58,866 bases of DNA, taken from positions 1 through 58,866 of the forward strand of contig JAVHLG010000017.1 in the NCBI GenBank assembly GCA_031082225.1, given 5' to 3'. Shown here in pieces: positions 1 to 58,866 of this stretch (its first letter is position 1; each line of letters begins with the position of its first letter). This DNA is from Desulfovibrionaceae bacterium. Lineage in GTDB: Bacteria; Desulfobacterota; Desulfovibrionia; Desulfovibrionales; Desulfovibrionaceae. The translations under genes were made by a program, and so were the position numbers. The notes under the pieces were generated by a model. That model did not search any database, was not told the DNA's origin, and was given only the letters and a program-made list of their open reading frames with translations.

Positions 1-397
1 CGGCCTGCCGGGGCTGGCCGCCCGGTGCGGCGTCCGGGCCCACGCCAGGTGCGCCCTGGCCCCCTGGCGCAGCCGGGCAACGGGCCTGACGGCGGCCTTG
101 TGCCTCGGCGCGGGCCGCCTGGCGGGATGGCGCCTCAAAGGCGGCGGATGCGGCGGGACGTTGGGCCTTTGCAGGATCCTGCCGCCGCTCGTGATCGTGC
201 GGGTTCTGGGCGACCCCGGGTTGCTGGGGTGCTGCGCCCTTGTCCTCCCCGGCGGGCGGGGGGCCGGACGCGGATTTGCCGATCTGACCGCCCGGGGAAA
301 TATGGCCATGCGCGGGCTGGCCGTCTTTGCCTGCGCAGTGGCCGACATCGCCGGGGGCGAAACGCAGACCCTGGAATACCGAAAGGAGGCCTGGTGA
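1..397 (+). CDS. C-terminal end of an unrecognised protein (5' truncated by window edge)
   Basis: The reading frame is open from position 2 to a TGA at 395-397. The stop overlaps the next start codon by one base, which suggests translational coupling within the tail-like cassette. The visible 131 residues are rich in Gly, Ala and Arg, with a hydrophobic run around RILPPLVIVRVL. I do not recognise a family. The competing frame that starts at 25 runs into the next gene and lacks a ribosome site upstream of its first Met. Whether this frame is coding rests mainly on the tight coupling and on the Shine-Dalgarno of the next gene lying inside it. Confidence 0.45.
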   Translation, partial: GLPGLAARCGVRAHARCALAPWRSRATGLTAALCLGAGRLAGWRLKGGGCGGTLGLCRILPPLVIVRVLGDPGLLGCCALVLPGGRGAGRGFADLTARGNMAMRGLAVFACAVADIAGGETQTLEYRKEAW

Positions 398-849
398 TGG
401 CCGGACTTGGCGTGCGCGTGGGACCGGATCTGGCCGTGACCCGGTATGCGGGCTGGGATTTCCATGCCCTGTGCCGGGTGGACGGCGTGGTGCTGGCGGC
501 GGACGGGCAGGGCCTGTGCCGCCTTGGCGGGGACGCGGACGACGGCAGGGCCATCACGGCCTGCCTGGAACTGCCGCCCATGGCCCTGGACGAGACGGCC
601 CCGGTGCGGGTGCGCGACATCCGGGTACGCGGCGAGATGTCGGGCGGACTGTGCGCGCACATGTCCGTGGACGGTGGCCCGGCCAGACGCCTGCCCCTGG
701 GGTCGGACCCGGCGGGCGGCGAGGGACGTTTCCCCGTGGGCCGGGACGGCGAGGGGAGGGTATGGCGCATCGGCGTCGAAAACCGGGACGGGGGCGCGTT
801 TCGCCTCCAGGCGCTGAGCGTGGGGCATACGGCCCTGGACAGGAGATAG
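397..849 (+). CDS. Hypothetical protein of phage-tail-like cassette
   Basis: A 150-residue protein starting at ATG 397, chosen because a clear AAGGAGG lies at 383-389. The stop TAG at 847-849 is three bases before the next GTG start. The sequence begins MAGLGVRVGPDLAVTRYAG and has alternating hydrophobic and polar segments consistent with a beta-rich structural domain. There is no signal peptide or membrane span. I do not recognise a family. Its place ahead of spike/fibre-like proteins suggests a virion or tail-associated role, but that is inference from context only. Confidence 0.6.
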   Translation: MAGLGVRVGPDLAVTRYAGWDFHALCRVDGVVLAADGQGLCRLGGDADDGRAITACLELPPMALDETAPVRVRDIRVRGEMSGGLCAHMSVDGGPARRLPLGSDPAGGEGRFPVGRDGEGRVWRIGVENRDGGAFRLQALSVGHTALDRR

Positions 850-852
850 GCC

Positions 853-2292
853 GTGGACGATTTTGCGCCTCCCCCCGTGGTGCGCGAGCACGGCGACCGC
901 CTCGAGGCCGCCGCGCTGCGTCCCATGGCCCGGCGGGAGCTGGCCGCCATGCACCGGCAAAACACGGGCGGCCTGGACGCAGTGTCGCGCACGGTGCGCC
1001 TGGATGACGGCCGGGTCATCCTCTGCCGTCGCCAGGCGGGCCAGGACATGATGGACCTGTACGCCCCAATCCGGCGGGAAGGCCGCCCCCCGACCCCGCC
1101 CCCCCGGACGCGGCGGCGGCCCGGCCTGGACGGATCCTTTTTCGTCATCCCCGGATGCGTGGCCCGGTACGACGGGGTTTCCGGACTGGAAAACGCCATC
1201 CCGGACGGCCCCCTGGCCGGGTCGCGCCTGGGAACGGGCCTGCGCGTCTCCCTGCTGCCCTTTGCCGACACGGACCTGCCGGACCCGGGCGTTGTGCCCG
1301 AAACCGGCGACGAACGCGTCTACAACGCCTTCCGTCTGCCCGGGGGCGAGGGCTCGGGCCTGCTCTACGGCCCGGGACACATCCCGGCCAGCGGGGCCTT
1401 TTCCATCAGTTGCCTGTTTCGCCTGACGCAGCGCCTGGACTACGACTACGCCTTCGAGGACCGGGGCGTCTTATCCCCCATCCGGCCCTACGTGCTGGAA
1501 ACCCTGGACAGGGAGGCGTTCACCTGGTCCTGCCCGGGCAGCCTGTCTCCGGTGGCGGGCTCTTGCCAGCCGGACTTCCACCCGGGCTGGACCGAGGAGA
1601 TCACCTATCCCTGGCCGCCCCACACCGGGGACTTCTCCCGCCCGGCGGAGCGCCTGACCGGCATACGAAGGGTGTCGGAGAGCTGCCCGGACGCGCCCCT
1701 GCTGGCCCCGGACGGCCCGGGGGAAAGCCCGTACCGGGATGACAGGGGCGACGCCTATCCGCATCCCCACGGGTTCGTGACCGGCATGCGCCTGGCCGGG
1801 CTGTTCATCGTGGACGGCGACCGGCTGCTGGCCGGACGCCTGGCCGACGTCGAGGCCGATGGCGGCCTGGCCCCCATCCGCACCCCGCCCCTGCCCCTGT
1901 GGTCCTGGCGTCACGCCGTGTTCTCCTGCGCGGCGGACGGCGCAGCGGTTCTTTCTCTCGCGGCCCAGGACCAGACGCCGGAGGCATGGGCCGCCTATGC
2001 CGCCCCCCAGTCCGCCCGGGCCATGGACATGGGCGGGGGATACGCCGCCTCCGGGGTCAACAGCGGCCATTTCATCAGCGAAAATACCGGGGAGCGGATC
2101 AGCGGCTTTCGCATGAACGCCGCCCTGGACGTGGCCCTGGTCCGGTTCTTCCACCACGCCCTGGACGCCGACCAGGCCAGGCTCCTGCATTTCGAGGCGT
2201 TTCGCGGCGAATTCGCGGCCGACGACTTCGAGGCTGGGCCGCTTGCGGCCAAGGGACTTTCACCCATCGTCATCGGGAGGCAAGCGCAATGA
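853..2292 (+). CDS. Putative tail/fibre structural protein
   Basis: A 479-residue protein with a GTG start; AGGAG at 841-845 supports it. The stop TGA overlaps the ATG of the next gene (ATGA). The N-terminal ~80 residues look like an attachment segment. The middle (about 150-250, containing ASGAFSISCLFRL) and the C-terminus resemble LamG/concanavalin-like sandwich domains seen in phage receptor-binding proteins. This is a fold-level impression, not a firm family hit. No signal peptide is present. Tight coupling on both sides places it in one transcription unit with the other tail-like genes. Confidence 0.6.
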   Translation: MDDFAPPPVVREHGDRLEAAALRPMARRELAAMHRQNTGGLDAVSRTVRLDDGRVILCRRQAGQDMMDLYAPIRREGRPPTPPPRTRRRPGLDGSFFVIPGCVARYDGVSGLENAIPDGPLAGSRLGTGLRVSLLPFADTDLPDPGVVPETGDERVYNAFRLPGGEGSGLLYGPGHIPASGAFSISCLFRLTQRLDYDYAFEDRGVLSPIRPYVLETLDREAFTWSCPGSLSPVAGSCQPDFHPGWTEEITYPWPPHTGDFSRPAERLTGIRRVSESCPDAPLLAPDGPGESPYRDDRGDAYPHPHGFVTGMRLAGLFIVDGDRLLAGRLADVEADGGLAPIRTPPLPLWSWRHAVFSCAADGAAVLSLAAQDQTPEAWAAYAAPQSARAMDMGGGYAASGVNSGHFISENTGERISGFRMNAALDVALVRFFHHALDADQARLLHFEAFRGEFAADDFEAGPLAAKGLSPIVIGRQAQ

Positions 2293-4205
2293 TCACCTTC
2301 AACGGGGCCGCGAACCTCGTGGACAACCGGTTCCAGACCGCCCAGAACTACGCCAGCGACGCCTGGCGCACGGCCGAGGAGTTCCTGGACCGGCTGGGAC
2401 GGCTGGGACGGCTCAACTATCCCCACGCCCGCATCGGGACCGAGCCGACGCCGCCGGACTTCCCGGACATCCCCGCGCCGCCGGATTTCCCCGGGATATC
2501 CGTGCACCCGGTGGAGGCGCCCCTGGCCCCCGGCCTCGACGACATCGTGTTCGAGGAGATCCCCATTCCGGAATTCACCGTGCTCCCCCCGGACGTCTTT
2601 TTGCCCGAGGCCCCGGAACCGGAGTGGCCCGAGGCCCCGGACGGCCCGCCGGTCCCGGGGGAGATCGTCCTGCCCCCCGAGCCGGACCTGCGCCTGCCGG
2701 ACCCGCCGGTCTTCGATCCGGTGGACATCCCCTCCATGCCGGGGCCCATCACCCCCAACTTCGAGGGCGAGCGCCCCCCCCTGCCGCACCTGGAGATTCC
2801 GGGCAACCTCTTCGTGCACCAGGAGGCGGCCTATGCCTCGCCGTTGCGCGAGGCCCTGACCCGGAAGGTGTTGGACGCACTCCAGGACGGCGGCACGGGG
2901 CTTGCGCCGGAGGCGGAACAGGCCCTGTGGGAGCGCGGCCGGGCGCGCCTCACGCGGGAATACGAGGCCCTGGCCCGGGAGATCGAGGACCGCTTCGCCG
3001 CCGCCGGATGCGCGGCCCCCGGCGGCCCCATGCTGGCCCTCCTGCGCCAGATCCGGGCCGATCAGGCTGAAAAACTGGCCGATCTTTGCCGCGACATCGG
3101 CGTCAAACAGGCCGAGATGGCCCGGGACCAGGGGCGCTTCGCCGTGGACACGGCCGTGGCCCTGGAGGCCCAGAACATCGAGCTTTTCAACGCCGTGGCC
3201 GCCCGGGCCTTCGAGCGGGCCTCGGCCGTGGCCCGGTTCGGCTACGAGGCCCTTGACGCCGAGGTCAACATCCACAACGCCCGGCTGGCCCACTACCAGG
3301 CCGACGCAGCGGTCTTCGAGTCGCGCATCCGGGCCAGCCTGGCCGGGCTTGAGCAGTACAAGACCCGCATGGAGGGCGCGAAAATCACGGCCGACATCCA
3401 GAGCCAGGCCGTCCAGGCGTACAAGATCCAGTTGGAAGGGGCCACGGCCCTGGTGGAGGCCTACAAGGCCCGCATGCAGGGGGTGTCGGCCAGGGCCGAG
3501 GTGGAGCGACAGCGGATCATGGCCTACGAATCGGCCGTTGCCGCCTATGTGGCCGGGATCAACGCCCAGACGGCCCGCATAAACGCCCATGCCGCCCGCC
3601 TGGCCGGGGAAAAGGCCAAGGCCGAGATCTACGGGGAGCAGGTGGCGGCCTGGTCGGCCAGGGTCGCGGCCTTGAAGGACCAGGGCGAGGCCCGGCTGCA
3701 GGCCGCCGTGGAAATCGCCAAGGCCCGGACCGAAAAATACCGGGCCGACGTGGCCGGATACGAGGCCAGGGTCCGCAGCGCCGTGGCCGAGGCAGAGGTG
3801 CTGTTGCGCGGCGGCGAGGGAACCATGCGGGCCTACGAGGCCCTGGTGCGGGCCCGGGGCGTGGAGACCGACTCCAAGGCCAGGCAGTATGCCTCGCAGG
3901 TGGATCTGTACATGAAGACCGCCGAGGTCTCCCTCAAGGAGGCGGACATGCTGTTGCAGTCCAGCCTGGGGGAGATGCGCCTGGAGGTGGAGAAGATCCG
4001 CTCCGGGGCGCAGGTCTCGGCCCAGATGGCGGCCAGCGCGCTCAGTTCGGTCAACGCCTCGGCCCAAATCGGCTACAGCGAGTCCAAGGGCGAGCGGCAG
4101 AACACCTCGGTCACCGAGTCCACCCAGCGCTCCACCTCCGAGACCTCGAGCCGCTCCACGGGATACCGCGAAAGCATCAGCCACAACTACAACTATCGCA
4201 ATTAG
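2289..4205 (+). CDS. Coiled-coil tail structural protein
   Basis: A 638-residue protein starting at ATG 2289, overlapping the previous stop by four bases. Residues about 50-170 are extremely rich in Pro, Glu and Asp (PDFPDIPAPPDFPG-type runs). About 185-580 is a long Ala/Glu/Arg/Gln helical region with the character of a coiled coil. The C-terminus is Ser/Thr-rich and ends in YNYRN. The acidic Pro-rich stalk, long helix and Ser-rich tip suit an elongated virion fibre or tail-associated scaffold; I cannot name a family. The start was set by the ATGA overlap, rejecting a longer frame that opens at 1899 inside the upstream gene. Confidence 0.65.
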   Translation: MITFNGAANLVDNRFQTAQNYASDAWRTAEEFLDRLGRLGRLNYPHARIGTEPTPPDFPDIPAPPDFPGISVHPVEAPLAPGLDDIVFEEIPIPEFTVLPPDVFLPEAPEPEWPEAPDGPPVPGEIVLPPEPDLRLPDPPVFDPVDIPSMPGPITPNFEGERPPLPHLEIPGNLFVHQEAAYASPLREALTRKVLDALQDGGTGLAPEAEQALWERGRARLTREYEALAREIEDRFAAAGCAAPGGPMLALLRQIRADQAEKLADLCRDIGVKQAEMARDQGRFAVDTAVALEAQNIELFNAVAARAFERASAVARFGYEALDAEVNIHNARLAHYQADAAVFESRIRASLAGLEQYKTRMEGAKITADIQSQAVQAYKIQLEGATALVEAYKARMQGVSARAEVERQRIMAYESAVAAYVAGINAQTARINAHAARLAGEKAKAEIYGEQVAAWSARVAALKDQGEARLQAAVEIAKARTEKYRADVAGYEARVRSAVAEAEVLLRGGEGTMRAYEALVRARGVETDSKARQYASQVDLYMKTAEVSLKEADMLLQSSLGEMRLEVEKIRSGAQVSAQMAASALSSVNASAQIGYSESKGERQNTSVTESTQRSTSETSSRSTGYRESISHNYNYRN

Positions 4206-4238
4206 GGGCGGCCCTGCGCCCGCAACCACCTGGAGGAC

Positions 4239-4664
4239 ATGATGGCCGACATCGTCTACAACGCGTTCAAAAGGCATCTGGGCAGCGGACTGGTGGACAT
4301 GGACGACGACGCCTTCCGCATCGTGCTTTTGGGCCAGGGCCATGCGCCGGACCCCGGCCACGCGGTCCTGGCCGACGTCATCGGCCATGAGGTGCCCGAC
4401 GGCGGCGGGTATGCCGCCGGGGGTCGGGAACTGGCCAACACCACCTGGACCCAGGACGGCGGGACCGTGCGCTTCGACGCCGACGACCCGCAGTGGACCG
4501 ACGCCACCTTCAGCGCCCGCCACGCGGTCATCCACGCCGCCAAGACCGTGGCTGGCGTGACCAACCCCCTGGTGTGCCTGCTGGATTTCGGCGAGGTCAA
4601 AACGGTCACCTCCGGCACGTTCACGGTCCGTTTCAACGAAAACGGCATTCTCTCCTTGAGTTGA
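4239..4664 (+). CDS. Small phage-like virion protein
   Basis: A 141-residue protein with two possible ATGs (4239, 4242) behind a GGAGG at 4231-4235. It begins MADIVYNAFKRHLGSG and ends with the strand-rich FTVRFNENGILSLS. Similar short proteins beginning IVYN.FK occur in tail regions of deltaproteobacterial prophages; I recall this from general knowledge and have not searched. It probably forms a beta-sandwich. The gene lies 33 bases after the coiled-coil gene and 7 bases before the next one. Confidence 0.65.
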   Translation: MMADIVYNAFKRHLGSGLVDMDDDAFRIVLLGQGHAPDPGHAVLADVIGHEVPDGGGYAAGGRELANTTWTQDGGTVRFDADDPQWTDATFSARHAVIHAAKTVAGVTNPLVCLLDFGEVKTVTSGTFTVRFNENGILSLS

Positions 4665-4671
4665 GGACGAC

Positions 4672-5043
4672 ATGAGGGCATGGGAACAGACGCCATCAGC
4701 CTGGCTGGACCATCCTGGGGCATGGCAGCCTGCGGGACGTAACGAAACGGTCCAGGCCGGGGCATCGGCCCTTGGCGCGCGTGCGCTGGCGGCCCGGGCC
4801 GCAGGAGGCCTCCTTGTCCCGGCGGGATGCGCGGCCCTTGGCCTGTCGCGCCCCGAGGCAGGGGTCGTGATTGACGCCGTGGCCCGGACCGCCGGGGACG
4901 GGCGCATGGTCCTCCTGGTCCATCAGGCCGCAAACCGGTATGAAGGGTGGCGGGAACGGCTTGCCGGACATTCCGGCGCGTCCCTGGTCGTATTCCGGGA
5001 ATCGCGCCCGGCGACCCCGACGCATGTCCGGTCGTCCCTGTGA
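4672..5043 (+). CDS. Hypothetical small protein in tail-like cassette
   Basis: A 123-residue Ala/Gly/Arg-rich protein with GAGGA a few bases upstream of ATG 4672. It is unrecognised. Codon use is less convincing than in its neighbours, but it fills an otherwise empty same-strand gap with normal operon spacing, which favours coding. No membrane segment strong enough to call is present. Confidence 0.5.
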   Translation: MRAWEQTPSAWLDHPGAWQPAGRNETVQAGASALGARALAARAAGGLLVPAGCAALGLSRPEAGVVIDAVARTAGDGRMVLLVHQAANRYEGWRERLAGHSGASLVVFRESRPATPTHVRSSL

Positions 5044-5086
5044 CGGCGGGACGCGGCAACCAGACACCATCCGACAGGAGCGACAC

Positions 5087-5368
5087 ATGGAAGAAAAAAT
5101 ATACGCGGGAGACGTGGGCACGACGCTGGTCCTGGAGTGCGGCCGGGACATGTCCCAGGCCCAAAACCCGGCCATCTTCGTGCGCCGTCCGGACGGCACG
5201 TCCAGAACCTGGCCGGCCGAGGCCGAGGGGACGCGGCTGCGCTATGTGACCCGGCAGGGGGATCTGTCCATGGCCGGGATCCATCGCCTGCAGGCCGCCT
5301 ATTCCCTGGGCGAATGGAACGGACGCGGGGCCGCCGCAGAACTTGTGGTGCACAGGGCGTTCGCCTAA
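5087..5368 (+). CDS. Small phage-like structural protein
   Basis: A 93-residue protein; ATG 5087 was chosen because CAGGAG lies at 5075-5080 (a longer frame exists without such a site). The sequence MEEKIYAGDVGTTLVLECG, then VRRPDGTS and YVTRQGDLSMAGIHRLQAAY, matches a common small prophage protein pattern: GDVGT, a stretch of KPDGT type, and a strand reading GDL..AG.Y.LQA. That family sits beside tail fibres in many phages. The fold is probably an Ig-like or jelly-roll strand domain. Confidence 0.65.
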   Translation: MEEKIYAGDVGTTLVLECGRDMSQAQNPAIFVRRPDGTSRTWPAEAEGTRLRYVTRQGDLSMAGIHRLQAAYSLGEWNGRGAAAELVVHRAFA

Positions 5369-5378
5369 GGAGGTGCAC

Positions 5379-7025
5379 ATGGCTATTGCAGCGACCTTTC
5401 TCTCCCCGGCCTCGTTTTCGGTCCCGGGCGACCTGACGACGGAGTTCGTTGCGGGCGTGCGGGTGCTGGCCGACTGCGGCCCGGACGGCCTGCTCCTGGG
5501 CACGGTGACCGGGGCCACGGCCTCGGACGACGCAACCACGGTGACCCTGCAGATGGACGCCGGGCCGCTGACCGCCACTCTGGCCGGGGTGCGGCACGGC
5601 AACGACGTGCCCGATTCCCTGTGCAACCACGCGGCCCAGCACGCCCCGGGCGGCCGCGACCCCCTGGCCACGGCCAGCATCGACGCCCCGGGCCTGGTGG
5701 AACTGGCGACAACGGCCGAGGCCGTGGCCGGGGCGGATGCGGCCCGGGTTGCGCCCGTGGCCGTGGCCCGGCAGCAGTTCGTGTCCTGGATGCGCGACGC
5801 CCTGGGCGAGTTCCCGGGGCTGCCCCGGCCGACGTTCAACCTGCACGCGCCGTCGCTGGCGTTGCCGACGGCCGCCACGTTTACCCGGGCCAGCGCGGCC
5901 ACCCGGATCAACGCCGCCGGGCTGGTGGCGGGCGTGGCCATGGATGCGCCGCGCTTCGATCATGATCCCCTCACGGGGCTGTGCCGGGGGCTTTTGATCG
6001 AGGGACCGGCCACCAACCAGATCACCTATGCCGAGGCCTTGGACAACGCGGCCTGGACCAAGACCCGGGCCGGGATCACGGCCGACGCGGCCACGGCCCC
6101 GGACGGCGCGGCCACGGCGGACAAGCTGGCCGAAGACGCCACGGCGGCCAATTCGCACTACGTGGCCCGCACCATGACGTTTACGGCGGGCGTCACCTAC
6201 ACCATCTCCTGGCATGTGCAGCCTGGGGAACGCACGTCCTGCCAGGTGAACTTTCCGGCGGCATTTATTCCGGCCAACGCCGTCTTTGATCTGCAGACGG
6301 GCCTGGCCACGCCCGGGGGCAGCGCCCTGTCCGCCCGCATGGAGGCCCTGCCGGACGGCTGGTGGCGCGTGTCCGTCACGGGCACGGCCATCGCCACGGG
6401 CAGCGGCCTGGTGGTCTGCTTTTTGCGCCTGGGGGCCGCAAGCACGTACACCGGCGACGGCGCGTCGGGGCTGCGCCTGTGGGGCGCGCAACTGGAGGAG
6501 GGGACATATCCGACCTCGTACCTCCCCACGGCCGCAGTCTCCCAGGTCCGGGCCGCCGATCTGTGCACCGCCAATCTGGCCGACATCGGGTTCAATCCCC
6601 GGGAGGGGACGCTCTTTGTTGACGCCCGGGTGGCGGCAGGACTGCCGGTGACCGCCGCCGTGGCCTGTCAGATCGACAGCGGCGCGACGGAAAGCTCCCG
6701 CATCCGTTTCGTGGTCACGTCCACGGGGCTTTTATCCACGGTGGTCGCGTTGTCCGAAGCCAGCCAATGCAATTTCCCCCTGCGCACCCTGTCGGCCCGT
6801 TCCGAGTTCAAGGCCGCCCTGTCGTGGAGGCAAAACGACTTCAAGGCGGCCTGCAACGGGGGCAGCGTCTTCACCAGCGCCTCCGGGAGCCTTCCCGCCG
6901 ACCTGACCACCCTGCGCATGGGAGGCAACATCAGCGCGTCCTACGCCTGGAACGGCGTCATCAGGCATCTGGCCTATTTTCCCCGGGCCCTGACGGCCGA
7001 ACAACTGCAGGCCATCACCCTGTAA
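5379..7025 (+). CDS. Phage spike/fibre-type protein with C-terminal carbohydrate-binding-like domain
   Basis: A 548-residue protein starting at ATG 5379 behind a perfect AAGGAGG (5368-5374). Residues about 150-210 carry the prophage signature FTRASAATRIN followed by RFDHDP, LLIEGPATN and DNAAWTKTR. About 330-400 carries the matching WWRVSVTGTA and LWGAQLEEGTYPTSYLPT motif. Together these define the 'phage head spike fibre' type receptor-binding module found in many proteobacterial prophages. The last ~150 residues look like a LamG/concanavalin sandwich (YFPRALTAEQLQAI end motif). This is the best evidence that the whole left flank is phage-derived. Confidence 0.8.
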   Translation: MAIAATFLSPASFSVPGDLTTEFVAGVRVLADCGPDGLLLGTVTGATASDDATTVTLQMDAGPLTATLAGVRHGNDVPDSLCNHAAQHAPGGRDPLATASIDAPGLVELATTAEAVAGADAARVAPVAVARQQFVSWMRDALGEFPGLPRPTFNLHAPSLALPTAATFTRASAATRINAAGLVAGVAMDAPRFDHDPLTGLCRGLLIEGPATNQITYAEALDNAAWTKTRAGITADAATAPDGAATADKLAEDATAANSHYVARTMTFTAGVTYTISWHVQPGERTSCQVNFPAAFIPANAVFDLQTGLATPGGSALSARMEALPDGWWRVSVTGTAIATGSGLVVCFLRLGAASTYTGDGASGLRLWGAQLEEGTYPTSYLPTAAVSQVRAADLCTANLADIGFNPREGTLFVDARVAAGLPVTAAVACQIDSGATESSRIRFVVTSTGLLSTVVALSEASQCNFPLRTLSARSEFKAALSWRQNDFKAACNGGSVFTSASGSLPADLTTLRMGGNISASYAWNGVIRHLAYFPRALTAEQLQAITL

Positions 7026-7034
7026 GGAGCCGCT

Positions 7035-7760
7035 ATGATCGACATCTCTCTGCATGCGCCCACCAAACAGGCCATGGTGGCGGACCTGGCGACGCTTGGA
7101 CTGACCGCCCACGGGGAACTGGCGGCGGCCAGCCGCCGACACGCCCTGGCCTATCTGGGGCAGGTGGCGGCCACGCCCGGCGTCGTGGACGCCGCAGGCG
7201 CGGAGGTCACGGCCCCTGCCTGGCTGCCCGGGGTCTACGCGATCCTGCGCTGTCTGGACGAGTCCCTGGCCGTGGCCGTGCGCCAGGCGGCCTTCACCAA
7301 GGGCACGACCGTCGTGGACCGGCCGGAACACGCCCCGGACATCGCCGGGGGCCAGGCCCTGGATCCGGATCTGGACGCGGTCAAGGCGGCGGCCCTGGCG
7401 GCCATCGACGCCGAGGCCGAGCGGCGGCGGCTCCTGGTCCTGACCCCGGGTGCGGGCCAGGCCCTGGAATACCAGCATACGGCCGAGGAGGCGGCCCGGG
7501 CCGTGGCCGCGCCCGACCCGCTGCCTGCGGCGGCCTATCCGTTTCTGGCGGCCGAGCAGGAGGCCCTCATGGCCACGATTGGCGAGGTAAGTCTGCGCGA
7601 CGTGGCCGTGGCGGTCTTGGTCGACCGGGCTGCCTGGATGGCTTACGGCGCGTCCATCAAGGCCGTGCGTCGCCGGGCCAAGCTTTTGGTGCGCATGGCG
7701 ACGGACGCGGCGGCCGTGGCCACGGCGACGAGCGGGATCGCGTGGCCGGAGACGCCCTGA
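7035..7760 (+). CDS. Putative tail-fibre-associated or chaperone-like protein
   Basis: A 241-residue protein with AAGGAG ahead of ATG 7035. The C-terminal half (about 135-235) has the layout LVLTPGAGQALEYQHTAEEA, then PFLAAEQEAL, then a long Ala-rich helix. This is the arrangement of small tail-fibre-associated proteins that follow fibre genes in many prophages. The N-terminal half is helical and unrecognised. It is the last gene of the tail-like cassette; the next gene is metabolic. Confidence 0.65.
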   Translation: MIDISLHAPTKQAMVADLATLGLTAHGELAAASRRHALAYLGQVAATPGVVDAAGAEVTAPAWLPGVYAILRCLDESLAVAVRQAAFTKGTTVVDRPEHAPDIAGGQALDPDLDAVKAAALAAIDAEAERRRLLVLTPGAGQALEYQHTAEEAARAVAAPDPLPAAAYPFLAAEQEALMATIGEVSLRDVAVAVLVDRAAWMAYGASIKAVRRRAKLLVRMATDAAAVATATSGIAWPETP

Positions 7761-7849
7761 TGGCCGGGCCGGGGAGGGCATTTCGCTGCGACGCGCCGTC
7801 ATGGCCTAACACCCTGCGCGCCGCGTTTGCCCATGCCGCGTGACCGGCC

Positions 7850-9067
7850 ATGACAGGCCACCGGATCGACCAGACCATGCCGGATACGACACCACAGCCC
7901 CCCTTGCCGCCCCCATCCGACGACTGCATCCTGTGCGGACGCTGTGTCGCGGTCTGCCCCCTGTTCGCGGCCACCGGCCGGGAGGAACTCTCGCCCCGGG
8001 CCAAATTCCTGCTGCTTTCCCGCCTGGCCCGGGACAAAACGTCCCGGGACCGCACGGCTGCGGCGGACCTGGCCGGACTGTGCCTGTCGTGCGGCAGGTG
8101 CCGGGAGGCCTGCCCCCTGGGACTCAGCGCGCCGGACGCCCTGGGGGCCATGCGCGCCGCCCACCCCGGCTGGCCGGAATTTGTGTGGGGGCAGTGGATC
8201 ACCCGGGCCGGGATCCTGTGGCCCATGGCCCGGGCCCTGCATGGTCTGGCCCCCCGGTCCGGCCCCCTGGCCGCCATCGCCGCCCCCCTGAAAGGACTCG
8301 CGCCGCCCCGGGATGCCCCGGGCTGGCTCGTCCCCGGCCGCTTCGACACCTGCCTCGCCGGACGGCGGGTGGCCGTCTTCCCCGGCTGCGTGGCCGCCCA
8401 TGCCCGCACCGACTGGCTGCGCGCCGCCCGCCGTCTCCTTTTCGGCGCAAAGGCCCTTCCCGCAGACACCCCGGGATTCGCCTGCTGCGGCGAGCCCCTG
8501 GGCCATGCCGGGCTGGCCTCGGCCCAAGACGCCGCCCGGCGCACCAACCTCCGGGTCTGGAGAAAGGCCGGACGCCCCGCCCTGGCCGTGTTTTGCGCCT
8601 CCTGCCGCCACGGCCTTGAGGCCTATCCCGAGACCCTCTTCGCCCCCGGAGAGGCCGACATGTGGCGGCAGGCCGTCACCCCCCTGTCCGGACTCCTGGG
8701 AGACACCCGCTTCACCGTCGCCGCCTGCGCGCCCCGGACCATCCTCTACCACCGCCCCTGCCGCGCCCCGGCCGACGATCCCGACGCCGCGCTGCTCTCC
8801 CGGGCCCTGGGTCGTCCGTTCCCCCACGGCCCCTCGCCCTGCTGCGGATTCGGCGGAATCCTGCAGATAACCGCCCCGGATCTCACGGCCAAAACCGCCG
8901 CCGCCTGCTGGCAGGCCCATGATCCCCCGCCCGGGGCCCATGTCCTGACCTCCTGCGCCGGATGCGCCACGCAACTGGCCGCCGCCGCGCCCCCGGCCGT
9001 GACCGGCGGCCATTGGCTGGCGGCGGTCCGTTTTCCCGACGACCGGGATGGCGACCCCGGGGACTGA
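7850..9067 (+). CDS. Fe-S oxidoreductase subunit (GlcF/lactate-oxidase/heterodisulfide-reductase type)
   Basis: A 405-residue cytoplasmic protein. Two ferredoxin motifs, CILCGRCVAVCP (about 26-37) and CLSCGRCREACP (about 81-92), should bind two [4Fe-4S] clusters. The C-terminal part has two CCG-type cysteine-rich domains (CCGEPLGH near 208, CCGFGGI near 330). This is the domain order of GlcF and of the Fe-S subunits of D-lactate/glycolate dehydrogenases, which pass electrons from a flavoprotein to the membrane pool. No flavoprotein partner lies next to it here. The start is uncertain: ATG 7850 and ATG 7877 are both in frame and neither has a strong ribosome site. Confidence 0.8.
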   Translation: MTGHRIDQTMPDTTPQPPLPPPSDDCILCGRCVAVCPLFAATGREELSPRAKFLLLSRLARDKTSRDRTAAADLAGLCLSCGRCREACPLGLSAPDALGAMRAAHPGWPEFVWGQWITRAGILWPMARALHGLAPRSGPLAAIAAPLKGLAPPRDAPGWLVPGRFDTCLAGRRVAVFPGCVAAHARTDWLRAARRLLFGAKALPADTPGFACCGEPLGHAGLASAQDAARRTNLRVWRKAGRPALAVFCASCRHGLEAYPETLFAPGEADMWRQAVTPLSGLLGDTRFTVAACAPRTILYHRPCRAPADDPDAALLSRALGRPFPHGPSPCCGFGGILQITAPDLTAKTAAACWQAHDPPPGAHVLTSCAGCATQLAAAAPPAVTGGHWLAAVRFPDDRDGDPGD

Positions 9068-9116
9068 TCCCCGCCCCGGCCCGGCCCGCCCTGACCGTCA
9101 CCCCACGGCCGTTACA

Positions 9117-9146
9117 TTGACAAGACCATCAACCCCCGGATATTTT
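9117..9146 (+). promoter_or_regulatory. Sigma-70-like promoter for the caspase-like gene
   Basis: A perfect TTGACA at 9117-9122 and TATTTT at 9141-9146 are separated by 18 bases. The element lies about 130 bases before ATG 9276 in the only non-coding gap here, so the protease gene probably has its own transcript. Confidence 0.5.
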
Positions 9147-9275
9147 ACGCGTAAGGATTTATGGCATATCCCTTCGCGCTTCGCGGCAGACCGCCCGGCC
9201 AAAAGGCGGCGTCGCGAACGGACGGCCCACGGGCGTCCCGCGCGAATCACCAGTCATCTCCCCAAGGGGGCGTTT

Positions 9276-11462
9276 ATGCGGCGACATGGCGGGCGGATCA
9301 TGGCCCTTGTCTTTTTTTGCGTCCTGCAGGCCTGTGCCGTTGCGGCCATGGCTGCGGACATCGCCTCTTACGACCAGGCCCGGGACCGGCTCGTGGCCCA
9401 GGTTGTCGGCGACAGGACCGACGTCCTGGAAATCCTGGGGAACCCCGCCGGGCTGACGGGCCCCGTGGACGTGGTCGCCGGAGACGAAACCCTGCGCCTT
9501 GGCCGCGGCCCGGGCTGGCTCTTCGCCGTCCGGCTCGACGCCGGGAAAAATCCGCTGTTCTTGGTGGCCTTCGTGGGCCAGGGCGCCTCGGTGGACGTCC
9601 AGGAGGCCAAGGCCGCCCCCCCGGGCCTCTCCCCGCTGCCACGCTTGGGCGCCCCCCGGACGGCCGCCGCCGTGACCAGCCGGGATGCGGCCTTCGCCGT
9701 CCTGACGGCGGAGCTTTTGGGGCACAGCACGGTCGGCCGCCGCGTCCACGTGGCCACGGCCAAGGTCGAGGGACCGTCCGTCGCCGTGCCCACCTGGAAG
9801 GAAACGGTCACCCTCTCCGGCGGCCCGGGCTGGCTTTTTTTCGTGGACGACGCGCCCCGGGCCAACTGGGCCCACGCCTGCCGCTACGTCCTGGTTTCCG
9901 AGGACGGCGCCCTTGCCGTGCACAAGGCCCAGACCCCGCCAAGCGACATGTCCGCCTTCACGGAACTGACCACCTGGCCCGCAGCCAAGGCCTCCCTTCC
10001 CGTGACACGCCGCGGCGCTCCAGGTTCCCTGCGGCAATCCACACCGGCCGCCAACCGCTACGCAGTCATCATCTCCGGCGGCTGGAACCAGTGGTCGAAC
10101 TATCCCCGCTACTGGAACGACTGCGCCTTTTTCTACAACACGCTCATGCACTACGGGTTTCTCAAGGACCACGTCACCGTGCTCTTCGCCGACGGCACGG
10201 ACCCGGCCGTGGACCGCTCCGACGGCATAAGCTCCCCCCTGGACTTCGACGGCGACAACCTGCCCGACATCAACTACAGCGCCACCAAGGCCAACATCGC
10301 CCTGGTCTTCAACCAGCTCGCCGCCAACCTCGGGGCGAACGACCTCCTCTACATCTTCACCACCGACCACGGCTCGGCCCAGGACGGCAACGTATATCCC
10401 TATGCCGTACCCAGCGTGACCCTCAACCTGTGGGGCGAGGAGATCACCGGGGACGAGCTGGCCGCCGAGGTGGACAAGGTCACGGCCAAGGCCGTGGTCG
10501 GCATCTTCGAACAGTGCTTTTCCGGGGGGCTGGTGGAGACCCTGGCCGGGGCGAACCGGGTGGTCATGTCCGCCTCGCGCTGGTGGGAGCTGTCCTACGC
10601 CATGGGACCGGACTACGAATACGACGAATTTTCCTATTACGTGACCACGGCCCTGGCCGATCCGAAACAGGGCGACACCAACGGCGACGGCATGGTGACC
10701 ATGGAGGAGGCCTACCTCTTCGCCCTCAGGCATGACTCCAACCAGTCAGAATCCCTGGACTCCACCCTGGACAACCTGGGCGAACATCCCTCCTACATCA
10801 GCACCCCCTGGGATCTGGGCCGCACCCTGTCCCTTGGCGGCAGCGAACCCACGGCCCGTCCGCCCGTCCTGGCCGGATACTCCCAGTTCCAGACCGCCGA
10901 GGACTTTCCCACCCCGGACCCGTCCGCCGCCAAAGGCTGGCACGGCGACGACGCCACCTGGACCCACACCCTGCCCTTCGTCTTCCCCCTGGCCGGGCAG
11001 TCGTATTCCAGCGTCAGCGTGTCCTCCAACGGCGTTCTCTTTTTCGGCGATCCGTCCACCAGCGGTAAAAACAGCATAAACGCCCTGTCGGCGGCCATAG
11101 CCATCGCCCCCCAGTGGGACGATCTGACCACCGCCGACTCCCAAAGCGACATCTTCGTCACGGATACCGCCGGGCATACGACCATCGTCTGGGCCGGGCT
11201 GACCTATGTGGACCAGCAAGCGGTCAACATGGCCGTCAGGTTGTATCCCGACGGGAACTTCACCCTGTATTACGATACCGGCAACAACCTGACCACCCGC
11301 CTGCCCATGCGGGACAAGACCATCGGCGTGTCTGCGGGGGGGGGCCTGCATCCGGCCCTGCACAACGGGATGGCCATGCTCTCCATGGCCCCGGCCGTGG
11401 CCTTCCGCCGGGCCACGGCCCCCTGGGCGGTTCCCCCGGCGACCCTTTTGCTGTCCGAATAG
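9276..11462 (+). CDS. Exported caspase-like (clan CD, C13/legumain-type) cysteine protease
   Basis: A 728-residue protein. ATG 9276 was chosen because it begins a signal peptide (MRRHGGRIMALVFFCVLQAC, cleavage near AMA-ADI) after GGGGG; longer frames add a basic non-signal leader. Residues about 265-510 form the protease domain: strand NRYAVIISGGWN, catalytic His365 in TTDHGS and Cys414 in EQCFSGG, the His-Gly and Cys-Gly spacing typical of clan CD. A DxDxDG-like site (DFDGDNLPD) and a full EF-hand loop DTNGDGMVTMEE at 467-478 suggest calcium binding. The C-terminal ~190 residues form a beta-sandwich (FPLAGQSYSSVSVSSNGVLF, then WDDL) also seen in the two gingipain-like proteins at 22.5-28.5 kb. 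It ends in a short leucine tail (ATLLLSE). Substrate unknown; the site of action is periplasm or outside. Confidence 0.8.
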   Translation: MRRHGGRIMALVFFCVLQACAVAAMAADIASYDQARDRLVAQVVGDRTDVLEILGNPAGLTGPVDVVAGDETLRLGRGPGWLFAVRLDAGKNPLFLVAFVGQGASVDVQEAKAAPPGLSPLPRLGAPRTAAAVTSRDAAFAVLTAELLGHSTVGRRVHVATAKVEGPSVAVPTWKETVTLSGGPGWLFFVDDAPRANWAHACRYVLVSEDGALAVHKAQTPPSDMSAFTELTTWPAAKASLPVTRRGAPGSLRQSTPAANRYAVIISGGWNQWSNYPRYWNDCAFFYNTLMHYGFLKDHVTVLFADGTDPAVDRSDGISSPLDFDGDNLPDINYSATKANIALVFNQLAANLGANDLLYIFTTDHGSAQDGNVYPYAVPSVTLNLWGEEITGDELAAEVDKVTAKAVVGIFEQCFSGGLVETLAGANRVVMSASRWWELSYAMGPDYEYDEFSYYVTTALADPKQGDTNGDGMVTMEEAYLFALRHDSNQSESLDSTLDNLGEHPSYISTPWDLGRTLSLGGSEPTARPPVLAGYSQFQTAEDFPTPDPSAAKGWHGDDATWTHTLPFVFPLAGQSYSSVSVSSNGVLFFGDPSTSGKNSINALSAAIAIAPQWDDLTTADSQSDIFVTDTAGHTTIVWAGLTYVDQQAVNMAVRLYPDGNFTLYYDTGNNLTTRLPMRDKTIGVSAGGGLHPALHNGMAMLSMAPAVAFRRATAPWAVPPATLLLSE

Positions 11463-11473
11463 GTCGGCGCGGG

Positions 11474-11489
11474 AGCCCCATGCGGGGCT
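11474..11489 (+). terminator. Hairpin after the caspase-like gene
   Basis: A perfect six-base stem AGCCCC/GGGGCT with an ATGC loop, 12 bases after the stop. No T-run follows, so termination may be weak. Confidence 0.35.
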
Positions 11490-11565
11490 TGCCCGGCCCC
11501 GGCAGGGAGGGCTATCGTCGGCCGCCACGGGCCGGGACCGCCCGAAACGGCAGAGGGGATCGGAC

Positions 11566-13827
11566 ATGGCGAACATCCTGGTGGTCGACGATTCCGCGCT
11601 CATCTGCGCCTGGCTGGAAAAGCTTCTGCCGAACATGGGGCACGCCGTGGCCGCCGCCGCCCGGGACGGGGCCGAGGCCGCGCGGCTGGCCGGAAGCCTG
11701 CGGCCGGACCTGGTGCTCATGGACGTGCGCATGCCCGGGGAGATGGACGGCCTGGCCGCCGGAGAGCATATCCGCGCCGCCCTGGACATCCCCGTGGTGT
11801 ACATGACCGCCCATACCGACGACGCCATGCTCGGGCGCATCATGGCCTCCTCCCCCCTGGGCTTCGTGACCAAGCCCATCCAGGCCGCCCAGTTGCGCCT
11901 GACCCTGGAGATCGCCCTGCGCGCCCGGGCCGAACGCGACCTGGCCTCGGCCAACGCCCGCTTCCGCAACCTGGCGGACAACGCCACGGACATGATCTTC
12001 CGCTTCCGCTTCGCGGACCAGGCCTACGAATACGTCAACCGGGCCATCACCGAAATCATCGGATACCCCCCCGCCGATCTGTACGCCGATCCCAACCTGC
12101 TTTTCCGCATCATCCATCCCGAGAGCCGGGGCTACCTGGAAACCCGGTGGGCCCGGTTTCTCGCGGGCGACATCGAGCCGACCTATGAATACCGCATCGT
12201 CCACGCCAACGGCACGCCGCGCTGGCTCTTCCAGCGCAACATGCCCGTGTGCGACGAATCCGGAAGGATCGTGGCCCTGGACGGCATGGTCACGGACGTC
12301 ACCGAGCGCAAAAGCCTGGAGCAGCGGCTGCGGCGGGATCTGGAAAGCGCGGACGAGGCCTCCCGGGCCAAGACCCGGCTCCTGGCCCGGGTGGGGCATG
12401 AACTGCGCACCCCCTTAAACAGCATCGTGGGCATGTGCGAGGTGCTGGCCGAGGCCCCCCTGCCCCTGGAGCAGCGACAGTGCGTGGCGACCATCGCCCG
12501 CTCGGGCGACGCCCTGTCGCGGCTGATCAACGAGATCCTGGACATCTCCCGGATGGATTCCGGCCAGATGGAGTTGGCCAGAACCCCCTTCGACCCCGCC
12601 GAACTACTCGGGGAGGCTGCCGACGACGTGCTGGCCCGGGCCAGGGAGAAGGGCCTGCGCCTGGTGGTCAGGACCGGGGCGGACCTGCCGCAGACGGTCT
12701 ACGGCGACGCCGGGGCCATCCGCCGGGTCCTGGGCAACCTGGCGGACAACGCCGTGCGCTTTACGGCCCGGGGCGAGGTGGAGCTCATGGCCGGGCTGCG
12801 CAACGACGAGACGGGGTTTCCCTGGCTGGTCTACCGCGTCCGGGATACCGGCAAGGGCATCGATCCCCGGGAACACCGCATGATCTTCGAGCCCTTCGCC
12901 ACGGCCAGGCTGTCCGAAGACTCCTCACCCGGGGCCGGTCTCGGACTGGCCGTGTCCGCCCGGCTGGCCGGACTCATGGGCGGATCGATCACCGTGGAAA
13001 GCCGCCCGGGCCTGGGCAGCCTGTTTACCTTCAGCGTGCCCGTGGAATTCCCGGACCAAAAAAAACCGGACGAAACGCCGCCAGCACAAAAGGACGCGCC
13101 CCAGAGGGAGGCCCCCTCCCCCCAGGCCGTCCGCCGGGTACTCGTGGCCGAGGACAACGCCGCAAACCGCAACGTCATCGCCCTCTATCTGAACGGATCG
13201 CCCTATGTGGCGGACATGGCCGCCGACGGGGCCGAGGCCCTGGCCCTTTTCCGGCCCGGAACGCACGCCCTGGCGATCATGGACATCGACATGCCGGTCA
13301 TGGACGGATTTGCGGCCACCCGGGAACTGCGGCGCATGGAGGCAAAGGCCCAGACCGCGCCGGTCCCGGTCATCGCCCTTACCGCCCACGATCTCCCGGA
13401 GATACGGCGGCTGATGCGCGAGGCCGGATGCACGGATTTTCTGGTCAAACCGGTGCGCAAAACCCGATTGTTCGAGGCCATGTCCCAGGCCTGCCGGGCG
13501 GGCATGCCCTTTGTGGAGCTGGACGCGGCGCAGGGCGAGCCGCCCCCCGAGGTCTTGCGGCTTCTGCCTGCCTTTTTCGAAATCCAGACCCGAAACCTGA
13601 ACAAGATGCGTCAGGCCCTGGAGCAACAGGATATCAACACCTTACGCATCATGGGCCACGGACTGCGCGGCGCGGCACTGACCTACGGGATGTACGCCAT
13701 GGCCGACATCGGCACGGAGATCGAAAAGGCGGCCAAATCCGAGGACGCCGCCGCCATCCCCGCGTTTCTGGATCTCCTGGAGGCGGAAATCAGCCTCCAG
13801 GCGGGCAAACGCCGCCCCCCGGCCTGA
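11566..13827 (+). CDS. Hybrid sensor histidine kinase (REC-PAS-HisKA-HATPase-REC-HPt)
   Basis: A 753-residue soluble phosphorelay kinase with GAGGGG before the ATG. Domain order: receiver at 1-120 (acidic pair D8/D9, phospho-acceptor D53, MDVRMPG), PAS at about 130-245 (ending VTDVTERK), HisKA with the H-box VGHELRTPLNS near 280, HATPase with DTGKGID and GAGLGLAVS (about 380-490), a second receiver near 520-640 (MDIDMPVMDG), and a C-terminal HPt domain with its His in GHGLRGAAL. The N-terminal receiver suggests the kinase is itself a target of another kinase. The neighbouring single receiver at 13973 is the obvious partner or competitor for phosphate. No membrane span is visible. Confidence 0.9.
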   Translation: MANILVVDDSALICAWLEKLLPNMGHAVAAAARDGAEAARLAGSLRPDLVLMDVRMPGEMDGLAAGEHIRAALDIPVVYMTAHTDDAMLGRIMASSPLGFVTKPIQAAQLRLTLEIALRARAERDLASANARFRNLADNATDMIFRFRFADQAYEYVNRAITEIIGYPPADLYADPNLLFRIIHPESRGYLETRWARFLAGDIEPTYEYRIVHANGTPRWLFQRNMPVCDESGRIVALDGMVTDVTERKSLEQRLRRDLESADEASRAKTRLLARVGHELRTPLNSIVGMCEVLAEAPLPLEQRQCVATIARSGDALSRLINEILDISRMDSGQMELARTPFDPAELLGEAADDVLARAREKGLRLVVRTGADLPQTVYGDAGAIRRVLGNLADNAVRFTARGEVELMAGLRNDETGFPWLVYRVRDTGKGIDPREHRMIFEPFATARLSEDSSPGAGLGLAVSARLAGLMGGSITVESRPGLGSLFTFSVPVEFPDQKKPDETPPAQKDAPQREAPSPQAVRRVLVAEDNAANRNVIALYLNGSPYVADMAADGAEALALFRPGTHALAIMDIDMPVMDGFAATRELRRMEAKAQTAPVPVIALTAHDLPEIRRLMREAGCTDFLVKPVRKTRLFEAMSQACRAGMPFVELDAAQGEPPPEVLRLLPAFFEIQTRNLNKMRQALEQQDINTLRIMGHGLRGAALTYGMYAMADIGTEIEKAAKSEDAAAIPAFLDLLEAEISLQAGKRRPPA

Positions 13828-13850
13828 GACGGGAGCACGGCGCGCCACCG

Positions 13851-13866
13851 GCCGCCGCCAGGCGGC
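13851..13866 (+). terminator. GC hairpin after the hybrid kinase
   Basis: GCCGCC and GGCGGC pair perfectly around a GCCA loop, 24 bases after the stop. There is no T-run, so its role is uncertain. Confidence 0.3.
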
Positions 13867-13972
13867 GACTGCGGACCGAGGTTCACGGACCGGAGCGGGG
13901 TATGTGCAGAGGCATGTGCAGGTTGCTTTGTAAAACGGGAAAGGATACATCTGGCGCGGGAAGTCTCCAGTC

Positions 13973-14380
13973 ATGAAGTTTCTTTTTGTCGACGACGACG
14001 AAAGCATCCTGCTTTTTCTGGGCGAATGTCTTGCGCCCTATGCTGTCTGCGTGCCCGCGCACAACGGCGCCGAGGCGGTCTCGGCCTTTGGCCGGGCCAT
14101 GGCCGGGGGCGAGCCCTTCACCGTGGTGTTCATGGACATCCTTATGCCGGACATGGACGGCAACCGGGTGGTGCGGGAGTTGCGCCACATGGAGCAGGCC
14201 CAGGGGGTTCCCGAGGCCGGGCGGTTCAAGCTGGTGATGATCTCCGTGTGCACGGACACCAAAAACGTCAACGAATCCTTTTTCGACGGCCTGGCCGACG
14301 CCTACATCCCCAAACCCCTGCGCGCCGACGCCCTGCTGCGGGAGTTGCGCAAGCTGGGCATGATCCCCGCCGTCTCCTGA
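13973..14380 (+). CDS. Stand-alone response regulator receiver
   Basis: A 135-residue single receiver domain with no output domain. It has the acidic pocket D7-D9, phospho-acceptor D55 in FMDILMPDMDG, a conserved Ser/Thr in MISVCTD and the Lys in IPKPLRAD. It lies 145 bases after the hybrid kinase on the same strand, so a shuttle role in the same phosphorelay is likely. GGGAAG lies 11 bases before the ATG. Single receivers of this type work by protein-protein contact (CheY or Spo0F-like). Confidence 0.85.
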   Translation: MKFLFVDDDESILLFLGECLAPYAVCVPAHNGAEAVSAFGRAMAGGEPFTVVFMDILMPDMDGNRVVRELRHMEQAQGVPEAGRFKLVMISVCTDTKNVNESFFDGLADAYIPKPLRADALLRELRKLGMIPAVS

Positions 14381-14516
14381 CCATCTCCGCCCCGCCTTCC
14401 CCGTCCGTCCGCACCAGAGCCAAAGCCGTGCCTTCCCAGTCCCTCATGGGGTCCAGGATGCACCCGTGGCGCACGTTTTTTTCAGGAAGCGGCCTTCTTT
14501 TCCATGGGGCGCACGG

Positions 14517-14729
14517 CTAGAGCCTGTCCAGCGGCACGCCGGCGAAGGCGTCGTCGAAATCGTCGTCCATCTGGGCCAGAAACTGGGCCGGATGGAACTG
14601 GGCGCTGCAGAACTTGCAGCGAAGATAAGCCCGCCGTCAGTCGCGCTCGGCCTCAAGCTCCCCCCCGCAACGCGGACACGGGGTCTTGAGGGCCACGGCC
14701 CGGGAAAACGGCATCGCGCCGTGCAACAT
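14517..14729 (-). CDS. Small dual-CXXC zinc-ribbon protein with in-frame UGA (putative selenoprotein)
   Basis: Read through one TGA (14637-14639), this minus-strand frame gives a coherent 70-residue protein. It has CPRCGG at 18-23, selenocysteine predicted at 31 (AERD-U-RRAYL) and CKFC at 38-41, then an acidic tail (MDDDFDDAF) ending VPLDRL. GGGAGG sits 9 bases before ATG 14729, 17 bases downstream of the HD-GYP stop, so it is the last gene of that operon. Both halves read as one zinc ribbon, and the UGA is followed by a hairpin fitting the bacterial SECIS model (14600-14639). I recall a RefSeq family named dual CXXC motif small (seleno)protein in Desulfovibrio; I could not check it. Function unknown. 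The alternative is a nonsense mutation in a Cys, Trp or Arg codon. Confidence 0.75.
14600..14639 (-). promoter_or_regulatory. bSECIS-like selenocysteine insertion hairpin
   Basis: Directly 3' of the UGA codon on the minus strand, GCTGCA (14620-14615) pairs perfectly with TGCAGC (14609-14604) around a five-base loop AGTTC. An outer GGGC (14632-14629) pairs with GCCC (14603-14600), with an eight-base bulge on the 5' side. The UGA-to-loop distance is 22 bases, and a G followed by U sits at loop position two. Published bacterial SECIS rules ask for about 16-37 bases and a G within the first two loop positions. All bases are also coding. Confidence 0.65.
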
Positions 14730-14745
14730 GCGCCACCCTCCCGAT

Positions 14746-15777
14746 TCAGACGATGTTGGCCCCGCTTAAGACCATGACCAGGGTCTTGAAGACGTCCAGG
14801 TCGAAGGCCCCGGGCATGTCGTCGCGCATGACCCGCAGGGCCTCGAAGGGCGAAAACGCGTCGGCGTAGGGGCGTTTGGTGGTCATGGCGTCATAGACGT
14901 CGGCAGCGGACAGAACCCGCACGTGCAAGGGAATGTCCTTTCCCGTGAGGCCGCCGGGGTAGCCCACGCCGTTTATGCGCTCGTGATGCAAAAGGATGCA
15001 GGCCGTGACCTCGGACGAAAGGGGCATGTCCATGCAAAACGCCACGCCCTTGACCGGATGGGTCTCCACCACCCGGCGCTCCTCCATGGTCAGGGGGCCG
15101 GGTTTCTGCAAAATGGCCTTGTCCACGGCCATCTTCCCCAGGTCATGGAGCATGGCCCCCACCCCCGTGGCTACCACCAGCTCCTCCGTGACGCGCATGG
15201 CCTGCAGGATGGCCGTGGCGTAGACGAAGACCTGCACGCTGTGGGAATAGACGGAATAATCGTGGGAGGCCAGGGCGGCGATCTGCTTGAGGGCCTCGCC
15301 CTTGGATAAAAACTGCACGGCCTGGTCCACGAAACCCAGGATGCGGGAATATTCCCGCTTGGTCATGCCCGTGGGCAGCTTGTTGTCGAAGACGTCCTGG
15401 ACGATGCCCGTGGCTGCCGAGTGCAGCACCTTGGAGCGTTCCCGCACCGGCACGTCCTCGTCGGCCAGGATCCGGGGAAGATGGCGCTCCACGTAGTCCT
15501 GATAGTTCTGGCGTTCCTGGGCCAGGATATAGACTTCGGACACGCCGCTGTCGTGGAGTTTCTTGCGGTGGCGGGGGGTGAACAGCTCGCCCTGGCCGGC
15601 GTACAGCACGAACCGCCCGGCCTGCTTGATGTAGACCTTGAATGTCCCAAGGGTTTCCGGGAAGATCAAAAGCGGGTGAACGGCGAAAAAGAGGTCTTTC
15701 GCCTCCCCGCCAGCCACGCCCCCCACATCCTTGTTCACGGCGCCCCCCAGTCCCAGGCCTGGTCGTTGTCCCCTCAT
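14746..15777 (-). CDS. HD-GYP domain protein (probable c-di-GMP phosphodiesterase)
   Basis: A 343-residue soluble protein. The N-terminal ~130 residues resemble the DUF3391-like leader of HD-GYP proteins (strand-rich, YIKQAGRFVLYAGQG, KKLHDSGVSEVYI). The catalytic part has the metal-binding HDLGK near 207 and HHERINGVGYPGG near 270, so the GYP motif is intact and hydrolysis of c-di-GMP is likely. The ATG at 15777 overlaps the stop of the upstream comB-like gene (ATGA). An internal GTG near residue 14 is also possible because the first residues look poorly conserved. The seleno-candidate gene follows 17 bases after its stop. Confidence 0.85.
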   Translation of the reverse strand: MRGQRPGLGLGGAVNKDVGGVAGGEAKDLFFAVHPLLIFPETLGTFKVYIKQAGRFVLYAGQGELFTPRHRKKLHDSGVSEVYILAQERQNYQDYVERHLPRILADEDVPVRERSKVLHSAATGIVQDVFDNKLPTGMTKREYSRILGFVDQAVQFLSKGEALKQIAALASHDYSVYSHSVQVFVYATAILQAMRVTEELVVATGVGAMLHDLGKMAVDKAILQKPGPLTMEERRVVETHPVKGVAFCMDMPLSSEVTACILLHHERINGVGYPGGLTGKDIPLHVRVLSAADVYDAMTTKRPYADAFSPFEALRVMRDDMPGAFDLDVFKTLVMVLSGANIV

Positions 15778-16517
15778 ATGGCCTTGGCGTCCCCGGATGC
15801 CGCATCCGTCGTCCGCCGCCCCCGGCCCGGCCCCAGGGGCGTAAGCTCCACAAACCCTTCCGGGGTGCGTCCGGCGTGCAACACGAAGTCAAAGGCGTCC
15901 AACTCCAGGCACAGGTCAAAATCGGTCTCGGGAACAATGGCCGACTCCCCGAAAAAGATCTCGGCGCTTGGCGTGTTGCGCACGAAACTGCGGATGGCCT
16001 CCATGACGTTGGGCACGCCCTCCAGCTCGTTTTTCAGATACATGGCGCACAGCTTGTCTTCCGGGGCCGGGGTCTCTCCGGCCCGGCCCATGGCCGCCAG
16101 GGTGACCACCTCGGGCATCCGGGCCACCAGGTAGGCCCCGGTGGCGGAAAGATTGACGAAGGACATAAACAGCACGTCCTGGGCCGATTCCATGGCCGCC
16201 AGGATGCCCCGGGTTCCGGCGCTGGTGGCCTGGACCACGGTTTTGCCGGACAGGTCGGCGTCTTTGATCTCCGTGGGCGAATTGCCGAAATCGAAGCCCT
16301 CGGGCTTCAGGCAGCCGCGCTCCCCCATGAGGACGAATTCCGGATGGGCGGCCTTCAGCTCCAGGGCCTGTTCCACGCTGTCTGCGGGGATGATGCGCGC
16401 GGCCCCGGCGGCCACGGCGTGGCAGGCCGTGGAGACGGCCCGGAACACGTCGATGACCACCGCCGTGCCCTTGGCCTTGGCCGCGCCCGACAGCAGGTTG
16501 GCGATGACGATATGCAT
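15774..16517 (-). CDS. comB: ComB-family protein (2-phosphosulfolactate phosphatase-like)
   Basis: A 247-residue protein; ATG 16517 follows GGGAG, while longer frames lack one. The signatures match the ComB family: VVIDVFRAVSTA (17-30), LMGERG, FDFGNSPTEI, ATSAGTRG and MSFVNLSAT. ComB removes phosphate from 2-phospho-3-sulfolactate in coenzyme M synthesis. In bacteria without coenzyme M the physiological substrate of ComB homologues is unclear, so the function here should be read as Mg-dependent acid phosphatase of the ComB fold. It is first in the operon with HD-GYP and the putative selenoprotein. A nine-base-arm hairpin lies in its leader. Confidence 0.75.
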   Translation of the reverse strand: MHIVIANLLSGAAKAKGTAVVIDVFRAVSTACHAVAAGAARIIPADSVEQALELKAAHPEFVLMGERGCLKPEGFDFGNSPTEIKDADLSGKTVVQATSAGTRGILAAMESAQDVLFMSFVNLSATGAYLVARMPEVVTLAAMGRAGETPAPEDKLCAMYLKNELEGVPNVMEAIRSFVRNTPSAEIFFGESAIVPETDFDLCLELDAFDFVLHAGRTPEGFVELTPLGPGRGRRTTDAASGDAKAI

Positions 16518-16856
16518 GGCGGGACTCCCTTGGGCCGGGGGGGCGCATGCCGTACCCCCGGCCAGATAATGCATACCAGCGCCGGGTGGATTTGAAAAGC
16601 GCCCTCTCCCCGGCCATTTTGGCCCACGGCAGGGCCTCGCGTCCGTCCTGTAACGCGCCGGACCCGCCCGCACATCGGTGTCGGTCCCGACGCCGCAGCT
16701 TATCCGCTCTTGCCACGGACAAAAAAGACCGTCATGGTGCGTGGGATGAGGATTCCTCCCTGCCCTGGACCATGCCTCTTACGGGCGTGCGGTCGGCGGG
16801 GGAGGGACGCGGCGCGGCCTGCGCCGGGATCCACCACAACCTGAAAGGAGGCGTGC
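16518..16856. other. Divergent intergenic region between the comB-like operon and an exported protein
   Basis: Apart from the comB leader hairpin at 16533-16563 and the AAAGGAGG for the gene at 16857, I see no convincing promoter pair, RNA gene or coding frame. A slightly AT-richer patch at 16564-16590 (containing AGATAATGCATACC) may hold the minus-strand -10. Confidence 0.4.
16533..16563 (-). promoter_or_regulatory. Leader hairpin upstream of the comB-like operon
   Basis: GGCCGGGGG (16533-16541) and CCCCCGGCC (16555-16563) form a perfect nine-base inverted repeat with a 13-base loop, 16-46 bases before the start codon. It could affect initiation or attenuation, or be a protein-binding site. 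Confidence 0.35.
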
Positions 16857-17282
16857 ATGAAGGGGTTATTTTCCTGCATGGCGATGCTGTGCCTGCTCTT
16901 TTTGGCCACCACGGGACGTGCGGCGGGCGACGTGCCCAATCTGGCGGGCGTCTGGACCACGACATCCGAGGGCGGGGTGATCGTCAGGGGTGAGACCGTT
17001 GGCCCGGCCACCCACTGGGAGAAAAAACAGACCACCCTGAAGGGGGAGCTGACCATCAAGGAACAAAGCGGCCGCGTGCTCTTCGGCGAATTCACCTCTC
17101 CCCGCCACGCGGAGGCGTTTATCGCGGTCATCGGCCATGACGGCAGGCATATCTATTTCGCCGACACGGACGGCTATTACGACGCCACCCTCGTGGACCC
17201 GGACACCATCGAGATGGTATACCGGCACGTGACCCCTACGGACACCGTGGCCGCCGTGGGTGTCTGGAAGCGGAAGAAATAA
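16857..17282 (+). CDS. Small exported protein, probably beta-barrel-like
   Basis: A 141-residue protein with AAAGGAGG before the ATG. Residues 1-22 are a signal peptide (MKGLFSCMAMLCLLFLATTG, cleavage near GRA-AGD). The mature part begins LAGVWTTTSEGG and has repeated strand and Gly patterns (GRVLFGEFTS, HIYFADTDGYYDATLVD, VGVWKRKK), which resemble a small lipocalin- or avidin-like barrel. The family is not recognised. It is probably periplasmic. It stands alone between divergent and unrelated genes. Confidence 0.7.
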   Translation: MKGLFSCMAMLCLLFLATTGRAAGDVPNLAGVWTTTSEGGVIVRGETVGPATHWEKKQTTLKGELTIKEQSGRVLFGEFTSPRHAEAFIAVIGHDGRHIYFADTDGYYDATLVDPDTIEMVYRHVTPTDTVAAVGVWKRKK

Positions 17283-17422
17283 CCGCGTCTCCCAAAATGC
17301 GCAGGCGGACCGGACACCGCCGGCCGGATCGGCAAGGGGGCCGCATGGGGCATTGACGCCCCCGGCCCCCGGTGGCAACGTAGCGGAAACGCTCGCCAAC
17401 CACCGTACCAAGGGGGCATGCC

Positions 17423-18220
17423 GTGACCGCTTCCCGCTTTGACACCGACAATCCCTTTTTTTCCGCCAGCCTTGAGGACGATGTCCTGGTCGTGCGCGAC
17501 AAGGAGGCCATCATCCGGCACACCACCGACCTTTCCGTCACCGACGCCTTTTTCGACTACATGGAGGCCGTGGCCCACGATCCGGGCATCCGGGCCGTGG
17601 TGTTTTTCGGTTCGCCGCACAAGCCGGGCGGCATGGAAACCATCCACTTCTACCGCCAGGTCATGCAGGCCCGGCGCGAGCACTACTTCCTGGAACGCCT
17701 CTTCAACCTGGTCAACACCTATACCGTGGCCCTGACGGGCTTTGAAAAGATCACCATCCGGGCCGAATGCGGCCGTGTCTCCTCCTTTCACCTGAACATG
17801 GGCCTGGCCTGCGACTACCGCATCGTGTCCGACGACGCGGTGTTCGAAAACGCCTCCTCCGAACTGGGCTTGGTGACCAAGGGCGGCGGGGCCTATTTCC
17901 TGTCGCGGCTCGTGGGCTACCGGGCGGCCTCCCAGGTGCTCATGTGGAACCGCTTCTCCGCCGAGGAGGCCCTGAATCTGGGCATCGTGGACCGGGTGGT
18001 CCCCCGGGACAAGATCGATGAAGAGACCATGCGCTTTGCCCGTACCCAGCTTACCCGGCCCGTTTCGGCCCTGATCGGGGTGCGCAAGCTGCTCAAGGCC
18101 GACGTGGAGGCCCTGAAAAAAAGCCTGGCCATCGAGGACCAGCTCATCCACAACCGGCTCAACCATCCCGACTTCCCCGGACAGCTGGACGAATATCTGA
18201 ACGCCCACACCGGGGACTGA
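17423..18220 (+). CDS. Divergent enoyl-CoA hydratase/isomerase (crotonase) family protein
   Basis: A 265-residue protein starting at GTG 17423 behind AGGGGG. The crotonase fold is evident from ACDYRIVSDDAVFENASSELGLV and the helix RLVGYRAASQVLMWNRFSAEEALNLGIVDRVV. One family catalytic Glu is present (SSELGLV), but the usual oxyanion-hole and first Glu region GGG-E-LA is replaced by VSSFHLNMGLACD. Standard hydratase chemistry is therefore doubtful. No fatty-acid degradation genes flank it. It could be a non-hydratase crotonase acting on an acyl-CoA or another substrate. Confidence 0.75.
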   Translation: MTASRFDTDNPFFSASLEDDVLVVRDKEAIIRHTTDLSVTDAFFDYMEAVAHDPGIRAVVFFGSPHKPGGMETIHFYRQVMQARREHYFLERLFNLVNTYTVALTGFEKITIRAECGRVSSFHLNMGLACDYRIVSDDAVFENASSELGLVTKGGGAYFLSRLVGYRAASQVLMWNRFSAEEALNLGIVDRVVPRDKIDEETMRFARTQLTRPVSALIGVRKLLKADVEALKKSLAIEDQLIHNRLNHPDFPGQLDEYLNAHTGD

Positions 18221-18253
18221 TCCCCGCATCGCTCCCGAACAAATCCTTCTGCG

Positions 18254-18275
18254 GAGACGGCCTCCCGGCCGTCTC
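18254..18275 (+). terminator. Hairpin copy 1 after the crotonase gene
   Basis: GAGACGGCC and GGCCGTCTC form a perfect nine-base stem with a TCCC loop, 33 bases after the stop. No T-run follows. Confidence 0.45.
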
Positions 18276-18377
18276 CCAACCCATGGCGCCGCCAGCGGCG
18301 GCCGGGCCGCCGGGCGGAGAGGCACGAAAACCCCTCGCTGACGGCGCGGGCTGCGCCGCGACCTGCTCGTGCTTTTC

Positions 18378-18399
18378 GAGACGGCCTCCCGGCCGTCTC
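18378..18399 (+). terminator. Hairpin copy 2, identical to copy 1, with T-rich tail
   Basis: The same 22 bases as the hairpin at 18254, followed by CTTTATTT, so this copy looks like a true intrinsic terminator. Confidence 0.55.
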
Positions 18400-18433
18400 C
18401 TTTATTTCCCCGGCCCGGCAGCGCGGGACCGGG

Positions 18434-18462
18434 TTGACAAGCCCCTTTTCCTTGAGTACCTA
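18434..18462 (+). promoter_or_regulatory. Possible promoter for the 3D-domain gene
   Basis: TTGACA (18434-18439), 17-base spacer, TACCTA (18457-18462). The -35 is perfect but the -10 is poor. It would give a leader of about 190 bases. Confidence 0.3.
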
Positions 18463-18602
18463 GCCGCTCCCTGACGCGGAAAAAAACACCCCGCATTGCC
18501 GCGTCATGCCGATAGAACACCCAGAGGACATTCCCACACTGCTGTAAAACTGCCTGTCTTACACCCTTATTTCTCGCCCTGCGCCCCTGTTTTTCCTGCA
18601 CG

Positions 18603-18620
18603 CCTTTCCCAAAGGAAAGG
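18603..18620 (+). promoter_or_regulatory. Leader hairpin before the 3D-domain gene
   Basis: CCTTTCC and GGAAAGG pair perfectly around CAAA, ending 38 bases before ATG 18658 and about 20 before its AGAAGGAG. Possible translation control or RNA-stabilising element. Confidence 0.3.
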
Positions 18621-18657
18621 TTCTCATGCGCAAATCATAGAGAAGGAGTATCTTTCA

Positions 18658-19128
18658 ATGAAAGTATTTTTGGTTGTTTTTGCTTCCATCTTCTTGTGTT
18701 TTACGTCCATCGCCTCTGCGGACATTCACAAACTCAAAGAGACCTATCATCTCGGCCAGTCCGTCCGGGCCACGGTCACCGCCTATACCGACGACCCCAG
18801 GGAGAACCTGGGGCCGGGAAAGCCGGTGGGCACGGCCATCGGCACCAGGATCAGGCCCGGCATCGTGGCCGTTTCCCGGGATCTGCTCAAGGCGGGGTGG
18901 AAATACGGAAAAAAGGTCTATGTCGAGGGTCTTGGCGTATTCGTCATCGAAGACACCATGTCGCCGCGTTTCAACAAACGCATCGACATCGCCGTGAAAG
19001 ACATGCACCAGGCCCAAAAGATCGGAAAACGTCCCGGGCGGCTTGTGGTCCTGCTGCATCCGAAGGATGATGCACAGCCGGTCCGCATGTACAGCGGCAG
19101 CCTGGACGACGCACACGACGAAAGCTGA
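18658..19128 (+). CDS. Exported 3D (Asp-Asp-Asp) domain protein
   Basis: A 156-residue protein with AGAAGGAG before ATG 18658. Residues 1-21 are a signal peptide (MKVFLVVFASIFLCFTSIAS, then ADI). The rest is a 3D domain, a double-psi barrel related to lytic transglycosylases: RATVTAYTDDP, GTRIRPGIVAVSRDLL, GKKVYVEGLGVFVIEDTM and KRIDIAVKD supply the conserved aspartates. It probably acts on peptidoglycan in the periplasm, although it lacks any additional wall-binding domain. The upstream and signal-peptide DNA is more AT-rich than the surroundings. Confidence 0.8.
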   Translation: MKVFLVVFASIFLCFTSIASADIHKLKETYHLGQSVRATVTAYTDDPRENLGPGKPVGTAIGTRIRPGIVAVSRDLLKAGWKYGKKVYVEGLGVFVIEDTMSPRFNKRIDIAVKDMHQAQKIGKRPGRLVVLLHPKDDAQPVRMYSGSLDDAHDES

Positions 19129-19207
19129 TCGGTCCTTGCCCGGACCGCATCCGGGCCACATCCGGGCCACATCGGGATGCGGCCCGGCATGCCCGCCCCC
19201 GCAAGGC

Positions 19208-21334
19208 TCACGCGGGCCCGGATCGCCTCACCACTACCAGGGTCACGTCGTCCTCCAGGGGCAGACCGCCCTTGAAGGCCACCAGATCGGCCAGCACGGC
19301 GTCGCGGATTGCGGCCGCCGGTTCTGTGGCGTGTCGCCTGGCCACGTCAAGAAAACGGGTCTTGCCGTACATGCGCCCCGAGGCGTCCCGGGCCTCCCAG
19401 ATGCCGTCGGTGCCCATGAGCAGGCACTCTCCCGGGGACAACACGGCCTGCTGCTCCTGGTAGACGAAATCCGGCACGATCCCCAGGGGCAGCCCCGGTC
19501 CCAGGTGTTCCACGGCCCCGTCCCGGCCGGGCGCGACCACGAAGGCCGGATCGTGTCCGGCCCGCACCCAGCACAGCCTCCCCGTGGCCGGATCGATCTC
19601 GACCCACAAAAGGGTCATGAACCGCCCGGAATCCCCCACATCCTCGGCCAACAGCCGGTTGGCCACGGTGATCCGCCGCCAGGGCGGCGGGGCCTCGTCC
19701 GAGCCGGAGGCCTGCTGTCCGGCGGCCCGCAGCAGGGACCGCCCCGTGGCCATGAGCAGGGCCGAGGGCACCCCGTGCCCGGTCACGTCGCCGATCACCA
19801 CGGCCAACTCAGCGGCCCCTCCCCGCCGGATGGGGAAATGGTCGAAATAGTCGCCGCCGGTCTCGTCGCAGGACAGGTTGATCCCGGCCACGTCCAGGCC
19901 CGGCAGGCTGGGCGGGCCCTTGGGCAGAAGGTTCTGCTGCACCTGTTTGGCCAGTTCCAGCGATTCGCGCAGCCGCATGTGGTCGGCCAGTTTGGGCATG
20001 GTCTCGTTGAAGGCCCTGGCCAGGGCCGCCCGTTCGTCGCGGGTCTTGAAACGCAGTCGGGCGGAGAAGTCCCCGGCGGCCACCCGCTCCCAGGCCCGCA
20101 TGACCTCGGCCAGGGGATTGGTCACGGCCTTCGACCCAAAAAACGCCCCCAGGGCGACGGCCAGGAGCACCAGGACGGAGGCCGCCCCGGCCGTGGCCAG
20201 GGCCATGCCCGAGGCCTCCTGGACCTCCTTCCGGGCCTCCTCGGCATACGGGGCCACCACCTTCGAGGGCAGCACCAACACGAACTGCATATCCTCAACG
20301 GGCGTGGCGTAGGCCCAGAAGCATTCCTGGCCCGCAAAGCTCATCACCGTGGCCCCGGAGGGTTCGGCCGTCATGCGCTCCAGGAAGGCCGCATAGCGCG
20401 GTTCGTCGTCGGACTGAAGCCACGGCCCGGCCTCGGGGCGCTCCGCGCCCGACAGGATGTCCCGGGAAAGCCCTGCGTCGGCCTCGGGTCCGGCCCACAC
20501 CCGCAGGGCCTTTTTTCCGGTTTCGGGATGGACCAGGACCGACGCCAGATAGGTGCGCATGGCCGACGACCACTGGGAGGATATCTCGCCTTCCTGGAGG
20601 GCCTGGGCCAGGGGCGCCTGGGCGAAGGCCGCCCCGGCGAACGTCCCGTCCGGGCCGGACAGGGCCCGGGACACGGTGAAGACCATCCGGCCGGTGACCG
20701 GGTCCGGGGCTGGTCCGCTCCACAGACAGCCGGACTGCCCGGCGGCGAAGGCCTTTTCGGCCGCCTGGTACCAGGCCAGCCCCCTGGCGTCGAAGTCGCC
20801 CGGCAGGGCGGCCTGCCCGGGAGACAGCACCCAGGGCCCGGAAGCGAGCACCACCCCGACGAGGGAAAAGATCTCGGAAAACTGCCCGGCGGCATCCCTG
20901 AAAACGGGAAAAACGGCCCGCATCGCCTCCAGACCCTCCCGGGCGGCCGCATCCGGCGTGCCGTTGGGGACGAAGACCGAGACCGCCGCGCGGTCATTCT
21001 CCAGGCCGTCCTCCCCTGCAAGGGGCCGACCCGGGCGTTCGGGCAGGGCTGCGGCCAAAGCCGCATCCCTGCGGGACAGGGCCTGGGCCGTCTGTCCGGC
21101 CGCCACCTCCACGAGGAACTCCAGGGCGCTTTTGCTGCGGGCCAGAACCAGGGCATGGTCCCTGGCCGTCTGGGTGATCTCGTGGGCCACGATATCGGAC
21201 AGGCCGAGGCGTATCTGGCCGATGATGGCGCTTCCCAGATTGCGGGTCTCCTGGCGATGCACGGTCGAGACCACCAGCATGGGAACCAGGCTGAAGGCCA
21301 GGAGGAACAGAAATATTTTCCAGCGCAGGGACAT
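19208..21334 (-). CDS. Membrane sensor with HAMP and SpoIIE/PP2C-type phosphatase domain
   Basis: A 708-residue protein. ATG 21334 was chosen because it opens directly into the first membrane span (MSLRWKIFLFLLAFSLVPML) after CTGGAG; the longer frame adds 30 poor residues. A large periplasmic sensor region (about 35-375, Cache-like) is followed by a second span (MALATAGAASVLVLLAVALG), HAMP (SKAVTNPLAEVMRAWERVAA) and a short linker QVQQNLLPKG. The C-terminal PP2C-like phosphatase carries metal-site motifs DETGGDYFD, VIGDVTGHGVPSA and LMGTDGIWEA. Such proteins usually dephosphorylate an anti-sigma antagonist; no such partner gene is adjacent. Confidence 0.85.
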   Translation of the reverse strand: MSLRWKIFLFLLAFSLVPMLVVSTVHRQETRNLGSAIIGQIRLGLSDIVAHEITQTARDHALVLARSKSALEFLVEVAAGQTAQALSRRDAALAAALPERPGRPLAGEDGLENDRAAVSVFVPNGTPDAAAREGLEAMRAVFPVFRDAAGQFSEIFSLVGVVLASGPWVLSPGQAALPGDFDARGLAWYQAAEKAFAAGQSGCLWSGPAPDPVTGRMVFTVSRALSGPDGTFAGAAFAQAPLAQALQEGEISSQWSSAMRTYLASVLVHPETGKKALRVWAGPEADAGLSRDILSGAERPEAGPWLQSDDEPRYAAFLERMTAEPSGATVMSFAGQECFWAYATPVEDMQFVLVLPSKVVAPYAEEARKEVQEASGMALATAGAASVLVLLAVALGAFFGSKAVTNPLAEVMRAWERVAAGDFSARLRFKTRDERAALARAFNETMPKLADHMRLRESLELAKQVQQNLLPKGPPSLPGLDVAGINLSCDETGGDYFDHFPIRRGGAAELAVVIGDVTGHGVPSALLMATGRSLLRAAGQQASGSDEAPPPWRRITVANRLLAEDVGDSGRFMTLLWVEIDPATGRLCWVRAGHDPAFVVAPGRDGAVEHLGPGLPLGIVPDFVYQEQQAVLSPGECLLMGTDGIWEARDASGRMYGKTRFLDVARRHATEPAAAIRDAVLADLVAFKGGLPLEDDVTLVVVRRSGPA

Positions 21335-21524
21335 GGCGGCTCCAGGGCATGTTAGGGCGTAAAAAGGCATTCTGGCGGCAGCGGGACACGCGGGCCGCAC
21401 CGACCGCTCCACCTTGACTTGCATGGCATATTCAGGAAAAAAATCAAATCGTCAAAGTCACTGCGGCGACGCGAGCGGCTGGCCACCCCGGCCGACCCAG
21501 CGCCCGACAGTGCGGGAGCACGAC

Positions 21525-21926
21525 ATGCGCGTCACCGACATCATGACCCCCCGCCCCCTGTGTCTGGGGGAAAACGACAACCTGGAGACGGCCACGCGGC
21601 TGATGCAGGACATGTTCATCAGGCACATCCCCATTGTGGACGGCGACGGCCGCCTGTCGGGCCTGCTCACCCAGCGCGACCTCCTGGCCGCCTCCCACCG
21701 CAAGGACGACAGCGCCCCGATCCGGGAGGTCATGCGCACGGACGTGACCACGGTGGGGCCGCAGGAATCCCTGCGCCGGGCGGCGGAGATCATGATCTAC
21801 AACAAATTCGGCTGTCTCCCCGTTTTGGTGGACGGCAGGCCGGAAGGCATCATCACCGAGGCCGACTTTCTCAAACTGGCCATATTTCCCCTGGCGTCAG
21901 ACCCGGGGCGCAAAGGCAAGGCGTGA
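21525..21926 (+). CDS. Two-CBS-domain protein
   Basis: A 133-residue protein with GGGAG before ATG 21525. It is a CBS pair: MRVTDIMTPRPLCLGEND with IPIVDGDGRLSGLLTQRDLL, and IREVMRTDVTTV with LPVLVDGRPEGIITEADFL. Bateman modules bind adenine nucleotides or similar ligands and control a partner. No enzymatic domain is fused. It is followed two bases later by an exported protein gene, so the two are co-transcribed. Confidence 0.85.
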   Translation: MRVTDIMTPRPLCLGENDNLETATRLMQDMFIRHIPIVDGDGRLSGLLTQRDLLAASHRKDDSAPIREVMRTDVTTVGPQESLRRAAEIMIYNKFGCLPVLVDGRPEGIITEADFLKLAIFPLASDPGRKGKA

Positions 21927-21928
21927 CC

Positions 21929-22435
21929 ATGAAGACCGCTCTCCGGCTCTTTTCGGCCCTGGCCGTCGCGATCCTGTTGACCGGCCTCCCGGGCGGCCGG
22001 GCGTATGCCGACAACCTGAAGCTCTACAAGGATCTGCACAACGACTATATCCAGGTCACAGGGGTCAAGGAGACGGAAAAGACCGAGGAAAAATACATCG
22101 ATGTGGGTGGCCGCCTGGAACTGCGCCAGGTGCCGCGCAAGGATCTGACCATCACCGCCCGGATCGTACGCAAGCCGCCGTCAACCATGAACAACATGTT
22201 CGGCGACCCCCAGGCCGAGCCTTTTTTCAAGGTCTGCGTGACCTTCTACGACGCAGACGACGCCGCAGGCGACGAGGAGTGCCAGGCCATCCGCTTCCAC
22301 CGTCCCGTGGAGGGCGACATCGGCACCCTGGGCATCCCCTTCCCCCCCGAGGCCGTCCGCTACGCCCTGCGCCTGATCAAGCGCGTGGACTCCACCTCCT
22401 CGCCCTTCAAGCTGTGGGTGCCCACGACCAACTAG
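21929..22435 (+). CDS. Exported protein of unknown function
   Basis: A 168-residue protein. ATG 21929 begins a signal peptide (MKTALRLFSALAVAILLTGL, cleavage near AYA-DNL). The mature region (KLYKDLHNDYIQVTGVKE, VDVGGRLELR-like strands, KVCVTFYDADD, SPFKLWVP) looks like a beta-rich single domain, possibly an FxLYD or Ig-like fold binding at the envelope. Family not recognised. It starts two bases after the CBS gene stop, so it shares its transcript. Confidence 0.7.
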   Translation: MKTALRLFSALAVAILLTGLPGGRAYADNLKLYKDLHNDYIQVTGVKETEKTEEKYIDVGGRLELRQVPRKDLTITARIVRKPPSTMNNMFGDPQAEPFFKVCVTFYDADDAAGDEECQAIRFHRPVEGDIGTLGIPFPPEAVRYALRLIKRVDSTSSPFKLWVPTTN

Positions 22436-22445
22436 ACTATTCCGT

Positions 22446-22477
22446 CGTCCCCGTGTAGTATGCACGGTGCGGGGACG
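22446..22477 (+). terminator. Hairpin between the exported-protein gene and gingipain-like gene 1
   Basis: CGTCCCCG (22446-22453) pairs with CGGGGACG (22470-22477), beginning 10 bases after the stop. There is only a weak pyrimidine tail. Confidence 0.4.
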
Positions 22478-22521
22478 GTTCTCCGTCTGAAAAAGACAAT
22501 CCTCTCTTTTGGAGACTCAAC

Positions 22522-25332
22522 ATGTCGGGCGTAGCGGTTCATGAAGCCCAGGTGCGAATTCGTTCCTGGGCTTTTGTTTTGTTCTTCGCGGTCCTATCCT
22601 GTGGCGTCTGCCCGGCCTTGGCCGCGACGTATTCCCATACTTACACCATCGCCAGCCCCCAGTTGCGCGCCCTGCCGGACGGCACGACCGTGCTTGAGAT
22701 CGAAGGGGCGATGCAAAATAGCAGCGTGGCGGGCGCGCCCATCGTGCCCATGCTGACATCGCGCCTGTATGTCCCGTCGGACCAGACCGTGGAGCAGGTC
22801 GAGGTGGCCTTCGGTCCCTGGCAAAGCCTGCCCGGGAGCTACGTCCTGGCCCATGGGACGACCCCCCGGCCAATGAGCGACTCCTCCCCGGCGACGCCCG
22901 AGGCGGCGGACCAGTCCATCTACGGCAGCGATGCGCCGTATCCGCCCCGGACCTGGGAACGGCTGTCGGACCAGACCCTGCTCGGCTACCGCCTGGTGCT
23001 CACGGACTTTTTCCCGGTGCGCTACGCCCCGGCCTCGGGCATCGTGCAGTATGCCGAATCGGTCACGGTCACGGTCTACGCCTCGCCGTCCAAAACCGTG
23101 GACCATGGCCGACTGGCTCCGCGCGCCGGAAACCAGGACAAGCAATCCGTCATGGACCTCATTGATAACGACGAGACCCTGGCGGCCGAGGGCGAAAAGA
23201 CCTCGGCCGCGCCCACCGCCACGGACCGGCAGTACCTCCTCGTCACCACCGCCGCCCTGCAAGCGGCCTTCACCCCGCTTCTGACCCACAGGGCCTCCAG
23301 CGCCGGGGGCGGGTTCACCACGGCCAGCGTCACTGTGGAGGCCATCGCCGCCTCCCAGACCGGACGCGACCTGGCGGAAAAAATCCGCAACTACATCAAA
23401 GACAGCTATACCAACCACGGCACCCGGTTCGTGGTCCTGGGCGGCGACGCGGACGGGGTGCAGGCCAATCAGGCCGTCCCCACCCGGGGCTGCGCCGTCA
23501 CGATGAACGGCGATACCGAAAGCTACATCCCGGCGGATTCCTACTATGCCTGTCTGGACGGCACCTGGGACGGCAACGCCAATAACGTCTTCGGCGAATC
23601 CACGGACGGCGTGGACGGCGGGGACATCGACTGGCTGGCCGAGGTGGCCGTGGGCCGCATCCCGGCCGACACGACGGCGGAGGCCCAGACCGCCATCAGC
23701 AAGATCATCGCCTTCGAGACGTCGACGAATCCCTTCAAGGCGCTCCTGGCCGGCGAAAAGATGGACAACAACTCCCCCCCCACCTGGGGCGGCGACCGCA
23801 TGGACTATCTGTATGAGGCCATGAACGGCATGCCCCGGGACACCCTGTACGACCGGGATCTGGCCCCGAACGCCTGGACCGCCTCCACCCTGCAGTCCAT
23901 GCTGTCCGGCAATGCCTACAACATGGTCTTCCACTTGGGCCATGCCAACGTCACCTACAGCATGCGGCTTATGAACTCCAATCTGGACGCCCTGGCCAAT
24001 TCGAAATACTTCCTCGTCTACACGCAGGGCTGCTATTCCAGCTCCTTCGACGGCCGGACGGACCCGGGAACCTACCTGTCCACGGACAGCATGGGCGAGG
24101 AGTTCCTGGTCAGAAACTCCCACGGCGCCTTCGCCACCCTCGGCAATTCCCGCTATGGCTGGTACAATCCGGGAACCTACGTGGCGGGCTGCTCGAACCT
24201 CGTGCACCGCAAGTTCGTGGACGCCGTGTTCCAGTCGAACACCCGCCGTCTGGGACTGGCCAACAACGCCTCCAAGGCGGCCCTCTCCTACACCGAGTCG
24301 GTCTATCGCTGGATCAGTTTCGCCGTGAACCTCATGGGCGACCCGGCCACCCCCCTGAACCTGAACTGCTCGGACACGTCCATCGCCATGTCCCTGGTCA
24401 CGCCCACAGCCCCCTTCCGGGCCAGACAGGCCACGCCCACCCTGATCCAGGCCCGCCTGAACACGGGCTGCGGCGATGCCCTGATCGGGGCCACGGTCCA
24501 GGCGACCTTCACCACCGGGGACGGGCCGGTCACCCTGTACGACGACGGCGCCCACCAGGACGGGGTGGCCGGAGACGGTCTGTACGGCGGGACATGGACC
24601 CCGGCAAGCCTGGCGGAAAGCGCCAGCCTGACCGTGACGGCGTCAAAAACGGGTTATTACACGGTCACCCAGGGGATTTCTGGGATCGTGATTGGCCCGA
24701 GTCCCTATGTGATGTCCTCCGGAACGTATTCCTGGGTGGACGACGCCTCGGGCGCCACCCTGTTCACCAACGCCCAGGGCTATTCCAGCCAGGTCGATCT
24801 GGGGTTCGCCTTCCCCTTTTACGGCCAGACCTACACCTCCATGCACGTCTCTTCCAGCGGGGCCATCAGCTTCACCACCAGCGGCGGCAACGGCTACAAC
24901 ACCGTCATCCCCAGCGCCACGTCGCCCAACGCCCTGGTGGCCGTGTACTGGGACGATCTGGCCGAGGAGACGGCCCTGGGCAGCCGGGTGTCCTGGCAGC
25001 GCATCGGAACCTCGCCCGACTCCCGGGTGGTGGTGACCTGGCGCAACGTGCGCCACGCCTATGAGTCCGTGACCACGGCCCCGGCCACCTTCCAGGTGAT
25101 CCTGTCCGAACGCACCGGGGAGATCACCATGCAGTACGCCAACGTGACCTTCGGCAGCAGTTCCTTTTCCAAAGGAGCCAGCGCCACGGTGGGCATCGAG
25201 AACGCGAACGGCTCGGACGGGGTGCAGTACAGCGCGCTCACGCCCAGCCTGAGCGCCGGGCAGGCCATCGTATTCTCCCCGAAAAAGGACGGGGCGCTTG
25301 TACCGATCATGATGCAGCTTCTCTTACAATGA
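22522..25332 (+). CDS. Exported gingipain-like cysteine protease (C25 family), copy 1
   Basis: A 936-residue protein with TTGGAG before the ATG and a long signal peptide (to about PALA-ATY, residue 35). N-terminal propeptide-like beta domain at about 36-200. The C25 protease domain (about 225-610) has the family motifs VVLGGDADG, a strand AEVAVGRIPADT, catalytic His474 in HLGHANVTY and Cys504 in YTQGCYSSSFD. A strand-rich Ig-like module (LIQARLNTGCGDALIGATV) and a C-terminal sandwich (DLGFAFPFYGQTYTSMHVSS, AVYWDDL) follow. It ends with the hydrophobic tail IMMQLLLQ. No T9SS sorting domain is seen. It stands in tandem with a paralogue ending at 28526. Confidence 0.85.
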   Translation: MSGVAVHEAQVRIRSWAFVLFFAVLSCGVCPALAATYSHTYTIASPQLRALPDGTTVLEIEGAMQNSSVAGAPIVPMLTSRLYVPSDQTVEQVEVAFGPWQSLPGSYVLAHGTTPRPMSDSSPATPEAADQSIYGSDAPYPPRTWERLSDQTLLGYRLVLTDFFPVRYAPASGIVQYAESVTVTVYASPSKTVDHGRLAPRAGNQDKQSVMDLIDNDETLAAEGEKTSAAPTATDRQYLLVTTAALQAAFTPLLTHRASSAGGGFTTASVTVEAIAASQTGRDLAEKIRNYIKDSYTNHGTRFVVLGGDADGVQANQAVPTRGCAVTMNGDTESYIPADSYYACLDGTWDGNANNVFGESTDGVDGGDIDWLAEVAVGRIPADTTAEAQTAISKIIAFETSTNPFKALLAGEKMDNNSPPTWGGDRMDYLYEAMNGMPRDTLYDRDLAPNAWTASTLQSMLSGNAYNMVFHLGHANVTYSMRLMNSNLDALANSKYFLVYTQGCYSSSFDGRTDPGTYLSTDSMGEEFLVRNSHGAFATLGNSRYGWYNPGTYVAGCSNLVHRKFVDAVFQSNTRRLGLANNASKAALSYTESVYRWISFAVNLMGDPATPLNLNCSDTSIAMSLVTPTAPFRARQATPTLIQARLNTGCGDALIGATVQATFTTGDGPVTLYDDGAHQDGVAGDGLYGGTWTPASLAESASLTVTASKTGYYTVTQGISGIVIGPSPYVMSSGTYSWVDDASGATLFTNAQGYSSQVDLGFAFPFYGQTYTSMHVSSSGAISFTTSGGNGYNTVIPSATSPNALVAVYWDDLAEETALGSRVSWQRIGTSPDSRVVVTWRNVRHAYESVTTAPATFQVILSERTGEITMQYANVTFGSSSFSKGASATVGIENANGSDGVQYSALTPSLSAGQAIVFSPKKDGALVPIMMQLLLQ
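23028..23262 (+). repeat. Near-identical segment shared with gingipain-like copy 2 (copy at 26258-26492)
   Basis: These 235 bases match 26258-26492 at a constant offset of 3230 bases with one mismatch (C at 23214, G at 26444, synonymous). Flanking coding sequence upstream is clearly less similar, including at wobble positions. This points to recent gene conversion or unequal recombination. Confidence 0.85.
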
Positions 25333-25364
25333 GCAACAGGACGCCTCTCCCTTTGGGCCAATGA

Positions 25365-25402
25365 AAAACGCCCCGGCGGCCATGCGGTCGCCGGGGCGTT
25401 TT
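25365..25402. terminator. Strong intrinsic terminator after gingipain-like copy 1
   Basis: AAAACGCCCCGGCG and CGCCGGGGCGTTTT form a perfect 14-base stem with a 10-base loop, starting 33 bases after the stop. It has A- and T-runs on both sides, so it can work in both directions. A close relative follows copy 2 (28546). Confidence 0.8.
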
Positions 25403-25548
25403 CTTGATGCGTGGCCGCCGCTCCTGCTCTTTTCGGTTGCGAAGGGAGGCCATCCTGAACCATTTGAGCGTTGTGAAAGGGTATTCGTGCCAGCTTGAAG
25501 GTCTTCATCCTGTAACATTGCTTTCTGCTGTTTTCTAAATATCCCGTC

Positions 25549-25578
25549 TTGACGTCTGGATATATGATATGCTAAAAT
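25549..25578 (+). promoter_or_regulatory. Sigma-70-like promoter for gingipain-like copy 2
   Basis: TTGACG (25549-25554), 18-base AT-rich spacer, TAAAAT (25573-25578), about 175 bases before ATG 25752. Confidence 0.5.
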
Positions 25579-25751
25579 TCGATAGATTGATTTTTTTTCT
25601 TTTTGTGTTGTTTTGACGTAATAGAGAATAGTGCGGCGACAATCAAGATGGCGACGCTACGGATTGAATTGTCATGATCGCTTTGCGCATCGATCATGCG
25701 GCTGGCATAAAATACGATGGGATGATGTTCATTTTCTGGTTCGGAGGATGC

Positions 25752-28526
25752 ATGTCACACAAATTGCGTAGAATATTCCGTCTTGTGTCCCGTGTCGCCG
25801 TTGTGCATATTTTTCTTTTGACTGCACTCTTTCTCGCCCTTCCGGTCTTCGCCGCCTCCTATTCCCACACCTACCCCGTCGACAAACCGGAAGTACGCAC
25901 CTTGCCCGATGGCACGGCCGTGGTGGAGCTTGACGGAGCGATACAAGACACCAGTGTTGTGGGCGCGCCCATCGTTCCCATGCTGACCTCGCGTCTGTAT
26001 GTCCCGTCCGGCGAGGCCGTGGACCGGGTCGAGGTGTCCTTCGGCCCCCTTCGTACCCTGCCCGGCACATACCTTCTGGCCCATGGGACGACGCCGCGCC
26101 CCACCAACGATCCCTCCCCGCCGCCCCCGGAGAAGGCCGATCCGGCCATCTACTCCAGCGATACGCCATATCCCCCCACAACCTGGCGGCGAGTGTCGGA
26201 GCAGACCCTGCATGGCTACCGCCTCGTGCCCACGGACCTCTATCCGGTGCGCTATCTCCCGGCCTCGGGCATCGTGCAGTATGCCGAATCGGTCACGGTC
26301 ACGGTCTACGCCTCGCCGTCCAAAACCGTGGACCATGGCCGACTGGCTCCGCGCGCCGGAAACCAGGACAAGCAATCCGTCATGGACCTCATTGATAACG
26401 ACGAGACCCTGGCGGCCGAGGGCGAAAAGACCTCGGCCGCGCCGACCGCCACGGACCGGCAGTACCTCCTCGTCACCACCGCCGCCCTGCAATCGGCCTT
26501 CGCGCCGCTTGTGGCCCACCGGGCCTCGAGCGCCGGGGGCGGGTTCACCACGGCCAGCGTCACTGTGGAGACCATCGCCGCCTCCCAGACCGGACGCGAT
26601 CTGCCGGAAAAAATCCGCAACTACATCAAAGACAGCTATGCCAACCATGGCACGCAGTTCGTGGTCCTGGGCGGCGACGCCGATGGCCCCCAGGCCCAGC
26701 AGGCCGTGCCCACCCGGGGTGCGGCTTGCTTTTGCGACGACTATGTTCCTGCGGATTTCTATTACGCCTGCCTGGACGGCACCTGGGACAACAACGGCAA
26801 CAGCGTGTTCGGCGAGTCCACGGACGGCGTAGGCGGCGGGGACATCGACTGGCTGGCCGAGGTGGCCGTAGGCCGCATCCCGGCCGACACGGCGGACGAG
26901 GCCCACAACGCCATCGCCAAGATCATCGCCTATGAAACAGGCAATAACCCATTCCGGACACTCTTGGTTGGGGAATATCTCGATTCGAAGCCGACCTGGG
27001 GCGGCGACAGGCTGGACTACGTTTATGAAGCCATGTCCATCATGCCCCGGGATACGCTCTATGATCGAGACCATCCCTCGCACGAATGGCCCAAAACAAC
27101 GTTGCAAAGCCTGCTTTCAAGTAACAGTTACAGCATGGTTTTTCACGAAGGGCACTCCAACACGACATACAACATGAAAATGTACAACGCAGACCTTGAC
27201 GCTGTAACAAACAACAAATATTTCTTCGTTTACAGCGCCGGTTGCTATTCAAACTCCTTCGACAACCGCTCCCCTGATGGCTACCTGTCAACAGACAGCA
27301 TCGGCGAGGATTTCGTTGTCAGAAACCAATCAAGTGCGTTTGCATACATAGGAAATTCACGCTTAGGATGGTATGACCCAAATACACCTAAAGCATATTC
27401 TACTCTTGTTCAGCGCCGCTTTGTAGAAGCCCTTTTTCAATCATCCATACGTCAAATCGGCTTTGCACTAAACTACGCTAGAGCGAACCTTGACTACACA
27501 ACTGGCTATTATCGTTGCACTGGACTTGGATTAAACATTATGGGAGATCCTGCTTCGTCAATCAATACATGCGATGACAATAGCATTATTGTTTCAATTC
27601 AAAACCCAGTGCAGAAATTTACTGTGCATGCCGGTCTCGCCATGCAACTTCGGGCCAAAATTACCAAGGGTTGCGGGGACAGCCTGACGAATGCTCACGT
27701 CAGCGCCACGTTCAGCACGGGAGAGTCCGCCGTCTCGCTCTACGATGACGGCGCCCACCAGGACGGCGCGGTCGGCGACGGCGTCTACGGCGGCACATGG
27801 ACGCCTCATCATATTATCTCAAATATGACTGTCACCATTACCGCTTCCAAGTCTGGATATGTAACGGGAACTCGCGCCGTTACAGGGACCGTAACCCCCC
27901 ACCCCCAATATTCCCTTTCATTCGGGACATACGAGTGGATATCCAACGCTGGAGGCAAGACTGTCTTGACCCGTGGAAACGAGGTTTTTGCCTACGTTCC
28001 CCTGGGATTTGGATTCAAATTCTACGGAACAACCTATGACAACGTCTATGTCAACGACAACGGAACCCTGAGCTTCATTAATTATAATGTACCCGGGGAC
28101 AACGTGAATATCCCGTATAGTGACAGCCCTAACGGACTCATCGCGGTTTTTTGGGATGACTTGGTCATTCCCGAAGCACTTTCCGGGAATGTCTCCTACA
28201 AAAAAATTGGTTCATCACCGAATTCTTACGGTGTGTTCACCTGGGAAAATGTTTGCCCTGTCGGCTCCTGTTCGGATTCCGCAACGTTCCAGGTGGTGAT
28301 CTCCGAGCGAACGGGCACCATCACATTCCAATACGCCGACGTCAGCTTCGGCAATACGAGCTATGACGGCGGCGCAGGCGCGACCGTGGGCATCGAGAAC
28401 CAGCGGGGCAAGGAAGGTGTTCAATATTCCTACAACCAGGCCGTTCTCAACCCCGGGCAGGCTTTGGTCTTTGCGCCATGGACCGACAGCATCCAGGCTG
28501 TTCTCCAGCTTCTCCTGCTCAATTGA
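25752..28526 (+). CDS. Exported gingipain-like cysteine protease (C25 family), copy 2, mosaic composition
   Basis: A 924-residue paralogue of the protein at 22522. ATG 25752 follows GGAGG at 25743-25747 and opens a basic signal peptide (MSHKLRRIFRL, hydrophobic core, cleavage near VFA-ASY); the longer frame from 25674 has no such features. Layout is the same: N-terminal beta domain, C25 domain with His468 (HEGHSNTTY) and Cys498 (YSAGCYSNSFD), Ig-like region, sandwich domain (PLGFGFKFYGTTYDNVYVND, VFWDDL) and tail VLQLLLLN. The His-Cys spacing of 30 residues equals copy 1. Bases to about 26930 are GC-rich and nearly identical to copy 1 in part; from about 26935 to 28260 the DNA is AT-rich with different codon choice. 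Confidence 0.85.
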   Translation: MSHKLRRIFRLVSRVAVVHIFLLTALFLALPVFAASYSHTYPVDKPEVRTLPDGTAVVELDGAIQDTSVVGAPIVPMLTSRLYVPSGEAVDRVEVSFGPLRTLPGTYLLAHGTTPRPTNDPSPPPPEKADPAIYSSDTPYPPTTWRRVSEQTLHGYRLVPTDLYPVRYLPASGIVQYAESVTVTVYASPSKTVDHGRLAPRAGNQDKQSVMDLIDNDETLAAEGEKTSAAPTATDRQYLLVTTAALQSAFAPLVAHRASSAGGGFTTASVTVETIAASQTGRDLPEKIRNYIKDSYANHGTQFVVLGGDADGPQAQQAVPTRGAACFCDDYVPADFYYACLDGTWDNNGNSVFGESTDGVGGGDIDWLAEVAVGRIPADTADEAHNAIAKIIAYETGNNPFRTLLVGEYLDSKPTWGGDRLDYVYEAMSIMPRDTLYDRDHPSHEWPKTTLQSLLSSNSYSMVFHEGHSNTTYNMKMYNADLDAVTNNKYFFVYSAGCYSNSFDNRSPDGYLSTDSIGEDFVVRNQSSAFAYIGNSRLGWYDPNTPKAYSTLVQRRFVEALFQSSIRQIGFALNYARANLDYTTGYYRCTGLGLNIMGDPASSINTCDDNSIIVSIQNPVQKFTVHAGLAMQLRAKITKGCGDSLTNAHVSATFSTGESAVSLYDDGAHQDGAVGDGVYGGTWTPHHIISNMTVTITASKSGYVTGTRAVTGTVTPHPQYSLSFGTYEWISNAGGKTVLTRGNEVFAYVPLGFGFKFYGTTYDNVYVNDNGTLSFINYNVPGDNVNIPYSDSPNGLIAVFWDDLVIPEALSGNVSYKKIGSSPNSYGVFTWENVCPVGSCSDSATFQVVISERTGTITFQYADVSFGNTSYDGGAGATVGIENQRGKEGVQYSYNQAVLNPGQALVFAPWTDSIQAVLQLLLLN
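26258..26492 (+). repeat. Near-identical segment shared with gingipain-like copy 1 (copy at 23028-23262)
   Basis: Second member of the 235-base pair described at 23028. Similarity stays high, with scattered differences, until about 26930, then falls abruptly where the AT-rich section starts. Confidence 0.85.
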
Positions 28527-28545
28527 CGACACCAGCCCTCGAATA

Positions 28546-28579
28546 AACGCCCCGGCGGCCGCATGGTCGCCGGGGCGTT
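28546..28579. terminator. Intrinsic terminator between gingipain-like copy 2 and valS
   Basis: AACGCCCCGGCG and CGCCGGGGCGTT form a perfect 12-base stem with a 10-base loop. It sits between two converging genes and is almost the same sequence as the terminator at 25365. Confidence 0.75.
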
Positions 28580-28612
28580 CGAATTGCTTTTCGCCTCGCG
28601 GACGGGGGCGGT

Positions 28613-31279
28613 TTACGCCTCCATGAGCCCCTGGATGCGTACGGTCAGCTCCCGCAACCGCTCCAGCCTCTCGTGGGCGGCCCGGAACTTCTCCCGCTCC
28701 TTCTCCACCACCTCGGCCGGGGCCCGGGAGGTGAAGCTCTCGTTGTGCAGCTTTTTCTCCACCATATCCAGTTCCTTGGCCACCTTGGCCTCTTCCTTGG
28801 CCAGCCTGGCCAGTTCCGAGGTGAAATCCACGGCCCCGGCCAGGGGCACGAACAGGGCGCAGCTTCCGGCCGCCGCCGCGGCCGAGGCCTTGGGCGCGAC
28901 CACCTCGCCCCCGACCTCCAGGCGGTCCAGGCGGGCCAGGAAACGGATGAGCTCCTCACACGCGGCCAGACTGTCGGCCTCGGCCCCGGAGGTGGTTTTG
29001 ACCAGGGCGGTGAGCTTGACGGCCGGGGAGATGCCCAGTTCGGCCCGGATGTTGCGCACCCCCACCACCACCTGGCGCATAAGCTCCATGGCGGCGGCCG
29101 CCGCTTCGGTGCGCAGGTGCGGCCGGGCGGCCGGAAAGGGCATAAGCGCCAGGTCGGGCTGTGAAACCCCCGGCAACCGGCTCCAGATCTCCTGGGTCAC
29201 GAAGGGCATGATGGGATGCTGAAGCGTCAGAAGCTCGGAGAGGACCGTCCACAACACGCGCTTGGCTGCGGCCATGCGGGCCTCGTCCCCGGAGGCCATG
29301 TCCACCTTGACCATCTCCAGGTACCAGTCGCAGAACTCGTGCCACAAAAAGCCGTACAACTCCTGGGTGGCCTCGTTGAACCGGTAGCCGGACAGGGCCC
29401 CGGACACGGCCTCCTTCACCGACTCCAGGCGGTCCAGAATCCAGGCGTGGGCCGGACCGGCCTTGGCCGCCTGGGCCAGGTCCACGTCCGGGATGTCCTC
29501 ACCCAGGTTCATGAGGGAGAACCGGGCCGCGTTCCACAGCTTGTTGACGAAATTGCGGTAGCCCTGGATGCGTTCCTCGGACAGCTTGATGTCCCGACCC
29601 ATGGCCGCAAACGAGGTCAGGGTGAAGCGCAGGGCGTCCGTGCCGTAGCGGTCCACCATGACCAGGGGGTCGATGACGTTGCCCGTGGACTTGCTCATCT
29701 TCTTGCCCTCGGCGTCGCGCACCAGGGCGTGGATGTAGACCTCCCGGAAGGGCACGTCGTCGCGGAAGTGCAGGCCCATCATCATCATCCGGGCCACCCA
29801 GAAAAACAGGATGTCAAATCCCGTGACCAAAACCGAGGTGGGATAGAAGGCGCGCAGCTCGGGGGTGTCGTCGGGCCAGCCCAGGGTGGAAAACGGCCAC
29901 AGGGCCGAGGAGAACCAGGTGTCCAGCACGTCCTCGTCCCGGACCAGGCGCGACCCGGCGCATTTGGGACAGGACGCGGGATCCGTGCGGGCCACGATGA
30001 GCTCCCCGCAGTCCTCGCAGGTCCAGGCCGGGATGCGGTGCCCCCACCAGATCTGGCGGGAGATGCACCAGTCGCGGATGTTGTCCAGCCAGTCGTAATA
30101 GGTCTTGGTCCACTGCTCGGGATAGATGTTCGTGCGGCCGTCTTCCACGGCCTTGCGGGCCACGGCGGCCAGGGGGGCGGCGCGCACGAACCACTGCTTG
30201 GACACGAAGGGCTCGATGACCGTCTTGCAGCGGTAGCACTCGCCCACGTTGTGCTCGTAGTCCTTGACCGCCTCAAGCAGCCCCAGGGCCGAAAGATCGT
30301 CCAGGACGGCCTGGCGGCAGGCCAGCCGGTCCAGGCCGCGATATGTCTCCGGGGCCTCGTCGTTGATGGTCCCGGAACCGTCCATGACCGAGATGCAGGC
30401 CAGGCCGTGCTTGCGGCCCAGTTCGAAGTCGTTCATGTCGTGGGCCGGGGTGACCTTGAGGCAGCCCGTGCCGAATTCCCGCTCCACATAGGCGTCGGCG
30501 ATGACCGGGATGACCCGCCCCACCAGGGGCAGGACCACGGAGGCGCCGACGAGGTCCGCATAGCGTTCGTCCTCGGGATGCACGGCCACGGCCGTGTCCC
30601 CGAGCATGGTCTCGGGCCGGGTGGTGGCCACGGTGACGAAGCGGTCCGTGCCCTGCACGGGATAGCGGATGTGGTAGATTTTGGAGGCATGGGGCGCGAA
30701 CTCCACCTCCAGGTCGGCCAGGGCCGTCCGGCAGCGCGGACACCAGTTGATGATGTAGTCGCCCCGGTAGATCAGGCCTTCCTCGTAAAGCCGCACGAAG
30801 ACCTCGCGCACGGCCCGGGACAGGCCCTCGTCCATGGTAAAGCGCTCCCGGCTCCAGTCCACCGAGGCCCCCAGGCGCTTGATCTGGTTGACGATGCGGC
30901 CGCCGTACTGGGCCCGCCACTCCCACACGCGCTCAATAAACTTCTCCCGGCCCAGATGCTCGCGGGTGACGCCCTCGGCGGCCAGGGCCCGCTCCACCAC
31001 GTTCTGGGTGGCGATGCCCGCGTGGTCCGTGCCGGGAACCCACAAGACCTTGCGCCCGAGTTGGCGATGGAAGCGGCACAGGATGTCCTGCAGGGTGATG
31101 TCCAGGGCGTGACCCATGTGCAGGGCCCCGGTGACGTTGGGGGGCGGGATGACGATGCAATAGGGATCCCCGGGGCCGTCCGGGTCCGGGGTGAAGGTCT
31201 TGTGCTCCCGCCAATAGTCGATCCACCTGGATTCGACCTCGGCCGGTTCATACCCGCTTGGCAGCGCCTCGGTGGCCAT
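28613..31279 (-). CDS. valS: Valyl-tRNA synthetase
   Basis: An 888-residue class I aminoacyl-tRNA synthetase that charges tRNA-Val. The ATP-binding HIGH-type motif is HMGH at 54-57 after PPPNVTGAL, and KMSKS is near 525-529 (GKKMSKSTGNVIDP). A zinc-ribbon-like pair (CEDCG, CPKCAG) lies in the insertion near 420-450, and the CP1 editing domain near 195-345 has TTRPETMLGDTAV. The C-terminal ~70 residues are the ValRS coiled-coil arm (LARLAKEEAKVAKELDMVEK). AAGGAG precedes the ATG. Length is normal for bacterial ValRS. It is cytoplasmic and essential. Confidence 0.97.
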   Translation of the reverse strand: MATEALPSGYEPAEVESRWIDYWREHKTFTPDPDGPGDPYCIVIPPPNVTGALHMGHALDITLQDILCRFHRQLGRKVLWVPGTDHAGIATQNVVERALAAEGVTREHLGREKFIERVWEWRAQYGGRIVNQIKRLGASVDWSRERFTMDEGLSRAVREVFVRLYEEGLIYRGDYIINWCPRCRTALADLEVEFAPHASKIYHIRYPVQGTDRFVTVATTRPETMLGDTAVAVHPEDERYADLVGASVVLPLVGRVIPVIADAYVEREFGTGCLKVTPAHDMNDFELGRKHGLACISVMDGSGTINDEAPETYRGLDRLACRQAVLDDLSALGLLEAVKDYEHNVGECYRCKTVIEPFVSKQWFVRAAPLAAVARKAVEDGRTNIYPEQWTKTYYDWLDNIRDWCISRQIWWGHRIPAWTCEDCGELIVARTDPASCPKCAGSRLVRDEDVLDTWFSSALWPFSTLGWPDDTPELRAFYPTSVLVTGFDILFFWVARMMMMGLHFRDDVPFREVYIHALVRDAEGKKMSKSTGNVIDPLVMVDRYGTDALRFTLTSFAAMGRDIKLSEERIQGYRNFVNKLWNAARFSLMNLGEDIPDVDLAQAAKAGPAHAWILDRLESVKEAVSGALSGYRFNEATQELYGFLWHEFCDWYLEMVKVDMASGDEARMAAAKRVLWTVLSELLTLQHPIMPFVTQEIWSRLPGVSQPDLALMPFPAARPHLRTEAAAAAMELMRQVVVGVRNIRAELGISPAVKLTALVKTTSGAEADSLAACEELIRFLARLDRLEVGGEVVAPKASAAAAAGSCALFVPLAGAVDFTSELARLAKEEAKVAKELDMVEKKLHNESFTSRAPAEVVEKEREKFRAAHERLERLRELTVRIQGLMEA

Positions 31280-31313
31280 GCTGTGCTCCTTGGGATTGCG
31301 GCAATACGCATCA

Positions 31314-31351
31314 CGCCGAAACGCCGCCCTGAAATCAGGGGCGCTTCGGCG
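31314..31351 (-). terminator. Long hairpin between the Rho_N-like gene and valS
   Basis: CGCCGAA (31314-31320) pairs with TTCGGCG (31345-31351), and the inner CCCTGA/TCAGGG arms extend the stem. It lies just after the stop of the gene at 31380 (minus strand), so valS is probably transcribed separately. Confidence 0.5.
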
Positions 31352-31379
31352 CGACGGAAAGAAAACGGGGGGCCGGGCG

Positions 31380-31727
31380 TCAGGACGCGGCGGCCAGACG
31401 GCGGGAGCGTTTTTTGAGCTTGTTGATCTTGCGCCGCAAAATCACCCGCTCCGCGCGCGGCATCGCCGCCCCGGCTTCCAGCTTCTTGGCCCGAAGGGTC
31501 TTGGCCTGGCGCTTCATGGCCAGGATCTGTCCCTTGTAGGGGGAGATCGCCGGGCCTTCCTCGCCGCCAATTCCCAACACCCTCTTGATGTCGGCCAGAA
31601 GCTCGTCCTTGCCCATGCCCGAGGCGCCGACGACCTGCGGCAACTGCTTCATGGCCAGCTCGCGCAGTTCCTTGGCGGTCATCTTCTCCAGGGGCTTTTT
31701 CAGCTCCAGATGCATTGCTTCGCTCAT
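31380..31727 (-). CDS. Small basic protein with Rho_N/SAP-like N-terminus
   Basis: A 115-residue protein. Residues about 15-52 (MTAKELRELAMKQLPQVVG, then MGKDELLADIKRVLG) have the helix-extended-helix pattern of Rho N-terminal or SAP/LEM-like nucleic-acid-binding domains. The C-terminal half is strongly basic (ILRRKINKLKKRSRRLAAAS), again suggesting RNA or DNA contact. Its ATG overlaps the stop of the DUF721 gene by four bases (ATGA). Exact function unknown. Confidence 0.7.
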   Translation of the reverse strand: MSEAMHLELKKPLEKMTAKELRELAMKQLPQVVGASGMGKDELLADIKRVLGIGGEEGPAISPYKGQILAMKRQAKTLRAKKLEAGAAMPRAERVILRRKINKLKKRSRRLAAAS

Positions 31728-32227
31728 ATCCTCTTGGCCTCCAGGTCCGTATTCGTCGCCTTCTTGCGGCGGCCCGCGCGACGCGCGGGGGCCCGAAAAA
31801 AGCGTACGTATTTTTCGTAGCAGCGTCCCACAGGGGTGGCCGGGTCCAGCGTGCCGAGCAGTCCGCCCAGGTTTGCGGGCCGAACCGCCTGCGGGGCATG
31901 AAAAATCGGCCGCGCCTCCTGCGGCGCGTCCAGGGAAACTCGACCTCCTATCAGGTCGAACTGTATCTTGTCAAAAGCGTTTTGCCCAAGCCAGGCGTTC
32001 ACCCGCGCGATCAGTTCGGGAACGGCGAAGGTCATCTCCTGCATGACCACCGGATCGTCCACCCCAAGCCGCAACGTGCCCTCGCGATGCCCCAGGGGCC
32101 TGACGTGCCCGGCCAGCTCCACGCCCACCACCTCGGGCCACGACCGGTACAGGTCCACCACCCGGCAGGCCCGCCGGGCCTCGGGGCGTCCCAGAAAGAC
32201 CGCCAGCAGTTCGGCCGCCGTCTTCAT
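31724..32227 (-). CDS. DciA-like DUF721 protein
   Basis: A 167-residue protein. ATG 32227 is preferred because GAGAGG lies 10 bases upstream; an upstream in-frame ATG at 32248 has no good site. The N-terminal DUF721 core shows KTAAELLAVFL, WPEVVGVELAGHVRPLGHREGTLRLGVDDPVVMQEM and LIARVNAWLG. DUF721 includes DciA, the ancestral bacterial helicase loader; whether this copy loads DnaB is inference. The C-terminus is basic (RAPARRAGRRKKATN). Confidence 0.75.
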   Translation of the reverse strand: MKTAAELLAVFLGRPEARRACRVVDLYRSWPEVVGVELAGHVRPLGHREGTLRLGVDDPVVMQEMTFAVPELIARVNAWLGQNAFDKIQFDLIGGRVSLDAPQEARPIFHAPQAVRPANLGGLLGTLDPATPVGRCYEKYVRFFRAPARRAGRRKKATNTDLEAKRI

Positions 32228-32373
32228 GACATGCCTCTCGCGGGTCATGGCCCGCCCACGATTTCATCGATACAGGCCGTCAGGGGGAAAAGCGACGCGC
32301 GGCATGGCTGGCGCAGGACGCCGCCTGCGGGAAAACAACGCCCCTTGGCGGGTCGCATGGGGCAGCCGCCGCA

Positions 32374-32589
32374 TCAGGAGATGTCGTCCACCACCCGGCC
32401 GGTTTCGGATTCGATGGTGGATTTGACGGATACCGTGCGGGGCACCACGTCCGGGGCCAGGGCCTGGGTCTCCTCCAGGGTCTTGACATAGGAACGCAGG
32501 GACTGGGAGGCAATGCTGTCGCTTGCCTCGCTGAGCTTGGACACATCCTTGAGAAAGTCCAGTTGACCGTCCACGAGCTTGACAGACAT
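32374..32589 (-). CDS. Small protein of unknown function (71 residues)
   Basis: Begins MSVKLVDGQLDFLKDVSKLS behind a perfect AAAGGAG eight bases upstream, and ends in ETGRVVDDIS. It is acidic and probably mostly helical, without a signal peptide. No family recognised. It stands alone, 146 bases upstream of the DUF721 gene on the same strand. The strong ribosome site and normal codon use argue for a real gene. Confidence 0.65.
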   Translation of the reverse strand: MSVKLVDGQLDFLKDVSKLSEASDSIASQSLRSYVKTLEETQALAPDVVPRTVSVKSTIESETGRVVDDIS

Positions 32590-32770
32590 GGCTTGGCTCC
32601 TTTCTGGAACCGCCAGTTTACCAATTCAGACAGGCCCTTGTAAAGAGGCCCCGGGACGGACCACGCCGCCGGATACCCCTCCCCGCCAAGGCAACCCCCC
32701 GAAGGCCTCGCCCAAACCACGGCACGCCTTTTCCAGCCGAAGCGGCCCCCTGTCCCCGGGCTTAGCCGGA

Positions 32771-33100
32771 TCAGGGCTCGTAGTTGATGCGGCAATACTT
32801 GATGCACATGTTCTGGGCCAGGTTCACCATGGGCGCACACCGGTTCATGACGCTGCCCTGGGCCAGCCCTGCGGCGTAGTCCCGGCATATGTCGAGACAA
32901 TGCCCCAGGGAGCCGGGCTCCTTTTCCAACAGATCGGCCAAGGGATAGCAGATGTCCATGCTGGAGCAGGAACTGTTTTTCTCGCCTCCGCTGGCCAGGC
33001 ACAGCCCCCGGAAACTCGACAGGGACATGGTCTGCTTCTGCGCGCATCCCAGACACGCCAGACAGGCCACGGCCAGCACTATCAACGACAGGCTGCGCAT
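32771..33100 (-). CDS. Cysteine-rich putative lipoprotein
   Basis: A 109-residue protein; ATG 33100 follows AAGGAG and begins a signal peptide (MRSLSLIVLAVACLACLGCA). CLGC at its end could be a lipobox, although Cys at -3 is unusual. The mature part has several cysteines (LCLASGG, SCSSMDICYP, HCLDICRDYA, NRCAPM, NMCIKYCRINYEP) that could form disulfides. Unknown function; envelope location inferred. A longer upstream frame lacks a signal sequence and was rejected. Confidence 0.65.
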   Translation of the reverse strand: MRSLSLIVLAVACLACLGCAQKQTMSLSSFRGLCLASGGEKNSSCSSMDICYPLADLLEKEPGSLGHCLDICRDYAAGLAQGSVMNRCAPMVNLAQNMCIKYCRINYEP

Positions 33101-33486
33101 GCGTGCACTCCTTGGTTTCCCGGGGAACGTCCGCCCCGGCGGAGACTCTCCCGACGCCCGAAGAAAAAAAATCCGGCCGACGCCCGGGCGGCCTCCACGC
33201 CGACTGGGCCCCCGCGCGTCGCGGATCATGGTAAGGCACGCAGCGCCTTTCTTGCAAGCCCGGACCGGCAGGTTCGCGCAACGCCACGGGCTGCGGTTAC
33301 TTTTTCCCGCAACCGGCAGACCGCCCTTGACCGTTGCCGCCGTTCCCGGCACAAGGCCCCCTGAACGCACGCGGCGGGGCAGGCGCGCCGCCAGACGCCC
33401 CGGGCGCAGACGCGACCTTGACGTAGGCCGGGAATCCCCCTATTTTTTTCACCATGCGGCAGACCCGACCGCCGCATGCCAATCCG
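33101..33486. other. Divergent intergenic region upstream of the EAL/HDOD gene
   Basis: Only the promoter-like element at 33418-33446 stands out. The remainder is GC-rich with an A-run (33161-33170) and no credible frame, RNA gene or strong hairpin. Confidence 0.45.
33418..33446 (+). promoter_or_regulatory. Sigma-70-like promoter for the EAL/HDOD-GGDEF operon
   Basis: TTGACG (33418-33423), 17-base spacer, TATTTT (33441-33446). Transcription would begin near 33453, one base before an in-frame ATG at 33454, so ATG 33487 is the more likely start unless the mRNA is leaderless. Confidence 0.5.
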
Positions 33487-34773
33487 ATGAAGACACACCC
33501 ACGCCCCGAGGACGGGGATACCGCATGTGCTTCTCCCCAGGACCATCCGTACGCGTCCGCGCTGGTGGCCAGACAGCCCGTTTTCGACAAGGCCAAGAAA
33601 GTCCAGGGCTACGAACTGCTTTTCCGTGACAGCCCCGAATCGGCCTGCGCCTGTTTCGCCGATCAGTGCATGGCCACCATGAAGGTCATCGCCGACGCCT
33701 ACGTCTGCCTCGGTCCGGACATGGGGGCCGACCCCAAGATCATGGTCAATTTCAGCCGGGCGGGCATCCTGGGCCAACTGCCCTACGCCCTGCCGCCGGG
33801 CCGTACGGTGGTCGAATTCGGGGAGTGTTTCCTGCCCGACCCGACGCTTCTAAACGCCATCCACCGGCTCAAGGCCGACGGCTACCAGGTGTGTCTGGAC
33901 GGCTTCCGGGAGACCGGGGGCTGCGAACCGCTTCTGGCCATAGCCGACATCATCAAGGTGGACGTCCTGGACCAACCCCCCGCCGTGGTGGCGGACATCC
34001 TCGAACTGGCCGGCAAAAACGGTCCCATCCTCCTGGCCAAGCGGGTGGAGACGGCGGGACTGTTCGACATGGCCAGGGCCATGGGATTTACCTGGTTCCA
34101 GGGTTTTTTCTTCAAGCGGCCGGAATTGATGCCCGGGCGCAAACTGGCCTCCAACCAGCAGTCCCGGCTCAAGCTGTTCCGGCTCATCGAACGCGAGGAC
34201 ATGGACATCGTCAAGCTGGCCGAGCTCATCCAGTCCGACGTGTCCATCAGCTACCGGCTCCTGGCCCTGCTCAACTCGGCCGCCTTCGGGCTGCCCCAGA
34301 AGGTGGGCTCCATCGAACGGGCCATCATGATCCTGGGCTGGAAACCCCTGCGCAACTGGCTGCGGGCCGTCATCTTCACCGATCTGGCCCCCCGGGGAAA
34401 AACCCGGGAACTGTCCTTCACCTCCGTGCTGCGCGGGCGGTTCATGGAACTGGCGGCCGAGGAGCACCACTCCCGGCTCTCGCCGCCCGGACTCTTTTTG
34501 CTGGGGCTTTTCTCCCTGCTCGACGCCCTGCTGGATTTGCCCATGCCCGAGATCGTGGCCTCCCTGCCCATTGACGAGGAGCTCAAAGAGGCCCTTTGCG
34601 GCGAGCGCAACATCCACTCGGACTGGCTCACCCTGGCCGTCTGCTTCGAAACCGCGGACTGGAAACACCTCGACGCCTACGTGGAGACCCTCGGGCTCGA
34701 CCCGGCCCTGGTGGCCAAATGCTATCACGACGCTTTGAACTGGACCAATTCCTTCTTTTTGAACACCCTCTGA
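33487..34773 (+). CDS. EAL-like/HDOD signalling protein (YuxH type)
   Basis: A 428-residue soluble protein. The N-terminal EAL-like domain opens ALVARQPVFDKAKKVQGYELLFR and keeps the barrel (MVNFSRAGIL, VVEFGECF, ADIIKVDVL), but the EAL motif itself and several metal ligands are absent, so catalysis is unlikely. The C-terminal HDOD domain spans about 190-400 (LIQSDVSISYRLLALLNSA, IERAIMILGWKPLRNWL). Proteins with this pair usually act as c-di-GMP-linked regulators rather than phosphodiesterases. The GGDEF gene begins 15 bases later. The start is set by the promoter at 33418; ATG 33454 remains possible. Confidence 0.8.
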   Translation: MKTHPRPEDGDTACASPQDHPYASALVARQPVFDKAKKVQGYELLFRDSPESACACFADQCMATMKVIADAYVCLGPDMGADPKIMVNFSRAGILGQLPYALPPGRTVVEFGECFLPDPTLLNAIHRLKADGYQVCLDGFRETGGCEPLLAIADIIKVDVLDQPPAVVADILELAGKNGPILLAKRVETAGLFDMARAMGFTWFQGFFFKRPELMPGRKLASNQQSRLKLFRLIEREDMDIVKLAELIQSDVSISYRLLALLNSAAFGLPQKVGSIERAIMILGWKPLRNWLRAVIFTDLAPRGKTRELSFTSVLRGRFMELAAEEHHSRLSPPGLFLLGLFSLLDALLDLPMPEIVASLPIDEELKEALCGERNIHSDWLTLAVCFETADWKHLDAYVETLGLDPALVAKCYHDALNWTNSFFLNTL

Positions 34774-34788
34774 ACCCCACGGAGCCCT

Positions 34789-36423
34789 ATGCCCAATCCT
34801 GACGACCCGGCCCGCGACCTCATGGACGTCTCGATCCTTTACGTGGAGGACGATCCCGTTTCCGCCGCCCTGGTCCGAAGCGCCGTGACCCCCAGGGTCA
34901 AGGCCCTGCATGTGGCGGAAAACGGTCGCGAGGGTCTCATGGCCTTCGTGCGTTTTCATCCCGACGTGGTGATCACCGACGTGCGCATGCCCAAAATGGA
35001 CGGCATCGCCATGGCCGCCGCCATTCGCGAGATGGCCCCGGACGCGCCCATCGTGGTCACCACCGCCCTGGACGATCCGGAGTTTTTGCGCAAGGCCATC
35101 CGCATCGGCATCGACAGCTACCTGCTCAAGCCCTTCCACGCCCAGGATCTGTTGGCCGTGGTGGCCCGACTGGCCTCCGCATCCCGACATCGCCTGGAGC
35201 TCGAAAAACAGACCCGCTTAAACGCCCTGCTCCTGGACAGCCTGCCCAACCCGGCCATGCTCGTGGACCGGGGACGCGGCCTGATCCTGTCGGCCAACGG
35301 CTTCGCCAACCGCCTGGGTCTCGCCCCAGGGACCGTCATGGCCGACACCGACTTCGCCCGCCCCTTCGCCCAGGCCGTGGACGGGGCCATCCTGGACGAT
35401 TTCCATTCGGGCGCCCATGTGGATTTCCCCGGCATGGCCGCCTACGACCGTCTGTGGGACGTGAACATCGATCCCGTCACCGACTCCCTGCTGCTTTTTT
35501 TCGCCGTGGACATCACCGAGCGCCAGCGCATCAAGGAGGAACTGCAGCGGGACAAGGCCTTCATCACGGCCATCCTGGAAAATTCCCACGACGGCATCGC
35601 CGTCTCCGACCCGGACGGCCAGGTGAAATTCGTCAGCCCGGGCATGCGCCGCCTGTTCGGCTACGAACTGGCCGAAATGGGGACGCTTGCCGCCTGGGCC
35701 GGGGCGGTCATCATGGACGCGGCAGAACGCGCCCGTTTCCTCGACCTGTGGCGGGGGAAACCGGACACCGAGGACGACGACCACATTTTTTCCATCCTGC
35801 ACAAGACCGGGGAACGCCGCTTCTGCCGTCTCCAGACCTCGTGCATGCCCGGCGGCGACATCGTCATCAACGGCCAGGACGTCACCGGCATCAAGCTGGC
35901 CGAGGAACGCATCCGGTACATGGCCCTGCACGACACCCTGACCGGCCTGCCCAACCGCCAACTCCTCCAGGACCGCCTCCAGACCGCCCTGGCCGCCGGT
36001 CGGCGGCGCGGCGCGGTCACGGCGGTGCTGTACATCGACCTGGACCGGTTCAAGGACATCAACGACGCCCACGGCCATGACGCCGGGGACGAGGCCTTGC
36101 GGCACACCGCCGGCCTGCTCACCCGGTGCGTTCGCGAGGCGGACACCGTGGCCCGCATGGGCGGCGACGAATTCGTGATCGTTTTGCCCGATCTGATCCG
36201 GAAGCAGGACGCCGCCGACGTGGCCGGCCGCATCCTGGGCACCCTGTCCCGCCCCTTGACCGTGAATGGACACCACCATGTGCTCGGGGCCAGCATCGGC
36301 ATCAGCCTGCACCCTGCCGACGGGGCCTTTCCGGATGAAATCCTGCGCAAGGCCGACCGGGCCATGTACGAGACGAAAAAGGCAGGGGGCATGGGCTACC
36401 GGTTCGCGGAGGAGCAGGCATAA
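34789..36423 (+). CDS. Response-regulator diguanylate cyclase (REC-PAS-PAS-GGDEF)
   Basis: A 544-residue soluble protein with GGAG before the ATG. The receiver (about 13-130) has the VEDDP pocket, ITDVRMPKMDG acceptor and YLLKPF Lys. Two PAS-like segments follow (about 140-245 and 255-370, ending VTGIKLAEERI). The GGDEF domain has DTLTGLPNR, YIDLDRFKDIND and an intact ARMGGDEFVIV active site. An RxxD I-site (READ) lies five residues before it, so product inhibition is expected. It should make c-di-GMP when phosphorylated. Co-transcribed with the degenerate EAL/HDOD gene just upstream. Confidence 0.92.
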   Translation: MPNPDDPARDLMDVSILYVEDDPVSAALVRSAVTPRVKALHVAENGREGLMAFVRFHPDVVITDVRMPKMDGIAMAAAIREMAPDAPIVVTTALDDPEFLRKAIRIGIDSYLLKPFHAQDLLAVVARLASASRHRLELEKQTRLNALLLDSLPNPAMLVDRGRGLILSANGFANRLGLAPGTVMADTDFARPFAQAVDGAILDDFHSGAHVDFPGMAAYDRLWDVNIDPVTDSLLLFFAVDITERQRIKEELQRDKAFITAILENSHDGIAVSDPDGQVKFVSPGMRRLFGYELAEMGTLAAWAGAVIMDAAERARFLDLWRGKPDTEDDDHIFSILHKTGERRFCRLQTSCMPGGDIVINGQDVTGIKLAEERIRYMALHDTLTGLPNRQLLQDRLQTALAAGRRRGAVTAVLYIDLDRFKDINDAHGHDAGDEALRHTAGLLTRCVREADTVARMGGDEFVIVLPDLIRKQDAADVAGRILGTLSRPLTVNGHHHVLGASIGISLHPADGAFPDEILRKADRAMYETKKAGGMGYRFAEEQA

Positions 36424-36480
36424 CCCCGACGCCGGGCCGCCTGCCCCCCCCGGGCGGCGATGGAGCAGCCCCTCGAAACG

Positions 36481-36517
36481 TATCGGCCCGCGACGTGCTG
36501 CACATCGCGGGCCGATA
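36481..36517. terminator. Bidirectional hairpin between converging genes
   Basis: TATCGGCCCGCGA and TCGCGGGCCGATA form a perfect 13-base stem around an 11-base loop, 58 bases after the GGDEF stop and 35 before the next stop. Confidence 0.6.
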
Positions 36518-36551
36518 ATTCGTTCAGGCGGCGACAGGTGTCGCAAAGGCG

Positions 36552-37112
36552 CTATTTCCCGCCGCGCCGGGGGGTTCCGGACAGGCCAAAATCGTTTGGC
36601 GGCACCACGTCGTTGACGTTGAGCGCCCGGGCCTTTTCCAGGCTCTTCCTGGCGTTGGCCTCATCGCCCAACCGCATGGAGGCGATGCCCCGGTTGTAAT
36701 AGGCATAGCTCAAGTAATCCACGCACAGGTTTCCCTTGGCGATGGCCTCGCTCAAAAGGGCTGCGGCTTCCTGGTTCTTCCCGGCATAGAGGGCGTTTGA
36801 GCCCCTGAAGTACAGTTCCATGCCCACGGCGTCGGAACATTTCCACCACCTGCCCGTGCCTGCGGCCTTGCCCCCCCGGGCCGTCCCCATGATCGCGTAT
36901 TCGGCGGCATCCACCTTGCCGTCCTTGTTCACGTCGATGATGGCGAAGACCTCGATGGTCAGTTTGGGGTTGAAAATCACGATCTCCTCGAAAACAATGC
37001 CCCCATCCTTGTTTTTATCCACGCTCTCGAACGGGGGTTTCTGCCATGCATACCCCGAAGCCGCCATGGCCAGCACGAAGACAAGGGCAAGACCTGCAAT
37101 CGCCTTTTTCAT
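36552..37112 (-). CDS. Exported EF-hand and TPR protein
   Basis: A 186-residue protein; ATG 37112 follows AAGGAGGAG. Signal peptide MKKAIAGLALVFVLAMAASG (cleavage near YAW). Two canonical EF-hand loops follow: DKNKDGGIVFEE (about 32-43) and DVNKDGKVDAAE (about 60-71), each with Asp, Asn, Asp and Glu in ligand positions. The rest has TPR-like helices (ALYAGKNQEAAALLSEAIAKG, YNRGIASMRLGDEANARKSL). A calcium-responsive periplasmic scaffold is a fair guess; no family name is certain. Confidence 0.75.
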   Translation of the reverse strand: MKKAIAGLALVFVLAMAASGYAWQKPPFESVDKNKDGGIVFEEIVIFNPKLTIEVFAIIDVNKDGKVDAAEYAIMGTARGGKAAGTGRWWKCSDAVGMELYFRGSNALYAGKNQEAAALLSEAIAKGNLCVDYLSYAYYNRGIASMRLGDEANARKSLEKARALNVNDVVPPNDFGLSGTPRRGGK

Positions 37113-37140
37113 GTTCTCCTCCTTCCTTTCGGGAATCTGC

Positions 37141-37168
37141 CGATTAGGAACCGTATACCCCAATTCAA
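37141..37168 (-). promoter_or_regulatory. Possible promoter for the EF-hand/TPR gene
   Basis: On the minus strand TTGAAT (37168-37163), 16-base spacer, TAATCG (37146-37141), about 30 bases before the start codon. Confidence 0.35.
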
Positions 37169-37257
37169 CGCGGCCCGCACCACATAATACGTAAAAAACG
37201 CCCTCCGGACATACCTTCTGAGGCGGAAACGCCTTCCCCCCTCACAGCAAATGACGG

Positions 37258-37292
37258 CAGAGAAAAACAAAGCGGGCCGGAAACGGCCCGCT
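37258..37292 (-). terminator. Intrinsic terminator of the SGNH hydrolase gene
   Basis: AGCGGGCCG and CGGCCCGCT form a perfect nine-base stem around a four-base loop, followed on the minus strand by TTTGTTTTTCT. It lies 50 bases after the stop of the gene ending at 37343. Confidence 0.8.
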
Positions 37293-37342
37293 GCATGACG
37301 AAAACAAAGCAGGGAGGTCTTCATGCGCCGATCGGCGCATGT

Positions 37343-37990
37343 TCAGTTGGCGCGGGGCATGTCGCCCGGGACCAGACGGGCCAGGGTGTCGGGCTTGACG
37401 ATGCGGTCGTTTTGCTCGGTCACGTAGTATTCGATGAGCGACTGCCACAAGCGGTAGCCGCCCGGCTTGAGATGCACCCCGTCCGAAGTCAATTCCTTGT
37501 TGAGAGTGTCCCCGGCCAGAAAATGGGAATGCAGATCGACATAAATGCAGTTCTGATAGCGTCCGCACAGGGCCTGCAGGCCCTTGTTGAGCTCCACGAT
37601 CTTTTCGTTGCTCAAGTCCTTGCGGTTGACCACGGGGAGCACGCTTTGCACGAAAATCATGGTCTGCGGCGAATCCCTGTTCACGCGATCCACGATCTTT
37701 CCATAACGCTCCAAAATGACGGACATGTCGCTGTGGATTTCGTTTATCCCTTCAAGAATGAAAATCTTGTCGGGATGCAGGTCGAGAACGGAGTTCAAGG
37801 AAGAGAGTATCTTGGACGTGTTGTTGCTGACAGCGGCCTTGTTGACGACATCCTTGAAGCAGCCCATGTACTTCCATCCGGCTGTCTGGCTGCTGCCGAG
37901 GAACACCACCGTGGCGTTCGCCCGGCCTGAACATACTGCAAAAAAAACGAGCGCCACGACGCATACGCGGACGCACCATTCCCTGGACAT
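37343..37990 (-). CDS. Exported SGNH/GDSL-family hydrolase
   Basis: A 215-residue protein; ATG 37990 opens a signal peptide (MSREWCVRVCVVALVFFAVC, cleavage near ANA-TVV) after a purine-rich GGGAGGGG. SGNH blocks are visible: VVFLGSSQTAGW (block I, nucleophile Ser33 or Ser34), LEGINEI (block III Asn) and SDGVHLKPGGY (block V Asp and His). It probably hydrolyses or transfers acyl groups on an envelope glycan or lipid. DNA is slightly more AT-rich than its neighbours. Longer upstream frames have no signal-like start. Confidence 0.78.
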   Translation of the reverse strand: MSREWCVRVCVVALVFFAVCSGRANATVVFLGSSQTAGWKYMGCFKDVVNKAAVSNNTSKILSSLNSVLDLHPDKIFILEGINEIHSDMSVILERYGKIVDRVNRDSPQTMIFVQSVLPVVNRKDLSNEKIVELNKGLQALCGRYQNCIYVDLHSHFLAGDTLNKELTSDGVHLKPGGYRLWQSLIEYYVTEQNDRIVKPDTLARLVPGDMPRAN

Positions 37991-38352
37991 CTTTTCCCGC
38001 CCCTCCCCCTGATATTTCGCATGGCGCCGACCCCCTGCCAGCCCCCGGCGAAACAAAAATGCGTTTAGCACGGCCCAACACCCTTGGAAAGGGGTTCTGG
38101 AAAAGATATTTTTATGTGCTTTTCTGGATAGATACACGCTGAGCATGCGGGCCGCAGGCATCGCCCGCCCCGCTCCCGCCAGGGGATGCGCCAGGACCGA
38201 TCGCGGCCTGTCCCGGCAGGGGACGTTTGACGCCCATGACGATCACGGCTAGGTGAAATATATCGGGAATGCAGGCACATCCCCGTGGGGACGCCCTTCG
38301 GCGCCGCCTGCGGGGCGTGGGCGCGAGGCCTGCAAAGCCCCGGAGGCATGGC
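37991..38352. other. Divergent intergenic region between SGNH and GAF-HD-GYP genes
   Basis: An AT-rich patch at about 38098-38125 with an imperfect AAAAG...CTTTT dyad probably carries the minus-strand promoter. A TTGACG at 38227-38232 could serve the plus strand, but its -10 (TAGGTG) is poor. No gene is seen. Confidence 0.4.
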
Positions 38353-39603
38353 GTGCCCCAGAAACGACAGTCTGCGCGATCCCCGCAAACCGTTTCCCGC
38401 ATCCTGGAGTTGTTCAGCTCCCTGCGGGAGCTCACCAGCCTTGACGCCATCCTTGAGCGCATCCTGTCCGAGGCCAGGGAGCTGTCCGGGGCCGAGGCCG
38501 GGACGGTTTTTCTGCGGGAGGGGGACCGGCTGGGCTTCAGTTTTGTGCAAAACGACCGTCTGGCCGGGGCCGGGAACCTGACCGAGCGCGTGTACCAGAG
38601 CGCCTCCCTGCCCATCGACGAGTCCTCCATCGCCGGGTACGCGGCCCTCACCGGCCAGACCGTGGCCATCGAAGACGCCTGGTCCCTTCCGGACGGCGTG
38701 CCCTACCAGTTCAACATCGACTTCGACAAACGCTCGGGCTACCGCACCCGCTCCATCCTGTCCCTGCCGGTGGTCAACTCCCGGGGAACGGTGGTGGCCG
38801 TCATGCAACTCATCAACGCCGCCGGGCCGCGCGGCAAACCCGGGCCGTTCTCCCCGGAGGCGGCCGACTACGCGGCCCTTTTGACGCATCACGCCGCAGC
38901 GGCCATCGAGGCCGGACTCATGACCCGGGAGATGGTGCTGCGCATGGTACGCATGGCCGAATTGCGCGACCCCTCCGAAACGGGGCCCCACGCCCAGCGG
39001 GTGGGGGCCTTTGCGGCGGAGATCTATCAGGCCCTGGCCCAGGCCAGGGGGGTGGGTCTGGGGGTGCTCAAGCGAACCAAGGATCTTTTGTCCGTGGCGG
39101 CCATGCTGCACGACGTGGGCAAGGTGGGGATTCCCGACGGCATCCTGATGAAACCCGGCCCCCTGACACCCGGGGAGCGGGCCGTCATGTGCCGCCATAC
39201 CTGGCACGGGGCGGCCCTTTTCCGCGATCCGGCCTCGGAACTGGACGCCATGGCCGCAGACATCGCCGCCCACCACCACCAGCGTTTCGACGGCACGGGA
39301 TATCCGGCCTGCAACGGCCCCCTGCTCCCGCAACACCGCCTCGACCAGCCGGACCAGGCCGACGGCGGCCTGTCCCCCCTGGCCGGGCCGGACATCCCCC
39401 TGGCGGCGCGCATCGTGGCCCTGGCCGACGTGTACGACGCCCTGGTCTCCCGGCGGGTCTACAAGCAGGCCTGGCCCGACGACCAGGCCAGGGCCCACAT
39501 CATCCAGGAATCCGGCAAACACTTCGATCCCGAGGTGGTGCGGGCCTTTTTCTCCCTGGGCGGGGTGATCGCAGCCATCCGGGAGCGCTTTCCCGACCCT
39601 TAA
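38353..39603 (+). CDS. GAF-HD-GYP protein (probable c-di-GMP phosphodiesterase)
   Basis: A 416-residue soluble protein. GTG 38353 was chosen because CGGAGG lies six bases upstream and the residues before it are low-complexity Arg/Gly; an ATG at 38269 is the alternative. A GAF domain spans about 15-180 (LDAILERILSEARELSGAEAGTVFL, SILSLPVVNSRGTVVAVMQLIN). HD-GYP follows with HDVGKVGIPD and HHHQRFDGTGYP, so both metal and GYP motifs are intact. It has a ~30-residue insertion after the GTGYP motif (CNGPLLPQHRL). Confidence 0.85.
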   Translation: MPQKRQSARSPQTVSRILELFSSLRELTSLDAILERILSEARELSGAEAGTVFLREGDRLGFSFVQNDRLAGAGNLTERVYQSASLPIDESSIAGYAALTGQTVAIEDAWSLPDGVPYQFNIDFDKRSGYRTRSILSLPVVNSRGTVVAVMQLINAAGPRGKPGPFSPEAADYAALLTHHAAAAIEAGLMTREMVLRMVRMAELRDPSETGPHAQRVGAFAAEIYQALAQARGVGLGVLKRTKDLLSVAAMLHDVGKVGIPDGILMKPGPLTPGERAVMCRHTWHGAALFRDPASELDAMAADIAAHHHQRFDGTGYPACNGPLLPQHRLDQPDQADGGLSPLAGPDIPLAARIVALADVYDALVSRRVYKQAWPDDQARAHIIQESGKHFDPEVVRAFFSLGGVIAAIRERFPDP

Positions 39604-39616
39604 GCCCCGCCCCGGG

Positions 39617-39916
39617 CTACTTCTTCACCGCCGCCAGTCCGGCATAATAGGTGGCCAGATCCGGCAGATCGGCGTCCGCCACCTTCTGCATGATGGTGAT
39701 CATGGCCTTGTTGGTCCCCTGCCCGGCCTTGTAGGCCTGCATCTTGGCCATCAGTTCGGCCTCGGGCATGGCGTTCAGATCCCCCTTGGACTTGTGGCAC
39801 GAACAGCCCTTGGCCAGGGCCTCGCCCTTGGCCGCGTCCCCTGCCTGGGCCGCCGCCCCGGCCAGGGACAGGGCCAGCAACGCGGCAACGATACATGCGC
39901 CAAATTTTCCCGTCAT
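39617..39916 (-). CDS. Small class I cytochrome c-like protein with CxCH motif
   Basis: A 99-residue exported protein with GGAGG before the ATG and a signal peptide MTGKFGACIVAALLALSLAG (cleavage near AQA-GDA). The mature part matches cytochrome c553-type proteins in length and order: N-terminal helix with the heme site, KMQAYKAGQGTNKAM, a Met axial-ligand region (MITIMQKVADADLPDLATYY) and final helix. The heme site reads KGCSCHK, i.e. CxCH, one residue short of the normal CxxCH. I checked the codons TGT TCG TGC CAC. Heme attachment may be through one Cys, atypical or lost. Confidence 0.75.
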   Translation of the reverse strand: MTGKFGACIVAALLALSLAGAAAQAGDAAKGEALAKGCSCHKSKGDLNAMPEAELMAKMQAYKAGQGTNKAMITIMQKVADADLPDLATYYAGLAAVKK

Positions 39917-40069
39917 GTGCGCCTCCTTGGGAAGTGCGAACCGTTGACGACAGGGTCTTTAACCCGACCCGCTTCGTCTGGACGTCCCAGACGAGGCCAG
40001 CATATCCCCCCGTCTCCTGAAGGGCAAACATGCGCCTGCGGCGGAAAGGCTTTGCAACGACTTTCCTGT

Positions 40070-40097
40070 TTGCATTTGCCCCTGATCCGGCTAGAAT
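40070..40097 (+). promoter_or_regulatory. Sigma-70-like promoter for the exported helical protein
   Basis: TTGCAT (40070-40075), 16-base spacer, TAGAAT (40092-40097), 62 bases before ATG 40160. Confidence 0.5.
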
Positions 40098-40159
40098 TCA
40101 TCCTTGGGCGGAGCGTAGCGTTGCACAAGACGACGTCCCCCGCCAAAGGACCGGATCCC

Positions 40160-40669
40160 ATGAAAAAGGCCTTCCTGCTTGTCATTTTTGCCCTTGCCCT
40201 CCTGCCCGGCCAGGCCTCGGCCCTGGACTACGAGCCGCGCCTTGTGGCCATCATGAACGACATCGTCAAGTATTACGACAACGAGGCCCGCAAGCTCGAG
40301 GACGAGATCATCCGGCTTCTGCCCATCTATGATCGTGAGAAAAAAAGCAGCGAGAACGAGAAACTGACCTTTCTGTTTCACACCCACCAAAAGGTCACGG
40401 TCTGCCTGACCAACATCCTGGATATTCTCTACGTCTACATCAAGCTCGGCTCCTATTCCGACGCAGACCTTAACGACTATATCCTCAAAAGGGTCCGCAA
40501 CAACGTCGTCTTTCTCAACAATATGCTCTACTTTCTTTCCCTCAAGAACCAGGAAATCGAGCTCAAGAATTCCTCTGACGTGCAAAAGCTCTACGAAAAC
40601 TATCTTTTGCAGTTGACAACCGTCCTCTACGACATCAACCGAGAACTGGCCGCCATTCCCCGGGAGTAG
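40160..40669 (+). CDS. Exported helical protein of unknown function
   Basis: A 169-residue protein with AAAGGA before ATG 40160. Signal peptide MKKAFLLVIFALALLPGQAS (cleavage near ASA-LDY). The mature part is almost entirely helical (IMNDIVKYYDNEARKLEDEI, KLYENYLLQLTTVLYDINRE) and contains a single Cys. Unrecognised; four-helix-bundle sensors look like this. It lies 30 bases before the histidine-kinase gene on the same strand, so the two are probably an operon and this may be a periplasmic partner. Confidence 0.7.
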   Translation: MKKAFLLVIFALALLPGQASALDYEPRLVAIMNDIVKYYDNEARKLEDEIIRLLPIYDREKKSSENEKLTFLFHTHQKVTVCLTNILDILYVYIKLGSYSDADLNDYILKRVRNNVVFLNNMLYFLSLKNQEIELKNSSDVQKLYENYLLQLTTVLYDINRELAAIPRE

Positions 40670-40699
40670 CTCCCACGGCTGGCCGTGGGACGCGGCGTC

Positions 40700-43096
40700 A
40701 TGGCACACGGCGAACGGTACGGGCTTTCCATTCGAACCCAGCTTTTGAGCGTGACCGCCCTGGTCTGCGCCGGGTTCGTGGCCATGGCCGTGCTGACGTT
40801 TTTTTCCTTCGGGCACATCCAGGATCTCACCCGGACCGCCATCCACCGGGACATGGCGGAGATGACCAGGAACGCCCGCATCGGGCGGAAGTTTTCGGAA
40901 AGCTACGCCTCCGTGGGGATGCTTTTCAGCGCGTTTTCCCCGGACGAGGCCTCCCTGCGCGAAAAGGGGGACCGCATCGTCGCCTCCTGCCTGGCGCTTT
41001 TGGAAGAAGACCCCGCACCGGAAATCAAGACCGCCATTGAGGGCTTCGCCCGCTCCCTGGAGGTGATCCTGGAGGATCTTGTCCAGGCTGCGGGCGCCTT
41101 GCGCATGGCCTCCCAGGCCAAGTCCGGGGCGCATCTGGCCCTGGACCGCCTGGCCGGATCGATCCAGGACGCCATGCGCCCCTCCGGACAGTCCCAGGAG
41201 GAGGCCCCGGGGCTGGATCAGGACGCCCCCGCCCTGGCCGACCTGGAGGAAAAGCTGGCCCAGGCCGACAGCCTGTTGGGCCGCATCGACCCGGAGCACG
41301 CCGACGACCCGTCCCAGGCCCTGGCCCTTTTGGACGAAATACAGCGCGCCCTCCCCCGACTGGCGGACCTTGGACCCAACGCCGCCGCCCATGTGGAAGA
41401 CGCGGCAGCGGCCCTGGCGGGCTACAAGAATGCGGCCCGGATCCTGCGGTCCTCCATGTCCGATCTGGCGGTGGGCATGGACGGCCTCAAGCATTCCAAA
41501 GACGGGGCCATGGCCGTCATGGAGGGCCTGGACGAACGCAACACCCAGACCACCCTGGCCGTGCAGGGCGAGATCGCGGGCATCATCGACTCCACCCGGC
41601 GCATGGTGTTTTTCTCCACTGCGGCCATGGTGGTCGTGCTGCTTTTCACCATGGGATTTTTCATCAAGCGCATCGTCAACCGGCCCCTGCAGGCCATTTT
41701 GCACGGCATCGAATCCCTGCGCGTCGGCAGTCTCGACCCCCCGGTGCGCCTGAACCGCTCCGACGAATGGGGCCGCATCGAGGAGGCCTTAAACACCCTG
41801 GCCAGGGATCTTTCCAGTTCCTATTCGGCCCTTCGGGAATCGGAAAAAAACTACCGCGACATCTTTGAAAAGGCCTCGGAGGGCATTTTCCAGACCACGC
41901 CCCTGGGCCGCCTGTACAGCGCCAATCCGGCCATGGCCCGCATGCTCAACTACGACTCCGCCCAGGAGCTTCTGTCCCGGGCCAAGGATATCGGCGGGGC
42001 GCTGTTCCCCGCCCCCGAGGACTGGGAGACCCTGGTACAGGGCCTTTTGGCCGCAGGCGAGGCGCGCGGCTTCGAAACCCGCATGCAGCGCAAGGACGCC
42101 GTGGTCATCTGGGTCTCCATCAACGCCCACACCATCCTCGACGCCGCCGGGGACATCCTCTATTTCGAAGGCACGGTGACCGACATCACCGCCCGCAAGC
42201 GCGCCGAGCGCCGCCTGGACGTGCTCATCCGGCACCTAAAGACCGCCGTGGTGGACCGCACCCGCAAGCTGTCCGTCAAGGCCGCCCAGCTCGAAGCGGC
42301 CAACCGCAGCCTCACCGAACTCGACCACATGAAGTCCGCCTTTCTGTCCTCGGTCTCCCACGAACTGCGCACCCCCCTGACCTCCATCCTGGGGTTTTCC
42401 AAGCTCATCCTCAAAGATTTCGAGCGGGCCTTCCTGCCCGCCGCACTGGGGGATCCGGACGCGGCCAGCCGGGCCAAACGCATCGTCCACAACCTGGAGA
42501 TCATCGCCGCCGAGGGCGAACGCCTCACCCGGCTCATCAACGACGTCCTGGATTTGAGCCGCATCGAATCCGGACGCATGATCTGGAACGACCAGCCCCT
42601 CGACCCGGCCCGGACCCTGGACAAGGCCGTGGAGGCCGTGCGCGGCCAGTTCGACGGCAACCCCCTGGTGCGCCTGACCGTCTCCCTGCCGGAAAACCTG
42701 CCCCCCCTGTGCGTGGACCCCGACCGGCTCATCCAGGTGGCCATCAACCTCCTGCACAACGCCGCCAAGTTCACGCCCTCGGGCGAGGTGAGCCTCACGG
42801 CCAGACATCTGCCCGGGGAAAACGTCCTGCGGGTACGGGTGGAGGATACGGGCGTGGGGGTGGCGCCGGAAAACCTGGAGCGGATTTTCGACAAATTCCA
42901 GCAGGTCAAGTCCACCCCGACCCTGGAGGACAAACCCCGGGGCACAGGCCTTGGCCTGTCCATCTGCCGCCAGATCGTGAACCACTACGGCGGCCGCATC
43001 TGGGCCGAGTCCACCCCGGGCAAGGGAACCCGGGTCACCTTCGATCTGCCGCTGGCCCCGGCCGAATCCGACGCCCGCGCGGTCAGCGCCGACTGA
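40700..43096 (+). CDS. Membrane PAS histidine kinase without receiver
   Basis: About 798 residues. ATG 40700 is used (GTG 40685 is also possible; neither has a strong ribosome site). First span LLSVTALVCAGFVAMAVLTF (about 15-40), a helical periplasmic sensor (to about 290), second span MVFFSTAAMVVVLLFTMGFF, HAMP (about 320-375), PAS (about 385-500, ending VTDITARKRAE). Then HisKA with SSVSHELRTPLTSILG, and HATPase with NLLHNAAKFTPSG, DTGVGVAPENL and GTGLGLSI. No partner regulator is adjacent. Its last 14 bases overlap the convergent gene ending at 43083. Confidence 0.88.
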   Translation: MAHGERYGLSIRTQLLSVTALVCAGFVAMAVLTFFSFGHIQDLTRTAIHRDMAEMTRNARIGRKFSESYASVGMLFSAFSPDEASLREKGDRIVASCLALLEEDPAPEIKTAIEGFARSLEVILEDLVQAAGALRMASQAKSGAHLALDRLAGSIQDAMRPSGQSQEEAPGLDQDAPALADLEEKLAQADSLLGRIDPEHADDPSQALALLDEIQRALPRLADLGPNAAAHVEDAAAALAGYKNAARILRSSMSDLAVGMDGLKHSKDGAMAVMEGLDERNTQTTLAVQGEIAGIIDSTRRMVFFSTAAMVVVLLFTMGFFIKRIVNRPLQAILHGIESLRVGSLDPPVRLNRSDEWGRIEEALNTLARDLSSSYSALRESEKNYRDIFEKASEGIFQTTPLGRLYSANPAMARMLNYDSAQELLSRAKDIGGALFPAPEDWETLVQGLLAAGEARGFETRMQRKDAVVIWVSINAHTILDAAGDILYFEGTVTDITARKRAERRLDVLIRHLKTAVVDRTRKLSVKAAQLEAANRSLTELDHMKSAFLSSVSHELRTPLTSILGFSKLILKDFERAFLPAALGDPDAASRAKRIVHNLEIIAAEGERLTRLINDVLDLSRIESGRMIWNDQPLDPARTLDKAVEAVRGQFDGNPLVRLTVSLPENLPPLCVDPDRLIQVAINLLHNAAKFTPSGEVSLTARHLPGENVLRVRVEDTGVGVAPENLERIFDKFQQVKSTPTLEDKPRGTGLGLSICRQIVNHYGGRIWAESTPGKGTRVTFDLPLAPAESDARAVSAD

Positions 43097-43730
43097 GGGC
43101 CCCGGGGCCTGGGGCCCGGGGATCCAGGGCATCGCCCGGCCGGGTCTTCTTTGCCCCCCCGCCGGGCCTGTCCGGCCCCTGGACGACGCCTTCCGGCCGA
43201 CGGTTCACGGATTGGGCGCGGGGGAGCTTGCCCGGGACAAAGGTGGTGCGCAGGAAACGCCGGTCGAAAACCTGCCAGGGGTCCGTGGCCACCACGTCCG
43301 GCGTCAGATGCCGCCTCCGGTATCCCAGTTCCCGGAAATAGCGCGTGGCCCGCGACCCGTGCCCGGTTTCCCCGGCGGCCAGCAGGGCCGCGTCCCGGCG
43401 GCAGCGCGAACCGGACATGGTGCGCAGGGTGCGGCGGCAAAACCCCCGGCGCAGCAGGATGGCCTTGACCCGGCGGTATTCCCGGTAGCGGCTGCAGGCG
43501 TCGGCCTGGCACAGGACCGCCGCGACCACCCAGCCCGAGGCCATGCCGGAAAGCAGAAAGCCCCCGGCGGCAAGCCCCCGCTCGAAGGCCTCGTACCCGG
43601 CCCCACCGAAAAAGCCCGCCGCGCACAGGGCCAGGACCGTCGACAGATGGGGAAAGGGCGCGGCCCGCAGATAGCGGGAGGCCTGACTGGTCCAGGGAAA
43701 CCCCCCCGGGTCGGCCGGAATCGACGACAT
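43083..43730 (-). CDS. Small inner-membrane protein of unknown function
   Basis: A 215-residue protein; ATG 43730 follows AGAGGGG. Two predicted spans lie near residues 30-50 (STVLALCAAGFFGGAG) and 55-75 (GGFLLSGMASGWVVAAVLC), then a basic cytoplasmic tail (RRVKAILLRRGFCRRTLRTM, RYFRELGYRRRHLT). No family recognised. It lies 48 bases downstream of the MCP gene on the same strand, so it may be co-transcribed with it. Confidence 0.6.
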   Translation of the reverse strand: MSSIPADPGGFPWTSQASRYLRAAPFPHLSTVLALCAAGFFGGAGYEAFERGLAAGGFLLSGMASGWVVAAVLCQADACSRYREYRRVKAILLRRGFCRRTLRTMSGSRCRRDAALLAAGETGHGSRATRYFRELGYRRRHLTPDVVATDPWQVFDRRFLRTTFVPGKLPRAQSVNRRPEGVVQGPDRPGGGAKKTRPGDALDPRAPGPGALSRR

Positions 43731-43778
43731 GCGTCCCCTCTGCCTGCATTTTGTAGCCATGGCCGCCATATCCCCCTG

Positions 43779-46199
43779 CTATTCCGCCAGAATCCGAAGT
43801 TTTCCGGCCAGTTCCGCCAGCTCCCCCACGGCGTCGGAGGATTCCACCATGCCCTCGGCGGTCTCGGCCGAGATGCGGCTGACCTCGTCCATGGCCGCGC
43901 TGACGTGCTCGCTGGCCGCCGACTGTTCCTCGGCCGAGGCCGCAATGGAGCGTACCTGGTCGGCCGTGGCCGTGACCAGTTCCACGATGTCCGTCAGATA
44001 GCGGCCGGACTGCTGGGCCATGCGCGTGCTCTCGCTGATCTCCCGGGCCGCGTCCTGGGTGGCCTCCATGTTCTCGGCGGCCCCGCGCTGGATGTCGGCC
44101 ACGGCCGTCTCCACCTCCTTGGTGGCGGTCATGGTCTTCTCGGCCAGCTTTCTGACCTCGTCGGCCACCACGGCGAAGCCGCGACCGGCCTCCCCGGCCC
44201 GGGCGGCCTCGATGGCCGCGTTTAGGGCCAAAAGATTGGTCTGGTCGGCGATGTCGCTGATGACCCCGATGATGCGCCCGATGCCCTGGGCCTTCTCCCC
44301 CAGCCCCTCCATCTTGTCTTGCAGGGACAACACCTGCTGCTCCACGGCGGCGATGGAGGCCACGGCCTTTTGCACCACCTGGGCCCCCTCCTCGGCCTTG
44401 GTCCGGGCGCTGGCGGCGTTCTTTGAGGCCTCGGCGGCGTTTCTGGCCACCTCCAGGACGGCGGCGTTCATCTGGCCCATGGCCGTGGCCGTCTCGCCCA
44501 CCCGGCGGCTTTGCCGCTCGGAGCCCTGGCGCACCTCGTCCACCTGTGCGGCGATGCCCTCCAGGGCCTTGGCGATGCGCAGCCCGGCCGCGTTGATCTC
44601 CTCATTGATCCGACTGGTCCGCTCCAGGTTTTCGGCCATGGCCCGCTCGGCCCGCACCATGGCGGTCACGTCCCGGGCCACCTCCACGTAGCCCAGGCTC
44701 TGGCCCGAGGCGTCGCGCATGACCCCGCTGACGGGTTTGACGAACCGGGGCGCGCCCCCCAGGGTGATCTCGACGACACCGGGCTCGTCCCCCCGGGCGT
44801 GGCCATCCCCGCCTGCGGAGGCCTTGCCGGCGGCGCAGGCGGCCGCGTCGCACAGGACCGCCGGGAAGGCGTCCCGGCAGGCCGCGCCAGCGAGTTTCTC
44901 CTGGCTTTTCCCGGCCAGGAGCGCGGCCCGGGAGTTGGCGGCTATAATTCGCATGTCGCCATCCACGGCGAAAATCGGGTCGTCCACGGCGTTTAACATG
45001 TTCACGTAGTTGGCGTTGATCCTGGCGGCCTGGTCGTTGGCGTCGAGGATGGCGTTGAAGGCCCGGCCCAGGCGGCCCACTTCGTCGCGGCCCTCGGCCA
45101 GACGCAGGGAATGGTCTCCGGCGGCGATGCGCCGCGCGGCCTCCTCGGCCCGGCGCAAGGGACGCGTGACCACCCGGCTGGCCAGAAGGGCCAGCACGAT
45201 GCCCACGGCCACGGCCACGCCCGCGCTCAAGAAAGCGGCCTGGGTCAGGCGCGGCCCCATGCCGTGGTCCAGATCGGCGGCGTCCACTCCCACGGCCACA
45301 TGCCAGTCCCAGGGCTCGAAATACCGCACCAGGGCCTTTTTGGGGGTCTCGCCGGACACGTAGTCCACAAGCCCGTCTTTCTGGTCCAGGAACTTTTGTC
45401 CGAAGGGAGAGTCCTTGAGGCTTTTACCGGTCAGGTCGGGGTCGTTGCTTTGCAGGATGTCGCCTGCGGAGTTGTAGACAAAGGCGAATCCCTTTCCCGC
45501 CACCCGGGTGGCCTCCAGGGCGGCGCGCAACTGCGGGCTCAGGATGGGGCGGCCCACATAGACCACGGCCATGACCTTGCCCTCGGCGTCCGAGATGGGC
45601 TTATAGGCCGTGACGTACCAGTCGCCCACCACGAAGGCCCGGCCCCGGTAGGTCTCGCCGCGCAGGCAGGCCTGATACACCGGGCTTGAGGCGTCGATGT
45701 AGGTCCCCACGGCCCGCTCCCCGTCGGGGCGGCGCACGTTGGTGGACACCCGCACCATCTTTCCGGGGAGCACCTGGAAGATGGTGGCCGTGCCGCCGAC
45801 CATCTTCTGCATCTGGTCCACGATCTCGAAGTTCCCGGTGATGTCCTGATAGCCTGCGGTGAGCTTGGGCACATGGGCCTTTTCCCTGGCCCCGGTGGTC
45901 TGGTTGACGATCTCCATGGTCACGGGACGGGTGCGGTCCTCCTCCACCTGGCCGAAACGGGCCATTTCCATGAACAGCAGTTCCAGGTCGGCGTTGACCT
46001 TTTCCTGGGTGATGGCGTCCTGCATCCTGACGGCGGACATGACGTCGGCGCTCACGGTGGCGAGAAACGTCTCGCCCATCTCGGTCAGGGCCGGGATGAC
46101 CCGCCACTGGTTGATGCCGCCCATGATGGCCGTGGACACAAGGGCCAGGACAATGCCGCCGAGGATGATTTTAACGGTGAGAGTCAGGGAACGGAACAT
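43779..46199 (-). CDS. Methyl-accepting chemotaxis protein (Cache-HAMP-PAS-MCP)
   Basis: An 806-residue transmembrane receptor with GGAGG before the ATG. The first span is [21 protein letters not shown] periplasmic Cache-like domain (about 40-305) includes [20 protein letters not shown] and [20 protein letters not shown]. Then come the second span ([20 protein letters not shown]) and HAMP. A PAS segment carries a Cys-rich loop ([12 protein letters not shown]) as in other deltaproteobacterial receptors. The signalling hairpin tip is [20 protein letters not shown] and [20 protein letters not shown]. Periplasmic ligand unknown; output through CheW/CheA. Confidence 0.93.
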
Positions 46200-46270
46200 G
46201 CGAGCCTCCGGGGGAAAAGTCGTGCCGGACGAAAGACGCCCGCAGCGTCAAACAGACCGTGCCGGGGTTC

Positions 46271-46299
46271 CTATCCTACGAGGAAGGGAAATCTGTCAA
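46271..46299 (-). promoter_or_regulatory. Possible promoter for the chemotaxis receptor gene
   Basis: On the minus strand a perfect TTGACA (46299-46294) is followed by TAGGAT with a 15-base spacer or GGATAG with 17. It is about 75 bases before the start codon. Confidence 0.4.
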
Positions 46300-46361
46300 A
46301 TCATGCCCGGGAGAATGCACATTTTCGTGAAGCGGCAGGGGCGGACGGATCGTCAAAACGG

Positions 46362-47786
46362 CTATCGGCAGTTCAAACGGCTGGCAACCTCGGCGGCGGG
46401 GACATCCTTGACCATGGCCTCCACGCCCTCGCGGGCGACGAAGGAACGTCTGGCCTCCGTGGCCCGGCCCTGATCCGGGAAACGGCCCACGATCACCCGG
46501 TAGCGTCGCCTGCTCCCGGCCCCCTCTTCCAGGACGCAGCCCGGATAGCCCTTGGCCCGGTAGCGCGCGGCCTCGGCGGCGGCATTGTCCCTGACGGAAA
46601 AAAGCCCGGTCTGGAGCAGATAGAGCATGCCATTGGCCTTGGCTGTCTCCTTGGCCGGGGCCTTGGCTGTCTCCTTGGTTGTCTCCTTGGCCGTTTCCTT
46701 GGCCGTTTCCTTGGCCGGGGCCTTCTCGGGGGCCTTCAGGCCCTGTTCCGGGGACACCGCCTTTTTGCCCTTGTCCGAGTTCTTCTCCGGGACATGGGCC
46801 GGAGCCCTCTCCGGAGCCTTCTCGGGACTTCGGGACGGCTCGGCCGACTCCGCCGTTTCCGGGGCCCCGGGCGCGACAGGGGGGGAGTCCGTGACGGGGC
46901 TTGCGGCAGCGGGCGGCGCATGGCCCCCGGGGGCGGCCCCTGGGGCGGCGGCAGGGGGGCCAGCCGACGCAGGCGCAACGGCTTGCCCGGATACAGCGGC
47001 CTGCCCGGCTTCGGCAGGGTGTTCCGGTACGGCGGGAGTCGCTGGCGCGGCGGCGGCGGGGGAACCGGACGTCAGGGGCGGGGCTTCCCGGGCCGTGACC
47101 AGCGCCTGGGCCAATCCCGGGGCCGGGGCCTGGACCGGGGCCGGGGCCTGGACCGGGGCCGGGGCCTGGACCTGGGCCGGGAGTTGGGCCGGGACCGAAA
47201 GGGACGGCGGCGCGGCGGCGTGGTCGGCCGACGTCCGGGGCTCCCCGCCGACGTGAAAGGTCTGTTCGGCCAGAACCCGGCCGTCCTCGGACAGGGTCAG
47301 CCGCCAGGGGCCGGGCACAGCCTCCCATCCGTAGACGAAGGACGCCACGGCCTGGGCCTTTTCCCCGACCACGGCCGGAACGAACCAGCGCTGGGCCACG
47401 GCGGCGTCCCCCGGCGGGACAAGACCGGCCTCGATCACCACCGGCCCGCCCATCGGCTTTCCCTGGACCTCGAAGACCACGCCGAATCGCACGCCGGGTT
47501 CGGCGGCCACGTCCGGGCCCTCCCGGCTCAGGCGATACCGGCTGCCCTTCGGGGTGGCGTCCTGGGGCGGCGCGGAGGTAAAAACGCCGACCTGCCCGAT
47601 GGCGACGCCGGTCACGGCCGGGGCCTCGGCGCAGGGCGCCGGGCTGGCCGCAGCAAGGCACACGGCCAGGCAGGCCGTCAGGACGAAAAGAACCCCCCGC
47701 CCGGCGAGGCGCAGGCGCCAGGGGGCATGGGCCTTCCCTGCCGCGCCGGGCAGGGAGGAGGGAACACTGGGCCGTGGGCCGGTCAT
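46362..47786 (-). CDS. DUF3859 and SPOR domain protein with low-complexity linker
   Basis: A 474-residue protein. The N-terminus holds a membrane or signal segment (LRLAGRGVLFVLTACLAVCL, about 25-50). A DUF3859-like domain follows (about 57-170: RFGVVFEVQGKPMGGPVVIE, VYGWEAVPGPWRLTL, AEQTFHV). A long Pro/Ala and Lys/Glu linker with VQAPAP and KETA repeats (about 180-390) leads to a C-terminal SPOR domain (LYLLQTGLFSVRDNAAAEAA, YRVIVGRFPDQGRA), which binds denuded septal peptidoglycan. Its ATG overlaps the upstream TPR gene stop (ATGA). Probably an envelope protein localised to division or growth sites. Confidence 0.8.
   Translation of the reverse strand: MTGPRPSVPSSLPGAAGKAHAPWRLRLAGRGVLFVLTACLAVCLAAASPAPCAEAPAVTGVAIGQVGVFTSAPPQDATPKGSRYRLSREGPDVAAEPGVRFGVVFEVQGKPMGGPVVIEAGLVPPGDAAVAQRWFVPAVVGEKAQAVASFVYGWEAVPGPWRLTLSEDGRVLAEQTFHVGGEPRTSADHAAAPPSLSVPAQLPAQVQAPAPVQAPAPVQAPAPGLAQALVTAREAPPLTSGSPAAAAPATPAVPEHPAEAGQAAVSGQAVAPASAGPPAAAPGAAPGGHAPPAAASPVTDSPPVAPGAPETAESAEPSRSPEKAPERAPAHVPEKNSDKGKKAVSPEQGLKAPEKAPAKETAKETAKETTKETAKAPAKETAKANGMLYLLQTGLFSVRDNAAAEAARYRAKGYPGCVLEEGAGSRRRYRVIVGRFPDQGRATEARRSFVAREGVEAMVKDVPAAEVASRLNCR
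46639..46730 (-). repeat. Coding tandem repeats (KETA units) in the SPOR protein
   Basis: Degenerate 12-base units of the type GTTTCCTTGGCC repeat across this stretch and encode K-E-T-A/T units on the minus strand. Confidence 0.6.
47119..47172 (-). repeat. Three perfect 18-base coding repeats in the SPOR protein
   Basis: The unit GGGGCCGGGGCCTGGACC occurs three times without change and encodes repeated VQAPAP on the minus strand. Such repeats can vary in number by slippage. Confidence 0.85.
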
Positions 47787-48592
47787 TCCACCGCTTCAGT
47801 CTTTTTTTTGGCCATGGCCGACAACTTCCTGGCCAGACCCAGGTTGGGGTCCAGGGCCAGGGCCTTGTCCGCCGCCTCGGCCACCTCGGGCCATTTTTCC
47901 AGTTTGGCCAAAACCAGGGCCAGGTTGGCCAAAAGCAGGGACTGGTCCCCGGTCTTGCGGTGCACCTCGCGCAACATCTTCTCTCCGGTCTCGAAGTCGC
48001 CCATGCCCACCAGGGCGGTCATGAGAAAGTCATAGGCCCGGGAATTTTCAGGGTATTCCTCGATGGCCCGCTTGACGTATTCCAGCGAGGCCTTGTGGTG
48101 CCCGGCCTCGAGCAGTTTCCCGGCCACCAGGGGAAAAAGCCCCTTTTCGTCCACGAACTCCTCCACGGCGGACCGGAAGTTGCGTTGCGCCTCCAAAAGA
48201 TTGTTCTCGGCCAGATACTTCTGCCCCTTGATGACGAACTGGTCGATGCGCAGCTTGCGGGCGCGCATGCCCTCCAGGGTCTCCCGCTGGATCGCCTCCT
48301 CCACCTTGATGTGCAAGGCGGCCACATACCCTGCCAGCTTCTGCTCCTGGCCCTTGACGTAGGGCAGGCCCTTGGGGGCGATGGCGGCCACGTGGGGCAG
48401 ACGGGACAGGCAGGAGAACACCTCGCGGAAAAGCCCCTCAATGGTGATGCGCTCCGGGCCGAAGGGCTTGACCGCGACAAAGGCCTGAAGCGACCGCCCC
48501 AGGCAGAAAAGCACCCGCAGTTCGTCGTTTTTGGCATAGGCCGCCTTGGCCCGGGCCAGGTCTTCCCGAATGGTCTTCCCGGAAGGTTTCAT
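47783..48592 (-). CDS. TPR-repeat protein
   Basis: A 269-residue soluble protein with AAAGGAAA before the ATG. The N-terminal half is helical (REDLARAKAAYAKNDELRVL). The C-terminal half has TPR units (LLEAGHHKASLEYVKRAIEE, ALVGMGDFETGEKMLREVHR, LEKWPEVAEAADKALALDPN). No catalytic motif. It is translationally coupled to the DUF3859-SPOR gene, so an envelope-assembly scaffold role is plausible but unproven. Confidence 0.75.
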   Translation of the reverse strand: MKPSGKTIREDLARAKAAYAKNDELRVLFCLGRSLQAFVAVKPFGPERITIEGLFREVFSCLSRLPHVAAIAPKGLPYVKGQEQKLAGYVAALHIKVEEAIQRETLEGMRARKLRIDQFVIKGQKYLAENNLLEAQRNFRSAVEEFVDEKGLFPLVAGKLLEAGHHKASLEYVKRAIEEYPENSRAYDFLMTALVGMGDFETGEKMLREVHRKTGDQSLLLANLALVLAKLEKWPEVAEAADKALALDPNLGLARKLSAMAKKKTEAVE

Positions 48593-48680
48593 GCACGTTT
48601 CCTTTGGGTCCGGCCGACGTGCCGCAGGTCGCCAAGGCGTCTCCCCGACGCAATCGGGGCGATCCTGCGGCCCGGGTCCG

Positions 48681-51344
48681 TCAATGGGCCAGGGCCCAGG
48701 TTTCCCCCACGCCGGTGTCCACGGTCAGGGGCGTGGCCAGACGCACCACGTTGGACATGAGCCCGGCCAGGCGTTCCCCGACCCGGTTCGCGGTTGCGGC
48801 CGGGGCCTCCATGATCAGTTCGTCATGGACCTGCAGGATCAGCCGCGCCCGAAGGGAGGCCAGTTCCCTGTCGGCGTCGGCGGCCAGCATGGCCATCTTG
48901 ATGATGTCCGCCGCACTGCCCTGGACCACGGTGTTGATGGCCTGACGCCTGGCCTGGGCCTGCAGTTGGGGATTTTTCGATTCGATGTCCGGCAAAAGCC
49001 TGCGCCGTCCGGCCATGGTCACCACGTATCCCCGCTGGCGGGCCTCGTCCACGGTGGCCTCGTAGAAGGTGGCCAGTCCGCCCAGCTTTTCGAAATACCG
49101 GGCGATGAAATCCTTAGCCCGGTCCAGGGAGATGCCAAGCTCCCGGGAGAGCTTTTGCGGCCCCATGCCGTAGAGCAGGCCGAAATTGATGGTCTTGGCC
49201 CCCCGGCGCTCGTCCGGGCTCACGTCGGCGGGATCCTTGTCGAACAAAAGCGCTGCGGTGCGGGCGTGGATGTCCTGGTTCTCTGCAAAGGCCGCAACCA
49301 GGGTGGCGTCCTGGGACAGGTGGGCCAGAACCCGCAGTTCGATCTGGGAATAATCCGAGGCCACCAGGAGGTTCCCGGCCCCGGCCCGGAAGCAGGCCCG
49401 CATCCTGCGGCCCATGTCGCCCCGGATGGGAATGTTTTGCAGGTTGGGGTTGGAGCTGGACAGCCGCCCCGTGGCCGTGGCCGTCTGGTTGAAGGTGGTG
49501 TGCAGGCGGCCGTCCGCGGACACCATCCGGGGCAGGGGCTCCAGGTAGGTGGAGCGCAGTTTTTCCAGCTTGCGGTATTTAAGGATCTTGTCCGCCAGGG
49601 GATGGCTCCCGGCCAGCCGCTCCAGCACCTCCGACGAGGTGGACACGGCCCCGCCCGGGGTCTTGCCCTGGCGTTTGAGCTTCAAGTCGCCGAAGAGCAC
49701 CTCGGCCAGCTGCTGGCTGGAGCGCAGGTTGAAGACCCGCCCGGCCAGGGCGTGGATCTCCCCGGTCAGGCGGGCCAGGCCCTGGCTGACCTCGTCCAGG
49801 AAGGCCGCAAAGGCCTCCTGGTCGATGCCGATTCCGGCCCGCTGCATGCGCAACAGCACCAGGGACAGGGGCTTTTCCAGTTTCTCCACCAGGGTGGACA
49901 GACCGGCGGCCGCAAGTCGCGGCCCAAGGGCGACGGCCAAGGCCGCCGCCAGCCGGCCGTCCTCGCCCGGGCCAAAGGCCCCGGCATCGAAACCCGGGTC
50001 GGCGAACAGGCTGTCCTTCAGGCGCTCCCACGAATAGTTGCGGGCCTCGGGTTGCAAAAGATAGGCCCCAAGCCCCAGGTCGCACCATACCCGCAGGGGC
50101 ACGGTCTCAAAGACCGGGTGGGCCTCGACCAGTTCCTTGAGCGACGGCACGGCCACGTTCCCGGCCATGACCAGCCGCCCGGCCAGGGCCGCCTCCTCCG
50201 GGGCGCCGGGTTTGGCCCGCACCCGGTATTCGGCGTCCGGATAGCCCACGGCGAAGCCCCCGGGCACGGGAACCAGGCCCACGGCGAGCCCTGCCGGATC
50301 AGGCAGTTCGCGCGGCGAAATCTCGGGAAAGGACGCGGCCGCCGGGTCCGGTCCACGCGCCACCGCCGGGCCGCTAAGCAGGGAAAGCTGCTGCGGACCG
50401 GCCCCCCCGCTGCGGCCGGGCCGCTCCCCGGAGCAACAACCGCCCCCGTTTCCCGCAGGGATCAGGGCGGCGGCCGCCTCCCGGGCCAGGGACCGGAATT
50501 CGAACTCCTCCAGAAACCGCGTCACCCGCACCGCGTCGGCAGGCCGCACGGCATAGGCGGCCAGCCCGGCCTCGGCCAGAAGATCCGTGCGCAGCCTGGT
50601 CAGCTCGCGAAACAGGAAGGCCTCGTCCAGGCGGCCGTCGAGCTTTTTTTGGGCCGCCGCAGGCAGGTCGTCCAGGTGGTCGCGGACGGCCTCCAGGGTG
50701 GGATGCTGCCGCAGGATGGCCAGCGCCGTCTTGGGACCGATGCCTGGGACCCCCGGGATGTTGTCGCTGGAGTCGCCGGTCAGGGCCTGGAGATCCGGCC
50801 AGGAGGCCGGGGCGATGCCGTATTCCTTCTGAAAATCGGCCACGGTGAGGGTCCGCTCGGTCTTGCCGCCCGGATCCCACAGGCTCACGCCGTCATCCAG
50901 GCATTGGCGCAGATCCTTGTCCGAGGCCAGGATGACCACGGGAACGCGCCCCTTGAAGCGCGCGGCCAGGGAGGCGATGTAGTCGTCGGCCTCGAAGCCG
51001 TCGCCCACCAGGACGGGCAGACCCAGGAGCTCCACCCCGCGCAACAGGGGCTCGATCTGGGCCGCCAGGGGCTCGGGCATGGCCACCCGGTTGGCCTTGT
51101 AGGGCTGGTACAGCTCGTGGCGGAAGTTCTTGCCCTTGCCGTCGAGCAGAAACAGGGCGTGGGCCGGTTTTTTGTCGCGCAAAAACTTCAGCAGGATGCG
51201 CATGACGATAAAAAGCGCATTGGTGGGAAAGCCGTCGGAACGGGCCAGATCGCCATAGGCGTAATAGCCGCGAAACAGATAGGAGCTGCCGTCGATGAGA
51301 TACAGGGTGTCGGCGGCGGGGTCCATGGCGTCCCTTGGGGGCAT
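48681..51344 (-). CDS. polA: DNA polymerase I
   Basis: An 887-residue enzyme with AAGGAG before ATG 51344 (a second ATG six codons later is possible). The 5'-3' exonuclease at about 10-300 has YLIDGSSYLFRGYYA, LFLLDGKGKNFRHELY, GDGFEADDYIA and GDSSDNIPGVPGIGPKTA. A middle 3'-5' exonuclease-like segment (about 330-500) lacks the DxE motif. Polymerase motifs are intact: A VASDYSQIELRVLAHLS, B RRGAKTINFGLLYGM, C LQVHDELI. It fills gaps in repair and removes Okazaki primers; proofreading is probably lost. An unusual Gly/Ser/Ala-rich insert with CCSGE lies near 300-320. Confidence 0.95.
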   Translation of the reverse strand: MPPRDAMDPAADTLYLIDGSSYLFRGYYAYGDLARSDGFPTNALFIVMRILLKFLRDKKPAHALFLLDGKGKNFRHELYQPYKANRVAMPEPLAAQIEPLLRGVELLGLPVLVGDGFEADDYIASLAARFKGRVPVVILASDKDLRQCLDDGVSLWDPGGKTERTLTVADFQKEYGIAPASWPDLQALTGDSSDNIPGVPGIGPKTALAILRQHPTLEAVRDHLDDLPAAAQKKLDGRLDEAFLFRELTRLRTDLLAEAGLAAYAVRPADAVRVTRFLEEFEFRSLAREAAAALIPAGNGGGCCSGERPGRSGGAGPQQLSLLSGPAVARGPDPAAASFPEISPRELPDPAGLAVGLVPVPGGFAVGYPDAEYRVRAKPGAPEEAALAGRLVMAGNVAVPSLKELVEAHPVFETVPLRVWCDLGLGAYLLQPEARNYSWERLKDSLFADPGFDAGAFGPGEDGRLAAALAVALGPRLAAAGLSTLVEKLEKPLSLVLLRMQRAGIGIDQEAFAAFLDEVSQGLARLTGEIHALAGRVFNLRSSQQLAEVLFGDLKLKRQGKTPGGAVSTSSEVLERLAGSHPLADKILKYRKLEKLRSTYLEPLPRMVSADGRLHTTFNQTATATGRLSSSNPNLQNIPIRGDMGRRMRACFRAGAGNLLVASDYSQIELRVLAHLSQDATLVAAFAENQDIHARTAALLFDKDPADVSPDERRGAKTINFGLLYGMGPQKLSRELGISLDRAKDFIARYFEKLGGLATFYEATVDEARQRGYVVTMAGRRRLLPDIESKNPQLQAQARRQAINTVVQGSAADIIKMAMLAADADRELASLRARLILQVHDELIMEAPAATANRVGERLAGLMSNVVRLATPLTVDTGVGETWALAH

Positions 51345-51654
51345 GACGCGTTCTCCTTGCGGCGCGTTTGCAGCGCGCGTTGCCGCGCCGGGCGCCAGAC
51401 ACGGGTCTTACGACAGGGGAGGCGCCGCTGGCAACCGTGCCGGACGCCAGGCGGGCCGCCCTCCCCGGCCCGCCTGCAGCGCCAATGTTTCAAACGCTGG
51501 CGAAAACTCCCGCCGAAAGCTGGTTTGCGCCATATTTCCAGGTGGTCTTGATTTTTACTTTTCGAAACACTACGGTGATGATCCTTATATACGCTCACAG
51601 CCGGGTCACGACTGCCCGGACGCCGAACATTCCCCACGGAGAAGGATTTTTGCC
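51345..51654. other. Divergent intergenic region between polA and the tolC-like gene
   Basis: The polA side is GC-rich. Near tolC, 51540-51600 is AT-richer (TTGATTTTTACTTTTC, TTATATACG) and probably holds the promoter, but no -35/-10 pair has good spacing. No RNA gene or frame is supported. Confidence 0.4.
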
Positions 51655-53253
51655 ATGAGATCCCTGACGCGCAAAACGGCTGTCGCCGTAACGACCCTGG
51701 CCCTGTTCCTCCTCGCCCTCCCTTTTTCCGGGACGGCCCAGGATACGACCGCCGGTCGTGTGCAAGACCGCTACGCGCAACCGGCCGGCGAGACCGCCCC
51801 GGCCGGCGTGTCGCCCGACGCCCTGGAGAAAAAGATCGAGAGCGTGCCCACCCCGGCCTTTGTCAAGCAGGGCGAGGAGTATCAAAAGGAGCTGGCCAAG
51901 GAGTTTCCGACCCCTCCCGCGCCCGACGGCCCCCTGGATCTTGAGAAAAGCGTGCTCCGGGGGCTGGCCGCCAACCCGCAGATGCAGTCCGCCCGGGCCC
52001 AGATCCTCGGCGCGGAGGAAGGCCGCCGCCAGGCCCTGGCCAACTTCGGTCCCGTGGGCACCGTGTCCTACGGCTACCAGCGCACCGACGGTCGGATATG
52101 GTCCCCCTCGGCCCAGGCCAACATCGGCACCAGCCTCGCCAACAAGACATACGGGACGAGCCTCGGCACCAGTGAAGACATGAACCAGAGCCTGGGTTAC
52201 TGGCAAAACCTGTATACCCTGCAGCTCAACGTCACCCAGCCGCTTTTTACGGGCTTCAAGCTCTTAAGCAGCTACCAGCGGGCCGCCCTGGCCAAGGATC
52301 AGGCCCAGTCCCAGCTCTCCAACACCGAACTGACCCTGATCAAATCCGTGCAGCGGGCCTTTCTGGCCCTGCTCAAGGCCCGCTCCGACGTCAAGAGCAA
52401 TCAGGATTCCGTGGCCCGGCTGCAGTCCCAGTACAAGGTCACCCAGGCCTTCTACGACGTGGGCCTCAAGCCCCGCCTGGACGTGCTCCAGGCCGAGGCC
52501 GAGTTGGCCACGGCCGAGCAGAACCTGCTCAAGGCCCAGAACTCCGTCCTGACCCAGACCGCCCAGCTCAACTCCCTGCTCAACCTGCCCCTGTCCCAGG
52601 ACACCTCCTATGTGGGCGAACTGGCCTACGAACCCTTCACCATGACCATCGAAAAATGCCTGGACACGGCCTACACCACGCGTCCCGACCTCTACATCGC
52701 GGTCAAAAGCGTGCAGATCGCCGAAAAGGACGCCAAGGTGGCGGCCAGCCCCCTGTATCCCCAGGTCCAGGCCCAGTTCGGCTACGCCCGCAAAGGCGAC
52801 ACCCCGGGCATGGACAACAAGCGCAAGACCAGCAGCGTGGTGCCCGAGGCCACCACCGTGGGCGTGACCGCCAACTGGCAGGTGTGGGACTGGGGATCCA
52901 CCTATTTCGGCTACAGCCAGGCCCGGGACACGGTCAAGAAGCTCCAGGCCGACCTGGCCAGGATGCGCCTGGACGTGGGCTATGAGGTCAAGACCTATCA
53001 CCTGAACATCCAGGACGCGGCCAAGCGCATCTCCGTGGCCCGCACCGGACTTGAGGCCGCCCAGGAAGGCTACCGCATGGCCGTGGCCCGCTATCAGGCC
53101 CAGGTGGGCACCAACACCGACGTGTTGGACGCCCAGTCCCGGGTCAGTTCGGCGGAGTTCAACCTGACCCAGGCCCTGTCCGACTACCAAAGCGCCCTGG
53201 CCGACATCTACGTGGCCATGGGCATCAAGAATACGGCGCTCATTCCCAACTAG
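51655..53253 (+). CDS. TolC-like outer-membrane channel protein
   Basis: A 532-residue protein; ATG 51655 follows GAAGGA and opens a signal peptide (MRSLTRKTAVAVTTLALFLL, cleavage near TAQ-DTT). Two outer membrane efflux repeats are visible: about 110-310 (SARAQILGAEEGRRQALANF, LQLNVTQPLFTGF, AEAELATAEQNLLKAQN) and about 340-530 (VGVTANWQVWDWGSTYF, RISVARTGLEAAQEGYR, NTDVLDAQSRVSSAEFNL). It should form a trimeric periplasm-spanning duct for type I secretion or efflux. No ABC or fusion-protein gene is adjacent, so the partners are unknown. A good terminator follows. Confidence 0.9.
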   Translation: MRSLTRKTAVAVTTLALFLLALPFSGTAQDTTAGRVQDRYAQPAGETAPAGVSPDALEKKIESVPTPAFVKQGEEYQKELAKEFPTPPAPDGPLDLEKSVLRGLAANPQMQSARAQILGAEEGRRQALANFGPVGTVSYGYQRTDGRIWSPSAQANIGTSLANKTYGTSLGTSEDMNQSLGYWQNLYTLQLNVTQPLFTGFKLLSSYQRAALAKDQAQSQLSNTELTLIKSVQRAFLALLKARSDVKSNQDSVARLQSQYKVTQAFYDVGLKPRLDVLQAEAELATAEQNLLKAQNSVLTQTAQLNSLLNLPLSQDTSYVGELAYEPFTMTIEKCLDTAYTTRPDLYIAVKSVQIAEKDAKVAASPLYPQVQAQFGYARKGDTPGMDNKRKTSSVVPEATTVGVTANWQVWDWGSTYFGYSQARDTVKKLQADLARMRLDVGYEVKTYHLNIQDAAKRISVARTGLEAAQEGYRMAVARYQAQVGTNTDVLDAQSRVSSAEFNLTQALSDYQSALADIYVAMGIKNTALIPN

Positions 53254-53278
53254 CCTCGCGACATCCCCGGCCAGACAC

Positions 53279-53310
53279 GGCCCGGCCCTTCCCTGGACCG
53301 GGCCTTTTTT
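53279..53310 (+). terminator. Intrinsic terminator of the tolC-like gene
   Basis: GGCCCGG and CCGGGCC pair around a 12-base loop, followed by six T, 26 bases after the stop. Confidence 0.8.
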
Positions 53311-53382
53311 GTTCCCTTCCGTCCGGCGCGGGCCCTTGCGGGCCGCAGCCCTTTGGCCGGGCGCATGGACCCAGCGGCGACA

Positions 53383-53410
53383 TTGACTGCCCGGGGACAA
53401 TTCTTATGTC
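53383..53410 (+). promoter_or_regulatory. Possible promoter for hsp20
   Basis: TTGACT (53383-53388), 16-base spacer, TATGTC (53405-53410), about 33 bases before ATG 53444. No typical sigma-32 or CIRCE element is seen. Confidence 0.4.
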
Positions 53411-53443
53411 TTTGGCAAAATTCAACCACCCATGGAGGCGCTT

Positions 53444-54001
53444 ATGGACTTCGCCAAGCTCAATCCCTGGAACTGGTTCACCAAAGAGGACGAGCAGACC
53501 GCCGCCCCTCCCGCCGTTCAGGGCGGTTCCCCGGCTAAACCCTCCTTTCCCGAGACGCCGTTCCCCTCCCTTCATCCGGGCATGGAACGCTTTTTCGAAA
53601 ACGCCTTCCGGAACTTCGGCTTTCCACGGGGCGCGTGGCCCGGATTTCTTTCCGGGCCGGAATCCGGCGGCGTGGCCAAGCCCAAGGTGGACATCACCGG
53701 CTCGGAAAAGGAATACACGGTGAGCGCCGAACTGCCCGGCATCGACGAAAAGGACATCCACATCGAGCTCAAGGGGGAGTGCCTGATCATCCGGGCCGAG
53801 AAACGCCAGGAGGAGAAATCCGAAGACAAGGGCTATTACCGGGTGGAGCGCCGCTTCGGCGCCTTCCAGCGGGTGCTGTCGGTGCCCCAGGACGCGGATA
53901 CGGACAATATCAAGGCCACCTGCAAAAACGGGGTGGTGACCATCACCATGCCGCGCACGGCCGCAAAGGAGCCGTCGGCCAGACGCATCGCCATCGAATA
54001 G
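53444..54001 (+). CDS. Hsp20/alpha-crystallin small heat-shock protein
   Basis: A 185-residue chaperone. ATG 53444 was preferred over 53432 because GGAGG (53434-53438) sits just before it. The N-terminal ~75 residues are Pro/Phe-rich (ERFFENAFRNFGFPRGAWPG). The alpha-crystallin domain spans about 80-175 (PKVDITGSEKEYTVSAELPG, IHIELKGECLIIRAEKR, YYRVERRFGAFQRVLSVPQ, ATCKNGVVTITMPR), with an IAI-type tail (RRIAIE) for oligomer assembly. It holds unfolding proteins in the cytoplasm in an ATP-independent way. Confidence 0.93.
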   Translation: MDFAKLNPWNWFTKEDEQTAAPPAVQGGSPAKPSFPETPFPSLHPGMERFFENAFRNFGFPRGAWPGFLSGPESGGVAKPKVDITGSEKEYTVSAELPGIDEKDIHIELKGECLIIRAEKRQEEKSEDKGYYRVERRFGAFQRVLSVPQDADTDNIKATCKNGVVTITMPRTAAKEPSARRIAIE

Positions 54002-54091
54002 TCGCGACGCCCGCCGCGGTGTCCGTCACTGGAGCATGCCGCCGCCGTGCACAGCGCGTGCGGGCCTTCCGGCAAAGGCTTTTGGCGTCGC

Positions 54092-54123
54092 CAGGCCCCG
54101 CGTCAGGCCCCACGTCAGGCCCA
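54092..54123. repeat. Short 12-base tandem repeat, intergenic
   Basis: CAGGCCCCGCGT, CAGGCCCCACGT and then CAGGCCCA follow one another. Role unknown; it lies between converging genes. Confidence 0.5.
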
Positions 54124-54186
54124 AAGACGCCGTTGCAGCGGACGTACCAGGGCCGGGAGCCTTCCCGGCCCATTACGCCGTGCGCC

Positions 54187-54384
54187 TCAGCGATCCTTTT
54201 TCTTGCCGCCGCGTTTGCTGGTCAGGGCCAGACGGGTGGCCGCCGCGAAAAACCCGGCGATGATGCCCAGGGTGAACCCCCGGCGCATGTCCATGAAGAA
54301 GATGCCGCCCAAAACCCCGACCGATCCGCCCACCAGGATGCCCCGCACCAGGGCCTCCATGATGATGCTGCGCTCCTTGTCCAT
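54187..54384 (-). CDS. Small two-span membrane protein
   Basis: A 65-residue protein with GGAGGG before ATG 54384. Two hydrophobic segments (LVRGILVGGSVGVLGGIFF and TLGIIAGFFAAATRLAL) flank a basic turn (MDMRRGF), with a basic end (TSKRGGKKKDR). It lies 59 bases after hemL on the same strand, so they may share a transcript. No family recognised. Confidence 0.7.
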   Translation of the reverse strand: MDKERSIIMEALVRGILVGGSVGVLGGIFFMDMRRGFTLGIIAGFFAAATRLALTSKRGGKKKDR

Positions 54385-54443
54385 GCCCTTCCCTCCTTCC
54401 CGCGCGGCCAACAGGGGCGATCCGCCCCAGGCGCGGCGAAACG

Positions 54444-55709
54444 CTATCCCGCAAAGGCCTTCGCGGCGTCGAGGGTCTTCTCCAGGTCCGCGTCCGTGTG
54501 GGCAAACGAGGTGAAGGCGCATTCGAAGCCCGACGGCGCGAGGTTGATGCCGCGCGCCCGCATGTGGGCGTAGAAGCGGGCATAGCGGGCGCTGTCCGCG
54601 GTCTTGGCCGTGGCGAAGTCCGTGACCGGCGACTCGGTGAAAAACAGGGTGAAGATGGAGGCGATGCGGTTGCGCACCACAGGCAGCCCCTTGTCGGCCA
54701 GGATGCCCGCCAGGGCCGAGGCGAAGGCCTCGGTGCGCGCGGCCAGCCCGGCGTAGTCGGCCCGGGCCAGGACGGCCAGGGTGGCCAGGCCTGCGGCCAT
54801 GGCCACGGGGTTCCCGGACAGGGTTCCGGCCTGATAGACGTCGCCCTCGGGGCTGATGCGCTCCATGAACCGGCGTTTGCCGCCGTAGGCCCCCACGGGA
54901 AAGCCGCCGCCGATGATCTTGCCCAGGCAGGTCAGGTCCGGGTCGATGCCGAACACGGACTGGGCGCCGCCGTAGGCCAGCCGGAACCCGGTGATGACCT
55001 CGTCGAAGATCAAAAGCGCCCCATGTTTCGTCGTCAGGTCGCGCAGACCTTGCAGGAAGCCGGGTTTGGGCAGGACCAGCCCCATGTTTCCGGCCACCGG
55101 CTCGACGATGACCGCCGCGATGTCGTCGTGCACGGCAAAAAGCGCGGCCACGCCGTCCAGGTCGTTGTACGGCACGGTCAGGGTGTGGCGCACCGTGCCC
55201 TCGGGCACGCCCGGGGTGCCGGGGATGCCGAAGGTGGCCACGCCGGACCCGGCGGCGGCCAGGAAGGCGTCGCCGTGGCCGTGATAGCAGCCCTCGAACT
55301 TGATGACCGCGTCTTTGCCGGTCACCCCCCGGGCCAGGCGCAGGGCGCTCATGGTGGCCTCGGTGCCGGAGTTGACCATGCGCACCATCTCGATGCCGGG
55401 CACGGCGTCGACCACGGCCTGGGCCATGGCCACCTCGGCCGGGCAGGGCGCGCCGTAGCTGGCCCCGTCCAGCATGGCCGCCCGGGCGGCCTCGGTCACC
55501 CCGGGATGGGCATGGCCCAGGAGCATGGGCCCCCAGGACATGACGAAATCCACGAGTTCGTCGCCGTCCACGGTAAAAAGCTTCGACCCGGCGGCCCGGG
55601 CGATGAACAGGGGATCGCAGCCCACGCTCTTGCAGGCCCGCACGGGGCTGTTGACCCCGCCGGGAATGAGGGTTTTGGCTGTGGCGAAGAGTTGGGCGGA
55701 AGTGGTCAT
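54444..55709 (-). CDS. hemL: Glutamate-1-semialdehyde 2,1-aminomutase
   Basis: A 421-residue PLP enzyme that makes 5-aminolevulinate from glutamate-1-semialdehyde, the C5 entry to tetrapyrroles. Motifs include [67 protein letters not shown] and the PLP Lys region [17 protein letters not shown] near 265. GGAGA precedes ATG 55709. Length is typical. It sits near a siroheme decarboxylase subunit gene (57097), consistent with heme made from siroheme; a VOC gene and a DUF3800 gene lie between. Confidence 0.96.
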
Positions 55710-55759
55710 GAGGCGTCTCCGAAGGGGGTGACAGGTTGCAGAAGCGGATCGAGGCGGTC

Positions 55760-56182
55760 TCAGACGGCTTTCTGGGCGAAGGCCAGGATGTAGCCGTTGA
55801 TGTCCTTGATGTAGAATTCCCGCATGCCGTAGAAGGTGACATGGGGCCTTTTGAGGAACGGCGTGTCCTCGTCCAGGGCGGCATAGCGGGCGTCCAGGTC
55901 GTCGCACTCGATGTAGAGGGTGAACGCGCCGCCGGGCTTGGCGTTTTCCAGGGAGGGCAGTTCGGCGGCCAGGCTTTTTTTGGACTGGAACATGATCTGC
56001 ACCGCGCCCGAGGCGACCATGGCGTAGCACAGGGTCTCGGCGGCGGGCCAGGCGAAGACGGGCTGCCGTCCTTCGTCGGTGACGCCCATGGCGAAGTCGA
56101 AACCGAGCACGCGCAGGTAATAGTCCACGGTGCGGTTCACGTCGTTGACCATGAGGTTGGGGGCCAGGGAGGTCAGGGGCAT
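55760..56182 (-). CDS. VOC (glyoxalase/bleomycin-resistance fold) protein
   Basis: A 140-residue protein; ATG 56182 follows AAGGAG. It has the VOC pattern of two beta-alpha-beta-beta-beta units: [48 protein letters not shown] and [20 protein letters not shown]. The last motif supplies the usual metal Glu/Asp region, but the His ligand of the first unit is not clear, so catalysis is uncertain. It lies 50 bases upstream of hemL on the same strand and is possibly co-transcribed. Confidence 0.82.
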
Positions 56183-56207
56183 AGGACAGCTCCTTTTCGA
56201 AATCTCA

Positions 56208-56236
56208 TTGACTTTCTTCAGGATACGAATTAATTT
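56208..56236 (+). promoter_or_regulatory. Plus-strand promoter-like element in the VOC-DUF3800 gap
   Basis: TTGACT (56208-56213), 17-base spacer, TAATTT (56231-56236). It overlaps the AT-rich palindrome GAATTAATTTTAATTC (56227-56242). Both neighbouring genes are on the minus strand, so this would drive an unassigned plus-strand transcript. Confidence 0.45.
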
Positions 56237-56242
56237 TAATTC

Positions 56243-56301
56243 AATCCAGTTCACTGGAGGTGGAAGGCACATGCCTTCGAGGCCCTTCGGGGCCTTTTTT
56301 T
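56243..56301 (+). ncRNA. Possible short RNA ending in a TTCG hairpin
   Basis: The unit is bounded by the promoter-like element at 56208 and an intrinsic terminator at 56280-56301 (AGGCCC, TTCG tetraloop, GGGCCT, seven T). The predicted transcript is about 55-60 bases. It contains GGAGGTGG followed by an ATG, so a tiny leader peptide is an alternative. Inference only. Confidence 0.35.
56280..56301 (+). terminator. TTCG-loop intrinsic terminator, plus strand
   Basis: A six-base perfect stem around a TTCG tetraloop, followed by seven T on the plus strand. On the minus strand the T-run is absent, so it works only for plus-strand transcription. Confidence 0.65.
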
Positions 56302-57085
56302 ATGGAAGCCATTTCCTTCCCCACCCATCGATTACCCCTGAGGGACTCCTGTGGTACTTTGATTTTTCGAGAAGTTGCGCGATTTTCCCACCAAAATTAT
56401 CTGGTAAAGATTTTTTCTGACGCCGATGCAGCGTACATTTGTAGCTCGGATGTGCGATGATGTCCGCAAGTTGAAGTCCTGAAATATTGAATTGTTTCGG
56501 TTTTACTTTAAGTTGTCCGCTCGACAATGTTGCCGTAAAAACATCGCGAGAAACATACTCCGTTCCCTGCTGTACGAGACGTTGAAAGGAATCTTTGAGC
56601 CGTCTGTCTTCTTTTCCGCCACGTGATTCAGCAAGTACATCACCGACAAGTGTATTCAATTCAAGATCTCGAACAAATCTTTCCAGCATCACCGCCAAAC
56701 AATAATGATATGGATCAAAAAGCCAGCGTGAATATATTTGTTTATGTTCCAGCTTGTCGATAACAATTGTTATGACCTTATACTCAAGCTTTCCAAGCAA
56801 CACCAGAAGATCATCATTGAATTTCATCTCATTTTCTTTATCCCGCAACGACGAAAAAGGATATTTTTTATTCACCAACTCTTTTCTGTGCAGGATGATA
56901 GGATCATCTGGATGTGATGTGAAGTGCTTTGTCTTCAATGCCTCAAGGAGCGGATGCACCGTATCGCTCACATATTCATGCCGGATAATCACCCCTGTCA
57001 AACTCAGATACCGGTGATTTTCGTTCTCCGAAGCACCCAGGTCTGAGTTCCCGACCTCATCAATGTATAGACGACAATCCGGCAT
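56300..57085 (-). CDS. DUF3800 domain protein in AT-rich DNA
   Basis: A 261-residue protein beginning MPDCRLYIDEVGNSDLGASE, the DUF3800 opening with an acidic DE pair near 9-10. Further family features: RYLSLTGVIIRH, ILHRKELVNKKYPF, VITIVIDKLEHK, PYHYCLAVMLERFVRDL and the closing LQLADIIAHPSYK. DUF3800 has an RNase H-like character and is frequent in mobile or defence-linked DNA; the substrate is unknown. ATG 57085 has only a weak site (AGG about 12 bases upstream). Base composition and codon choice are clearly more AT-rich than both neighbours, implying horizontal acquisition. Confidence 0.8.
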   Translation of the reverse strand: MPDCRLYIDEVGNSDLGASENENHRYLSLTGVIIRHEYVSDTVHPLLEALKTKHFTSHPDDPIILHRKELVNKKYPFSSLRDKENEMKFNDDLLVLLGKLEYKVITIVIDKLEHKQIYSRWLFDPYHYCLAVMLERFVRDLELNTLVGDVLAESRGGKEDRRLKDSFQRLVQQGTEYVSRDVFTATLSSGQLKVKPKQFNISGLQLADIIAHPSYKCTLHRRQKKSLPDNFGGKIAQLLEKSKYHRSPSGVIDGWGRKWLP

Positions 57086-57096
57086 GAATGTATTGC

Positions 57097-57582
57097 CTAA
57101 AAATATTCCATCGACGTCTTCTTCAGCTCTTTTCTGCTCAGAAGCATGGCATAGTCGTCGATGCCCGACTCCCGGACCAACTCCTCCACGATGCGTCGGC
57201 ACTCCTCGGGGCTCGCCGCATGCACCATGGTATAGAGGTTGTACGGCCAGTCCAGGCAGTTGATGCGGTGGTAGCAATGGCTGATCTCCCGGCGCGAGGA
57301 CATGTACTTCCCCACCCGGGCCATGTCCTCGTCATCCACATACCAGGCCACCATGGCGTTGGCCCCGTACCCGGCCTTCTGGTGCCGCAGCGTGGCCCCG
57401 AAACGCCGGATGGCCCCGCTTGCCTTCAGGCGCGTCAAAAGCTCCAGCACCTCGGCCTCGGTCGCCCCGGCGGCCTCGGCCATGTCCGCATAGGGCGTGG
57501 CCGAATCCGGCAGGTCCGCCTGGGCCATGCGCAGGATGCGCCGCTGCACTTCGCTGAATACGGGTTTCGTCTCTTTCGGCAT
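57097..57582 (-). CDS. Siroheme decarboxylase subunit (AhbA/AhbB, NirD/L-type)
   Basis: A 161-residue Lrp/AsnC-like protein. The N-terminal winged helix (RRILRMAQADLPDSATPYAD, AEVLELLTRLKASGAIRRFG) leads into the family signature RFGATLRHQKAGYGANAMVA, with a basic pocket and a later His pair (ISHCYHRI). A ferredoxin-like domain follows (NLYTMVHAASPEECRRIVEE). AhbA and AhbB together decarboxylate siroheme to didecarboxysiroheme on the alternative heme route. Which subunit this is cannot be told from sequence alone, and no second subunit is in view. Confidence 0.85.
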   Translation of the reverse strand: MPKETKPVFSEVQRRILRMAQADLPDSATPYADMAEAAGATEAEVLELLTRLKASGAIRRFGATLRHQKAGYGANAMVAWYVDDEDMARVGKYMSSRREISHCYHRINCLDWPYNLYTMVHAASPEECRRIVEELVRESGIDDYAMLLSRKELKKTSMEYF

Positions 57583-57764
57583 ACGTGGGTCGGCCCTCCC
57601 TGTGGCCCGGCATCAAAGGCTTTGTCCTTATCGCCTTCATGTGCTAGACGCAACCTGACCAGCCTCGACCCTCGCGTCACGACGACGCCGGGCGGTGCGG
57701 GGACGGGGACGACCCCGGGACGGTCCGCACGCGGGACGCCCGGCGGCAGCATCGGAGGGATTTC

Positions 57765-58757
57765 ATGAAGATTGCGGTCATCGGCGCAGGCAGCTGGGGC
57801 ACCACCCTGGCCGACATGCTGGCCAAAAAGGGCCTTGAGACGCGGCTTTGGGTGCGCGAACAAAAAGTGATGCACGAGATACGCACCCGTCACGAAAACA
57901 CCTGGTATCTGCCCGGCCGCCCCCTGGCGAAAAGCCTCGACGTCAGCACCGATCCGGCCCACGTGGCCGACGGCGTGCGGCACTTCCTGTTCGCCGTGCC
58001 CTGCCAGTTCATCCGCCACGCCTACACCCGGTTTTTCAAATATCTACCCAAAAACGCGGTCATCATCTGCGCCAGCAAGGGCATCGAACTGGACTCGCTC
58101 ATGCCCATGTCCGACGTCTGCGAGGACGTCCTGGGTGCGATCAAGCCCCGCTTCGCCATGCTCTCCGGGCCGTCCTTCGCCTTCGAGGTCATAAACGGCA
58201 TCCCCACCGCCGTGGCCCTGGGCTGCGTCCACAAAAAGACCGGCAAAGAGGTCCAGGAGGCCCTGTCCTCCCCGGCGTTCCGGGTCTACACCAACCCCGA
58301 CGTGCGCGGCGTGGAACTGGGCGGGGCCATCAAGAACATCATCGCCATCGCCGCAGGCGTAGCCGACGGCCTGGGGTTCGGCAGCAACGCCCGCTCCGCC
58401 CTCATCACCCGGGGCCTTCGCGAGATGAGCCGCCTGGGCAAGGCCATGGGCGCGAACACCGAGACCTTCATGGGCCTGTCCGGCCTGGGCGATCTGGTCC
58501 TGACCTGCACCGGCGACTTAAGCCGCAACCGGCAGGTGGGCCTGCGCCTGGCCAAGGGCCAAAAGCTCCTGGACATCCTCGGCGAGATGAAAATGGTGGC
58601 CGAAGGCGTCAAGACCACCGAGGCCGTCCACGCCCTGGGCGAAAAACTCGGCGTGGAACTGCCCATCACCGAACAGGTCCATGCCGTCCTGTACCAGAAC
58701 CAGGAACCCGCCACGGCCGTGCATGCCCTCATGACCCGGACGCTCAAGGACGAATAA
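57765..58757 (+). CDS. gpsA: Glycerol-3-phosphate dehydrogenase [NAD(P)+]
   Basis: A 330-residue enzyme that reduces dihydroxyacetone phosphate to sn-glycerol-3-phosphate for phospholipid synthesis. GGAGGG precedes the ATG. The Rossmann motif GAGSWGTTLA is at 7-16. Family motifs NTWYLPGRPL, ICASKGIEL, MLSGPSFAFEVINGIPTAVA, VELGGAIKNIIAIAAGVADG (catalytic Lys) and GLSGLGDLVLTCTGDLSRNR are all present. Length is typical of bacterial GpsA. Cytoplasmic. Confidence 0.97.
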   Translation: MKIAVIGAGSWGTTLADMLAKKGLETRLWVREQKVMHEIRTRHENTWYLPGRPLAKSLDVSTDPAHVADGVRHFLFAVPCQFIRHAYTRFFKYLPKNAVIICASKGIELDSLMPMSDVCEDVLGAIKPRFAMLSGPSFAFEVINGIPTAVALGCVHKKTGKEVQEALSSPAFRVYTNPDVRGVELGGAIKNIIAIAAGVADGLGFGSNARSALITRGLREMSRLGKAMGANTETFMGLSGLGDLVLTCTGDLSRNRQVGLRLAKGQKLLDILGEMKMVAEGVKTTEAVHALGEKLGVELPITEQVHAVLYQNQEPATAVHALMTRTLKDE

Positions 58758-58866
58758 GCCATCGGGGCCGCCGCCCCGCCGCACGGCCATCGGGGCTGCC
58801 GCCCCGTACCCCGCCCGGGGGGAATCATTCCCCCCGGACCCCTCGTCACCGGGCCGTGGCCCCTGC
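58758..58866. other. Right edge, non-coding
   Basis: After the gpsA stop the sequence is GC-rich with a repeated GCCATCGGGGC(C/T)GCCGCCCC pattern (about 58758-58804). No gene, terminator with T-run or promoter is clear before the window ends. Confidence 0.4.

Follow-up and report, generated by a model that had tools for sequence, protein, structure and literature searches.

The 58,866-nucleotide stretch of Desulfovibrionaceae DNA analysed here, referred to as the window, carries on its minus strand a short frame interrupted by a TGA. Does this TGA end a peptide of 30 residues, or is it read as selenocysteine (Sec) in a protein of 70 residues? A sequence-only reading had proposed the latter, a complete dual-CXXC protein with the TGA at 14637-14639 read through. 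Comparison with homologous sequences indicates that the gene is almost certainly a selenoprotein gene. The fuller explanation, a functional selenoprotein of the NF041197 family with a predicted redox-active zinc ribbon, is also considered highly likely as a whole, the zinc-ribbon role within it much less so.

The gene and its reading frame

The coordinates and the 70-residue translation proposed earlier are correct. The frame starts with ATG at 14729-14727, runs for 30 codons to the TGA at 14639-14637 and for 39 codons after it, and ends with TAG at 14519-14517. The ribosome binding site mentioned in the same reading lies 6 nt ahead of the ATG, and GGGAGG or AAGGAGG is found 5' of the gene in both same-genus genomes examined. 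The features of the region are as follows.

14517..14729, minus strand: selenoprotein gene of the NF041197 family, 70 residues with Sec31, based on translation with TGA as U and the match to NF041197.2
14637..14639, minus strand: in-frame TGA, Sec residue 31, based on alignment: of 89 loci read, 45 have TGA here and 41 a Cys codon
14603..14621, minus strand: bSECIS hairpin with a 7-bp stem and 5-nt loop AGTTC, based on pairing, family conservation and a synonymous-recoding control
14736..14742, minus strand: ribosome binding site GGGAGGG, 6 nt 5' of the ATG, based on sequence, the motif recurring in 2 same-genus genomes
14746..15777, minus strand: HD-domain (HD_5) gene of 343 aa upstream of the selenoprotein gene, based on PF13487 (100.5 bits)
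15774-16673, minus strand: gene for 2-phosphosulpholactate phosphatase, immediately 5' of the HD-domain gene, based on PF04029 (154 bits)

Translation with TGA as U gives C18-x2-C21, U31 within the local motif R29-D30-U31, C38-x2-C41, and an acidic tail with VPLDRL as its last residues (an Asp-Arg-hydrophobic end). With C written for U, the protein scores 71.9 bits against NF041197.2, whose cut-off is 40, and its residues 18-70 align with positions 1-53 of the 53-position profile. A search of the window's own genome that reads through TGA gave 62.5 bits with 1 TGA inside the match. The protein thus scores above the curated cut-off, and its two CXXC pairs flank the fixed position that is occupied by Sec or Cys in the family. 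A Pfam search of the protein found no family above cut-off, the best being Lar (23.2 bits against 28.6).

Exchange of Sec and Cys among homologues

The NF041197 family is widespread: its model matched 168 of the 199 genomes searched within the same taxonomic family, with 165 above the cut-off, and gave no match among 14 control genomes. From the 168, 89 loci were read: all 45 with an internal TGA flag, the 30 best-scoring others, 11 taken for variety and 3 weak matches. The column of residue 31, placed exactly 13 codons downstream of the first Cys, holds TGA in 45 of these loci and Cys in 41, a ratio that is not a frequency because every TGA-flagged match was taken and the sample is non-random. 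These counts cover only the 89 loci; the other 79 matching genomes had no internal stop listed. The three remaining loci are L106, which is split between two frames and damaged, and L107 and L108, which score below the cut-off and have Thr at this position. One of the Sec forms, L098, has a first pair of the form CxC, shorter by one residue; the locus was missed by the motif search and read by hand as Sec. The check on homologues that the sequence-only reading had called for therefore came out in its favour.

An alignment of 20 sequences (the window protein and 19 relatives, Sec written as C) has C18, C21, C31, C38, C41 and R69 invariant. The exchange also occurs between close relatives. A Cys form (L030) lies among Sec forms in genus g8 and a Sec form (L097) among Cys forms in genus g5, in both cases with unchanged neighbour families, and another Cys form (L087) within genus g30 has the same neighbour families as the Sec forms. 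The small size of the protein and such close Sec/Cys pairs within a genus would make the family a convenient system for studying what selenium adds to a cysteine-rich protein.

Between the window gene and the closest relative, 9 synonymous and 3 nonsynonymous codon changes fall in the 39 codons that follow the UGA, with 10 of the 13 base changes at third positions. The same codons in L100, from the third genome of the genus, have 9 synonymous and 14 nonsynonymous differences, which alone do not show constraint. A scan of named genomes returned 15 loci that match the query in part, most of them from betaproteobacterial MAGs and one from an archaeal MAG. Of 44 Sec genes, 16 have TGA again as their first stop beyond the Sec UGA; there UGA seems to be used as both Sec codon and stop in one short gene.

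The SECIS hairpin

The hairpin of the window (14621-14603) has a loop that starts 22 nt after the UGA; loop and spacing agree with the bSECIS rules as quoted in the review PMC13188914. The earlier description of a six-base stem, five-base loop and 22-base spacing was right as to loop and spacing and gave six of the seven pairs of the stem. An outer four-base stem in the same description is not conserved, as its four column pairs are standard in just 15-27 of 44 Sec genes. The arms are built from the codons of Arg37-Cys38 and Cys41-Ser42 together with one base, which means that the second CXXC motif and the SECIS share sequence. An Rfam search at the hairpin returned no SECIS family and just a chance-level match, and Rfam was not relied on for the SECIS.

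Against synonymous recodings (500 per gene), the hairpin of the window alone gave p = 0.056 for the best hairpin and p = 0.064 for the fixed hairpin, and a folded 66-nt stretch of the gene gave z = -1.55. The single hairpin is not strong evidence in itself; its strength comes from comparison across the family. This comparison was tabulated for 44 Sec genes, all of the 45 except L098. Standard pairing at the six core positions is seen in 44, 44, 44, 44, 42 and 43 of the 44 Sec genes, and the same six columns pair in 8, 40, 40, 30, 19 and 11 of 40 distinct Cys genes. Three of the six are present in 30-40 of the 40 Cys genes because these pairs come from the Cys codons. The fixed hairpin has a mean length of 7 bp in the 44 Sec genes versus 1.05 bp in 41 Cys genes, and reaches p < 0.05 under synonymous recoding in 30 of 44 versus 0 of 41; related genes do not count as independent, and the figures serve as a contrast rather than a probability. 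Four or more pairs remain at the site in 8 of the 41 Cys genes. As to the covariation asked for by the sequence-only reading, the hairpin tracks the TGA form, and its intact version is mostly absent from Cys genes.

Selenocysteine machinery

Profile searches of the window's genome found selA (609 bits), selB (380 bits) and selD (331 bits), all above their cut-offs. A tRNA-Sec with anticodon UCA was found at 84.2 bits; the second tRNA match above the gathering score is a tRNA-Trp. The machinery that the earlier reading had named as a check (selA, selB and selC) is thus complete in this genome, with selD in addition. Among 80 genomes tested, selA was present in 36/36 with the Sec form, 28/32 with the Cys form and 5/12 free of the family.

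Two side observations concern these genes. The selD gene of the window's genome (L049, G000:C124:10828-11754) also contains an in-frame TGA, and its product is probably itself a selenoprotein, as judged from the gene. No selA was found in G008 and G049, two genomes of one genus (completeness 95 and 74), and their Cys forms (L089 and L090) are kept.

The TGA as an ordinary stop

Were the TGA an ordinary stop, the locus would be a decaying pseudogene or encode a 30-residue peptide, and the downstream frame would be open by chance. Long open frames are common in GC-rich DNA and the hairpin of the window taken alone is near chance, both of which fit such a view. However, the part encoded beyond the TGA (39 codons) fits the family profile through its last position, and TGA or Cys occupies the one column in 86 of the 89 loci. 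Both same-genus genomes have TGA at the same residue, and the hairpin is kept in Sec forms. An ordinary stop or pseudogene was rejected on the Sec/Cys column together with the contrast in hairpins between Sec and Cys genes, and is regarded as very improbable.

Gene neighbourhood

The stop of the HD-domain gene is separated by 16 bases from the ATG of the selenoprotein gene. The same arrangement is present in L091 and L100, and L101 has an HD_5 gene too, which makes the HD-domain gene a probable operon partner in the window's genus. Of the 85 loci classified in the taxonomic family, 36 have a gene for an efflux outer-membrane protein on the upstream side and 36 one for a lytic transglycosylase on the downstream side; these counts are rough, as many loci span only 1.5 kb per side and greedy picking of open reading frames took frames on the wrong strand at L091 and L100. 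Other neighbours elsewhere include FabD-like (acyltransferase), TruA-like and HD-domain genes, among others. No partner gene common to all lineages was found among the 85 loci. As lineages differ in this way, the neighbours do not give the function. Operon position, which had been offered as support for translation, is therefore real in the window's genus and says little about what the protein does.

Structure and proposed role

The gene, the one-column exchange of Sec and Cys, the conservation of the hairpin with the UGA and the complete Sec machinery are read from sequence, and the following mechanism is proposed from them. UGA 31 would be decoded as Sec by SelB and tRNA-Sec, directed by the hairpin with its loop 22 nt downstream. 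The two CXXC pairs supply four Cys, which probably hold one structural zinc in a predicted small zinc ribbon. This would leave the selenol of residue 31, between the pairs, as the reactive group, most likely of a redox step or a metal- or thiol-handling step. Cys forms may stand in for the Sec form and do the same job more slowly. The role of a redox-active zinc ribbon, for which metal binding, redox activity and any partner are inferred, is put forward tentatively, at slightly less than an even chance. Structure-profile matches were weak and spread over many unrelated zinc ribbons, the strongest being the zinc-binding region of HypA (E 0.0015). A single-sequence fold of the window protein was poor (pLDDT 53.8, pTM 0.21), with helices and no zinc ribbon, and was not used.

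Two other roles can be weighed against this one. Sec could be a metal ligand, forming a soft-metal or metalloid site with one CXXC pair; the protein would then sense or carry a metal instead of acting in thiol redox chemistry. The five invariant thiol or selenol positions are consistent with such a site, as is the HypA region being the top, if weak, match to a solved structure; in addition, the review PMC13188914 includes a statement that about 70% of interactions in known selenoprotein families with predicted binding involve metals. Yet no metal-handling gene occurs among the neighbour families named by Pfam, and weak matches to so many unrelated zinc ribbons single out no metal carrier; a metal ligand is considered fairly unlikely. 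The protein could also be a zinc-ribbon adaptor of transcription or translation with Sec as an oxidation switch. Weak profile matches to the zinc ribbons of RNA polymerase (RPA12 at E 0.0017, RPC10 and RPB12) and of ribosomal proteins point in this direction, and a general factor would be expected to have no fixed operon partner. Any protein with two CXXC pairs would nevertheless be expected to give matches of this strength, which do not amount to positive evidence, and an adaptor is judged improbable, more so than a metal ligand. A redox-active zinc ribbon is the reading preferred here.

Relatives in the wider phylum and the origin of the SECIS

In a sample of the phylum, 112 of 395 genomes matched NF041197, 88 of them above the cut-off, and some genomes had two matches. 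A second type of protein, with the pattern C-x2-CGG...GxU...C-x2-CG.E, a tail with IE..KE and an in-frame TGA, occurs in other families of the phylum (L143-L150, L152-L154 and L156-L162), often alongside the first type in the same genome. Of 20 second-type loci fetched, which had been chosen for TGA, 18 have this shorter-tailed GxU form, all with TGA, and two (L151 and L155) did not parse. With C for Sec, two second-type proteins scored above the NF041197 cut-off (46.1 and 42.0 bits). Judged by motif only, the second type probably corresponds to the 'hypothetical protein DW' of the literature.

Outside the window's taxonomic family, the fixed hairpin has four or more pairs in 13 of 20 first-type loci and none in 5. 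Stems of 6-11 bp with a loop 16-17 nt after the UGA were found in 10 loci (L143, L145-L148, L159, L166, L170, L173 and L180), these hairpins being the best of many registers, taken without a null control. At least one locus, L182, also outside the window's taxonomic family, has no convincing hairpin. The different registers suggest more than one origin of the SECIS within the protein family. The core pairs 21/29 and 20/30 form in 40/40 distinct Cys genes. As the same codons supply two or three stem pairs in Cys-form genes, it is proposed, from correlational evidence, that the codons of the second CXXC form the SECIS stem, that a Cys whose codon is followed by a CXXC at a distance of about 20 nt may be predisposed to become Sec, and that the SECIS may have arisen more than once; this is held possible but less likely than not.

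Comparison with described families

The window gene is a real selenoprotein gene of an already described family, known from a public model and from published tables. It was recognised from raw sequence and all available checks agree, which is a credit to the method more than a matter of novelty. The 2026 review table in PMC13188914 lists NF041197 as OS_HP3, with the motif RxU, citing Zhang and Gladyshev (2007, Nucleic Acids Res 35:4952), and also as 'hypothetical protein DW', with the motif GxU. OS_HP3 is named in passages of PMC12013277 (deep-Sep, Xiao and Zhang 2025) and PMC9312934 too. The protein SMF39960.1 is assigned to OS_HP3 in a 2022 table and to DW in the 2026 table of PMC13188914; as it stands under both names, the two do not appear fully separate in these tables. 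The published passages on NF041197, OS_HP3 and DW that were consulted contain no statement of the family's function.

Compared with these entries, the window gene is an ordinary member of NCBIfam NF041197.2 (CxxC_Se_CxxC, 'dual CXXC motif small (seleno)protein', an equivalog model), with no feature that sets it apart. DW, a name from PMC12013277, is filed under NF041197 too in the table of PMC13188914, but its motif is GxU, unlike the RxU of the window. OS_HP3 shares the model NF041197, and its motif RxU matches R29-D30-U31 of the window protein, a likeness drawn from the table entry and not from a comparison of sequences.
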